Assembly (NCBI RefSeq): GCF_000002985.6
Contig: NC_003280.10
Coordinates: forward strand, 5,576,501-5,640,500
Length of the DNA: 64,000 nucleotides
Direction of reading: 5' to 3'
DNA from: Caenorhabditis elegans
Lineage: Eukaryota > Nematoda > Chromadorea > Rhabditida > Rhabditidae
The first letter of the stretch is position 1; every line of letters starts with the position of its first letter. The translations under genes and the position numbers were made by a program. The notes beneath the pieces are model-generated. The model had not been told where the DNA came from. It ran no database searches and was given only the letters and a program-made list of their open reading frames with translations. Shown here in pieces: positions 1-64,000 of this stretch.

Positions 1-229
1 AATTTTTGAATGAAAAAATTGATTGAAAAAGAGCACAAGACATTTTGCTTGGGAACGTTGATGATGGTTATGATGAAATTGGAATGTAAAAAACTGTTGA
101 ATGAATAGAGTATTTGTGAGGAATCTGAGAACAATGAAAAGAAGAAGAAACGTCACTGCAAATGAGTCACCGAAAAGAGTGACTCTACAAATATTTTGTC
201 AGTTGTAATTTTCGAACAGAAAAGACAAC

Positions 230-533
230 AGCTGAGGGTTACGCTGTCAAAGTTGAACAATGGGTTGCAATACTTATAGAGAAATTACGGTATGTAAATG
301 TATGTAGCATACCGTATATCCTCTATTAGTTATGCACAACTTTGCTCAACTTTGGCAGCTCATATCTCAGTAGTCGTTTGTTCTATAGAAAAGTTGTCAA
401 CTGATAAAATATTTTTTAGATGTTTTTCTATAGTATGTAGTTTGTTAATTATTTATATGTTCAAAACAAAATGAGATATGAGCTGTCAAAGTTGAGAAAG
501 GGGTGCAAAACTAATAGAGGATATACGGTATAT
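230..533. repeat. Inverted-repeat (MITE-like) element
   Basis: About 60 bp at 311-369 is repeated in inverted orientation at 473-532 with few mismatches. The arms share the strings ATATCCTCTATTAGTT and its complement, and end in an ACCGTAT/ATACGGT motif. A third, more diverged arm lies at 233-300. The spacer is about 100 bp. No coding sequence is seen. This looks like a non-autonomous terminal-inverted-repeat element with an extra half copy on its left. Confidence 0.6.
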
Positions 534-700
534 GTAACGTCGCTAAACCTGTGTAAATGTTAGCCAAAAGTTGATATATTGAAGAGTAGCTGGTAAAAAT
601 CAATCAATTGGAAAATAACCCGAATTTCAGAGCTCATAAATTTCGTTGTCAGATTTCAGTATTGTTTTGAATCTGAGCTCTAAAACTTTGCAAAACCGTA

Positions 701-772
701 GGTCCTAGCCGGGTTCGAACCGGCGATCTTCTGCGTGTAAAGCAGACGTGATAACCACTACACCATAGGACC
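701..772 (-). tRNA. tRNA-Val (anticodon TAC)
   Basis: The minus strand folds into a complete 72-nt cloverleaf. It has a 7-bp acceptor stem (GGTCCTA with TAGGACC), a D arm, a 5-bp anticodon stem around the loop TTTACAC giving anticodon TAC (valine), and a T arm GCCGG-TTCGAAC-CCGGC. There is no intron. A T4 pol III terminator follows on the minus strand (AAAA at 692-695 on the + strand). The internal A and B boxes are intact, so it is probably functional. Confidence 0.95.
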
Positions 773-1787
773 GGACGAAAAAGTGATCCCAATAGGCCAT
801 TACGAAAAAGAAAAATAACCAGAATGTGCGAGTATTCAGGCAGGAAGGAGAACGGCGGAGTGTGCAGAGTTGAGAGACGGAAGGTGCATGAACGCTTTGC
901 AGGAAACCTTTATGGAGAAATAAATTAAAATGTTTATTTACAAATTAAAATTCATTGAAATTGAAAAGGAACACGTGATCATTTAAATTGATTTAAATAA
1001 CTCGATATTTTTGTATAATTACTTTTGAATAATACTAATTATTTCTCCTTTGCAATATAATTCATTTTCTAGTAGGCAATTTGAAATCAAACGACTAATT
1101 ATATTAGTTGAGCTAAAAGTTTAAACATTGTCAAAAAAACGGTCAAAATACTATCATCTTCGCCTACCTCTTTAAAGGTGCAAAGAGTGTATCGCTTCAA
1201 GACCTAACTAATGTCAGTAGAGGAGCTTCAGAGTGCTAATTTTTGCAACAACTAGACATTATTCCATGAAGTTTATTCCATTAAATAACTATAAATCTTT
1301 AAAAATAGGAAAGTATTGGTAGTTTTCAGTAAATTCTTCACATCTCGGCGAAACGTGAAATGAATGACCTAAAGTGCGACAGAAAGCTTTTTCCGAATCT
1401 TCGAATCATCGTTTGATTGTTTTCCAGTAAAAATAAGAAATGAGTCATCACAATCTACGGCTCCATCATAATTTTAGATCAATGTGTTCCAAGTGTTCAC
1501 TATTTCAAGTATATGTACATTGTTAATTCAAACTAGCTTCACATCAAATGACTCATGCAACCTTTGACATTCCTTTCAATTCAATACATTATAGACAGAC
1601 AATCCATTAAAAACTCGGTGCACATGGGAAGAACTGTCAAAAAACCTGAATTTGACACTTCACACGTAACTTTTCATCCTCCCGTGCCCCGGAAAATCTC
1701 CGCAAGGCGATGCGAGCAAAAAACGGAGGGAGGCGGTAGAAAGGCGGTGCGTCGGCGGAAAACGACGGAACTCGGCGAGCAATGGAG
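773..1787. other. Intergenic, no gene seen
   Basis: About 1 kb of AT-rich sequence between the tRNA and the first protein gene. Short open frames on both strands at 1555-1938 overlap one another and have no splice or domain support. The segment just before 1788 is locally GC-richer and probably contains the upstream promoter of the next gene. Confidence 0.6.
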
Positions 1788-1795
1788 TATAAAAG
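1788..1795 (+). promoter_or_regulatory. TATA box of the secreted Cys-rich gene
   Basis: TATAAAAG lies 67 bp upstream of the start codon at 1862, a spacing that allows a short 5' UTR. It is the clearest TATA element in the window and suits a strongly expressed, tissue-specific secreted protein. Confidence 0.6.
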
Positions 1796-1861
1796 TGAAA
1801 TGAATGGCAACAAATACTCATCAAGCTTCTCGCTTTTTCCAACCCATCGAAACAATCCAAA

Positions 1862-3225
1862 ATGTTTGGAAAAATACTGACGACATCGCTTTTAATTGCG
1901 ATGACTTTTGCTGCGCCTTCCACTGGTAAGTTATGCATTTTTTAAAGTTTTTTTGGCTAGGATTTTTAAAGTTTACATTGGTTTTCTCTGAAATCCAAAT
2001 ATACCAATCAAAAATATTTTGAGACTCTTTTTTTGTTGGAACTCCCACATTCTCTTCTAGAGGTTATTTATCTTTAAAAAATGTTTTCACTATTTTTGGA
2101 ATAAAAAGTACTAAGATTCAATTTAGAATTCGTTTATTTTATTTCGTGAATTTTAGAAACATAGAAATATAGATTCAATTTCAGATAAAATCCGTTGTTA
2201 AGCCTAGATTTACTCGAAATTTGCAAATCAAAATACGATTAGTCTAACTCAAAATAATAACTTCCTCATATTATCCATATTTTTATTTTCAGAAGAAGGC
2301 AAAAGCAGCAAACGTCGTCAATACATTGCTCCACTCGCTGGAGCGGCTCAAGTTCCACGTAACCCTCTGTTCTTCGCAGCTCCAGCTCTTCCAGTAGCTG
2401 CTGCTCCAGCCCTCGTCCGACCGGCATTCGCTCCAGTACCAGTTGCCGCAGCTCCAGCTTTTGCTCCAGTTCCAGTTGCTGCACCAATGGTCCGCCCAAT
2501 GCTTCAACAGCCAGCTATTGTTGCTCCAGTTGCTCCAGTTGTTGCACCAGTTGGACAATGCCCAGGAGGACCATCCCTTCCAATTGAATGTGATCCAAAG
2601 AGACCATGGCCACAATGCCCACCACAATCTTATTGCTATGCCACCAACTCTGTTGATATTGGACCATATTTCTGTTGCCCAATCTGTAAGTTCCAAAAAA
2701 AGAATGGGATTTTAAAAACCTGCAACGTGTTGTAACTTTACACGAAACACTCCGAAAAGGTGTGAATAGAAATGTGAAGCACACGCGGCAATAGTCAACA
2801 AAACCTGACCACATTTTCTAGGAGAGACTTCCGGGGGCAGTCAATATTTGTTCATTTCTTCCGGGTGCAACCTGAACCTTGTAGAAATACATAAGAAATC
2901 GACATTAGTGAAGCCAAAATTCTAAACATTTCAGGGTCCACCTATGGAGCGGCCTGGCGTCCAGCTACTCCATTCTACAACTACGTTCCACCAGTTCCAG
3001 CCAACTGGCCAGATGTAGCAAGAATGACCGCTAATTGGCCCGCTGCTGCAGTTGCCATGCCACTCAAGGCTCGCAAGCAACAGAAAAATGAGGGAGATGA
3101 TGAGGAGACTGAAGATGAGCAAAAGATCGGATCTGCCATAGATGGATGGGTTGAGCGTCAAGCTAAATTGGTTTGTTTTGAGATTTCTTTAATGAATAAT
3201 AGAATTATTATAATATTTACAGTAA
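1862..3225 (+). CDS. Secreted Pro/Ala-rich protein with lustrin-type Cys-rich domain
   Basis: Four exons: 1862-1925, 2293-2685, 2935-3170 and the stop codon alone at 3223-3225 right after a TTTACAG acceptor. They give 231 residues. The first 18 or so residues (MFGKILTTSLLIAMTFAAPS) are a signal peptide. Next come a basic stretch and an Ala/Pro/Val-rich tract of short repeats (APV, PVAAAPA; about residues 40-110). Then follows a compact Cys-rich module with a CPGG, CDP, WPQCPP and FCCP pattern spanning exons 2 and 3, as in nematode lustrin-type cysteine-rich repeats. The C-terminus is charged and acidic. An extracellular matrix, cuticle or pharyngeal lining role is inferred from composition only. 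An AATAAA lies at 3557-3562, where it would serve this gene's 3' UTR. I do not recognise the gene name. Confidence 0.8.
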
Positions 3226-3821
3226 GCAACGAATCGAAACCGTGGTGGAGAAGAGCCAAAAAACACTTCATTCCACAACCTATGTCTGTACAAATTGCGA
3301 ATCAACGAACTTTTAGTAATATTTATTGTGTTTTCGAAGCTTCTTTGCCAAATTGTTTTCAAGTATTACCTCTTTGAAATTTGCCATCTAAATATTATTT
3401 CAACACATCGACAAACAGTATTTAGTTTTTTTTTGGTATTATTTCAAATGAAAACTTTGCCATCCAAATATGTTTATTTTACTTGCAGTGAATGTTTTAA
3501 AAAAAGTTATAATACTCGCTTGGTATCCGCCCAAGAAATACCTTCAGAAAGTGCTTAATAAAATAATTTAAGAAAAAGCACAAAACAATACTTTCTTCAA
3601 TTTCAATTGACTTCTTTTGAAATTTTAGCAAACAGTAACCCGTCTCTCATTGTCAGGACTATAAGATTTTGATAATGGTAGAATTACTGTGTTTCTTCGT
3701 GGAAAATGTATCCATTTAGGTCGTGCAAATCTCCATTCGAATCCAGATAAATGATAGTTGTAGCTATGTCCAAAAAATGTAAAGTTCTTCGTCATACGAT
3801 GAAATATAATTTCTGAAAATT
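3226..3821. other. Convergent 3' UTR region
   Basis: About 600 bp between the stop of the + strand secreted protein and the stop of the - strand channel. It holds an AATAAA at 3557-3562 for the + gene. Open frames here on both strands run through 3' UTR-like AT-rich sequence and have no splice support. Confidence 0.6.
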
Positions 3822-5909
3822 TCAGTGTATTTCTTTTTTCAATCCATGAGTTAGCATACCAAGAATAAATACTATTATAGCGATTCCGTAGAAGATAAAA
3901 CAAAATTTGTAAAGTTGAATGAAATGACTAGTTTGTAGCACGGTTATCTAAATGAGAAACTTGAAAGTTTTAAAATTTTCAAAGGATAATTTACAGTTTG
4001 ACTTTGAGAAGTCACAGAATTATACGACGGAAATGAAGCTATATATCGAGATCTTACAGTTCCATACCCACTTTTAGTGTAGGCAACAGCTCTATTAAAC
4101 TTCTCACGGAGGCCTTTCACGTTTCTGAAATTCAAATTATTTTCCTAAAAAGTAATTGGAGTTTGAAGCAAGTTTGGCTCAAAAACAGATTCAACTTGAT
4201 TTAGAACTTGGACCAAACTTGGCCCAATTTTTGGTAAGACATGCCAATCTTTAATCAGAATCGTTCTTGTGTTCTTGAATCAAATAAGAAGCGGCCAATT
4301 AAACGCATATTGCCCAAGTTATATCAAATGTTTGCCCAAGTCTTGCAAACTTCTAAACCAAGTTTAAATTTTTTGGACACATTTCGAAAGAAAGCCTATG
4401 GGTGACTTTATTTTTAACTCACTTATTCACAGCGTATGCCAAATATTCGGGAGCCATTATTTTGTCTCTTACAAATAAAATTTTGGAGTGGTAATCAAAA
4501 TATGTGATGTCAGTTTCAGCGAGATCACTAGCCAATGCAGAGAAACCAACGTGTTTGTCTTGTCCTAACAGTAAGTTTGCATCGTCATCAGCTCCAATGA
4601 AGTTTATTCTAAACAAAAAGCTACAATCTGTAAGGCTCAAAGAAATAAAGCGGAACCTCGATTTCAGTCTATCCAATCTTGCACACTGCGAAGGATTACA
4701 GTAGAGATATGGAGTATATCCTCTTTCTTGTATTACAAGAGTCCAACCTTTGTGTTCAGCAGCTTCCAGGACACCATCTAATGTATTGAATATTGTTCCT
4801 CTATGGTGAGATAGTAGAAGAAAACTTTTAAGTTTTGCTTCATAATAAGTGATAATGACTAAACAGCACAAAAGCCAAAACCCAATTAAAACTAGAGCAC
4901 AAATTGGTGATGAGATTCGAAACATGAATTGATGAATTATACCTGAAACAAACATACATACTTTTTATTTAAATCTATCGATAGAGATATATGTTTTAAA
5001 TATATGTTTTCCAATGCTCTCCGATAAATTTCTGTTTTCAACTGTAAATTCTGAAAATGTTTTTCTAATATTCTCTAGTATAATTTTTACTTTGAAAATT
5101 GTTCCTATTTTCTAATTTGGAAAAATCTAAAAACTAAAATGAAAATTTGATTATAAGTTTGATTTTTTTCAGAAACTTTTTTTGGTAAAATTGCCAAAAA
5201 TTAAACATCGATTTTAACGGTGCCAATTTCATTCATATGGTCATGTTTTCAAATAAACTTAAAATTTTAAAACTCACCCGAACAACTAATAAACATCCAA
5301 TCCAAAAGTGATCTAACTCTTAAGCCAAAAATCCAAGTGTAGAGATACAGTAAAGCTCCAATAATCAACCCGAAACTGATCAAAATTGCAAGAGTCTAAA
5401 AAAGTTATTTTTATAATTTCAAATTTTAAATTTCTGAAACCTAACATCATAATCAAATAGCCTCATTATATAGTCGGCAACTGCAAGTTCAGGTATCTCT
5501 CTGACTAAATATCCATAATATACAAATCCAATCGGAGTAGTGAAATCAACCTGTAAATTTAAATGTGAGTTAACTTTTTTTTAAATATAAACTGGTCACC
5601 TTTTTCATTCGATCCAATGTTTGACGAGCTGAGACAAGTGTGATATCAGCAGATCCATTGCTAACCTAATACAAAAGATATAAAAATATAAAACTGGTAC
5701 AAAACTACCATATCAATTGACTGCTCAATATCCGCATCAATTTGTACAATTGTTGCAGTTGAATTCATTAGTTGAAAAGTCATATTTAAAAATTCAACTT
5801 CCGCTCCTGGTTTTGGGCAATTGAATGACCAACAATAATTGGATAGTGACACGTAAGGAACATCAGTTTGATATCCAACTGCACGCAAATCCTTGAATCC
5901 CGGTTTCAT
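3822..5909 (-). CDS. Divergent ionotropic-receptor-type ligand-gated channel
   Basis: Eight exons on the minus strand: 5909-5709, 5665-5600, 5550-5446, 5395-5278, 4942-4657, 4608-4423, 4124-3995 and 3947-3822, all phase-consistent (405 residues). The N-terminal half has the bacterial type-3 periplasmic-binding fold expected of ionotropic receptor ligand lobes (DITLVSARQTLDRMKKVDFT). It is followed by a first membrane segment (LAILISFGLIIGALLYLYTW), a pore-loop region, a second segment (ALVLIGFWLLCCLVIITYY) and a last segment near the C-terminus (FCFIFYGIAIIVFILGML). This is the layout of glutamate-receptor-like channels without the large amino-terminal domain. The conserved SYTANLAAF-type segment is replaced by YYEAKLKSF, so selectivity is unknown. 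The start is uncertain: ATG 5909 follows a TTTTCTAG acceptor and gives no signal peptide, so an upstream exon is likely. The 48-nt intron at 4656-4609 is in frame and could be retained. A related gene lies at 58.0-60.8 kb. Confidence 0.75.
4165..4380. repeat. Intronic TTGGCCCAAG-type repeat
   Basis: This intron of the channel gene repeats variants of TTGGCCCAA, GCCCAAG and AACTTGG. Very similar sequence recurs in lys-8 intron 1 (about 9995-10150). It is probably a dispersed intronic repeat, not functional RNA. Confidence 0.4.
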
Positions 5910-6611
5910 CGTCTAGAAAATTGGATTTCACGCGATTCAAATAAATTAAAAGACTAGCAAAACAAAGGATCATTAGACCAAAATGAGAAGGTAGGAGAGA
6001 ATGGGTTCTTATACTTTTCAAGAGTTATATTCAAGTACTTTGTTGTCCTTTTAAAAGTCATAGACCACATTTTAACACTAAAACTACAATTACCAAATAT
6101 ACAATCTCGATAATTTTTTTTTGTATTTTTCCAGTCCAAAGAGAGCCATTTAAGTAGGAACAAAAGCCAAATTATAATGTGTGGGTTAAAAGCAATGGGG
6201 ATGCAATACTAATGGTATGTAAATGGTTTCAGTCTTCAAACAAGACAGTTTTCAAAAAATCTTAAACATTAGAGGTAGTTAATTTTTATATGTATTGTCA
6301 ATGATCAAAAATCTTTCCAATAAAAAGAGGAATGAAGTCAAAAGTATCACCTTTGGGTGTTTACAGCAAGGTGGGCCACCTGGCACTTGACTACTTGAAG
6401 AAAGTTGTAACTTGATATGTTTTCTTACATTTATGAATTACTTTTTGCATTAAATAATTCTTGAATAATTTATGAACGTGTTGTTCCGGATAATGATGTA
6501 TATCCTCTTTTACGTTTATCCACGAGATTCAATTTATTGCTAACAAATTAGAAATCGATATTCAGATTTCCTGGAGTCAGGTAAGCTAATCACAGGGTTT
6601 TTTGAGAGAAA
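5910..6611. other. Region between divergent genes
   Basis: About 700 bp between the channel (-) and the BAR-like gene (+). A minus-strand open frame at 5954-6211 (with a segment IIIWLLFLLKWLSLDW) could hold a missing 5' exon of the channel, but it lacks an ATG and a clear donor, so I do not call it. It must also contain both promoters. Confidence 0.4.
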
Positions 6612-8193
6612 ATGGCCATGTTTTCTAGAACAAAAATGACAAGTCCTGATGAGCACTCACCGGAGAAGAAGGATTCAGAGAACGAAGTTGTGCCGGCGGG
6701 GCCAAAACAAAAGGCAAAGTGTCTTGAGAAGGACATCAAATCTCCGCCGAAGCCATCAGATTTATCGAAGGCTGAAAGAAAGGAAAAGAATAATAAGACT
6801 GCAAGAAGAGATGTGAAGAGTTCTCGAGGAAATGTGAAAACCATGAAGCCATCGGTTGTTAAAGCAGAAGAACGATCGTCTCGATCAAAAAAAAGTATTC
6901 GCGAGGGAAAGCTGAAAAACTTCTCCCTTCCGTATGTATTTTACTCGAAACTCTTAGATGTTTGTTGGAAAGGAAACCGTCTTTCTGGCATGTGCTAGAT
7001 TATAGAAATATTATGAAATGAATTCCACTCGTACAAGTATTTGACGTGGTAGAGAAACGGGTATCCTTGCAGTTTTTGGATACTCTATCATTCTAGTTCA
7101 TTAAAACTACTTGACCAGAGATTTTCATTCCACACACGAGAGGCTTGAAATGAATTGTTTCACTAAATACACAATTCATATTTTTTGTTTCGATTAGTTT
7201 TGGGCACGCAATGCGAGATCAGATTTCACTTTAATACAAAAACATTTCAGAAAAGACGAATCCGAGATTACTGCTCTCCAACTTGACGCAGACCTTACGA
7301 AGAGTGCACGTTTGATGGAAGAATACAAGGTTTGAGTGCGAATTTACTTTCACATTATTTTCTAACTTTTGTTTTTCAAACAAAAGTGTTCCAATGAGAC
7401 TCATAAAACCTTGCTAAATTTCAGATTGCTCTTGAACAAATCTTCACAACACTCGTAAATCTGATGAGACGTGGAAACGGGACGGTTGATATGGAAGTAA
7501 TATACATTCTACTTTAATTACTTTGCTCAACCACACATATTTTAGAACATTGTAAGCGAGAAAGGACAAACGGCAGCGGAGAAGCTGAACAAGGAAGTAC
7601 AGTTGACTCAAAACAACTGGAAAACGGACACAAAGTTGCAACCAGCAATGAACGATGCAATTGCAAAGAATGCGGTCGTTCTGGCATCAGCTGAAAGAAA
7701 CTTGCAGACTCGAGGGCCCAAGCATCTCAAAAGAGTCAAAAAGTTTCTTTACGGTCAATATCCAAAGGTTTGTTATCAGGAATCAATATTCAAAGCTCTA
7801 GTTTCTTCAGAAGTTTTTCATAAATGTAACCATAAAGTTTCACTTTTCAGTATGTGGATATGAAGAGAGATCTGCTGAAGGTTGTCAAACAACAGAAGCC
7901 GGAAACCCAAAGTGTTCGCGATGAAAGTGCTCAAGCGATTTCGAAGTTCATCAAGGAAAAGTATGTGAATGCCAAAATATTGCATCTCGGAGAAATTCAA
8001 AGTGCTTTCGTCGAGTTGAGCGTTAGTTTTTTTTGAATATATTATTTATTTACACAAATTATCATTTCAGTTTTTCCATCGTACATCCGCTTTCACTTGG
8101 CATCAAATCGCTGAACGACAACCTCCAAAGTCTTCATATCACACCGAGAACTTCGACTTTCAACAATTCTTCACAGCACCTCCAAAAATGTAA
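6612..8193 (+). CDS. Coiled-coil protein, probable BAR-like domain
   Basis: Six exons: 6612-6931, 7251-7329, 7425-7496, 7546-7767, 7851-8021 and 8071-8193, giving 328 residues. The first 106 are charged, Lys/Ser-rich and likely disordered. The rest is almost entirely helical, with heptad-like spacing: residues from ITALQLDADLTKSARLMEEY through to NAKILHLGEIQSAFVELS and FFHRTSAFTWHQIAERQ. The pattern (three long helices, a basic patch with KHLKRVKKFLYGQ, a C-terminal FFH motif) resembles BAR/FAM92-type membrane-curvature domains. That is a fold-level guess, not a confirmed match. A second in-frame ATG two codons downstream (6618) is an alternative start. AATAAA at 8235-8240 marks the 3' end. 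Gene name not recognised. Confidence 0.7.
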
Positions 8194-8240
8194 ACTTTGA
8201 CGTCACCAATGATTTTTTTATGATGATTTATGATAATAAA

Positions 8241-9678
8241 GTGAGAGAGAAATGTGTGTGTATTCAGAAGGAAAAAACATAAGTAAATACAGGAAGAAGC
8301 TAAAAAAGAATATATATTCGTTTTTTTACGATATCATTGAATTTCTGATTTTTCAATTTTCAAAGGAACATTGGATATAGAACAAGCTATATGATATCTG
8401 GAACATCAAAATGTGGCATAATATTAAAAGTAATGAAATAGGCGGTAGGCACATAGACAGGCAGGCGGGCAGTAGGATCACGAAAGAAATACAGAACATC
8501 GACGACAGGCATGAAGGTAGACATGTGGCAGGCAAGTACGGATGGAAACTAAAATACTGAAAACCCAATGTAGGTAGGAGAGCCTAAAGAGGTCCCTGGA
8601 TATAATTGAAGCCACTTTAAAGTTAAGTAAATATACGTTAACTGAAGAATTCAACAATTTGGCCAAGAATTAGTTGAAATTAATAATGGATCAAAAATCT
8701 TCAAAGTTTTTAGAAAATACCAATAATTGGCTTCAGGACTAAAATTTATCGTTTTTGTTATTTGTTCAATGAATAGACAGACACGTCACTTTTCATTATC
8801 AAATACTAAATTGATCTCGAAATGGATCTACAATTTCAGCTGTTTCAACAATTCGAATTCTTTACTCTCTGTTCCTCTGGAAATGACATCACTTCTTAAA
8901 CTCGTCATCTTCGTTTTTATTCCATCCAAAGACAAATCTCGACTAATTGAATTCACATTAAAAATAGATTAATGATTTTTAAACAATTGGATTGCTCACA
9001 GGGGCTATCGTTGGATGTTAGTACAGTTTAAACAGACATGTTAAACGGTAAAAATATAGTGAAATGGGAAAAATTATGGAACAAGAAGGAGAATGTTTAT
9101 TCAGCTGCAAATGGGATTTTTGTATAAAAGAATTGGTATAGTGCTGAAGGAGAATATCATACATTTTACAGTTCTAGTTTTCAAGAACTTTCAATTTTCT
9201 TCGCTGTTATGGTCAAAGTTGAACGTAAAACATATGCATAATCGCTTTGAAAATCTTACCACTATCTGTTAGTCAGAAAAAAATTGTGTTCACTTATGAA
9301 CTATCAATTTAATAAAAGACAACAAATTGTCATTTACGAGAATTTGAACCTAGAAAAAATCATCAAAACGCCCACGCTCAATTACCGGTATTCCACATAA
9401 TTTGTGATGTTCTTTTCATCGACATTAATGACATAAAAGTGTGTACACAGTTACTGATAACAGAGTGTGATATCATGATAATGTTTTCCGAAATTATAAA
9501 TTCAGATGGACAAGCGGTACTTGCCAGCTCTTTGATAAAGACTATAAATCATGATAACCACTCCAGTTTCTTCAACATTTCGGTTTAGTATTTGATTTTT
9601 ATAAAATTTGGTTTCTTATTCTTTGTTCTTTTTGTTAATAATTTTCTCTTAACTCATTCAAGTTGAACATTTTCTAGA
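8241..9678. other. Upstream region of lys-8
   Basis: About 1.4 kb, AT-rich. A short purine-rich GGCAGG/GGCGG stretch sits near 8440-8530. Open frames at 8353-8972 are short and unsupported. The 3' third contains the GATA-type sites and TATA element described separately. No gene seen. Confidence 0.6.
9453..9557 (+). promoter_or_regulatory. GATA sites and TATA element of lys-8
   Basis: ACTGATAA at 9453-9460, TTTGATAA at 9531-9538 and ATGATAAC at 9551-9558 surround ACTATAAAT at 9541-9549, all 120-230 bp upstream of the lys-8 ATG. TGATAA is the core of the site used by the intestinal GATA factor ELT-2, and lys-8 is an intestinal gene, so these are good candidates for its main activating elements. 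Occupancy is inferred. Confidence 0.6.
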
Positions 9679-11043
9679 ATGCTTCTCAAATCAGTGGCTC
9701 TTTTGTCAGTACTGGCAGTACTTTGCCATTCGGCTTCAGTCTCCGTCAAGGTCCTTCCATTCGTTGACTCATCTCTTCCAGTCAAATTCAGAGAAGTCAT
9801 TGCTGAGGCTGCTCCACGAGTTCCACCAAATTTGGCTTCATATGCTTTCGCTGTTGATTTGTCTGTTCCAGTTTCATTGAGCCAGCTTCAGTGCCTCAAA
9901 CAAGCTGGTTATTCGGCAGTCTTTGTCCGGTAAGAATTGAAAAAGATTTTATGATTTACCTATCTATAAATTGTTATTTATAAAAAAAAGTTGAATCTTT
10001 TTTTGCCCAAGGTTGGCCCAAGTGTAAAGATATTGTCAACAGTTGAATTAAACTTGAGCTAAACCAGAACAAGTTCTGGTCATGTATTGTCACTTCAGAA
10101 CCTTTTTAATATTTTTGGCCAAACTTGGGCAAACATTTGCCTGCTTTCGTTTCTGATTAATTCATTTTTCGATTCCAAACGTTCATAATTTGATGAACAT
10201 TTTCTAAAACTCCATAACAATTAAATCGAATTTCCAGTGCATACAACCCAGCTGGACAAGGATCCTTCGACACCAACTCCTGCAATACTATTCAGAATGC
10301 GTATAACGCTGGACTCGGAACAGAGATCTACATGACTCCACAGCCGGCTTCAAGCAAGCAAGGATACCAACAATTGGATGAGATCTACCAAGGATTGACT
10401 GCAAGAGGAATAACAATCAGATCTGTATGGATCCAGGTCACTTCTCCAACCAACTGGCCAAGCAATGCTAATAACAATGTCAACTTTATCAACAGTATTG
10501 TGTCAAGAGCTAGAGTAAGTTTCCTGTAGAAGCTTGATTTTTTGCTCAAGGAATTGAAATACATTCAAATACGAAAACTCGAATGATTCGTATTATAGTC
10601 TAAAACATTGATTAATCTGATAAGACCTTTGGGTTAAGACGTTTTTAAACTGAACCGATTAGTTCATACTTCTGCAACAAATTTCATATCAAAATTCATA
10701 TAATTTACAGCAATATGGAATGACTGTCGGAATCTACACTTCCTACTACGACTGGAACCAGATCACCAACGGATGGAGCAGCATTGGAAATGATGTTCTC
10801 CTCTGGTACTGGAATGTCCTTGGAGGTGGTGTCAATGGAGAGACCCCGGCCAGTTTTGCTGATTTCCGCGCGTTCGGATGCTGGACTACTCCATCTGTCA
10901 AACAATTCGCTCAAGTTGAGCAAGTTTGCCAGTTCACTGTCAACAGAGATGTTTATGCTGCTGGAACTATGCTCAAGGCCGCTGACGCTGTTGAAGAGGA
11001 TGGAAAGATCTACGCTGGAGGATTCATTCAAGGAAGTCAATAG
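9679..11043 (+). CDS. lys-8: Lysozyme LYS-8 (protist-type, GH25-related)
   Basis: Three exons: 9679-9929, 10238-10514 and 10711-11043, total 286 residues. Residues 1-19 (MLLKSVALLSVLAVLCHSA) are a signal peptide. The mature protein has a (beta/alpha)8-like pattern. It starts with YAFAVDLSVPVSLSQLQCL and AVFVRAYNPAGQG, and continues with IRSVWIQVTSPTNWPS and MTVGIYTSYYDWNQI. This is the Entamoeba-type lysozyme family of C. elegans (LYS-1 to LYS-8). It would cleave bacterial peptidoglycan in the gut lumen. Worm lys-8 is known as an intestinal immune effector responsive to pathogens and to DBL-1/TGF-beta and DAF-16 signalling. GATA sites lie upstream and AATAAA at 11129-11134. It is convergent with the next gene at only 160 bp. 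I recognise the protein directly. Confidence 0.93.
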
Positions 11044-11202
11044 ATTTTATCAGTTCCGAAAATAAGTGGAATTTGACTACTTATATTTTGTATCTAACTG
11101 TACCCCCAATATGTTATGAAAATCTGAAAATAAAGTTTATTACAAAAAAACAAAACACGAGAATCTAAAAACAAATAACAACAAAACAATGCGAGCTTGG
11201 CT

Positions 11203-12508
11203 CTAATTTTCTATATCTATTTCCGAGTCCGTTCCCTTTTCCATTTTGATATTCGTATTGTCTTCTTTGACTTCAACGAACGTGTTTCCTTCAAGCTTGA
11301 ATGCCAGTACTTTCTCCTGGGAAACAACATTTGGAACAGCTGTTTTAAGAAGTCGTCCACGAGAACTGAAATCCGCTTGCGGGAAATGTTTTCGACACAT
11401 GTAATTTGCAGGTTTCATTCGAAGACGTATACGGAATTGTTCTCCTAATATTGCCACCCATCTGGCAATTCGTTGCTCGGTTTTTGGAACTTGCGTCATG
11501 TATCGCTTTTCGTACACTTCCAAGCAGTAGCAGCATTGTAGTGGATGTTCCATGTTTTGGTTAATCATTGTATATGATCTATTTGGAAGACTGGGTGTGG
11601 TTTTCTTGATAATTCGAAGAATTGAAGATGAACACGAATCTTCTTCAAGTTTCTGTTTTCTCGGCTGTCGGAAACATTTAGGTAAAATTCCATTCACAGC
11701 AGTCGTGGATGAACACTCGACAGTCTCTTCAAATGGAATATCCTCTTCTTTTATTATTGGACCGGTCACAGCCTGTAATATTTTCATATTTTTCACTAGA
11801 ATCAATTTTCTAAACAACTCACCCCGGCTTCTGGATGGTTTAGAACAAACATGTAAGCTGAATGAATAAGCTTATCCTCCTCAAACTGTTTTCCCATCAA
11901 ATGACTCGCGAACTTTTCGACTTGAGACACTTTTCTCGGACGGGCTCGGAATATTCTTAAAGCGCCGCCCACACCGAACATATTCAAAATCGCTGTCGAC
12001 GCCTCCGAATAATGGGAACTGCATGTATATACGGCTGGTTGTTTGTAGATACGAGTGCACTCTTCCACGAACAGTTTCCTCTGAAAGATTGCTGCCAAAA
12101 GAATGAATAGCTTTTCATTTTCATCGGTCATCATCGAAATATCAGCAATAGGTTTAATGGTTCGGCAAATCTGGCACAAACGATGGCTGCTGGAAAAAAA
12201 GTTTTCAAAGTCAATATTCAACGCTTTTTTAAATACATTTTGATCGGAAGCTTTCTAGTACTCGCATAATTCAATCGTGGATCATTGCTGCACGTAGGGC
12301 CGGCAGATGGTACCTCTTTTGAGACAATTTTTCGAGAAACCAGCACGAAACGTCTTTTTGGTTCTGGTGGTGTTGACGAGGGATCTCTGAAATTTTAGAT
12401 TTAAATTTTTATGACCGAATACTCAGAATATTACATTTGTTCCGCGGCTTTCCTATCTTCGACATACGATGTTGTAATTTCTACCTCCACTGCGCCATTT
12501 TCAGACAT
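11203..12508 (-). CDS. THAP-like zinc-finger protein
   Basis: Four exons: 12508-12435, 12386-12237, 12189-11823 and 11772-11203, giving 386 residues. ATG 12508 follows a TTATGTTTCAG acceptor by two bases, typical of SL1 trans-splicing. The C-terminal half contains a C2CH THAP signature: CCYCLEVYEKRY, then about 40 residues on YMCRKHFPQADF, then LLKTAVPNV (the AVP box). An N-terminal module has a similar but degenerate spacing (LCQICRTIKP, then YTCSSHYSEAS). Two tandem THAP-like fingers suggest a DNA-binding, chromatin-associated nuclear factor, as in the LIN-36/LIN-15B-type proteins of nematodes. The target is unknown. Tail ends ...SEIDIEN. It lies 585 bp downstream of cdc-14 on the same strand. 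Confidence 0.7.
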
Positions 12509-13092
12509 TTCTGAAACATAAATTTTGTACATTAAAAAATTATAAAAATATTTATTTATTATTTTCTAGCATCTGAAAAATAGAATTTAAAAGAAAACGC
12601 TCAATTTTCGGAAATCAAAAGAGAAAAATTATATCAAAATTTAAAACTGAATATTCTGAAACTCCGCCCACTGCAATATCGCCGCACACTTTTTTCGAGA
12701 TTTATTAGGATTTATAATCAAGCAATAATTTTACAATTTTCCAATGAATAAAGTGAATAAAGCAATGAAACCATCAATAATACATAAAATTTTTCGACGC
12801 CTGCGTCAGTTGGCATGCACTATGATACAGTTTTTTGAATATACATACAATGATTAATTCATGAATACAAAAGTCGTTCGATCGACAAGTTTGAAAGCTA
12901 AGGTTTGTAAAGGCAGATGTAATATTATGGCATTATTATCGGAGAAAGGACTAGACAAGGTAAAATGTCAATCGCTTGCTGGGAGCTGTATTTTAGAAAT
13001 AGGATAAAAGTTTGAGAACTAGTGAATATTATGAAATTTGAAAAATTATGAGAAGTTGAGAGTTTATCTGATTTCGATGTCGTTCTTACGAA

Positions 13093-16000
13093 TTACGAGG
13101 CAGTTTTTCTTCTTTTCTGTAAAAAATTGAGCCTTAATATTTCTTGATGAAGTTCTAACTCAAAGTGTTCACAAGTTTACATACCCCTAAAAGAGCTTCT
13201 GTATTCGCTGCGAGACCAGCTCCAGGAATAACGTGAGCTTCTTTCCTTGGTCTAATATCATAGCTTTTCCCATTGGCACATAGCTCTACACGAACCCCTG
13301 TTGATGGATACGGTCTTGGTCGGGAGACTTGAATTTTTTTGAGAGAGGACGTAGATTTAGAAGTCCCTGGCATTGAGAGTATCCGCTTTGGTGGCTTGCT
13401 TTCAGCAGTCAAAGAGCATTTGGTTATCTGGAACGATGAAGAAAGAATAGATTTTTTTAAAAAGAGGTTTATTAAATCTGTTCAAAATTCAAATAGGAAG
13501 GTTAGATGCTATAAAATGGAATGTAGTACGACAATTAACAAGAGCAAAATGTAAAAGGAGCAACATGAGCACACGTGACAAACTAAGAAAAGCATACAGA
13601 ATGTGTAATAAAAAAGAGCACGGTTTTAGTAGACAATATCGAGATTTGATTTTTAGAGCAAGAGCAGCTATCTTGTTCGTTGTACAGAAATTCTTCAATT
13701 TTTGGTATTTACAGGAACAGCCTTGAATTTATATAGTTCAGAAAGTTTCAAAGTTCACCCGAAATAAAAAACTGTCTGTACCGTAGGCTCGGATAAGATG
13801 ATAGAAAAGGCAACAAAATGATTGAATGAATTGAGAGTAGCAATGTGAGAGGAGTAGGGATACGGTAGTGTGTACATTCATCATTTCCGCTCACAACTTC
13901 TTGTCATATACATTGACGGTAATGTTGAAGTGGAAACCGATCCACGTGCCAATGGTTTCTTGTCTCCGTATAATCCACGAGACGATGTCGAATATCCTTG
14001 AGTTGTTGAATAGTTATGTGGAGAAAGTGGAGCTCGAGACGACGTTGTCGGTGGTGGACGATGAGCCATTATACTATGCGGTGAATCAGGAGGCACTCGA
14101 ACAAGACCAAACTGCAACGAGATACAACACTGCCACGTCACGATATTTAAAATAAATAACGGGGATGTGATTATGGTCCTTTTAAGAAGGAGCATGCAAG
14201 TGGGAAGAATTAACCAAATAAATTATCATGCAGAATTTTGAGAAGATTTAATTTCAATGTATCTATCTAATTTAGTTTCCCCAATTACTCACCTGTGGTT
14301 GAAGGCTGAATGGAGTAGATGTGGTACTTCCAATTGGATTTTCAGATCGGAGTCTCGCCTTATAGCGGGGGCTGGTTCCATCGGTATATGAAGGGGACAT
14401 TGGTTTTATTGGTGTAGTCGGTGACAAGTATCGTGTGGTCTCACTTCTTCGAGATGCCATTGACGGGAATACAGCAGATGCTGGCTGAAAAAAAAGAAAA
14501 ATAAATTAATGAAAATATTGAATATTACAAAGGCGCAGAAAATTGAAATTTTTGCTCAGAAAATACGGTACCCGGTTTCGGCACAAAGGCGTGCGCACAA
14601 CGGCGTAAAGAGTACTGTAATTTTAAATGTTCGTTATTGCGGAAAAATCGACGAAATTCCGCAGCAGCGTGAGATTGAAATTACAGTACTCTATTAAAGG
14701 CGCATGCTCTTTTGCATTTAAAAAAATTGTCGTGTCGAGACCGGGCACGATATTTTTGCCGCAAAAACCACAGAATTTTGCATCTGAGTAATATCTCAAT
14801 TGATTATGGTAATCTAAAACAATGGTATGATGAGGGATTAGGAATAAAGCAACTCTAAAATATTTCACACCACGTTTAAACTGAAAGCAAATTGTTTGGG
14901 AAAAAAGAAAATGGTTTGAGCACACAATGAGTGAGAGTTATACCTCGTAGAACAACGAGTTGTGGAATCTGTAGCTCTCGTTTCCCTGAAACTGTTTTGT
15001 TTATGGCTAAACTAAAACTTTCTGGCGTTGAATGAGAGCTCATTTTTAATATACCAAGTTTGTTTATAACTTACAGTTCTAGTAAGAGTTGACGTGGTAT
15101 TTCCTGATGAATTTCTAGTTCGATAAGCAACATTTCCATTTGGTGTTGTTTTTAACTGACGGCTACTCGTTCCAGATGATGTTCCATTTTTTGACGGTGT
15201 GACAATAATTGGTTCACGATTTCGATTCAAATATGCTTGGCTCGGAACAGTCATTTGTGGTGTTGAACTTTTGACAAATCTCCGACTCGAGGAACTGTTG
15301 GGACTTGTTGTCTCTGATTCGTGTTGATGCTTGGCTTTCAATTGTAGAAGTCGGTCGCCTTGTGATCTTCCTTGATCGTCTAGAGCAGTCTCATCGACGA
15401 CACGAGATGGTTTAGTGGATCTTCTAGATTCGGATGTTCCAGCAGGGGCTATTGTTACTGGAGCAGTTGACCTTCCATTTTGAACTTGCACACGCCTTCG
15501 AAGGATATTTGGACGAGTGTTTTCTCGACTTTTCGGAGATATCCTTTCTTCTCCTAAATTTATATCATCCACTTGATTAACAAGACGTCGTACATTTCTT
15601 TTTTCTTCTTTGTTTTGAGTAAGATGAACACCATTTGATTGGGACAGTGACCAACAGAACTTTTGTTTCTCAATGAGATAAGGTTGTTGTGGTCCGATAA
15701 CTGAGCCAGGTCGACATACACGTAGCCAACCCATACACTCTCCAGCAGTCAATCCATACTCTTTCATCATCCAACAAGCGATCAAAGTCCCAGTTCTCCC
15801 GAGACCTGCTTTGCAGTGAACAGCGACTCCTCCTTTTGTATTATCAACAACTTTTATAAATTTCAGCATGATTTCATCAGAAGGTGTACTTCCATCTATG
15901 AAGAATAAGTCAACATGATCAAATCCGGCTTTTGTGAACTTCGAAGCATCATAGTTTTTTGCATTCAACCGAACAATTGTTGAAACTTTGTTCTCACGGA

Positions 16001-16873
16001 AGTAGTCGAAATAAACATCTGGAGCATGATACGGATACCCGTTCTCCTCGCGGCTTTCATTATGAGGCCCGCAGAAACTTAGAATTTTTCCTGGGATAAT
16101 CCAATTGAAATCTCCATTCTCAACGCGCTCATAAAACTCATATTCCTCATAGTCAAAGTCTGAGAAGTCGAGCCATCCAAATTTCAATGCTTTTTCGATT
16201 CCTCGCAAAACATCATGCAAATGGAGAAGATATTGAGGTGATCCCATAGAGGCATCACGGAATCCAACAAATTTTACAGTTTCTCCGGAAGACACTTTCA
16301 AATATGCATCGTCGGCAGAGAATCCTTGATAGATTATCTGAAATACATTTTCATTATTTTAGAGATCAAGAATTTTTAGAAAATATACATTTCTGTCATT
16401 AACTTACCAGATATGCTCCGAGTACATAGGCAGTATTTACTCGTATTTTGTCATATTGCCCTGTCCCATCATCCTGACAAAAAAGCACCACTCGTCGGCT
16501 TCGCTTTTCTTCGACCTAAACGAGTGTGTTATCTAATCTATCATCAATCTTGGAATGAGCTCACCTCTAGCAGTTTGCCTACTTGGACACATAATCGATA
16601 GAGAACTGAAAGATTCCATGGACCAAAATCCTCGTAAAAAGGTTCGTAATGAAACTTGTTGTTGATATTGATGAAGCAAGTTTTCTTTACTGATTTATCT
16701 GATTTGTCGATAGCATCAGGATTGGGAAAGCAACCGAAATAAAGTCGATTGGGTAGCAACTGAAATTAAAATATATTATTTTCAGATTTTCAAACATTTT
16801 AAAATGAACAACTCACTTCTGTCAAAGTATTTTCAATTGTATTGTTACGACGTGGGGAGTGGTCTTCTCTCAT
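13093..16873 (-). CDS. cdc-14: Dual-specificity phosphatase CDC-14, alternative C-termini
   Basis: Shared exons: 16873-16817, 16759-16565, 16515-16408, 16337-15075, 14985-14944 and 14484-14293. The CDC14 N-terminal domain occupies about residues 1-160 (RLYFGCFPNPD, FCQDDGTGQYDKIRVNTAYV). The catalytic domain carries the P-loop HCKAGLGRTG with nucleophile Cys295. After about residue 360 the protein is Ser/Arg/Pro-rich and disordered. It removes phosphates placed by CDKs on Ser-Pro sites, controlling mitotic exit, midzone function and cell-cycle quiescence. Three ends are readable: read-through of exon 4 to a stop at 15012 (561 aa); exon 14111-13881 (695 aa); or skipping to 13427-13185 plus 13116-13093 (707 aa, ending KRRKTAS). 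All junctions are in phase 0. The 14943-14485 intron contains a hairpin repeat. Confidence 0.93.
14555..14765. repeat. Dispersed hairpin repeat, copy 1 (cdc-14 intron)
   Basis: Left arm (ATACGGTACCCGGTTTCG, GGCG, AGTACTG) at about 14562-14618; right arm (ACAGTACTC, AAAGGCGCATG, CGTGTCGAGACCGGGCACG) at about 14684-14755 in inverted order. It is the same family as copies at 22.3, 24.1, 39.0, 40.3, 41.6, 49.3 and 58.7 kb. Confidence 0.75.
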
Positions 16874-18214
16874 TTTTTTTATTACTATTATATGGTTCTG
16901 CCTCTACTAGCACATTCCGTAGCGCCTGCAATAAAAAAACGATTGTGTTCGTGCTGTGTGGCTAGATAAATACAAACGAAAGTTGGCTCAGCTGCTCGGA
17001 AAGCAAGAGAATAGAGGTAAATAAGAAATAGAGGAATTCGGGTACTGTACGAAAATAAAAGGAGAGTTCTAAGAATTTATCGATTAGGTGATAAGATGTC
17101 GAGTAATGATGTGAAAAATGTGACATGCAATTGGGTTGGGCTGCTGGGAGAAGAAATAAACACGAGTCGCAGAGAGTGTCCCTTCCCGATCTCTCCCACA
17201 CAGAATGATGATGCACTTGGCCCTGAGAAAGAATAGGAAACAGTAGGGAAATGAAGGTGACGCAGAGACTTTGGCGGGGTTTGGCAGCGTGCCAATTGTT
17301 CAGTCACATTGACTGTCTTGTGTTTGAATTTGTTTGCAGTAGGGCAGTATTGCATTGGTTATTATACAAAGAAAATGAACAAGTTACTAACAAAGAAAAG
17401 AAGAATTGAATTTTATTAAAAAGGAGAAGAAATCGATTTTGTTGAATTCAATGAAGATATAAGAAATTGGATTAATTTGAGAACTATATATATATTTTGG
17501 GCAGTTTCAAAAATGCAACTAAGAGTTATAATTATATTTTATACTTATAAAATATGATTCAAAATTTGGGATTTGATAAGATTTTAAAACATACAGATTT
17601 AAAATTTTTTTCTTCTGAAATTCATTACGTTTCTAGCATCTACTATTTAAATTATAAATTTATTCATATTTAAAACTAGATTTTGAGAAATTTTGTTGCC
17701 GCTGATGGCAGAGAAGGCTTCTTTTATTGGAGATTTCCATTAAATTATAAAAATATTGAAATAATATTTTATGCAAAATGTCTTACAATAGGAGAAAAAG
17801 AAAAGATTGTTGAAAAATAAAAATGAATAAAAAAACACAAAAATAAATTTTGAATGTAATTTTTCTCAGCGGAGCGCACTTGCGCGTGTGTCGAGACCAC
17901 TCACTTTAGAAGAATGCAAAACCTGAGAACAATGTTTCTTTAAAAAAACAATTGTTTACTATGATTAGGGTAATTGATCAATTAATAAACTTTTTTTGAA
18001 GCCAAAAAGCTAAACTTGAAAGATTTTACAACTAAAAAAATATACTCTTTTGCGTTGTTTTTTGTTCATACACCCGCTTTCCACAAGATCGCATTCCTAA
18101 AACTGGTGTCGTCTCATTCTTTTTTATTTCCTAAAATTTCTGAAAATAAAGTTTTAACTGCATTCTTTTCGGTTACTCTTTGTTTTATATTTATTTTAAA
18201 CGTTAATTTTCAGA
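16874..18214. other. Divergent promoter region cdc-14 / TTC4-like gene
   Basis: 1.34 kb. The cdc-14-proximal half (16900-17360) is less AT-rich and probably holds 5' UTR and promoter. 17400-18200 is very AT-rich. GCGCGTGTGTCGAGACC at about 17881-17900 is an isolated fragment of the hairpin repeat family. No gene seen. Confidence 0.55.
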
Positions 18215-19838
18215 ATGAATCATCAATATTCACCAATGGATCTTCCCCAGAAGAAGAAATTCACTGAGTCAGAGCGAGCAGCCCTTGCGAAGAAACTTGA
18301 TGACGACCTAGATCAGTTCATGGAAGAAATGGCTGCGAGAAAAGTAATTTCATATTTAAATCTCTGCAATCGTGACATTAAATCTTACATTTTCAGTCTG
18401 ATAAGAAAGAAGAACGAAAACCGTTTGATTTCGATGACTGGTGCAAAGAGATTGATCAACATCCTGCATTCATGACAGAAATGCCCACGGATGGAAAATA
18501 TCAGGACACTATTGAAGCTTTACAGGCAAGTAAATGGATAATAATATCGAATTAATACGTACAAATATTCAGTCTATGAAATACGATAAAGAAGACGACG
18601 AGGATAAGCAAATGAATGCAGAACATCACAAAGAGGAAGGAAACAAACATTTCAAATTTAAGAAGTATAGATGGGCGACTGATTGCTATTCTAATGGTAT
18701 CTCTGAATAAGAAATCCAGAAAATTTTATACTAAAGTTAGAAATTTACAGGCATCAAAGAAAATTCACCTGATAGGAAATTGAACGCTGTGCTCTATTTC
18801 AACCGAGCCGCAGCTCAAAAACATCTCGGTAATCTTCGATCTGCAATTAAAGACTGCTCGATGGGACGGAAGTTTGATCCAACTCATCTGAAAGGTGTAA
18901 TTCGAGGAGCCGAATGTCTTCTGGAATTGGAATATGCAAAAGACGCGCTGAATTGGATTGAAAGCAGCAAAAAGATTTTCGCATTCACGAAAGAAACTTC
19001 TGACACTCGTATGTTCAATTTTGATTTAAAAAAAAGTTAAATTTTCACAATTTTATTTTACAGCGGATCTTACTGATGATGAGAAAAAATTCATAGATCA
19101 ATTGGAAACACTTCGAGTAAAATCAGTTGAACTGTCATTGAAAGAAGAAAGAGATAAAAGAAAATCAAGAGCCGAAGAAAGAAAAGAGACAGAATCGAAG
19201 AAACAACTATTAGATGCACTCAAGGAACGGAATTTGAATTTATGTCCCCGCGTTCCGTTTGATCGTCCCGAACTCATGGATATGGCGAGACTTACCGTAT
19301 CCCTTCCGTTGATGCATTCAGTAAGTTTAATTTATTCTGAAACTTTGAGTTTCTCTAATTTTCTACATTTCAGCATGAATGTGTCAAATTCGATGATGAT
19401 CTAAATCTTGTATGGCCGATCCTTCTACAATATCCCGAAGCTGGTCAAACTGATGTTCTTACCGAGACAAATGAATTAACAACCGTCGGAGAATTGTTAA
19501 AAGAAGTGTTAAATTCACCAGCTCAGTGGGATCCGGAGCACAAATTCAATTTTGAGAATGTTCGGTTCTTCGTATCGGATGAATATGATGAATATTTGAT
19601 GGAAGTGTACGAATGGAATGATTTCAAATCGGTGCTTAGCATGCCAGGATATCAAATAAAACAGGGGCTTCCTGTAATTATGGTGAGTTTTTCCACAAAA
19701 CGCTGAATTATGGGTTTATCATTTCCAAAATTGTTAAAATAAAATAATTCGACAATTTTTCAGATTATGACCAAAGAAAAAGCCGCAAGTTCCCTAGAAG
19801 CATTGGCTGAGGATGAGAATCGATACGTTGCTAAATAA
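18215..19838 (+). CDS. TPR co-chaperone, TTC4/Cns1 family
   Basis: Seven exons: 18215-18343, 18397-18525, 18573-18696, 18751-19008, 19064-19320, 19374-19682 and 19764-19838, giving 426 residues. ATG follows a TTTTCAGA acceptor, suggesting trans-splicing. The middle contains TPR repeats (EHHKEEGNKHFKFKKYRWAT; VLYFNRAAAQKHLGNLRSAI). They are preceded by the conserved FDFDDWCKEIDQHPAFM segment and followed by a coiled coil and the C-terminal wheel domain typical of TTC4/Cns1. The family binds the EEVD tails of Hsp90/Hsp70 and supports eEF2 folding. Intron 2 (18526-18572) starts with GC, not GT. The next gene starts 232 bp downstream on the same strand, an operon-like spacing. I believe this is C17G10.2. 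Confidence 0.88.
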
Positions 19839-20070
19839 AATTGTTGTCATTTGATTACAAATTCTGTTATTTTACTTCATCCCGTTGTTTTGTTGTGTTA
19901 TTTACTTCCTGACTTGTTGTGTCTTTTTTTTTTGTGCAAAAAAAATTATTAATAATTACAAAATTCCTTTACCCATTTTTAAAAACTTATGGTTAATAAC
20001 CGATGGTTTTTATCTGGAAGAATTTGTCATTTCACAATTAAATTAGGTATTAATTTCAGATAATTCAGCT

Positions 20071-21819
20071 ATGAAACGTAAATCGAAAGCTGGAGGAGCC
20101 AGTGACAAATCGAAATCACCAAAGCTAAAGAAAAGAAGAAGTGTTGTCCTGGAACCTATTCATATCAGTCCGAAATATCTTGAAGACAAGTTCAAAACGG
20201 AATTTAAGAAAGGATTTGAGAGTAAGTCAATTAATAAAAAGTTTAAAAGCGATATATTGCAATTTTTATAGAATCAAATGGCCCATTTCCTCATTGGCAA
20301 CTCCGAAACTTTGTGGATAACAGCGACAACGTGGTAGAAAAGATCGAAGACGAGCTACAAAACTTTGAAGGTTGGAAAAGAAAAGAGAATGATCTGTACT
20401 CTTTGTATCAATCTGATGATCTGAAATCAATTAATCCAGTTGAAAATCCAGCTGTATTTTCTTTTCGGTAAGAAATATATTTTCTTGATTCTTCTATTTG
20501 CTTTATTAATAATAAGTTAATTCCAGACAATTCTTATACAAGGAAGTCAAAGAATGGCTCCAAAACGTATCAGGAGTGGAGCTGACTGAGCAAGTTGACT
20601 GTAATGGAAGCTGTTACGCAAGAACAGACTCACTATTACCACATAATGATCTCGTATGTTTTTATTTAATAATTTTTTGATTGCATTTTTTAAATTGTAG
20701 ATTGAAACTCGTCGATTCGCATTTGTCTATTACATCACATCAGCTGACTGGGATTCGGAAGTGAATGGTGGAGATTTGCAGCTTTTTAATCACGACAGTA
20801 CGTTAAACGTTTAATTATAAAATTCACATTCACATGATTTTTATTTCAGAAAAACTACAACCAACTTCTGTGGCTGCTCAATTCTCACCATTACGTAATT
20901 CCTTTATGCTATTCGAAGTGTCTGAAAAATCTTGGCACCGAGTTGCCGAAATGCTTTCCGAAGAACCTCGTTTATCGATCAACGGATGGTTCCACTCAAC
21001 TCGACGGATCGAACCAAAAAAGCCAGCAGTAGAAGCTATTCAACGATTTGTACCAGAGGCGGCGTGTAAATTGTCGAAACTCATCAGCAAAGAATATTTA
21101 CAAAAAGAAAGGCAAGATGAAGTGCAACAAACATTTGCTGACAGTTCTGAACTTAATTTGAGTAAATTTATATTCGTAAGTTATTTATTTTCATATCGTG
21201 AATATATTTTGTTTTAATTCTAGGAAGAAATTCATGATAATGCATATTCTGAATTAATTTCCAACCCATCTTGCTTTGAAACTGTTGGCCCGGTTAGCAA
21301 ACGCCACGTTGCACGTCTTGATGAAGAAAAATCTGCGGATCTGCAGAATACTAAAAGAATAATTCAATGTCTGAAGTCCAAAAATTTTGCAAAACTGGCA
21401 GCCAAACTGACTGGAGTTACAGTAACCGGAGCTCAAACAAGTGTTAAAGTTAGTCGTGTGGAGCATGGAACATATTGGGTTCTGGGAGATGAAGATGCTG
21501 AACAAAGTTCAACTGATGGATACTGTCTGGATGTTCACCTATTCGTACAGAAAACCAATTGGGATGATGAAGCTGGTGGTGACCTGATTTACATCGAAGA
21601 AGGTGATACGGAAGAGGTAATTTGAAAGTTTCGTTTTTTTAATTTGAAAAATAAAATAAATTCCAGCTCCTACGAATTTCCCCATCACCAAACGCCGCAT
21701 CAATAGTGTTCCGTGAGCCTGGTGTGATATCGTTTATGAAATACGCCAATTGCAAATCATCTGATCCGTTCTTCCTTTTCACAGTATCATTCTACAATGT
21801 TCAAGTTGTCGAAGACTAA
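20071..21819 (+). CDS. 2OG-Fe(II) prolyl hydroxylase, OGFOD1/Tpa1 family
   Basis: Seven exons: 20071-20221, 20272-20467, 20527-20653, 20701-20797, 20850-21175, 21224-21616 and 21667-21819, giving 480 residues. A basic N-terminus (KRKSKAGGASDKSKSPKLKK) looks like a nuclear signal. The catalytic double-stranded beta helix shows His155 and Asp157 in LLPHNDL, the distal His220 in SEKSWHRV and the 2-oxoglutarate-binding Arg231 ahead of LSINGWFH. A second, degenerate oxygenase-like domain fills the C-terminus (KTNWDDEAGGDLIYIEEGD), as in OGFOD1/Tpa1. The family hydroxylates a proline of ribosomal protein uS12 and affects translation fidelity. Probably the downstream gene of an operon with the TTC4-like gene: TTAATTTCAG 11 bp before the ATG is a trans-splice acceptor. 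I believe this is C17G10.1. Confidence 0.9.
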
Positions 21820-21952
21820 AAACTACTATTCTATTCATTTTTTGTTCTGTTATTTTATGCGTTAATCTTGTTCTATTTTTCGGTTTTGTTAATTTTGATT
21901 GTCATCATTATTGTTTATTTTGTTGAAACATCATGAAAGATTTCGTGAGATT

Positions 21953-22874
21953 TCAATGTTCTTCTTCATCGGCTGGCTGACCATCGTGCACAGTTAGAGA
22001 GTCGATCACAAGTCTCTTCTCAGTCTCCAATTGGATTTCAGTAAGAACTGCATTGAATGGGGTTCGACGTGTCACAGAATCACTCAAGGTGACTGATTCA
22101 GTGAATTGGACTAGTTTGCCATCTTTTACATCAACAAATCGAGAGAGCTGGAAAATTTGGACATTGAAAAAATATTGGAAAGTTGGAAATTACCGAATAA
22201 GTACACGCCTGTTCTGGAGTCAATTTTCCCATGAATTTACGATACCACTCTTCAATTTCAAGTTGTTTAATACAGATGCGAAATTTTGCCAATTTTAGTT
22301 ACTTTCAATATGGTATGTTCCTTTAAGGGTTACTGTAAATTCCAACCTGCATAATTTCAATTGATTTTTCACAATTTTCGATGAAACGTTATTATTTTTG
22401 AAATACTGATTTTAAAAAACAAGAAAACAATATAAAAATCACACCAAGTTTTGAGAAAGCGAGAGAAAATCTATGAAAAATTATTGGAAAATTCTGTTGG
22501 AAATTACAGTACTCTTTTAAAGGTGCATACCTTTTTGCAATTCACAAAAAAAATTTCGTGACGAGACCTTATACCGTACTATTGATGCAAAAATCTCTGC
22601 AATTCGATAACCCACCGTTGGCGTCAAAGCTTTCAGAAAAATACGTGGAAAAATCGGAAATACTTTGATTTCGAACTGAACTTTCGATTCCTTCCAATGT
22701 TTTATCTATTTCCACATTATAATCAATTGGTTCCTTCAAAGTTTCTGGTTTTCAATGATATGAAACATTTTTTAAAGAATTAGAGAAACTCACGATTTTT
22801 ATCAATTTCGCTGAGATTACTGTAGAAATGTCAAAAGTTAACAAAATAATGATTGAGTAATAAATATACTGCAT
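21953..22874 (-). CDS. Possible small secreted nematode protein, middle exon unresolved
   Basis: Coding character is clear in three pieces. The first, from ATG 22874, encodes a signal-peptide-like MQYIYYSIIILLTFDISTV and ends at a GT near 22790. A second (about 22750-22577) reads EPIDYNVEIDKTLEGIESS and SESFDANGGLSNCRDFCIN. The last exon, 22147-21953, encodes LSRFVDVKDGKLVQFTESVT through to a stop, with a minus-strand AATAAA about 35 bp beyond it. A further in-frame piece ending at 22194 (WYRKFMGKLTPEQACTY) joins the last exon perfectly, but no good acceptor precedes it and stops interrupt its frame. The composition suggests an NTF2-like nematode secreted protein. A hairpin repeat occupies the problem intron, so the gene may be broken or its splicing altered. 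Confidence 0.45.
22306..22590. repeat. Dispersed hairpin repeat, copy 2
   Basis: Arm with CCTTTAAGGGTTACTGTAAAT at about 22320-22340 and inverted arm with TTACAGTACTCTTTTAAAGG and GACGAGACCTTATACCGTA at 22505-22580. The right arm supplies the GTATAAGG used as the apparent donor of the second exon of the minus-strand small gene. Confidence 0.7.
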
Positions 22875-23429
22875 TTCAATTTTTAATGAACTCTAGTTCT
22901 ACTAGTACCACACTTTTATATCATTTTGTGCCATTATTCTTAAGTATATATTGGTTTTTTTTTTCAGGTTTTTTCAAAACGTGTTTATTTTATGGGTTTG
23001 AGGCTACTAAAACATCATACAATAAAAAAGTTTTTAGAATGAAACGTTATGGGAGATATTTTTCAAAAAAATTATTTTTGGAATGCGCTTGAAATTCTTC
23101 AAGTTTCCACAGAAATGCTTTCCAAACTTTCTATATTCATCAAAGTTCTCCTCGTGGGGGAGGAGCATACCGACACAGAGAAGATAGCAATACGCGGAAC
23201 TCGCAATAAGTCGGCTGCTTCACTTAAATGCTAGTCGGCAAGTGTATAGTTTTCTACCCGTGATGAAGAAATTAGATCCAACTCCCAGGCCAGTTGATAC
23301 GTCTTCTGGTTCATGCAGATAAAGGCGAACGAACGGGTTTTGATAATTTTGGAAACCAATTAGCAACGATTGTAAACTTATTTATTATATAGAGGTCGGA
23401 AAGAAAAAATCATTATATGGCAGTTTCAG
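22875..23429. other. Intergenic, no gene seen
   Basis: About 550 bp. Overlapping + strand open frames (22853-23234) are AT-rich with no domains or splice sites. GGGGGAGGAGCATACC near 23157 is a locally GC-rich spot of unknown meaning. Confidence 0.5.
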
Positions 23430-26400
23430 CTATTCTTCGGTATTTGACGAACTCGTTGTTGTGCTGATTGTCGATGAGCAGAGACAGGTTTTACGACACC
23501 ATAAAAATTGTGTTGCTTGATTTGTATCACAGAATCCTGCAGATTTCCAAGCACCACATTTCATGGGGAACTCGTCGACTGCAGTTGCACAATCAACACC
23601 TGATTCTCCTGATTTGGAAGACTTTTGAAGTTTCTTCAAATCTTGACCAGCTGGAATTAATAAGTTTTGAATATTTAGTTCTTGGTAATTTACCATGTAA
23701 TTCATCAAGAATCTGCCCTCGATTTCTCTTACCCTGATCGATTTTCTCTTTCGACGTAAGGAAGTCTAAACTCAAATGATTTTTTCTTCCTTTCTTTCCT
23801 TTTTTGCTCTTCTTCTTTCCTTTTCTTTTGTTATTTTTCTTTGATTTTTTCTTCTTTTTCTTTTGTTTTTTCTCTTCCGAGTAATCATCTCCATCTTCAT
23901 TTTCTTCGTAGTTCTCCCGTTCTTGCTTACAATCCATACTCTCAAAGTTATGATAATCATCCTGAAATGATTTTTTGAAAAAATAAAACTGTATTTAATT
24001 TTAAAATGATAGAGAATGCTATCTCAAGGGCAACACATTTTATTCACCAGAAGTAAAATTTTGCGATTTTTGTGGCAAAACTACGGTACCTGGTCTCAAC
24101 ACGACAATTTTGTTTTGAGTTCAATATGGTGTGCGTCTTTAAAGATTACTGTAATTTTGAATTCTTGTTTCTGCGGAATTTTCAACGAGCTTTCATAGTT
24201 TTTCGATCGAAAATATTCATTTATTTGAAATTTTTGAACGCGACTAACTGCACACCTTTTCTCACTTAACCCAAATTTGTCATGTCAAGACTGTGTACCG
24301 TAACTGTGGGATGAAAATCGCAAAATTCAGGTTGGGGATAAAATGTTGTATGATTTTTTTCTAAACCTTTTGGAGCAGTTTTACGGGCTCCAAAATAGTA
24401 AATAATGCTCTAAAAATATCGGATCAATTTCTATTTCTAAATCTAAGTGCTCGAATTGAACACATTTTTTGAAAGAGGTTTTGAAATTGAACGTACTCCT
24501 ATTTTTCCGGGATAATACGGGTATGATGGAGGCATTGTGGTTGTTGTAGTAACTGTTGGAAACGTGTAGCCATATGCATCTGGATGGGGATATGGTACTT
24601 GATCGGGTGGAATATTATAGTTCTGTGGAAGTGGTTGTGGTGGTTGATAATGTTCTCTTTGTGGTGGTGGACAATTGATTTTCTTCCTTTTTTGTTTCTT
24701 TTTATATCCATTCTCTTCATTATTTCCATCATCATCTTCATCATTATCGTCTTCCTCTTCATCTTCATTATTCTTTTTTCGACCATTCTTTCTTCCTTTC
24801 TTTTTCTTCCTTGAATTCTCATCATCCTCATTATCATCTTCTTCCTCTTCATCTTCATCTTCATAATCTTCTTCATGATCATCTGTATTTCCATCAATTG
24901 CTTTTGGTATTTTTACAATTCCATCAACTCTTTCCAAATCTCCATTATCCTCATCATCGTCCTCATCTTCATCTTCATCATCATCCTTATTCTTCTTTTT
25001 TCCTTTTTTCCCTTTCTTTCCCTTCTTTCCTTTTTTGTGATCATCTTCGTCATCGTCATTTTTCTTTCCTTTTTTCTTTTTTGATTTTGACTTTTTACCA
25101 TGCTTCGCACCGTCATCATCCTCATCTTCATCCTCATCAGTCTTATCTTGACCGGTTGTTTTTCCTTTTCCTTCTGTTCTTATTCTCTGCAATAATATTC
25201 GTGAACCATCCCAAATTTACAATAACTCACATGAATACCACCACCCTTTTTCAGTTCTGCCAAATCGATTTCACCAGCTTTTGTACCTTCACCGTCACCA
25301 CCGCCTGCTCCAGGTTGCACTTTAGTGCCCTGGAATACATGAAGTGGAAGTTATGGATTTTACATAGTAAAACGAGTTTGAATCTTAAAGCTATGGCAGT
25401 TATGGGGGACGTTCCCTCTAGCCTCTCTCATTTTTTGATACATTTCCCCTAAACGGAAGTGGAATCCCCAAAACTTAAGCAAAAATATGTGATTTGAGAA
25501 AAAATTTTCATATTGAACAAAAGTTTCCAAAACTGCTTAAAATTTTAATACACTTACTTCACCATCCGATGAAGCAAATAACCCTCCTCCATCTCTTCCA
25601 GAACGTGTTTTCGTTGTTACTTTAACACCTTCCGAATTTTCAGTTCCTTCTAAATCTGGTGCATCGTGACGGGTACCTTCTGTGTCGGGTGCACCATGTT
25701 TTGTTCCTTCTGAGTCAACCACCGCATGCCTTGTGCCCTCATCTCCAGCAACAAATCCCCCGCCGCCATCACCATTTTCTACAAGATCCTCGTGTTTTCT
25801 GTAACAATTGAAGTATGGTATAAAAACACTTTTTCACTTACCCCATTGGCACACGGACGGGCGCCTGAGGAGTTGGAGGTCGTCTGCCTCGGCCACCAGT
25901 AGGTCGTCTGTAATATGGAATATCCCGTTTAGAATTCCTCTGAAACTGGAAACAAACCTTCCTCGGTGCCTTGGTGGAGGAGGAGTGGTTTGTTCATCAT
26001 AATCCACTCCATGATCATGATCGCTGTGAGCTGGATCGCTGAATCTTAAGAAATATTTCAAAAACAATCCAATTTACTAACTTTCCAGTAGCTAAAAAAG
26101 TTGCAGCAGAGGTATGAGAAGGAAAGAAAATGTAACTTTCTTACACTCTTATAAATTAGCCAAACATTAAAAAATGGCGATGCTTAGCAGACAATACACA
26201 TTGAACTCACTTTTGATTCCAAGGAGCTTTATCGTGTCCTCCATGTCGTGGTCGGTGCCTACCTCGTACCCATGGAGGAGTTGTTGTTTTGATTTTTGGA
26301 TCTTTTGTAGTTGTCGAATATCCACGCAATCTAGCAGAAGGCAACTGATCCCATATCTTGAAGTTTCCTTCCGATTGATGCTTTACGTTGTGTACCAATG

Positions 26401-26794
26401 AATTTACTGCTGCTAATGGCATACCTTCAGCTCTTGCATACATATGTTGATAGAATGGATCCTGGTCTCGTGGATCTTGTGTGAGAACTGAAACAATTAT
26501 TTGGAATTTATGAACACTTAAAAACAATTATTGACTACTACTGTAATTCAACTTTAATTAAAACATGAAGAACTGAGTTGTTTGCGCGAAGCAGGCGAAG
26601 GTTGCCTTTTAACGTTCTGTATTTATAATTAAATGATTAAGTGCTTTTAAATTAACATTATGGATAAAAACGCTTAAAAACTCACCAATATTTCCAACAT
26701 TTGACATATCTTCCAGCTGACTTCTAACTCTAGTGAGACCGGAAATAATTGTTAAAATAATCAACCATTTTTGAAAATTAATTTGATTTTTCAT
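23430..26794 (-). CDS. Secreted Lys/Asp-rich protein with C-terminal ShK domain
   Basis: Nine exons: 26794-26686, 26487-26211, 26038-25958, 25907-25842, 25798-25558, 25329-25231, 25186-24497, 23961-23694 and 23650-23430, total 683 residues in continuous phase. ATG 26794 opens a signal peptide (NFQKWLIILTIISGLTRVRS). Then follow a Pro/Arg/Thr-rich part, Gly-rich EGTxHxAPD repeats, and a striking run of alternating acidic (DEDEDEDDD) and basic (KKGKKGKKGKK) blocks (about residues 300-450). After that come a Pro/Tyr-rich linker, a second basic block and a single ShK/ShKT domain (CATAVDEFPMKCGAWKSAGF and FLWCRKTCLC) with six cysteines. ShK domains in nematodes occur in secreted enzymes and cuticle or surface proteins. 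No catalytic domain is seen. The charged blocks suggest mineral or polyanion binding, which is inference. Gene name not recognised. Confidence 0.8.
24070..24315. repeat. Dispersed hairpin repeat, copy 3 (ShK-gene intron)
   Basis: Arms around 24062-24150 (AAAACTACGGTACCTGGTCTC, TTTAAAGATTACTGTAA) and 24240-24310 (CACACCTTTT, GTCAAGACTGTGTACCGTA), inverted. It lies in the 24496-23962 intron of the ShK gene. More diverged than most copies. Confidence 0.6.
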
Positions 26795-29700
26795 CACTGA
26801 TAGAATATATTCCGAAACGCGGAAATCAGTTCATCTGGTAACAATTAAGAGGGTGGATTTGTCTGAAAACCGTTTCACTTTTTCAAGAAAAAAAGTAGTC
26901 GAGAAAATGAGGGAAAACTGATGATTTTTCGTCAAGAACAGAGTTAAAGAATGTAGACAAAGTTACTAGTAAATGTCAAAAGTGGGTCTCAATTTGGAAC
27001 CCGTTCAATCCATTATTAGACCATTAGTCAGCGGGGAGAGATGTATGTGTGAAACCGAACACAACAAAATACAAAAGAGGAAGGAAGAAGTAGAATTGAG
27101 ACAAGTTATTATTTGGAATACAAGACTTGCAAAAAAAGCACTCATCGTTTGCTTGTTCATCTAATTACTCTAATGTATTACTTACTTTTTTGTGTGGGGA
27201 TTTAGATTTAAATGTGACATTTTACAGAGGTTAAGTTTCTCCCTATTATATGTCAAATGTAATATTTACTTGTCTGAATTTTTTAAACAAGAATTGGGGT
27301 GTTCTGGAATTATCAGTGAAGTTCATCATTTCAGGTAATACATTTACCCATAATAACCACATTTTTTACTTAATTATCTGTCAGCTGACGACCTCATCAG
27401 GAAGTCTAATCAGATAAACTTCTCAAAACATGATACATAATCTTTAATCTATCGAATTTTGATTGAAGATGATAAGCACTTTACTATTTTAAATATTTTC
27501 TGTACTTCAAATTTTACTATTTATTTTTGAAAGGAAAGGATCAAGTGACTTTTTAAATAACAAGTTTTGAAAAATAACATTCGAAACTAATTTTTCAAAT
27601 TATTGAAAACAACAACCACTAAAAAAACTGATTACTTCTTAAAAGTTGTATTTTTGATAGTGAAGTACGTGTATTCTTTGAAAAATACTTTTCGATATGC
27701 CACCCAATAATTTCAAAAAAATTATTTTTAAAAAAGCAAGATATTGGAATTTCTTTTCCAAAAATTAGTAACACAGTATGAAGTTCCGGATTTCAAAGAT
27801 TACTTACTGTTCAACAGTAGACAGCTGTAGAATATACATAACATTTCTGAAAAAAATTATTCAAAAATTTGCGGAAATGTTTGGTTTTAAATGAAACCAG
27901 GTTAATCCCACCAAATTTTTATACCTTTCAAAAGTTGTTATGTGAAAACATTCAAGTTGCAAGTCCAAAAATAATCAAGAGTGCACCACCTACCCTAACT
28001 GTTTTGCAAAAAAATTTCATATTACCTCTAAATTATTCAGATCGTATTTTTCGTCTTGCACGTAATTGTTCCTTGTCCATCTTTTTCTAATTTAGCCTAA
28101 TGGGGTAGAAATTCGTAGTTTCCAAGTTTTTTCGTACCCATTTTACAATGGCTGACATCATTTTTGTTTTTTTCTTATCAAAGGGGAATTCTAAATGTAC
28201 TGTAGGTGCTTCGACGGCAAGACACACTTTTTGACTTTTAGACATTTAATGACACAATTAGATACGACATTGAAAATCTGATTCTTGAGATGTTATAATT
28301 GTTAAGTGAATAAATAGGCATGGGCTTCGGAAACCAGTTATCAAATAAGAGAAATTAATCTGAAACCTGAAAAGCTACAATGGAAGCCCAACTTCTAAGG
28401 GGTTTCAGAGGCTTCAGATATTTTTTTTATTTTATGATAAACTAGTGTTGAAATAGGATTCAGTATATCAACAAATGTTGGCTGTTCATTTAAAAATTAT
28501 CGGAAAAATTATCACAAATCTCTGGATGTCCCAAAGCAGCTGGGCGCTCGATTTTTCAACTATTAGCACTTTTGCTCACACTTTTTTGAGATATCAACAT
28601 TCAGCCGTAAAAGTTTTTCGATATGCTGAACCCAATTTCCAGATTAGTTTCCCATTAGAAGTTTTAACATGTTCGAAACCTCTAAAATGAGGGAGGTGTC
28701 CTATAGCAATTGGGCGCACTGTAGTTTTGAGTTAATCTGCACAAACTTCTTCTAATGGGTGCATAATTTTTTTTCCCTATTTTGCATTTAAAATGTATTT
28801 GTTTTTGGGCCACCAACTTCGCCGAATCACCCATGAACCGTATATCCAGTTTCACGAGTACATATTTTTAAAATGTTTTCCTCTATGAGTCATACAAAAA
28901 AGAACCAAACCCACCAACTTCTGGGTGCTTTCAGTTCCCTTTTACTTTTCCCTATGAACTTTTTCGTTCCCGCTGCCGTCCATCTGATTTCAATGTACCT
29001 AAAAAACCTTCGTCACGTTGAAACCGTTTTCTGTTACAATCTCTGCGTCTCTTCAATTGTTTCCAATCCCTAATCTTTCATTTTTGAAACGGGAGAAAAG
29101 AACCTATCTTCAATCAACAGTTGGATCAACAGAGAACGGGAGACTTATACGTCAGAGACGACGAACTTGTCACCTCAAATCGTATCGATGTATCTGTATC
29201 TCTTCTCTCTTCTTCATAACAAAATACTTAACGTTGTCTGGTTTTTCGTTGTTTCTCACGGCTGACTGGACTGGCGATTTTCGAAAGTTGATGTTGCAAT
29301 GCGTGTCTGATGTTCTCATCTCTTATCATTTTCCTTATCAAGTTGTTATCAATCATCCAGAAAAGGTCAAACTATCAACGGAATAGCATTGGTGGTCTTT
29401 TCCCCCTTTTTCAATTTTAAAAATACAAAACTTTTGTGTACAGTGTTACTGACAGTGTAAACTTGTGATATTTGATTGATCGATGTTGACCAGGTGGTTT
29501 GAATTTTGGAAGATTTTTGCAAAAATGAAAAATAAGCAAAGTCTTGTGGTTGATAAAAAATTTATCATGATTATTATGAATTTGAACATCTGCTTTCAAA
29601 GATTCAAGTTTTTTGAAATTCTGCATGCATGAACTATTTGTGTGTAGTATGATGGAACTTTTGATTTTTTTTCTTGAATTGCAAGTGGTCAATAAGAGGA

Positions 29701-30294
29701 CATTTTCAATTTAGAATTGTGCAGTGTATTTAAAAACACCTAGGCAACAACGTCATCATACCTAGGTCTGCCTATCGCCTAAACTTGAAAAGATCACACG
29801 TTTTGTGTAAAGGCATTGATCGTTCTGAAATAGGGTAGGCTGGATGGAGATTTTACAAGAGTGCTTCTGAAAAGTTACAAACTATATAGTAGTTTTTCCA
29901 AAGAAAAGAAAACGAGTTTCAAATTTTGTTTTCATTTTTGTTTGTCAAAAATTTATCTTGAAGTTTGTTGTCAATCTAGTTGTTGGTTGGTTCTTGGTTT
30001 ATACTTTTGCACATTTCTTTTTATGAAATCAATTTCTCTTTAAAAATTCAATAATTCATTAAGCGTTCGTATCAAATAAAGATAAGTCAAAGTTCAAATA
30101 TCTTTTCAATCAGGTATCAAAAAACCTAGGAAAAGTTAGTCGCAGAGATCATTTTTCGATAACAAATGACCCGTTTCGATTATCTGTCGAAACATTCACA
30201 GGTGAACAAAAGTGATGACCGAGGAAATTAGAAATCACATAAAATATGTACAGACACATAATAAATCTATTAAAAAGGTTTTCAACGAAGAAAA
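26795..30294. other. 3.5 kb intergenic region
   Basis: AT-rich sequence with short overlapping open frames only. The best (29018-29386, + strand) has low-complexity Ser/Leu content and no flanking splice sites or domain. A slightly GC-richer stretch at about 28880-29340 might be promoter sequence. No RNA gene or protein gene can be supported. Confidence 0.5.
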
Positions 30295-31324
30295 CTATAC
30301 GACCAGATGAGCTAAATCACAAGTGTTCAATTGAGCAGGTTGATCTGGTTTTGGAGAGCTCTGATTTTTAGCAGCCGTTCGATTCTGTTCCAGCCGTACG
30401 AGAGCTTCTTCGTAGGATGGTGGAGGTACGTCTATCGACATAACCTGCAATAAATACAATATTTAATGATTGAAACATCGTTTTCTTATTTTATTTCAGA
30501 TAAAAAATTCAAATTGTTTTTTTTTGATAAATTTCAACAAATGTTCGCAAACTTTTAGGCAATTATTTCAAGCTTTACTAAATACTTTCGCATTTTCAAA
30601 TGACTTTACAGAATTTTTCATAATTGGATGTTTTTGAGTATGTTCAGTAAAAACTCAAAGTTTACAAAACCCTTTTCAAAGGTATCTATCTCAGAAAAAA
30701 ACAACTCACTTGATTATAATTTGGTGGTGGTTTACTGTAGGCTCTTAAATTGAGTTGTTTGATGATATCAAATGTCGTCGAAAACATAGTATGAATTTCC
30801 AAAATGAAGAAAACAATCGAGATGGTTAACCACACAAAAATTGCAGAGTTCGAGGTAGTTTCAGCCATCTGGAGACCGTAGAAAAGTGCAGATGATGAGA
30901 GAATTATTTTGAGGAGCACATTTGGAGATAGGAATACGGGACGGAAATTGTATAGTCCGTACATTGAAAGAAATACGACAAATGTATTCACGAAGAACAT
31001 AAGAAGTGTCATCTGAAAATTTTGAAATTTATTTAATGATTGTTCACTTTGGTTCAGCCTTTTTTAAATTAGTTTTTGGAAGTTTTTGGAAGAAAGTTGA
31101 TGAAATACTCAAAAAAACCCACATTTGAATCCTCTCCACAAATCTCCAACGTTAAAATAACACTATTTACGAAATTGATCATGACCAGCATCAATAAACA
31201 CATTCTACTCTGAAAATTCGAAAAAATATACTTTAAGAACTTCAAAATTTTTTATGCTCACCTGGAAGAGCTTCCTACGACTGCGGAGCCAATTGTGGAC
31301 TCGGAAACGCGTCGAGTGATCCAT
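30295..31324 (-). CDS. Four-helix membrane protein with PPxY motifs (LAPTM4-like)
   Basis: Four exons: 31324-31262, 31209-31123, 31012-30710 and 30444-30295, giving 200 residues. A basic N-terminus (STRFRVHNWLRSRRKLFQ) is followed by four hydrophobic segments: MCLLMLVMINFVNSVILTL, LLMFFVNTFVVFLSMYGL, FLSPNVLLKIILSSSALFYG and SAIFVWLTISIVFFILEI. The C-terminal cytosolic tail carries two PPxY motifs, KPPPNYNQ and VPPPSYEEAL. This layout matches LAPTM4-type endolysosomal proteins, which recruit Nedd4-family HECT ubiquitin ligases through PPxY and traffic to late endosomes and lysosomes. The CAG acceptor at about 31357 followed by 33 bp of leader suggests a trans-spliced 5' end. The family assignment rests on topology and motifs, not on a sequence match. 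Confidence 0.75.
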
Positions 31325-34300
31325 TTTGTAGTGTAAGGTGGGATGGGGATGCGAAACTGGAAAAATGTATTTTCAGCACGACTGCAAAGCTATAAAACAC
31401 ATGATAAAAAATAACGAATGCTAGGAATTAAAAGACAACGGAGGAAAAGGTTTAGGCAAATTTGAAAGTTTCGGTCAAAGAATACTGGCAAATCAATGAC
31501 GTCCGCGTCCTCATCGGTTACTTTATTATTTTTTAATCAACCTATTTTCAATCAATTTGTCAGTAACTATTTGGATTCAACTGGTACATTGACAATGATT
31601 AAAGAAAGAACATAAATGATAAGAGAAAAATAATAAGAAGTGTGGATGTGTTTATGAAAAAGATGAATGATGATATCAAGATTGGATGGGGAGGAGAACA
31701 AAAAAAATGGAAGGAAAAATGGAAGAAAGAACGATATGATAGGCGGAGTGAATGATGGGACGAGAAGAATAAGAAGGACGACGACAACAAAAATGAAAGT
31801 GTGAAAAGATCAAATAGGTTAAAGAGTTATGACTTTTTGAATAAGTTTTTTTAACGGATTTTTAACGGACACTACGGTTTGTTGAGTTCACAGGCTTCAA
31901 GCTTCAAGTCTCAAACTGCTTCATAACGAGGCTTTATCTATTTTAGGCAATCACAAAAATTTGAGAAATTTTAACCCTTTTGGATCTGAAATTTTTCAGT
32001 GCATTTTTTCGCGAAAATCGAGGGAAGCAAAATTGCTCCAGAACATATTTTTGCTTATTTAGGAGAATTTCCTAAATCTATTTTTTTTTCAACCTCATTG
32101 CACAACTTTGGCATCTAAAATATCTGTTGTCATCTGTTTTATTTTTTCATTTTGTAATTATTTTTTAAAGTCAGTTCACCACATATGTGTCAGTCTTTTG
32201 CTGCATTTTAATAGTTAAACAATTTTGATCAACTCAGAAACTTTAAAAATTAGTCCCGAAAAATAGAAGGATAGTTGATTACTCTGAAATTAAATTGAAA
32301 TTTTGTAGAATAGCAAAAACTGTGAAAGTCTCAAGTTGAAGGCTATTGCAGTTGTAATCGATGAAATCTTAAAGCTTTTCGAAAGTGATTTGACCTTTTA
32401 CAACTTGCCTTTTTATTACACAACACTAAATATTGGAACGTCATGGTAATTTATGATATCTGTGATGATATCTTTATCTCTTATCTTTAGTGATTTTAGT
32501 TAGACTGAAGATGTGATTTGAAAACTGGTATTTCTAGATGATACTTGACTTTAAAAAGTACTCAGTGGGTTTTTTCGTGAATATCCTGATATAAGTTTCC
32601 AAAACTACATCCTATTATTTTTAGTTGTTAATATTCGTAGTTATCAGTCATTTAATACATCAAAATATATTAGCTTACATACATACGATCAACAAGTTGT
32701 TTAGATATAAAATACACATGAATCTTTGATTTTTTGCAGAAATAGAGTTAGTATAGATAGATTCACGGCATTGGATTTGAGGAATATATGGAGAAAACGG
32801 CAACTAACAATGGACTGAAGACGGGAATAAACAGGGACATTACCGATAATGACTAGCTTCTTCGTCTTCTTCATCATCTTTTTGGTGGAGAACGGCAAAA
32901 GCTTTCATCTTGATTAGATGTGTTCGGCTTGCCTTTTTGTATAACTGGATTGGAAACAATTAAAATATGATACCTTCTTTTTTATCTTTTCTGGCGTAAT
33001 TTTAAGTTAAAAAGTGATCTTAATAATATTCCTTTCTCTATTAGTTTTGCATTGTAACAACTCATTATTCGGTTTATTTTAAAGATACAAAAAATGAAAA
33101 CCAACGAATTGATTTTGTTCAGTAGAGCTCTTTAAAGTCTATGTAAACTGAAATTCAGAAGAAAAATGATAGCAAATAAGCCTTGTTTTGAGTCGGAGTG
33201 CTTCGGAGAACGCGGAAGGTTAGGGCAACAACAAGAAGGGCTCTATGTAATTCTTATTCAGGCAGAGTACGTACTAGAAATGTCAAAATAAAAACCAGGA
33301 AAACATGAGGCAAGTAGAGCGTAGAACAAGAACGGAAAGTTTCAGAAAACATGAAAAGGCGAACATCAAAAGATCTAAAGTGCAGGAAAAAGAAAAGGGA
33401 GGCGGTTTTAATTTGCAATGCCTAACAAGTTCTATTAGACTAACAAGCTCCTTCACCAAAAGTAAAATTGAACTTTTTCTTTCAAACAGAACAATCCAGC
33501 CAGACGTGAAAAAACATACAGAATGAGCTAGACATTTTCAAAATTTGTGTATGAATCAGAATTAACGTAAGAGTAGGAAGCGAAATGAATTTTCATGACT
33601 AGTGATTAAAAGTAGTAAAAAAAGTATCAAAGCTCGCCTTGACGAGTGTACATCACTAGGCCCGAATCTTGAAGTCAAAGAAATTGTATCAAATTCTTAA
33701 ATTTATCCTATCAAGAAACCAGATCTCAAATTCTAATGAGGTCGCTTGTTTTTCCAAAAACCTCTAACACTGAATTTACGGCAATGTTCTGATTATGGGC
33801 TATTTTCCTCGAAGAAAAAAACGAAAAATTTCAAGACGTTATTTTTCAGATTCTAAGAACTTGTTATCAAAGAAAAAGTCAGGTGTCATTGAATTGCTGT
33901 CTAATCAAATAAGGAAAAGTGGTGGGAAATTAGATTTGAATTCATTTCAATCCTTTTTATAGATCTCAGAATTTATCGGTGCTTGGATAGGTAAAGAAAG
34001 TCTAGACTATATATTACCTGAAATTTTCACTTTTATAAAGTTATGCCAAGTTTTCAGATATTTTAATTACAGAAAATGGGATTGTTGTTTTTCATTTAAA
34101 TTATTATTCAATCTATATGTGTTTGGTGCTTATGAAAGCATTTTGAAAAGAAATAATAAACAAAACAAAAGATAATTATATAGTATTATAGAACAGCACA
34201 TCATTTAGAAGTGACGGCGAACGAAATGCTCAGTGAGCATTTATGGAAAAGATAATAATATTCAAATTCATTCAAAAAAATACAAAAAGCTTGAAAACTG

Positions 34301-37300
34301 ACAGAGTACATGATATTTGAGCATTTTTATATCAACTTGATAAAAGAAATCAAATTGAGTTTTCTATTGAAAACGGGGGAGGTGGACGTGATAGGCGGAG
34401 CTATTTTTGTGAAGAATGACCAAAATTAGCGAAGGGAGGAACTAGAATTTTCTGGAAAATAAGAAGATGAGGAAACGGTTTGTGGTGAGAGTATTTTAAG
34501 AACTTGTAAACTTTTGAAGTACAGTCAACAAGACTGTAAAATTCAATATGGATCAATTAATTTCCAGATTTTTCACATTATTACTGTATTTTCAATATTA
34601 TTGCATTTAACTTCTTGCAGCAAAAATTTTTAAAATTTTAATGAAGCAACCGAAACAAAGTCGGTTTTTTTCTAAAATAACTTCAAAATTTCCTGAAGAA
34701 AGCAACACCACAACCCGTAATTCCTTGGATTAAATGTTAATCATCTGGTCATTTACAAGGTCGTTGGCATTAAAAGATCATTGAAGACCGAGTACATGAG
34801 TCATTTTTAAATTGAATTCAAGAATTTAGCAAGAGAAAGTTTCAGATGTATCCAGTTCCAAATTATAATTTTAATATCAAATACAATCTTTTGGTTTCAG
34901 GAAATAGTTTCCGTATCAATCAACGAACTTATCCAATTTATGTAGATTGAATTGCACGTATTCTGTATTTATTCCCAAGTTGGAAATTTCTGATTGGCTT
35001 GACTAATTTGAAAATCAAATAAATTGGTTTAAACGAGTTTTGAACAAAAACTGAAACTTATTGAAATTAAATTTAAAAGTTGAATTTTCCTGTGCCTTCT
35101 TTAAATTTCCGGTCATAATTTCCGGGTTACTGGTCATTTTAATCGAAAAAGCTACTTTATTATATCTAGAAAAAAAAGTTCCCATTCTATGTTTAAAAGA
35201 GAAACTTTACCCGCAAAAAGTGGGATCCAAGTCGGACCCAAGTTTTGGTTTTTTTGGCATTTCACATTGAATTAACCTATTTTTATTATTTTTTCTTGAT
35301 TTATGATATTCAAAATCTAATATCTCAAAGATCGAGTGATCTATGAAATTTCAAAGACTGGTACTTATCTTTTTCATTAAAGATTCAGCCTTTCAAATGT
35401 GCCAAGTTGACTTTTATAGTTACCACGCATTCCTTTTTGTAATTTAAAATGTTATTTAGAAATGTTATCTTTAAAAACTAATGCGAATTTTTTTTTTCAA
35501 ACACCTCTAAACTTCAGAATATTATTTATTTTTCTTTTGTAGTTCGGGAAAAAATAACTTGAAAAAGGAACAAATAAAACAAAGTACGGAAAATTCAAAA
35601 TTTAAAAAAAAGTTGAATGCTTTTTGAATAAACTTCCGAAATTCCAGGAAGTAAAAATTTATCTAGCAAGACCTAAGAGTTTTGAGCACCTCGGAAAAGT
35701 GCTTAGACACTTGAAAATCGCTTCCAAAAAGTGTTTCCTGGGTTTGGATTAAAAAAAAAATTTCAAAATCTAAAAAAATTCCAGCAGAAGAAAAAAGTTC
35801 AAGGAACACTAGACAAGGACATAACTCGTGTCGATAAAGAGGGGAAAAGGTTCGTTTCGTTTTCGGAACCGACAAATTCAATTTTTCACTTTTTTTTTGC
35901 ATTTCACTTAAAATGAAAAAGGAAGCAAAAAGGTTTTCGGAGAGTGAAGGAAACAAAAAACTGGTGAGAATTGTTTTTTCTTTGATGATTTGTGAAGAAC
36001 TACGATTTTTGTTTTTTGCAAAGTGAGTGAAAATGTATCTTCTGTATTTAAATTCTAGTTCCATTCAAAGTCAAATTACCTAAATTGAATGGAACACAAT
36101 TTTGAATTACATACATACCTATAATATATTCAGAACAGGGCAGACCAAATGAATATTTTACGGGAAAAGTATCGCTTCGCCTTCCAGACAAACTGCGACG
36201 TACCAATGAAACCAAAAATTGAAATCAATTCTCTATACGATGTGCATGGGAATAGGTACTAGACAATGACATACATTGACTGATTTGGGAATTGAGAATT
36301 ACTTCACAGTTCAGATGAGTTTATGACGGTTTTTGGTCAGGGGGACTTCATTGGAAATATCTGAACTTAATGTTTTGGTGTTCAGTTTTTATTTTGAGAA
36401 AATACAAATAAAAGATATTAAAGTTCGACTTTCAAAAAATTCAATAGATTCCACATTTAATTTATTCTTAATCCTTCAATTTGATCTCATTGACTTGAAA
36501 CCAACTTCTGCAATAGATTAGTCTCAACTTAATAGTCTTCAAGCTTTTCCCTCCATCAATATTTTTTCCTTTTGATCTACCGGATTCTGTGGCGATTAAA
36601 CGGTAATCAAACCGAGGAAAAAAACGACAAATGGGTTGGCTGGATAGATGATCATAATTTGACCTAATTGCATATAATGTAATGATTACGATTTGAGAGT
36701 GAAAGAGATATGAATAATCGAAACTAGATGAAAGTTTAATAGAAAGGAATGAGATTAATTAGATGGTTTTTCAGATAAAATACAAGATTCAGGTGATTTG
36801 ATATAAAGTGACAAATTACATTGTTTGCATGTTTCACTAAATTGAAAACTTTAAAGATGAACCTTTAAGTTATTGTTTTTTTAATGTTTCCTTTTAATTT
36901 AGGGTGGAGTAGTGCAAGTGAAGATTTTGCCAAAACACACCTATTATAACCTATTATATAAAACGAGGATTAAAAGACGATCCGCACTCAAATTTTTTTC
37001 AAGTTTTGAGCTTTTTGAAAAATTGCCAGCATTTTTACAGGTTCGAATCAGTTAATTAATTTTTTGCAAGGAGAAGTTATTCTGATAGTGAGTAATTCTC
37101 CTTTTTTAATGTACATAAATAGAAGCGTTTCAAGCTAATTTTGTGATATGCTTATTACTGTAATTGGCTTATTAATTTGTATCTTAATTTTTCATAATCT
37201 TCTCTGCAGACATTAGCCTATAGGCATTTATAAATTAAAATTGAAATCTAAAAAAAGTAAAAGCATCACTCTCAAAAGTCATAAATCCTTATCAATCCCT

Positions 37301-39029
37301 CATTGATAAGAAATCGAAAACAAGAAACAAATGAAAAGTGAAAATGTAATTAAAGTTGAAAGTTGAGAGATGAGATTCATCCCTCAAACCGGATACATTT
37401 TATACCACTTGTATGGCCCTACACGCTCCGCCCATTCAGCTTGATGTCAGGGAATCTATGCATCTTCTCTGCCAATGGCATCTCGAAGTAATCGTGATTT
37501 TTCTCCCCGTCTCATGTTCTCATGCACTATTTCGTAGTTACAGAATTTTTCTCTTCTTGCAGATTTAAAGGGATTAAGAGACGCAGAACTAATGAGGAAA
37601 CAGGAATAAAGGAATGAAATACAAATGGCACAATTGTGACTGTTGTCACTTTGAAAGTTTATGAAATGGTCAAGGCAGACAGGGGAAAGTTGGGAAGAAA
37701 AATGAGAGAAAATGAACGAAACGATGCAATTAGTGTCCTTCTGGATGTATGACCATTTAAAAAGAAAGTTGTTTTACTGACTAACTGAGAAAACGAGTAA
37801 CAATGGCAAAATGTTCTAAACGCGGCAGCAGGCGTAACTAGAATATTCATTGGTTTTCACGTTTTCAAGATGTTACGTCAGAATTCTGGAAAAAGAGTGA
37901 AATGGGAAGTGTCAATCAAATGGACAATTACTTCTTTGGGAAGGGTTTTTTGACCTAACATTGGGGACGCAATACCGTAAATTTTAGCAATGAGTTTGTT
38001 AGTAAAATTTGGTAATATTTGTAGGCGAGACCTCTTGGAAGAGCATTAAGATTGCATTGAAAGTGGGTCTATTTAATATCTTGTTAAGCGTCTTCCTAAT
38101 AAAGACTGTAGGACGGTAGTATGATTATGACTAAATTTTAGACGTACAAACTCCCACCATGTCTAAAACTACAGTAACCTAAGATTCAAAAAAAAATTCT
38201 TAGTTAGCATAGCATTTTCGCTCTCCAAGAATCATGTCGTCAACCTTGAATTCATTTTTTCAATATTCATACTTTTGATTAACTTTCTAATTTTTCTAGG
38301 TAATATAAAAACTTATTTAACTAGAAACATGGCAAGTTTTTTTTTTTAATTTGCCGATTGCTTTGTCCGGCGGCCCGTGAAGCAAATAAAAATCCAGTAA
38401 CTTACCAATTAGTTGGGCGTTAGTCCACAACACAATGTTCGATAAAATGTCAAATCAGGAAATATGATATTACAACTCGGTAAACAACTTAATTAAATTG
38501 AATTTTGCTTGAGAAAACGAAGAAAATAATTCCGAATGGAGAAAAGTTTCGAAAAAAAAGTAACAAAAAGGTATGCTTTGAATTTCAGAAAAGAAATTGT
38601 TGTTGTTTTTTCATAAAAATTTGGAAGTGATTAGAATACAGAAAATCGAAAAAACAAAAACTATACGATGTGTAGTATATTCCCATGAAATCAAAATAGT
38701 AGTCGTATGATATATTTTTCTAGTTGAGAATATTACAATATCACTACTACAACAATGTTCAAGTTTTCCCACAAGTTGGTCACATGGCCATTGAGTTTTG
38801 CTCCTACTCGTGCCACTGGGAATTTCTTGTTTTTGATAACTTTTTTTGAGTTTATAGACAATTGTTACCGATGTTTTCAATGTAAGGAATAATTATCTAA
38901 TTTTTTGGGAACAGGAAGTTAAGCTTAAAGCTCAGTTAAGCGAAAAAGAAGAAATGCAAAAAGAAATGCAGTAAGAACAAAAATTGCAAAACTACAACAT
39001 TATCAATGCTCAAAATTGTGAACCTTTTG

Positions 39030-39320
39030 CCGCAAAAATACGGTACCCGGTCTCGACGCGGCCGATTTTTCAAATGCGAAAATGTTTGCGCCTTTAAGGA
39101 GTACTGCGAGTACTGTGCTCCTCGATCTTAAAATTTGAGATTTTTTTTTCGATTTTTTGAGAGTTTTACTCTTATCTCCTCAAAATTTAGGGAAAACGAA
39201 AAAAAGCCATTCAAAAGCAAAGCAGATTCCGCAAAAACAAAGTTATACGCTACAGTACTCATTAAAGGCGCACACACTTTTAAGTCCAAAAAAAGTAGTC
39301 GTGTCGACACCTATTATCAG
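39030..39320. repeat. Dispersed hairpin repeat, copy 4
   Basis: Left arm at 39033-39110 (ATACGGTACCCGGTCTCGAC, GCGCCTTTAAGGAGTACTG) and right arm at 39248-39312 (ACAGTACTCATTAAAGGCGC, GTCGTGTCGACACC). This is the best preserved copy and can fold into a long hairpin with a roughly 140-bp loop. Confidence 0.8.
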
Positions 39321-40334
39321 GCACCTATTTTTTGAGGCCAAAATCGCAATGTTCAGCATAATAATACTAAAATTTTTTAAATGTTTAGTATAAAAATAGA
39401 AGCTTACCACATAGTCTAATTTATTCTGGAACAGGAAAAAACCAAAAATAAACTCCAATCTACCTTTTTTAGATTCACCTGTCTTACCACAAATTTCAAA
39501 AATAACGGAATATAAATTCAGATGTTACGACTACATCTTGCCGTATTGGAACTCTAGACAACAACATCACTATTTTAGACACCTGCACTAGTACGACTAG
39601 AAAAAAGTTTGAAGGATCATCAGGAGAATTACATTTTGACGTGGAAAAGTGTAAAAATGGGGATTCTGAAAATTTAACTTTTGTCTAAACTGATGGATTT
39701 TCAAAACTTAATACTTCCGAGTTCCTGTAGGATTTTTTAAAACTTTCTGTCGGCTATTTTTTGTTTTACATAGCTTCACATAATAAAGTTTATTTTTTGA
39801 CACAATAACTCTGTGAAACCGAATTATGTAGACGGGCGGCCACCTCGACGTGATATTCTTTCACTTTGTGACGTATATTCCTAAGTTTGTCTAAGTTCAT
39901 TTATATTAAGTTCCCATGTGTATCCAATTCCCTTGCTCCAGAGTGATTTTCTGGGCTCTTTCACGTCAGAACTTTGTAGATGGAAGAAACCTTTTTTAGA
40001 ATTCTGAAAAAAAGGAAGTGAGGTCGATTATTAAATAAAATAGAAAACAGTTGGAGGAAAAGAATAAATAACATAAATGATGATAAATGAGGTGATAGTA
40101 CGCGCAGAAAACAAGAAATCAGATAGAGTGAACGAATATTGATGACATTTTTTGACAGTTGAACGATCAGAGTCTATTGACTGTAATTCATTATATTACA
40201 GTTACAATAAAATCTTGTATTGGATACGGGAAACGAGATTGTCACTGATTAAAGTAAATTGATTTTATGTGTTTCATCTTATGAAACTTTTATCTTTAGT
40301 TAATTCAGAATTACTAAATGTCGAATTTTAAAAA

Positions 40335-40565
40335 AATACGGTGCCCGGTTTCAACACGGCACGTGTTTGTTAAATGCGAAAAGGTGTGTTCCTTCAAAAA
40401 GTACTTAAAAATGTTAAAATTTGTTTTTACATTTTTAATCGACAAATATGAAAAGTTTTCTTTAAATTAGTTTGAAATTACATATCTCTTTAAAGGCCCA
40501 CTCGTTTTGTACAGAAAAATAACGTGTCGAGACTGGGCTGCGTATTTTTGGCGCAAAAATTGCAA
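40335..40565. repeat. Dispersed hairpin repeat, copy 5
   Basis: Left arm about 40337-40405 (ATACGGTGCCCGGTTTCAAC, TGTGTTCCTTCAAAAAGTACT); right arm about 40485-40552 (CTTTAAAGGCCCACTCGTTT, CGTGTCGAGACTGGGC), inverted. Confidence 0.7.
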
Positions 40566-40779
40566 AAGTCGCGTCTGGGTAATATCACCAACTAAGTATC
40601 TCGGCTCACATCATACTAGAATTACGGTTCAAACTTTGAAAATTCATTCAAAAGATCATATCTAAAAATTAATTTACAAATAAAATTATCATGTTTACAA
40701 GAAATATACAAAAAAACCAATTCAAAAATAAAAAAATACTCCAAAGTTTTCAATTTATTCTACAAAATGCATCAGTTAT

Positions 40780-42780
40780 TCACAGTTTTCCTTCGGTGAA
40801 CTTGCGGAGAAGGCTCTCCAATTTCATTGCTCCTGGCATATCACCGGAGATTTGGAGCTTCTTTGTCATCAGAGCAGTCGTCGGACGGAGTTTTCCAGTG
40901 AAGAGTGGAGCGAAATGTTCTGGAGCAAGTGTGAATTTAACATCAGCTTTGCCTGAAGCCTTCTTATCTGTCAGTGCTCCTTCTCCGTTTTTCAAGTCCA
41001 AAGTAATGATTCTCTCGCTTTTTGTAGTTGGGTCTAAAGAAATTCATATAGAACTATAGATTTCAAACGGAATTGACCTTTTAACAAGAATTCATACACG
41101 AATCCAGTTTTCTTTACAATATCAGCATTAAGCAGGCGCTTTGCAGATGTGAATATCTGTTTGATCTCTTCTTCAACAACTCCGGCTTCGTGAGTCTTAT
41201 TCTTTTTTCCGATCTGTGCTCCAGATGAGAACTTGTGATCGTAAGTTCCTGCAGGAATAAAGAAATCGGGCATCAATGGAGCATCTGGCACACATGCATA
41301 TCTGGAAAAATTAATAAATTCCAATTATCCAGAAAATGAGCAATTACCTATCAAAATCAGTAACTCCTTCAGCTTTCAGAATATCTTCATCAATGCAGAA
41401 ATTTCCAGTAAAATCCTTGGAGTTTTTGGATAGAACTGCATATGCTGCATCAGCCATAATTGATGGTTTACGGCTTCCAGCTTCTCCTCCTTTGTCAGAA
41501 AGCATTTCCATTGCAGCAGTCCAAATTGCGGTCAGTGGCCATAGAGCGTTCACAGCAATACCTGAATTATGGAAATTAAAATAACGATGAAAATTAATAT
41601 TTTACTATTATAAATGTTCGATATACTGAAATTTCTTACACAAAAATATGGTACTCGGTACGTACAAAAGTATGTGCACCTTTACGGGGTACTGTATCCA
41701 ATGGTGGCATTTTTCGACTTTTTCGATTTTTCGATGTGTTTCAGTGAAAATCGAAAAATCGAAAGTTTTCGATTTTTCGATTCTATGGAAAATCTAAAAA
41801 TCGAAAAAATGTTCAGAAAATTGATTATAAAATTTTTTATCTAATTTTGCTTATAATGATGAGAAAAAACATAGAAATTTCTTCTAAAAAGAGGGATAAT
41901 GGCCAAAATATTAAGCTGATTTTTGAAACATCGAAAGAGAACTATATTATTAAATTTTTCGATTTTCAAAAAAAAACCGAAAAACGACTGTAGCCCCTAA
42001 CACTTCGGATAGTTAGGAGCTACAGTACTCACTGTACGTATTTTTTAAAAATATTTCGAGATTTTCAAAAATCGAATATTTTTTCAAATATATTACCATG
42101 TGGTCTGAATTCTTCATGCTGCCCGAGAACACACATCGACATTCCATACTTGGCCATTGTATAGGCAACATGATTAGCAAACCAGCGAGTCTCCATCAAA
42201 AGTGGAGGTGAAATGTTCAGAACGTGCGGATTCTTTCCAGATTTCAGATATGGCAAACAAGTTTTTGTCATGAGGAATGTTCCACGTGTATTGATCGAGT
42301 GCATCAAGTCGTAGCGCTTCATTTCAGTATTTTCTGTGTCGGTAAGTGAAATTGCTGAAGCATTGTTGATAAGGATATCAATTCCTCCGAACTTTTTTAC
42401 AGCTTCTTCAACTGATGCTTTCACAGAAGCTTCATCTCGAACATCGACGATGCATGGAAGGGCTTTTCCTCCGGCCTAGAAATAATTGTTTTTTGTTTAA
42501 AAAAACTTCCTTAAAATTATTTATATCCAGCAATTTTCTATATTACCTTCTCAATCTCTTCAGCAGCAGAGTAAATGGTTCCAGGAAGTTTTGGATGAGC
42601 TGTGGCTGTCTTTGCTGCCACCACAATATTTGCACCATCTTTTGCCAATTTCAGTGCGATTTCCTTTCCAATTCCTCGAGAAGCGCCAGTAATCAGAACT
42701 GTTCGCCCGACAAATTTTCTGTAGAATCAGAACTTTATTATACGGGAAGTTATTTATATAACTCACCCAGTGTTGAACAT
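40780..42780 (-). CDS. dhs-6: DHS-6, short-chain dehydrogenase with SCP2 domain (HSDL2 type)
   Basis: Six exons: 42780-42767, 42718-42547, 42475-42097, 41561-41348, 41301-41078 and 41033-40780, giving 418 residues, the same length as human HSDL2. The N-terminal Rossmann domain shows the NAD(P)-binding TGASRGIGKEIA, the structural NNAS, and the catalytic YTMAK (Tyr-x3-Lys) with upstream Ser. The C-terminal ~110 residues form an SCP2 sterol-carrier domain (KADVKFTLAPEHFAPLFTGK to MPGAMKLESLLRKF). The C-terminus EGKL is close to, but not a canonical, peroxisomal PTS1. HSDL2-type proteins act in fatty-acid or lipid metabolism of peroxisomes and mitochondria; the substrate is not established. Exon 1 codes for only four residues plus two bases. 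Intron 3 holds a hairpin repeat. Confidence 0.93.
41640..42030. repeat. Dispersed hairpin repeat, copy 6 (dhs-6 intron)
   Basis: Arms at about 41642-41695 (AAAATATGGTACTCGGTACG, TGTGCACCTTTACGGGGTAC) and 42014-42028 (CTACAGTACTCAC). Between them are repeated CGATTTTTCGA palindromes at 41715-41800 that can pair among themselves. Confidence 0.6.
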
Positions 42781-43422
42781 TTTATTATTGACACTGTCTT
42801 CAAAGGATTACTGTAGAATCTGAAACTCCGAAATTTAGAATTAATTCGGCGAGCCAAGAAGAGAAACAATAATTTTTTTTAATTTTGAAAACAAACGGGA
42901 AAAAAAATCGGGATCAATGGAAAAGATTGTTGTTGTCCTCCTGTTCTACTTATCTTCCCTCGAGACTGGAGACGCAGGCATAACTAGTGGGAGAATACAC
43001 ATAAGACTACGTTCTAGGTGAAAACCATGGACCTATAGGTCAAAGTACAGTCTATCACTGTACATACAAGACTACTCGTAAGAGAGATTAATAATTATTC
43101 GGAAAAAATTGAGAAGTAGTTGCGATGAGCGTAGAATATAAACAATCATAAATTAACTTCATAAGAAAAACCAAAAAAATTTACTAAACTTATTATGAAC
43201 CATGGATACAAAATAATTGGGAGATAAGAGAAAAAAAGGAAGTTTAGGACCAAAACGAAAAGACAACAACAGGAGAAAGTGGTATAAATAAACGGAGAGA
43301 TGTTTTTAATTTTCAACAAGAGATATAATGTTAACAAACGAGTGGGAGTTGGTGTGAAACTAAACGAAATTAACCGGAAATCAACCAGTCATGTTTCGTT
43401 TAGCTCAAATACTTTTTAAGGA
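42781..43422. other. Intergenic between eif-3.L and dhs-6
   Basis: About 640 bp containing the dhs-6 promoter and the eif-3.L 3' UTR. No additional gene seen. A minus-strand hydrophobic open frame at 43146-43337 is AT-rich and unsupported. Confidence 0.6.
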
Positions 43423-45981
43423 TCATGGTTTCTGGATATCGAGTCGTTTGAGCACATCCTGAACCTCTTGCAACTTCTGAATATGTCGAATGAAATGTTC
43501 ACCGACGTGACGAGCAACTTTGGTATCGGCAATATTGATCATATCACGGTCTACGTAAAAGTCAATATCTGTTTGTGGCTCATCGTCGTCTGCTGATGAT
43601 GGTCCGGCTTCTTTGCCAAGCTCATTGACGATCATCTGAAATTCAAAATATTACATCAACACTCGAGATCATCGGAAATTCTTATATATACCTTGTAAGT
43701 GAGAAGCTTTCCAATGAACGAATCATAGTGCTCATCATCAACATCCATGAACGACGCAAGCTTCTTAGTTGGAAGTGTTGTGTAAAGTTTCAGGTATCCA
43801 CGAAGAACTGGTAACGCCATCTGTGATTCAATACCTTCCAGGAAAGATTGAGTTTGACGAAGAAGTGGTTCTTTCGATTGGTTGACTCCCTCATAGACAA
43901 CTGTGGTTGGAGACAAGAACTTTGGACATCTGCAACAATACAATACTATACAATTACTTGACTAATTTCGTTTCCTACCCAGTAGCAAAAGCATTTCTGA
44001 ATTCATCGATATTCCCGTTCGCCATGTGCATCATACGCTCACCACATCGCTCCGAAAGCTGAGAAGCAATGCTTTCATCGATTCTTTGTGGCTGGATGGC
44101 GAGGCAGATTGCAAGAAGATGGAAAAGCTGATCCCACGTCTTTCCAATCTGAAATCGGCAGAATATTATTGGGTCTTCATTAGATATTCAATTATTGTGC
44201 AAATATTGTGCAAAAAATTTAGAAAGTACTCACAACATCATATTGGAAGTTCTTTTTCGATGGCTGCTGATTTTGAACACTCTTTGTTCTTTGAATATAA
44301 AGCAGACAATTGACGAACATCTTTGTAGCTTCTCCGTAATTTCTCATCATCAAATGAGAAAATCCAACAAAGTAATGGAGAGTAACAAGGCAAGTTGGAA
44401 CTGTATTGTAGATTCCTTTTGGATCAATATCCACGTATTGCACGGTTTTCAAAGCCTGATGATAGTCTCCTAGAAGAACGTGAGTGCGGAGAAGTCCGAT
44501 GAGAGCGAAATATCCAAGCTTGAAGTAGAGATCCGATTGACCGAATTCATCGGCGACCGAATCCGGATTGCGTTTTTCCTGGAACGACTGTAGAGTTGAA
44601 AGCAAAAAAATAATATTGAATTAAACAAACCTTCAATGCCTTGAGCTGCTCCACAATTTGGGATTTTGATAGAAGCGAATAGAGAATGTTGAGAACTGGA
44701 TAGATATTCCACGCGTTCTGATTTTCTTCGATATTGATGAGATCTTCAACTTCATCAGCATTGCGTTTTCCTGGGTTAGCCTTGTAGAGACAGAATGCCT
44801 GAATATTTATATTACGTACAAACTCTACCAAAAAATATTACCTGGAATTGATAGACGAATTCGTCGATAATATCCCAAAGCCACACGTTAGGGAGAGACA
44901 ATGGAATTGGATCCTTGCTTGAGAGAAGCTCAGAGAATAACTCTTGATAGTTCATGAACGACTCATAGCGATGGACAAGGAGTGGTCCACGAGTATTTCT
45001 TGCATACAGCTGGCGATAATAGAGTTCCTTGTAGAGAATTATGAACAACTTGTTGCCAGGTCCAATAATTCTTTCGACAACATTCTCATCGGGCCACATG
45101 CGATCACGGAAGAATCTGAAATTAAAAGATAAATAGAAAACAATTTGAGATTATTAAATATTACCTCTCGGTGAGATCTGGAAAAGCTTGATCGTAGAGA
45201 GTCAAAATTTCCGGCACATTTTGTTCGTCAACCATGCGGGAAAAGTAGACCAGGTAGTCGGCGACCTCATTTGGAACTCCATCCTCATCGGCTGAAGCTG
45301 TTAAAAATTAAGAAATGAGATAAGTTTGTGTTGTTAACAAGCACCTAAATAACTACCATAAATATGTTTATAGAATTACTCTATTGATTGATTATCAATT
45401 TTTCTTTTGAAAAGATTTCACAATGCACGATCATTGATCCTCTGATACTCAACTTCTCTCTCGGGCTTTTAAATGATTAACTTCTTATGAACTCTTATGA
45501 ACACCTTTTCATTTATTATTTCTTTCAAATGAATAAAGCTGTGATTCATTTAATCTGAGATTTGAGGATATTCGACACCGAAAAACACTGAAAATGACAA
45601 AAGTAGTCATTTTCATATACAATGAGGGAGTTCTGAGAATTGGCATTGATTCTTCACTGTAACAGTATTTGGAAAATTTGGTTTTTCTGAATTTTATGTA
45701 TTTTGCTCATGGAATGTTAATCTGCAGTTTTTATGCAAAATTATTTCAGACCAAATTCTCCAAATGTCTGTTTGCCGAATTAAAATAAATCGGTTAATCA
45801 AAAAAGGACCGAGTCTTCAGTCTTTTCGAACTGTTTCAAATTTTAACATTTTTCAACTCATTTTACTCTTATTCATCAATTCTGAAAAATAGCATTCTGT
45901 GAACTTACAAGAAAAGGTGTTGGTGCGACGACGATCAGAGTGATCTTCAGTGGATAAATCGAATTCCACGCGTCGAGACAT
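43423..45981 (-). CDS. eif-3.L: Translation initiation factor eIF3 subunit L
   Basis: Eight exons: 45981-45909, 45297-45165, 45115-44842, 44798-44631, 44587-44234, 44148-43979, 43929-43692 and 43635-43423, total 540 residues, the family's usual length. The start MSRRVEFDLSTEDHSDRRR is followed by conserved eIF3l segments: MWPDENVVERIIGPGNKLFI, NVWLWDIIDEFVYQFQ, FYVDRDMINIADTKVARHVG. The PCI-domain region occupies the C-terminal part. eIF3l is a non-core subunit of eIF3 on the 40S ribosome. It is divergently transcribed from the npl-4 gene with 415 bp between the ATGs. Its intron 1 (45908-45298) contains a dispersed repeat. A truncated copy of the 5' end lies at 53526-54443. Confidence 0.95.
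45420..45806. repeat. Dispersed repeat in eif-3.L intron 1
   Basis: Sequence from CACAATGCACGATCATTGAT to ATAAATCGGTTAATC recurs inverted at 49690-49960, in the block copy at about 53880-54270, and in part at 61110-61300. Shared strings include ATGCCAATTCTCAGA and TTTTCGGTGT (or complements). It carries no coding sequence and looks like an old transposon-derived repeat. Confidence 0.7.
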
Positions 45982-46396
45982 TACTGAAAGAAGGTTTTTA
46001 TATTGATATTATTTAAATGTCAAACTAAATTCGAAAAGGTACGCTAAAATTAAGAGAAAACATTTTTTTAATTGTAAAATTTGATGAAAGGAATTGGAAA
46101 ATGTGATGGAAAAAAGAAAATTGCAAGCGTTGCATGGGATTTCGCAAGAGTGCCGCACGGTTTTTTGTGTACGCATTTGCTCGTCATTCATGTTGTCTAG
46201 GCAGTTTTGATGACATTTTTTATTCTAAAAACAAAATGTTTTATTTCATTTGCTGTTTAATGTTTGAATATGTATGGAAACTAATTTGATACCCTTTCCG
46301 CTGCATTATTTTTGCAAAATCTCAAAATTATATATCTTCAATTCACTACCTAGAAGGCATATCTTCCTGCATTTAAAAATCTATTTTATTTCAGAT
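45982..46396. promoter_or_regulatory. Divergent promoter eif-3.L / npl-4 (left copy)
   Basis: 415 bp separate the two start codons. The + side ends in TTTATTTCAG two bases before the npl-4 ATG, a trans-splice acceptor. No TATA box is apparent. The whole interval is duplicated at 54444-54858 with no difference that I noticed. Confidence 0.6.
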
Positions 46397-48217
46397 ATGG
46401 TAATTGAAGTCCCTCAAACTGAGCGTGTCAACGACGTTGATGTTTTTTTAAGCACGCAAGATGGTCAAATTCAGCGTCCAAAAGGGCCCAACTGTCGGCA
46501 TCCTGTACGTCAAAAGTGCACTAATTGTTTGCCTGTTGATGTAAGTGATATTTTCTGTTGTTTTCATAGAAACTAATATCAATATTTACAGCCATTCGAT
46601 GAAGAATATTTGAAAGAAAAAGATATCAAGCATATGAGCTTCCATGCACATGTTCGCAAGCTCCTTGGATCCCAGGGGAAGGGCACGACTCTCAAAAAAC
46701 CGCTGGAAAACTTTCGATGTTCATTAAAACCCAACTGTGATGCTCACAAGCCGTTCCCGAAAGGAATTTGCACTAAATGCAAACCACAGGTTGTAACATT
46801 GAATCGTCAAAAGTTTCGTCATGTTGATAACATTCAAATTGAAAATCAAGAGCTTGTAAATCAGTTTTTGGATTATTGGAGACTATCGGGCCATCAGCGT
46901 GTTGGATTTTTAATTGGACAGTATCAGCCTCACCTTGAAGTTCCACTAGGAATCAAGGTAAGTTCAGTACTTCATCACTCATTTCTTGAGACGAGTTATT
47001 TCATTGCTCATACTTTCAGGCTACAGTGGCTGCAATTTATGAACCTCCACAACACTGCCGTGAAGATGGAATTGAGTTTTTGGAGGATAAAAATCAAAAA
47101 ACTATTGACAATTTGCTGGAAATGCTTGGCTTGCAACGTGTTGGATGGATCTTCACAGATTGTTGGACAGCTAATAGTGCTGAAGGAACTGTACATTATA
47201 CACGGCACAAGGTGAGAACAATCTCGAAGAGAAGCCCAAAAAACGAATAATTTTTCAGGATTCCTTCTTCCTATCAGCTGAGGAATGCATCACCGCAGCA
47301 ATGCTTCAAAATCAACATCCAAACATCACAGAGTACTCGATGGATCGTCACTATGGATCCAAATTTGTGACCGTTGTTGCATCTGGTGATGAATCGATGC
47401 ATGTTAATTTCCACGGATATCAAGTTTCAAATCAATGTGCGGCCATGGTTGAAGCTGATATTCTCTGTCCAACACTGTACACTCCTGAATTGGCTTATGT
47501 TCGAGAGACACCATTATCCGAAGAACATTATATAACTGATGTTCAATTTTCGATGAAAAATGAATACGGAGCCGAGGTTATGAAAAACGGACGACCACTT
47601 CCAGTTGAATATTTGCTGGTGGATGTTCCTGCTGGAATGCCAAAAGAGCCTCACTACACGTTCCACGTTGGCACATCTAATAAATCGAAGAGTGCCAAAT
47701 TTAATGTTGAAAATCGACAAGCAATTGGACAACTTCAAGGAGGTGCAAATTTGATTCAATATTCATCCGAATTCTCTACAAATCAATTTTTGGAACAGGC
47801 TACAAACTTCCACTTTTTGCTCTATTTAGTAACCAATGACCAAGTGCAGATTTCTGATGAATGGATGAAACGATTGTGTGATGCAGTTAAAGCTCAGGAC
47901 AGAGGAACTGCAATGGAATGGGCTCAGGAATGTGAAGATTGGCATCAGTTGATGGCTTTAGCGCATGCTAATGGAGGAAGCGGCAATGACGGTAAGCTAT
48001 TATTTTAGTGTGTTTTTGCTTCTCCGCTTTCACGAAGAATTTTTTATATCAATTTCTCATAGTTTCAGATATTCCTGTCATTCCAAATGGTGATCCTTTC
48101 TCCGGATCAAGCAGTGGTGGATCAAGAGGAGCCGTTTGGAGCTGTGGACACTGTACATTCCAAAACGAAGCAGGAAGACAGGATTGCTCGATGTGTGGAT
48201 TGCCAGCTGCCGATTAA
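46397..48217 (+). CDS. npl-4.2: NPL4 homologue, left copy (probably NPL-4.2)
   Basis: Five exons: 46397-46540, 46592-46957, 47020-47211, 47259-47991 and 48069-48217, giving 527 residues. The zf-NPL4 domain has paired Cys/His motifs ([31 protein letters not shown]). It is followed by the MPN-like NPL4 core ([36 protein letters not shown]). A C-terminal RanBP2/NZF finger follows ([21 protein letters not shown]). NPL4 pairs with UFD1 to deliver ubiquitinated substrates to p97/CDC-48. The ~100-residue N-terminal UBX-like domain found in human NPL4 is absent. The ATG follows a trans-splice acceptor and no upstream exon is visible. It differs from the right copy at residue 3 (Ile/Leu) and residue 408 (Thr/Lys), with three further changes in exon 5. 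Which copy bears .1 or .2 is from memory. Confidence 0.9.
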
Positions 48218-49932
48218 AAATTATCATCTCAAAAAGTATATTTATTGAATGTTATTATTCTACTCGGTTTCTGTAAATTTCTATTCATTTTCCCGCTTTT
48301 CTACTAGTGTATTTCTACTGGTATGCTCTGTAAAGTCACCCACAAATGAATTCTTTTCTCCATATTTTTCATGAAGACAAATTAAGAATTAATTCTAAAA
48401 CAAAAGCAAAGCTTTAGGAGAATTTGGAAAAAATAACTTTGTTGCATCTGGTGAAAAAAAATAACACTTTATTTTTTATTATATCATCGTTTTTTTAATT
48501 ATTCACAACTGGTGGAATACCAGTATTAAATATCGCAAATTATCGAATCGGAGTTGGACCCGTGGAATCGAAGATGGTGAGTATTTCAAATCTTTTTCCC
48601 TCTTGCAGGCGATGAAAAGAAGAAAGAAGATTGTGATGAATTGAAGAAGAAAGAAGAAAGAAGAAATAATAAAAAAACCCTAAGCTAAGATAATCTGTAA
48701 CTATAGTGTAGTCATATAATTTGCTACTATAGTTTAGACTCACCGAAACCTAATCTAGGTGATGAACATTTTGTATAGACTTTTGTGAAAAGTTGAAACT
48801 GTAGTTTTCCCGCTTCTCGTTATTCAATTAGGAACTTCCATACTAAGACTACTAAGTTCATTCATCTTCTTGATTGTGTAAGATCCGGTAAACTGAGGAG
48901 ACAATTTATCGCGTTTTTCTTTTTGTAGAAGTGCTTAATTCCCCTTTTGAAAACAGCATCATCGATCTTCTCAGTTTATTCATAAGACGAATTCCTCTTT
49001 TCAATCTAACTCTTGATTTTCCGCTAAGTTTCTTATTAGTGACTTCGTAGCTTCTTGATTTGCTTTCTCTTCAGACCTTTTCCAGAATGATAAGAAACCG
49101 AGCTAACTCATTGTTGACAATTCAGCTTTCCTAAATTTCCTTTCTATTCGGATACAAAATTATTTCCTTGATCGGAGACTGAGGCACTCCAAAATGATTG
49201 AAGACTCTTTCATTTTTAGATTATTCGATTTCTTTTTGTTCAGCAAGCAGACATTTGGAGAATTTGGTCTGAAATTATAGAACTACTTAAAGGGATATAA
49301 TTTTTTGCATAAAAACAATTTGTATCGAGACCGGATACCGTATTTTTGCTGTAAAAGTCGCAGAATTTCGCGTATGGGTAATATCCACTTTAATTTGTGA
49401 CAGATCCGGTCTGCAGATTAACATATTAGATTTTTAATATTCAACAAAGAGCAAAATACATAAAATACAGAAAACCAAATCCTCCAAATACGCGTGGTGT
49501 CAGGCTGCCCCATATCAGCTTGATCTACAAAAAATGCGGGAATTTTCTCCCAGAAAAATGTGACGTCAGCACGCTCTTAACCATGCAAAATTGGTTGAGA
49601 TGTCTGTATCTCAACTCCCGCATTTTTCGAAGATCAAACCAACATTGGACATTCTGACACCCAAATTTGGGCATTCTGACACCCTTTTTTGATTAACCGA
49701 TACTGTTACTATTTAGTTAAAAATCAATGCCAATTCTCAGAACTCCCTCGTTGGATATGAAAAATGACTACTTTTGTCATTTTCAGTGTTTTTCGGTGTC
49801 GAATATCCTCAAATCTCATATTGCACAGCTTTATTCATTTGAAAGAAACATAATAAATAAAAAGGAGAACAAAGTTCATAATAAGTTCATTTAAAGTCCT
49901 GAAGTCCGAAAGAGAAGTTGAGTATCAAAAGA
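48218..49932. other. npl-4 3' UTR and repeat-rich intergenic sequence
   Basis: 48218-48440 is npl-4 3' UTR-like sequence shared with 56.7-56.85 kb and 57.76-57.98 kb. 48.45-49.25 kb is AT-rich with no gene. A hairpin-repeat arm follows at 49.28-49.38 kb, then an inverted copy of the eif-3.L intron repeat at 49.69-49.96 kb. Confidence 0.6.
49285..49380. repeat. Dispersed hairpin repeat, single arm (copy 7)
   Basis: AAAGGGATATAATTTTTTGC followed by TGTATCGAGACCGGATACCG and TATTTTTGC at 49289-49360. Only the right arm of the family is recognisable. Confidence 0.6.
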
Positions 49933-49960
49933 TCAATGTTCGTGTACAATGACTTGCTTG
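49690..49960. repeat. Inverted copy of the eif-3.L intron repeat
   Basis: Reverse complement of about 45420-45806, with indels. Matching strings are GATTAACCGATA, ATGCCAATTCTCAGAACTCC, GGTGTCGAATATCCTCAAAT and AGAGAAGTTGAGTATCA. A further matching piece lies at 49245-49280. The haspin-like kinase stop codon (49935-49933) lies within it. Confidence 0.7.
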
Positions 49961-50763
49961 AATAATTGGCGATCAAGACATAGATTTTTCCAATTTTTGG
50001 CCGCTCCCACCATTTTAACAGCTTGCCGGACTTTCTGAAAATTTATAATCAGTTATTGAATTCAGTTCCATACAAACCTTTTTATCCCTTTTACTTCCGT
50101 TCAAACTATGCCCGACGCGTTTCGCGACTGTGTGCAAACGACTGATGTCGTGACGCTCCGGATCGGCTGTAAATATAATTAACTTGAGTTTCCATCTACA
50201 TTAAAAATGAACTAACCTCCACACCAACTTTTCGAAAAGTCAATCAATTGCGGGATAATGCCAAATGTTTGAATCGTAATTGTTTTGCCATCAATGTTGT
50301 ATTCGATCCATCGTTTGGTTGTTGGAGCAATTAAAATATTCATCATATAGATGTCACCATGAACAAATTTCATCTTGTCGTTGGCAATCCTCATAGCCAG
50401 AACCAATTGAGCCATAATTGTGATACACCGTCTGTAGTCGCTGGTTCTCCAATCGGCCAAAACTGTTCCACCATAACCCATAAAAATCGCAAGATGGTTG
50501 ACACATTCGGAATTCCGCATCATTTTAGCTGGAAGGTCGCTTATGACGATTGATCCGTGATATGGCAGAAAATTATGGCAACTTTTTGACAATTTGCCAA
50601 TCTTCTGCGTGATCAAAAGTTCGTCGTGGAGTACCGAAATCGACTGTGGGTGAATACCTGTCACCTTCATAACAACCTCCTTGTCTTCCCACACCACCAA
50701 ATAGGCTGTTCCACTGGCTCCATACCCTAAGAACTTCTTGATTTCACTTTTGCACTTTTGCAT
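49933..50763 (-). CDS. Haspin-like protein kinase domain (divergent)
   Basis: Three exons: 50763-50217, 50166-50078 and 50034-49933 (245 residues from ATG 50763). Kinase features: glycine loop FLGYGASGTAYLV, VAIK-like Lys in EVVMKV, catalytic loop FVHGDIYMMNIL (His-Gly-Asp where canonical kinases have His-Arg-Asp), and a haspin-type segment IDGKTITI...PQLIDFSKSW in place of DFG. The last matches the haspin DGK..TI....IIDYTLSR layout. Nematodes carry many haspin-related genes, and I recall F59E12.6 among them. The ATG lies 20 bp inside the 3' end of the upstream USP coding sequence in another frame. It may therefore be part of the same transcript or a fusion by splicing. The catalytic Lys and Asp are present, so activity is possible. 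Confidence 0.65.
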
Positions 50764-52944
50764 CACTCCAAGGCACGATAGTTTTGGCCTCCGTTTTACG
50801 GATCAGTTTCCGTTTCTTGAAGAATCCTCCTAAAAATCGCCGACGTCGGAACCGTTGGAAGCGTGGCAAGGAGTGCGTGGAGATGGTATCATTTTCGTTT
50901 CCCACTACATCACACTTGGGAGGGCATCCGATGCCGAAATTGGGATCCAAAGCAAAATCATCAATGACAGGTTCTTCCATAATCGATACAGCAGGTGTAG
51001 ATTGCGGATTACGTCGAATTACCATCATGTCATCAGACATATCGTCATAGTCTCCGTCCATTTTGGCGTAAACCAATAAGCACGCTGAAGCCGTCTTACT
51101 GGATCCTGTTCCAAATGATTGAGCCGCAACATCCTCCCATCGAACATTGGATACCCTATCATCATCAAATTTTGACCACCGACTGCTTTCATTTTCTGAA
51201 AATTTTTGTGTAAAGCGTTATTTAATTTAGAATGAGTTTCAGTTGAAAACTATCAATTTTTGGCAATATTAGATGAAACGTTTTCTAAAATATTATGAAA
51301 ATTAGAGGTGGGCGGCAAACGATTTTTTCCGGCAAATCGGCAAATTGCCGGAATTGAAATTTCCAACAAATCGGCAAATTGCCGGAATTGAAATTTCCAG
51401 CAAATCGGCAAATTGCCGGAATTGAAATTTGCGGCAAATCGGCAAATTTCCGGAATTGAAATTTCCGGCAAATCGGCAAAATCTCGGAATAGAAAATTCC
51501 GGCAAATCGGCAAAATCTGGGAATTGAAATTTCCGGCAAATCGGCAAAATCTGGGAATTGAAATTTCCGGCAAATCGGCAAATTGCCGGAATTGAAATTT
51601 CCGGCAAATCGACAAATTGCCGGAATTGAAATTTCCGGCAAATCGACAAATTGCCGGAATTGAAACGTGCCTTAGTTTACTTACGAAGAACAAAACTGTA
51701 GAAGTGGCCTTCTTTAGCTGAGGAACCAACATGAACGATGAGTCCAGTCAACTTGTAATAACAACTTGAATTGGCATTTGGTTGGGTTGGAAACTTTTTG
51801 GTTCGAAACTTTTGGAAACTTTGGTTGGAAACTTTTTGGTTCGAAACTTTTGGAAACTTTGGTTGGAAACTTTTGGGGAATTCCATCCTCTCGTTCGATT
51901 TGGTTCTGTCTTCCATTGCTCGATCAAATTGCACGAACACCATATCAACTGAATTCGACGTGAAATGCTCAAAAAAATGTTCCACTGAAGCACGAAAATT
52001 TCCAACTTGAGCATTCACAGTCACTCCTAACGAGTCATTGTGTCTGAATGAAGGGAAGATGCGATCGAACATCTTCTTTTGATTGATATACAACTGTCTT
52101 TCCTCTTCACTGTGATTGTTCTCGTGATTCACATGATAATCCATTGCATCATCTATAGCAATTTCCAACCATTGACTAATAGTTGTGAATAGTTCACAAA
52201 CATCTTGCTGGTGGTCGATGATTGGAGAGGCGGACATTTTTTCCAGAACCTGTAAATATAGTTGAATTATTTAAAAACCACAGAAACTCAGTTTTTGTAG
52301 TAGAAAAAACAATTACTCACCTGTAACAACGCAATAACCTCAATTGGTCTTGAAGTTGACCTCGCAGATTTCAGTTCGCGGAATGTTCCAACTATGGTGT
52401 ATAGAAGCTCAGCATGCTTCAGATTCTTCTTGTTGTATTGAAGTGCGTAGTTAAGATATTCCATTGAAGTGAAATTTAGCAACACCGATTCAAGTTGAGG
52501 TACACGGATCAATAGTTGCACAATGCAGGATAACCAACATGACGAACTGCTATTGAATATCCCGACAGAAGACTCAGATTGAGCCAAAGTGTCAGACTCA
52601 GGACTCATCGATACACTCGGAGACACTATGACAGCACGTTCGTTCCATTTAACATTGAGCATATCCAACAAAAATTGTCTCCGTGTTGGTTGATGATTGA
52701 ACAGGTTCTAAAAAATAATATAGAAAAACGGTCTCTTAATTTCAAAAAAACTAAATCAAATAATGTGATAGACTCTCTCAATTGAAATAGATAAAATTGA
52801 GAGAGACCGTGGCTATTACATTTGTAAATTAATTTTCTTAAACTCTACTTCTATCTCCAGTGAGCCATACTCGTGAATTGATCGCATTGAATTCTTCTCT
52901 TCAATATCACCTTGTCCAATAATTACATCGTCTCGTGAGCACAT
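50744..52944 (-). CDS. Ubiquitin-specific protease (USP/UCH family)
   Basis: Exons: 52944-52849 (least certain), 52707-52321, 52249-51685 and 51195-50744, giving 499 residues in phase. The Cys box is GIFNSSSSCWLSCIVQLL (nucleophile about Cys89; the usual Asn/Gly pair is degenerate). The His box is KLTGLIVHVGSSAKEGHFYS (about residue 343). The downstream SRWSKFDDDRV, WEDVAAQSFGTGSSKTASA and LLVYAK are diagnostic of USP C-termini. It would remove ubiquitin from substrates. Exon 3 contains a 38-bp coding minisatellite just before the His box, giving Lys/Phe/Gln-rich repeats. Intron 3 holds a 34-bp minisatellite. The exon-1 donor (GTAGAG) is weak, so the start may differ. It lies between two npl-4 copies and runs into the haspin-like kinase. 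Confidence 0.75.
51328..51665. repeat. 34-bp minisatellite in USP intron
   Basis: About ten tandem copies of a 34-bp unit built on CAAATCGGCAAATTGCCGGA and ATTGAAATTTC. The first and last copies match the consensus best; the middle ones have AATCTCGG or AATCTGGG variants. It sits entirely in the 51684-51196 intron, so the long open frames here on both strands are by-products of the repeat. Confidence 0.9.
51787..51877. repeat. 38-bp minisatellite inside USP exon 3
   Basis: About 2.4 copies of a 38-bp unit (TTGGAAACTTTTTGGTTCGA plus AACTTTTGGAAACTTTGG) within coding sequence. The period is not a multiple of three, so successive units are read in different frames, producing a Lys/Phe/Ser/Gln-rich insert. 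Confidence 0.85.
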
Positions 52945-53525
52945 CTTCTATTAAACAAAATTAGCACTAGGCTAGTTCTCTTCTAAAGTGAGAAATGAGA
53001 AGAAATGTGAGTTGTAGAGACGTGTATAATAAAATCCATAAAAATTAAAAATATTGTGAGTTCTTCTGAGATTACGTGAAGGCCGAATAAGAGGTGACGG
53101 TGATAATCACAAGAATTTAAAAATAATTTTTCCATAGAACGAATATATAATTGCGTAAATGGTCGTGGTTGCTCAGAATCTCGAGAGACTGTGGCAAATT
53201 GTCGAAGTTTTGGCATTTTGCCAAAATTTGGTAAATTGCCAAATCATCGAAAATGTATATTTTCAAAGTGATTTCGAGCAGTTTTGGAAACTTTTACTAT
53301 AATATTTGAGCACTTGAGAAACCGATTTCAACTATTTCCATACCGTGGAAAAATTATGTTTTAAGTTTTGGCATTCTGCCAAAGTTTTGACATTTTGCCA
53401 AAATTTGGTAAATTGCCAATTAGTTCAAGGTGTGTACTTTTAAAGTGATTTTGAACAGTTTTGGAAACTATTACTGTGATATTTTAGCACTTTAGGAACT
53501 GATTTTAACTATTTCAATACTGTAT
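52945..53525. other. Spacer with a tandem 177-bp repeat
   Basis: 53199-53346 and 53376-53523 are two diverged copies of one unit, each with CATTTTGCCAAAATTTGGTA and CAGTTTTGGAAAC. Unit spacing is 177 bp. The right end of the second copy touches the start of the duplicated block at 53526. The minus-strand frame at 52983-53216 is unsupported. No gene is called. Confidence 0.6.
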
Positions 53526-54443
53526 AATAATTCTTTCGACAACATTCTCATCGGGCCACATGCGATCACGGAAGAATCTGAAATTAAAAGATAAATAGAA
53601 AACAATTTGAGATTATTAAATATTACCTCTCGGTGAGATCTGGAAAAGCTTGATCGTAGAGAGTCAAAATTTCCGGCACATTTTGTTCGTCAACCATGCG
53701 GGAAAAGTAGACCAGGTAGTCGGCGACCTCATTTGGAACTCCATCCTCATCGGCTGAAGCTGTTAAAAATTAAGAAATGAGATAAGTTTGTGTTGTTAAC
53801 AAGCACCTAAATAACTACCATAAATATGTTTATAGAATTACTCTATTGATTGATTATCAATTTTTCTTTTGAAAAGATTTCACAATGCACGATCATTGAT
53901 CCTCTGATACTCAACTTCTCTCTCGGGCTTTTAAATGATTAACTTCTTATGAACTCTTATGAACACCTTTTCATTTATTATTTCTTTCAAATGAATAAAG
54001 CTGTGATTCATTTAATCTGAGATTTGAGGATATTCGACACCGAAAAACACTGAAAATGACAAAAGTAGTCATTTTCATATACAATGAGGGAGTTCTGAGA
54101 ATTGGCATTGATTCTTCACTGTAACAGTATTTGGAAAATTTGGTTTTTCTGAATTTTATGTATTTTGCTCATGGAATGTTAATCTGCAGTTTTTATGCAA
54201 AATTATTTCAGACCAAATTCTCCAAATGTCTGTTTGCCGAATTAAAATAAATCGGTTAATCAAAAAAGGACCGAGTCTTCAGTCTTTTCGAACTGTTTCA
54301 AATTTTAACATTTTTCAACTCATTTTACTCTTATTCATCAATTCTGAAAAATAGCATTCTGTGAACTTACAAGAAAAGGTGTTGGTGCGACGACGATCAG
54401 AGTGATCTTCAGTGGATAAATCGAATTCCACGCGTCGAGACAT
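53526..54443 (-). pseudogene. Truncated eif-3.L copy (exons 1, 2 and part of 3)
   Basis: Exon 1 (54443-54371), exon 2 (53759-53627) and the first 52 bp of exon 3 (53577-53526) of eif-3.L are copied with intact splice sites and start codon. The copy breaks after the codons for VVERII. Reading continues into unrelated sequence and stops after a few codons (TGA near 53517). The product would be about 90 residues with no PCI domain. Its promoter copy is intact, so transcription is possible. Confidence 0.9.
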
Positions 54444-54858
54444 TACTGAAAGAAGGTTTTTATATTGATATTATTTAAATGTCAAACTAAATTCGAAAAG
54501 GTACGCTAAAATTAAGAGAAAACATTTTTTTAATTGTAAAATTTGATGAAAGGAATTGGAAAATGTGATGGAAAAAAGAAAATTGCAAGCGTTGCATGGG
54601 ATTTCGCAAGAGTGCCGCACGGTTTTTTGTGTACGCATTTGCTCGTCATTCATGTTGTCTAGGCAGTTTTGATGACATTTTTTATTCTAAAAACAAAATG
54701 TTTTATTTCATTTGCTGTTTAATGTTTGAATATGTATGGAAACTAATTTGATACCCTTTCCGCTGCATTATTTTTGCAAAATCTCAAAATTATATATCTT
54801 CAATTCACTACCTAGAAGGCATATCTTCCTGCATTTAAAAATCTATTTTATTTCAGAT
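54444..54858. promoter_or_regulatory. Divergent promoter, right copy
   Basis: Duplicate of 45982-46396. On the right side it drives npl-4 (right copy); on the left it faces the truncated eif-3.L remnant. Confidence 0.55.
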
Positions 54859-56698
54859 ATGGTACTTGAAGTCCCTCAAACTGAGCGTGTCAACGACGTT
54901 GATGTTTTTTTAAGCACGCAAGATGGTCAAATTCAGCGTCCAAAAGGGCCCAACTGTCGGCATCCTGTACGTCAAAAGTGCACTAATTGTTTGCCTGTTG
55001 ATGTAAGTGATATTTTCTGTTGTTTTCATAGAAACTAATATCAATATTTACAGCCATTCGATGAAGAATATTTGAAAGAAAAAGATATCAAGCATATGAG
55101 CTTCCATGCACATGTTCGCAAGCTCCTTGGATCCCAGGGGAAGGGCACGACTCTCAAAAAACCGCTGGAAAACTTTCGATGTTCATTAAAACCCAACTGT
55201 GATGCTCACAAGCCGTTCCCGAAAGGAATTTGCACTAAATGCAAACCACAGGTTGTAACATTGAATCGTCAAAAGTTTCGTCATGTTGATAACATTCAAA
55301 TTGAAAATCAAGAGCTTGTAAATCAGTTTTTGGATTATTGGAGACTATCGGGCCATCAGCGTGTTGGATTTTTAATTGGACAGTATCAGCCTCACCTTGA
55401 AGTTCCACTAGGAATCAAGGTAAGTTCAGTACTTCATCACTCATTTCTTGAGACGAGTTATTTCATTGCTCATACTTTCAGGCTACAGTGGCTGCAATTT
55501 ATGAACCTCCACAACACTGCCGTGAAGATGGAATTGAGTTTTTGGAGGATAAAAATCAAAAAACTATTGACAATTTGCTGGAAATGCTTGGCTTGCAACG
55601 TGTTGGATGGATCTTCACAGATTGTTGGACAGCTAATAGTGCTGAAGGAACTGTACATTATACACGGCACAAGGTGAGAACAATCTCGAAGAGAAGCCCA
55701 AAAAACGAATAATTTTTCAGGATTCCTTCTTCCTATCAGCTGAGGAATGCATCACCGCAGCAATGCTTCAAAATCAACATCCAAACATCACAGAGTACTC
55801 GATGGATCGTCACTATGGATCCAAATTTGTGACCGTTGTTGCATCTGGTGATGAATCGATGCATGTTAATTTCCACGGATATCAAGTTTCAAATCAATGT
55901 GCGGCCATGGTTGAAGCTGATATTCTCTGTCCAACACTGTACACTCCTGAATTGGCTTATGTTCGAGAGACACCATTATCCGAAGAACATTATATAACTG
56001 ATGTTCAATTTTCGATGAAAAATGAATACGGAGCCGAGGTTATGAAAAACGGACGACCACTTCCAGTTGAATATTTGCTGGTGGATGTTCCTGCTGGAAT
56101 GCCAAAAGAGCCTCACTACACGTTCCACGTTGGCACATCTAATAAATCGAAGAGTGCCAAATTTAATGTTGAAAATCGACAAGCAATTGGACAACTTCAA
56201 GGAGGTGCAAATTTGATTCAATATTCATCCGAATTCTCTAAAAATCAATTTTTGGAACAGGCTACAAACTTCCACTTTTTGCTCTATTTAGTAACCAATG
56301 ACCAAGTGCAGATTTCTGATGAATGGATGAAACGATTGTGTGATGCAGTTAAAGCTCAGGACAGAGGAACTGCAATGGAATGGGCTCAGGAATGTGAAGA
56401 TTGGCATCAGTTGATGGCTTTAGCGCATGCTAATGGAGGAAGCGGCAATGACGGTAAGCTATTATTTTAGTGTGATTAACAACAATTTTGAAAATGATTG
56501 CTTCTCCGATTTTACAAAGAATATTTTAATCGATTTCTCATAGTTTCAGATATTCCTGTCATTCCAAATGGTGATCCTTTCTCCGGATCAAGCAGTGGTG
56601 GATCAGGAGGAGCTGTGTGGAACTGTGGACACTGTACATTCCAAAATGAAGCAGCAAGACAGGATTGCTCGATGTGTGGATTGCCAGCTGCCGATTAA
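54859..56698 (+). CDS. npl-4.1: NPL4 homologue, right copy (probably NPL-4.1)
   Basis: Five exons: 54859-55002, 55054-55419, 55482-55673, 55721-56453 and 56550-56698, giving 527 residues. Domains are as in the left copy: zf-NPL4, NPL4/MPN-like core and C-terminal NZF finger ([21 protein letters not shown]). Leu replaces Ile at position 3 and Lys replaces Thr at 408. Exon 5 differs by six bases in 149, with three residue changes (Gly for Arg, Asn for Ser, Ala for Gly). Intron 4 is 96 bp against 77 bp in the left copy. Its 3' UTR lacks about 80 bp present in the left copy. It should be a fully functional UFD1 partner for CDC-48. Name assignment between copies is from memory. Confidence 0.9.
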
Positions 56699-56879
56699 AA
56701 ATTCATTTTTCTGCTTTTCTACTAGTGTATTTCTACTGGTATGCTCTGTAAAGTCACCCACAAATGAATTCTTTTCTCCATATTTTTCATGAAGACAAAT
56801 TAAGAATTAATTCTAAAACAAAAGCAAAGCTTCAGGAGAAATTGAAAAAACGTTAAATACAATTTATGAAATGTTTTCC

Positions 56880-57000
56880 ATTCGTAGAAAGCTATCCATT
56901 TTCCATTTTCAATCTTTTTGAATTATCCAGTCTCGTTCGAAGTGCGCATTCAAAATTGTGACGTCTGGCCAACTCACCAGAGATCAGAAAGTATGATTTT
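56880..57000 (-). pseudogene. Decayed 3' exon of the 58 kb channel gene
   Basis: Aligns with 58020-58130 (last exon and intron acceptor of the channel). Shared strings are GAAAGCTATCCATTTTCCAT, TTTTTGAATTATCCAGTCTC and AATTGTGACGT. Several substitutions and small indels are present, and no upstream exon follows, so it cannot be functional. It sits directly behind the npl-4.1 3' UTR, copying the order seen at 57.7-58.1 kb. Confidence 0.8.
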
Positions 57001-57683
57001 GTTTCAAACTTTGAAGTTTTGTATTCTTTATTTTTAAAAACAAAATTTCAAAAGACAAATCTGAACAATTTTTTCTAGAAAGTTGAATTCATTAAAAGTG
57101 CAAAGAACAGAGTGGGCGTGGCCAAACGAGACTCCGAATTCCGCTTAGCAGTTTGCAGTGTGATTTCAGTTTCGATCGAAGTTTTGCAGCTTTTTATTCT
57201 GAAAATGGATTTTTCTTAAATAAGTGAATTAGTAAATCCAAATTATCCGAAAAATAACGATATTTGTATTCGAACAATATAAGAATTCGAACAAACGATA
57301 GTGCTATAGTTTTTTTTTCAAAAATGGTAAAAACTCGGTAAATGTCTCTCAATAAATGTTTTTACTGTCGATAAAATGTTTTTGAAACGTGTTATTATGA
57401 TGTTTGTTCACTTTTGCATATATGCCTATAGGAGTGGTTTTTAACCATTCCGGCGCTACTCAACCTTTAATATTATGAATACGAAAGCTGTTTTTCAGTT
57501 TGTTCTTGATCTGATCAATACGGAAATTTTTAGTTTAAAAGTTCCAAAATTTGGAGAATTGGGCTTTTCGAAAAACTTAGAGATCCTTGCTAAAATAGTT
57601 AAAACTTGAAATTAAAATATAAACACATAGAAAATACTGTTTTCCCGGTCTACTTCCAAAAGTATTATTGGGAAAACTGAGTA

Positions 57684-57985
57684 TTGCTCGTCAGGAGGAG
57701 CTGCATTCCAAAATGAAGCAGAAAGACAAGATTACTCGATGTGTGGATTGGCAGCTGCCGATTAAAAACTATCATCTCAAAAAGTGTATTTATTGAATGT
57801 GATTATTCTACTTGGTTTCTGTAAATTTCTATTCATTTTCCCGCTTTTCTACTAGTGTATTTCTGCTGGTATGCTTTGTAAAGTCACCCACAAATGAATT
57901 CTTTTCTCCATATTTTTCATGAAAACAAATTAAGAATTAATTCTAAAACAAAAGCAAAGCTTTAGGAGAAATTGAAAAAAATTGA
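57684..57985 (+). pseudogene. Decayed third npl-4 3' end
   Basis: Matches the end of npl-4 exon 5 and the following 3' UTR (compare 48105-48430): GGAGGAGCTGCATTCCAAAA, GATGTGTGGATTGGCAGCTG, then CTATCATCTCAAAAAGTGTA. The 22 bp that encode the first Cys pair of the NZF finger are deleted, and a Cys codon of the second pair is changed (GATTACTCG for GATTGCTCG). No upstream npl-4 sequence remains. The 3' UTR part is better preserved and resembles the left copy more than the right. Confidence 0.85.
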
Positions 57986-58027
57986 AAAAAAAAACAATTT
58001 AAAAAACCGTTTTTCATTTGTAGAAAG

Positions 58028-60829
58028 CTATCCATTTTCCATTTTCAAACTTTTTGAATTATCCAGTCTCGTTTGAAGTGTGCTATCAATATTGTGACGT
58101 TTGGTCAACTCAGCTGAAAAGTATGAGCCATAAGACGATGAAACATTGATTGGGAAAAAGAAAATTTTACCGTAGTCTAAGTTAAGAGTACGGTAAAACA
58201 CAACGATATGAGTTAGAAAATCTGTTTTACCGATCACAAGTTCCGCAATAAGAAATAATGTTGAAACGAATGCACCGAGAAGATGAATCAAAAATATTGA
58301 AGAAAGTTGGTTCAGAGAGAACGAAGATTTTGACGGTTTTCCAGTTAGTGTCAATTCTGGATAGGCTGGTGTGTAATGATTATCGATTCTCTGAAAATTG
58401 TTGATTTAAAATTTCGAAAAATAATTCCCCAGTCTGTACACTAAATGCTGGAAGAACTTTAATGATCATTTCGTTCAATTCGTCAAGATATGGAAACGTT
58501 GGGCGCACAATATAAGCGGCTGGGCAGACCTGAAAATACTCAAAAATACAAAAAGTTGATCCGGAATTCTCAAAAAACCGGAAAGTCTCTAATAAGCCAT
58601 ATATCTGAATGAAATAATTCTTGAGTCCAAATGGAGAATTTTGAGGAGATTCGTTGAGCTGGATACCATCCAAATCCGACCAATGGTATTTTTCTCTGAA
58701 ATTATGCTGTGATGAAACGTATTACCCAGACGCAAAATTTTGAGATATTTGCGCTAAAAATACAATACCTGGTCTCGCCTCGGAAAGTTTTTGTGAAATG
58801 CGGTAAGGTGTGCGCCTTTGAAGAGTACGGTAATTTCAAATTTTAATTGCCGAGCAATTTTCATCGATTTTTCATAGTTATTTGATAGAACATATTTTTA
58901 TAAATAAAAAAACTTTAATAGACTATAGGAGCATATAAATTTTAACCTGAGAAAAAATCTACGAAAGTTCCGCAAAAACGAAAATTCCAAATTACAGTAC
59001 TCTTTGAAGGCGCACGCCATTTTGCATTTAATAAAAATTCGTCATGGCGAGACCAGGTACCGTATTTTTGGCAAAAAAAATCACAAAATTTCGCGTCTGG
59101 ACAAAAAGACAGTAGTATGAACAAACTGATGAAACAAATTCTCGATCGTTGAGTTGCATTAAATCTCCATATTCCGGAGGATGTTTGGATAGAATTTCAG
59201 AAAATATTGCATTACATTTGGATGTTGTTATCTCATGTGGACATTCTGGAATACGGTCGGCAGATGGTGTGAACAGACGATAGTTTCCTTTTCTGAAATA
59301 TTTGCACTATTTTTATAAATTAAATTATAATATGAAACACAGTGGTACTGTAGGAGTACTGTAGTTTTATGGGAAAATCAGTCTAAAACTGTCCAAGGAG
59401 TTTCGAAAGGGGATTATGGAAAGTTTAAGTGTACTGTGTAATAGGAGTACTGTAAGAACACTAGGTGTTACTGTAGTCTCAGATAAAAACTTTTTTTTGC
59501 TATATTTATACTAATACGATGAATTTAAAGATGATTGATTATACAAAATCCTACCTGAGGTGATCAATAAATCCATAAAAATTATCAAATGGAACTTGTC
59601 TTTTGTCAGAAACAACCATCATTCCACTTAACTCTGATGTGTAAAAATCGATAAAAACGTGAAACCAAGCAAGTAACCATATTGTAGAAAACAGCTGAAT
59701 ATTTATATATTTTTAGATATTTTGAAATCATTGGAAATTCAGCAAAATGTCCAAGATGTGGGTGGAGCAAAGGTTTGAGATTTGTCTTGATTTTTATAAC
59801 TCATATTGTTAAATATGTAGGTTCTCTGTTATACTTTACGATTTTCACAATAAGCTTTGAAATAACCATTTTTCGAAAATGCTCCAAAATAAGCCCCACC
59901 CACTTCTTGATGGTTATTCCCATCTGACAAGTTTCCTTTCAAGTGTGGTATCGAACTTTGAACTATTAATTTTTCATGTTTCCTAGGTTTCCCAATTTAC
60001 ATGAAATGCGAAGAATGTCGACTTTTTTGCCACTCGAATTTCCAAATTGAAAGTGCTCAATAAAACTTGGAATATGCTGTTTTGAATACATCTGCAATAT
60101 TTTAATCATAAAGTTTTCTTTCTTTTGTAAACTTACTCATAAGAGCTTTCAGTTTCCTTGGTTGATTTGAATTCAACAAATCTTAATATGAAGAATACAA
60201 TTGCAACAACTAAAACTGTCAAACTGAGAAGAAGCCAGACAGTTGTAGAGAACGGATGAAATAGAAAAACAACGTCGACTGATTTTTGAGGATCAGTTAT
60301 TAGATATACTTGATTCACTTCAAATTGAGTTGGATAAGTGAATGTAAGAACATTTGCACGGTCAGCAGTCATTCGGAACCTACCACAAGCCATATCAATT
60401 CTTCCTTTTTGAATGTCACCCAACATTCCTGAAAGATTTAGTACACATTTATATAATATATTGAAGAATAATATTAATAGTCCACAATTTTCTGAAATTC
60501 AGAAATGTTTAGAAAAATAATTGAGCAAGAATAAAACAATAAACTTTTAAAACAAGATTTTCCAGATTTTTTTTTCTATTTGAAGGGTATACTGCTCTCA
60601 AACATTTGGCAGCAAAAATGCCACTCAATTTTAAGAAGCATTATAAAAACCAGAAGCATTGTTTTCATGAAAAATTAAAAGATGGTACCTGTTGCAGTTC
60701 CATTTGCAAGAATATGTCCAATTTGATTTTTATAATGAATGAATTCGTAACTCCATTTTAAAGCTTTCAGCAAGGTCTCACATTGCTCGACTTCTAGACC
60801 AACGTGGTGTCCAATTTTGAATGTTGATC
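58028..60829 (-). CDS. Ionotropic-receptor-type channel, second gene (5' end unresolved)
   Basis: Nine exons: 60829-60689, 60428-60137, 60091-60001, 59694-59555, 59292-59136, 58695-58579, 58529-58440, 58390-58231 and 58113-58028, in continuous phase for 423 residues. The ligand lobe begins STFKIGHHVGLEVEQCETLL and includes MACGRFRMTADRANVLTFTY. Membrane segments are TVWLLLSLTVLVVAIVFFIL, the pore-side LFSTIWLLAWFHVFIDFY and the last IFLIHLLGAFVSTLFLIAEL. The second lobe includes NFYGFIDHLR and VCPAAYIVRPTFPYLDELNE. It is a paralogue in type of the gene at 3.8-5.9 kb. The first listed exon needs an upstream exon ending in phase 1. The obvious donor at 60882 would create a stop, so the true 5' exon is unknown or the gene is damaged. 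Intron 59135-58696 holds a hairpin repeat. Confidence 0.7.
58740..59085. repeat. Dispersed hairpin repeat, copy 8 (channel intron)
   Basis: Left arm 58752-58835 (AAAATACAATACCTGGTCTC, GTGCGCCTTTGAAGAGTACG); right arm 58990-59075 (ACAGTACTCTTTGAAGGCGC, GCGAGACCAGGTACCGTATT), inverted. Well preserved. Confidence 0.8.
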
Positions 60830-61885
60830 CTGTTTTTATAAATACTCTGTTTTATTCCTTTATGAGTTTTAAGGTAACTTACATGAATAAATTTTAGATT
60901 TATCTAACTACAGAATTCAACTCATTTTTGGCAGTAAAACTTTTATTGCGAAAAAAAAAGGATTTTTGTTTAAAACAACCAAAATAAATCGAAAACTGCT
61001 CCTACAGTAATCCTACATCTCCTATTATCCGTATAGTTGTCAACAACAATTTAATTTAGAAAACAGCTAAAAGTTCTGAATCTTTTCTAAATACCTTTAT
61101 TATTCAGAGATGAATCGATGCCAATTCTCAGATGTGGCCGAACTCCGCTCATTGAATATGAAAAATGACTTTTACCACTTTGTTTTTGTGCTTTTCGGTG
61201 TAGAATATCGTCAAATCTCATATTACTCGATGCATCACTTTATTAAGAGAAAGGAAATAAAAACACGAAAAACAGAGAACGGACTCTCTCAATGTCATAT
61301 AAATGAAATTGTAATTGGGCCCCAACTATAACATTTTTATATTTTCATAGAATTTCCTCCATCTTGTACTGATTTTTGTCGGAATAAACCTGAAAATTAA
61401 AAAAAAATTTCTTAAACTTTTCTTGCAAAAAATATTGCAAGAAATGGAAGCAAGAAATTTCTTGCAAACGTGCACGTGCATGCAAGAAATGCAAGAAACA
61501 AGAAACAGGAAATTTGCATCCCTGCTCCGGATCGCGCATAGTTGATTACTTGATAATATAATAATACCACATATTAGCTTGAAAACTTTTTCTACACTGC
61601 TTTATCAAAACCGACGGAGATATTACCGAAAAACATGTTTAGTCACAAACATCTGTAGACCAATTTCTAACATTATCATTGCCATATATGTTTTCATTTT
61701 CCAGAAAACAGCACTTTTGCAAAGGTTTCTTCATTCAAACCAAAATAGTTTTTTAAATCACAAATGGAAACGTGTGGTCACATTTTTATTAGTTTAGTTG
61801 TTTTTTCGAAATAAAAACAAACACGTTTTTGTACTCAAGTTAGTCAGTCTTTAATTTCTCAATTATTAGACGAAAATCAGACGAA
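60830..61885. other. Repeat-bearing intergenic region
   Basis: It contains a partial copy of the eif-3.L-intron repeat at 61110-61300. At 61400-61500 lie clustered TTGCAAGAAA/TTTCTTGCAA inverted repeats flanking ACGTGCACGTGCATGC. It should include the kinase promoter and perhaps a missing 5' exon of the channel. No gene is called. Confidence 0.5.
61110..61300. repeat. Partial copy of the eif-3.L-intron repeat
   Basis: GATGCCAATTCTCAGA, GAATATGAAAAATGACT, TTTTCGGTGTAGAATATC and TCAAATCTCATATT match 49722-49830 in the same orientation. A weaker further match (ATCACTTTATTAAG) recurs near 63570-63590. Confidence 0.65.
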
Positions 61886-63122
61886 ATGGAAACTTCTACG
61901 ACTCCGTTTTTAGCCGGTGGAACTGAACTGACAACAAGTATCTCAACCTACACGATAAATGAAAAGATAGCCGAAGGATCGTTCGGCGCAATTTTCAAAG
62001 TCACTGAAAAGTCAACCGGTACGCGGCTGGTCTTAAAAGCAGAACTACCAGGTTCTCCATCAAATGTGAGTTTTCGCAAAAGCGCCAAAGTTTTTAAATT
62101 TTATTCATAAGTTTAGGATCTTCGAATAGAGTTGGTTACTATGCTAAGAGTGTTTCGAAGTTACGTTCCGGAAGTGACAGGTATGTAGTACATTTCTATT
62201 TTGAGAAAGTTTTTTTTTTCAGATAAAGGTGTATTCAATGGAACGAAATTCTTGATAATGCCTTTGTTCGGGAAATCACTCGAAGACATTATTGGTGCTC
62301 TCCCAGGCAATAAATGTTCATTATCGACTGCCATTGGGTCGCTCTACCAATGCCTTGAAGCCATAGAGTTGTCCATTGGTCCCACTATCTGCACCGGGAT
62401 CTGAAACCCGGGAATTTTTGTGTGGGTAGTGGAAAAGACATTCGACGTATTTTTTTGGTGGATTTTGGAATGAGTCGTCGATACTGTGGTCAAGATAATG
62501 TAATCTATCAGCCCCGAACAAGATGCCAATTTCGGGGTACCCCCGTTTATGCGCCCAGGGCATCCCACAATCGAGCTGAACACAACCGAAAGAGTGATCT
62601 GGAAAGCTGGTAAGTGGGAACAAAGGGGCGGTGTTGAGCTACTAGTGGTATAACAGGGGTTCATTCTTGAATCAACAGATTTGCACACAAAAAAATGTAT
62701 TTTTCTAGGGGCTACATGATGATAGAGATGACAACCGGAAAGCTACCATGGTCGAATTTGAATGTGGAAAAAGAACTAGATGAGATCGGAGAAATGAAGA
62801 GTAATTATTGGAAAGACCATATCTCTCAAAAATGTTGCATGATTGCCCAAAAGAATATAAGGAAATATTAGAGTGAGTCTTAAAACTCTATTTATTTTTA
62901 TTTTTAAATTATCTTCAGGTATATCGATGGACTAAGCTTCTTTGAGGAGCCAAACTATCGTTACATATATGATGCATTGAGGCGAGTAATGAAGAGATGC
63001 CGTCTGAAGGAATTTCCTTTTGATTGGGAGCCGGCTTCTAAGAAGCGCTTCACTCTCAAATCACTTTGGCCTCGTTGTAAGTTATTTCCTATTTCGCAAA
63101 AGTTGATATTCAATTTCCAGAA
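61886..63122 (+). pseudogene. CK1/TTBK-like kinase with two frameshifts
   Basis: Exons: 61886-62065, 62117-62180, 62223-62609, 62709-62875 and 62919-63076, with a stop completed at 63121-63122 after one more intron. CK1 features: glycine loop EKIAEGSFGAIFKV, VLKAE, LYQCLEAIE, catalytic loop HRDLKPGNF, FLVDFGMSRRY, GTPVYAPRASHN, EMTTGKLPWSNL and the C-terminal EYIDGLSFFEEPNYRYIY. Two single-base losses break the frame. One is between GCCATAGAG and GTCCATTGG (about 62364-62370), just ahead of the HRD motif. The other is near 62831-62838, just ahead of LHDCPKEYKEI. All other exons and splice sites are intact, so decay is recent, or the two sites are sequence or strain variants. The TTBK-like CK1 family is greatly expanded in nematodes and often testis-expressed. 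I believe this locus is F59E12.3. Confidence 0.65.
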
Positions 63123-63935
63123 CTCGTCTTCCTTGATATCAACTTGTGGTTTCAACTTGTTGTTCATCAAGTCACTTTCAACCATTACATCAAGTTATTT
63201 CTATCAACTCTACACTACTCCATATGGTCTCTGTCAATTATCCAACACTTATGTATTTAATCGTTTTCTCGTATGTTTTTTATGAATAAAGTTTCGTGAT
63301 TCAAATTCTCAGCTTTTGACAGAAACCTTAAATAAGCCTGTGAAAACACAAAGAACCACAGGAATTGTAATTCATTCTTTGCCCGAGAGGAGTATATGAC
63401 CGAGAATCTCAAAACACTTATTTGTGCGCGACTTCAAATTAGATGAACAAAGAGGTTGATGTTCGGAACTTTTATCTAACATAGTTCCCATGAGCAAAAT
63501 TCGAAGAGTTGTCAATCACTATGTAATTGGCATTTTCATTTAAAAAAACAGAAAGAAACCTTAATCAACTCATCACTTTATTAAGCGAAAAGCGGTAAGA
63601 AATTGAAACACAAAAAAAGGAACGGGCTGTGAGAAGGGAGAAAAGGGATGAAGCTGTACTTTTATCAAGACATCAAGTTATATATAAAATTATGAATTAA
63701 AAATCTGACGGAGAGAAGGTGATACACGTAAGAGAGCAGAGAGAACAGGAGAATCGAAATAAACTTATGAAAATTGGCACATAATGCATCATTTTAGAAC
63801 CTAAGAAGCCAAGTGATATATACTAATTGGTGGAGTATATTCGTCAGTCATTGTTTTTTGTACCGGTCATGTAAAAAGTGAACGAGAGCTATAAATTGGG
63901 CAGGCAGGTAAACAGGTGAAGGTGAACGGGGATAA
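63123..63935. other. Intergenic, no gene seen
   Basis: About 800 bp of AT-rich sequence. A TTTATT at about 63578 could serve as the minus-strand poly(A) signal of the gene entering from the right. A weak match to the dispersed repeat lies near 63520-63600. Confidence 0.5.
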
Positions 63936-64000
63936 TCAAAATCTGCTGGTCCATTCGACTGACGGTGGTGGCGGTCCTCCGTTTGGTGGGGGCGGGCCAG
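63936..64000 (-). CDS. 3' end of a Gly/Pro-rich protein, cut by the window edge
   Basis: Minus-strand reading from the window edge gives GPPPPNGGPPPPSVEWTSRF followed by TGA at 63938-63936. The sharp rise in GC and the Pro/Gly repeats favour coding sequence over intergenic DNA. Another minus-strand frame is also open here, so the call is tentative. Confidence 0.4.
   Translation of the reverse strand, partial: GPPPPNGGPPPPSVEWTSRF

Follow-up and report, generated by a model that had tools for sequence, protein, structure and literature searches.

The window, a stretch of 64,000 nucleotides from Caenorhabditis elegans chromosome II (5,576,501–5,640,500), contains on its minus strand a gene that we take to be F59E12.6, in which the reading frame of a USP deubiquitinase meets that of a haspin-like kinase (Table 1). 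The USP model has four exons encoding 499 amino acids and ends at a TGA at 50746–50744, which bears out the position (50744) that an earlier note on this DNA had given for the end of the USP coding sequence. A donor at 52819 was also tried for the first USP intron and discarded, since it breaks the frame; 52848 was used instead. The 499-residue model matches the Pfam UCH family (PF00443) along the entire profile (positions 1–254 of 254; E 1.5e-24, 87.4 bits against a cut-off of 23.9), and its segments SCWLS, GHFYSF and WSKFDDDRVS align with TCYLN, GHYQAF and WYKFNDDKVS of yeast Ubp6, presumably the catalytic Cys, His and Asp/Asn boxes of USP deubiquitinases. By its full UCH domain and these aligned boxes, the protein classifies as a USP deubiquitinase, with ubiquitin cleavage as its predicted activity. 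By sequence, yeast Ubp6 and human USP25/28 are its nearest relatives of solved structure; the window protein shares the UCH domain with these and with USP14, and its Cys and His boxes can be aligned with those of Ubp6, but overall similarity to all of them is low, and none of Ubp6, USP25/28 and USP14 is known to carry a kinase at its C-terminus. A 38-bp tandem repeat of 2.4 copies (51785–51874) lies in coding exon 3 between the Cys and His boxes; its period is not a multiple of three, and the frame is kept open across it. The third USP intron contains a 34-bp minisatellite of 10 copies (51326–51665).

Table 1 Features of the USP-kinase locus, in window coordinates.
Feature	Position	Strand	Basis
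USP exon 1, ATG 52944	52849–52944	−	In-frame join to exon 2; donor placed as in paralogue L017
USP exon 2, Cys box GIFNSSSSCWLSCIVQ	52321–52707	−	Aligns with yeast Ubp6 Cys box; homologous exons in L032 and L017
USP exon 3, QQDVCEL box and His box (GHFYSF)	51685–52249	−	Pfam UCH
USP exon 4: end of USP domain (WSKFDDDRVS), acidic and basic linker, N-terminal segment of the kinase module (TEAKTIVPWSDAKVQ), stop TGA 50746–50744	50744–51195	−	Gene model; paralogue alignment
Candidate intron of the earlier note, corrected; probably not an intron	50727–50799	−	Weak sites
Insertion of 7 nt compared with paralogues; exact place uncertain within an 8-bp tandem repeat (50745–50762, 2.2 copies)	50745–50751	−	DNA alignment with L018 and L031; Trp-to-Gly spacing
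Near-identical tract common to the window and the stand-alone kinase L018, gene-conversion-like	49933–50776	−	DNA alignment
First exon of haspin-like kinase (Gly loop, Lys, HGD, IDFS)	50217–50763	−	Pfam Haspin_kinase over cut-off; best PDB match human haspin, E 6.4e-7
Kinase exon 2	50078–50166	−	Splice sites; layout matches aligned L018 and L031 copies
Kinase exon 3, ending in the stop at 49933	49933–50034	−	ORF model; splice sites

The kinase frame, which differs from that of the USP, opens at an ATG at 50763–50761 on the same strand and encodes 245 amino acids up to its stop at 49933. It scores 28.5 bits against the Pfam Haspin_kinase family (PF12330, cut-off 25 bits), compared with 30.7 for the near-identical copy L018 and 41.9 for the paralogue L017, both described below. 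The motifs GYGASG, VVMK, HGD and IDFS are present and presumably correspond to the Gly loop, the Lys, the catalytic Asp and the metal-binding Asp. Human haspin (PDB 2vuw), a kinase without a USP domain, is the best relative among PDB structures, but it has HRD in place of HGD and IDYT in place of IDFS. The DYT motif is typical of haspin, and because IDFS stands where human haspin has IDYT, we filed the window protein as haspin-like rather than as haspin; it classifies as a haspin-like kinase by its sequence, and kinase activity is predicted.

The start of this frame lies 17 nt upstream of the USP stop, so that the two coding sequences overlap without intergenic space, in agreement with the earlier note. 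The ORF models and the Pfam matches to each part show that both frames and their overlap are real. A search of the genome (100,286,401 bases, 7 contigs) with the window kinase returned 20 matches, including the window itself and one locus, L031, as two pieces. The resulting alignment comprised 11 rows: eight paralogous loci with a match that reaches the Gly loop, one kinase-like exon on chromosome IV (L034, IV:6.087 Mb) and two rows for the window; the spacing comparison did not extend to the 10 further matches, which start beyond the Gly loop, at query residue 21 or later. A conserved Trp upstream of the Gly loop is present in 10 of the 11 rows, the exception being the window frame begun at ATG 50763, and each of the nine aligned paralogues has exactly 11 residues (33 nt) from this Trp to the first Gly of the loop, versus 40 nt in the window, where the Trp is read in the USP frame. 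The residues encoded from the kinase ATG ahead of the shared segment have no counterpart in any aligned paralogue. Junction DNA was matched in the genome only at the window, L018 and L031, and the aligned DNA of the latter two lacks the 7 nt found in the window.

Because the window's Trp sits in the USP frame and the spacing is expanded by 7 nt, we read the USP tail as the beginning of the kinase module and attribute the USP stop to a frameshift; both the stop and the overlap thus follow from a 7-nt insertion, at about II:5,627,245–5,627,251, that breaks the frame. A frameshift scar in a USP-kinase fusion gene is the most likely reading of the overlap. The net gain of 7 nt can be one insertion, or an 8-nt duplication combined with a 1-nt loss. 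Upstream of the break, the linker in the USP frame differs from L018 by seven synonymous and seven non-synonymous changes over 16 codons (dS 1.65, dN 0.22; a small sample), a pattern as expected for sequence read in the USP frame. The dN/dS of the window USP against fragments at the locus L032 is about 0.18 (79 codons) and 0.29 (83 codons), consistent with past constraint. L032 itself (II:5,566,040–5,568,438) is an inverted pair of truncated USP copies, 56–58% identical to the window USP.

Two further loci on chromosome II carry copies of the kinase sequence. The first, L018 (II:5,519,178–5,519,918, plus strand; match at II:5,519,379), which we take to be ZK177.2, lies 107 kb away, and its kinase is 98% identical to that of the window over 180 amino acids. 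It has the same kinase introns as the window gene, but differs in its 5' region, in its unbroken frame and in its Gly loop, which contains GDG instead of GYG; the ORF list of the region includes no USP. Besides the insertion, an alignment of the window with L018 has 6 mismatches in 824 sites over 50763–49933 and none beyond these up to 50776, whereas identity in the flanks is 54% over 67 sites (50830–50764) and 86% over 243 sites of the 3' flank. When polarised by L031, one of the six substitutions is specific to the window and five to L018. This near-identity suggests recent gene conversion, and could alternatively reflect a recent copy placed at the window locus. Such a young tract makes the intact kinase sequence a poor guide to selection since the frame was broken.

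The second locus, L031 (II:5,494,649–5,495,388, plus strand), matches the kinase in two pieces (84% and 97% identity; II:5,494,859–5,495,388). Here, too, the kinase is divided between two frames, the split lying downstream of the Gly loop, and the 187-residue ORF of L031 has no Pfam match. Adjoining the kinase pieces is a 96% identical copy of window positions 51148–51430, which cover parts of USP exon 4 and intron 3. Around the window gene, segmental duplicates at 45064–48222 and 53526–56703 (98.9% identical over 3,179 aligned columns) form the flanks and hold the genes that the earlier note had called NPL-4. The 3' flank of the kinase gene (49700–49944) recurs inverted, at 82.6% identity, within both duplicate copies (45426–45668 and 53888–54130).

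USP and kinase do not share one open frame in the window as sequenced, whereas they do in the gene model of L017 (II:6,067,166–6,061,977, minus strand), where a single predicted frame of 910 amino acids extends over eight exons and matches UCH (E 1.8e-24), SPK (PF04435, E 7.1e-14) and Haspin_kinase (E 8.6e-11) in Pfam. This model requires a 1,960-nt intron inside the USP, and its seven introns score 6.9–12.9 bits, with sites picked using the same matrices. Like the window gene, L017 has a USP followed by a haspin-like kinase on one strand, the same first-exon donor, a linker with a basic patch and TExKT..W, and kinase introns at the same places; it differs in its unbroken predicted frame and in the SPK domain between USP and kinase. 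Identity between the two is 35% in the USP and 43% in the kinase (kinase match at II:6,062,262). No SPK match was found in the 499-residue window model, nor at the window locus in the genome search. According to a published account, SPK domains are predominantly nematode, have no known function and have been modelled as MYB-like (PMC12886896).

In a kinase tree of eight rows, from which the L031 and L034 kinases were left out, the window and L018 group with L017 (support 99/99), and in a USP tree of five partial rows with very long branches, the window and L032 group with L017 (96/98). Additionally, USP, SPK and kinase-like exons are collinear within about 3 kb at IV:6.0866–6.0895 Mb (L034, IV:6,089,500–6,086,600, minus strand), with E values of 5.3e-20 for the USP and 4.2e-11 for the SPK (at IV:6.088 Mb). 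The two kinase-like pieces there reached no Pfam cut-off and are named from motifs and one alignment row, the locus being represented by exons rather than by a full gene model; it is possibly a damaged gene. A repeated segment lies between its USP, SPK and kinase-like exons. Elsewhere, a USP-like exon at IV:13.6375 Mb is in frame with an SPK (USP likeness of 36% over 68 residues, with no UCH match in Pfam), and another at V:9.4276 Mb reaches 38.4 bits for UCH; inspection of the ORF lists by eye showed no kinase at either place. From these comparisons, the fusion looks older than the break in the window.

The earlier note had proposed that the two frames are joined by a 73-nt intron at about 50795–50723, at the cost of part of the Gly loop. 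An in-frame candidate of this length free of stops does exist, at 50799–50727, and the cost holds, as its removal would replace the first Gly of the loop by Arg (KLIRYGASG). Spliced in this way, the gene would escape the frame break and encode a USP-kinase fusion of 714 amino acids; the intron covers the insertion and ranks fifth among 169 in-frame candidates of 35–450 nt, the four better ones all being longer. Against this, its donor (−2.4 bits) and acceptor (−0.4) sum to −2.8 bits, compared with 3.1–12.9 for 12 modelled introns of the window gene and L017 and 8.3–14.5 for four npl-4 introns (3.1–14.5 for all 16); these scores are relative only, with matrices taken from general knowledge, and the comparison favours the window and L017 models, whose sites were chosen by eye or with the same matrices. 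Its GC content is 41%, versus 24–38%, and in L018 its acceptor TTCTTAG falls within coding sequence (FLG). As a control for chance, 726 points were sampled in 10 ordinary exons, and 209 of them had an equally good candidate of 40–150 nt, with stops ignored; three of these exons had none, which speaks for the intron, and in the others the share rose to as much as half of the points. Being in frame is the one property in the intron's favour that stands, and we regard it as weakly supported; that it is spliced to give the altered fusion appears distinctly unlikely. The proposed fusion is supported as an ancestral architecture, by the unbroken predicted frame of L017 and the kinase N-terminal segment in the window's USP tail; the intron, with its weak sites, is an improbable joining device.

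If the kinase started independently at 50763, as a separate gene or as part of an operon, this would account for the ATG that opens a 245-residue frame, and kinase copies without an adjoining full USP do exist at II:5.519 and 5.495 Mb. This arrangement is nevertheless very improbable, since there is no intergenic space, the segment that precedes the Gly loop in the paralogues sits here in the USP frame and not after ATG 50763, and the 5' region common to L018 and L031 does not align with the window. An operon, an independent start or a designed overlap was set aside as unlikely, with the residues ahead of the shared segment unmatched in the aligned paralogues. The locus may still give dual products. 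In one such scheme, a ribosome at AAG UGA could shift +1 into the kinase, in a manner that we liken to the +1 ribosomal frameshift of antizyme mRNA, so that one mRNA would yield USP alone and USP-kinase in a regulated ratio, although we consider this extremely improbable. There is a small chance that other worms carry an unbroken fusion, the insertion being either an error of the reference or an allele that is rare or confined to certain strains. The change sits in an 8-bp tandem repeat, and the kinase tract is otherwise little changed, with one in six substitutions specific to the window; on the other hand, the one assembly covered here gave no sign of another allele. Such an error or allele would be compatible with the explanation that we favour.

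That explanation, which we hold to be likely, is that a small set of genes combines a USP with a haspin-like kinase, in at least one case with an SPK between, and that the window gene is a broken member of this set, once read through before conversion and then a 7-nt frameshift. The ancestral gene would have encoded USP, basic linker and kinase, read straight through within one exon and translated as one protein. The kinase part would have become near-identical to the stand-alone copy, 107 kb away, through a recent ectopic gene conversion, and the insertion, which lies in a short tandem repeat and about 25 nt within the converted tract, would then have shifted the frame. The present mRNA would be expected to encode a USP whose C-terminal tail stops within the first segment of the kinase module, leaving the kinase frame downstream without a proper start, such that the kinase is probably not made, or rarely made; mRNA levels may be reduced as well, since a long stretch containing two more introns would be left untranslated. 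Weighing against a broken gene, the kinase frame is still open to its stop, and the kinase may be expressed by another route.

A literature search, with most subscription papers outside its scope, found neither F59E12.6 nor F59E12 in combination with deubiquitinase and elegans. Among the matches listed, the gene was absent from titles on the kinome, fusion, USP25/DUF545 and gene conversion, and ZK177.2 was likewise not mentioned.

For the reading of genomes, the case is a warning that two genes which seem to overlap may owe this to a frameshift, and the window copy would be an example of a fusion that was split again by one small insertion within a repeat. On the present gene models, the chief object of interest would be the family, and within it most of all L017 with its unbroken predicted frame. 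L017 offers a direct target, in a laboratory worm, for testing whether one polypeptide can both remove ubiquitin and add phosphate, which would, if true, be unusual as an enzyme architecture.
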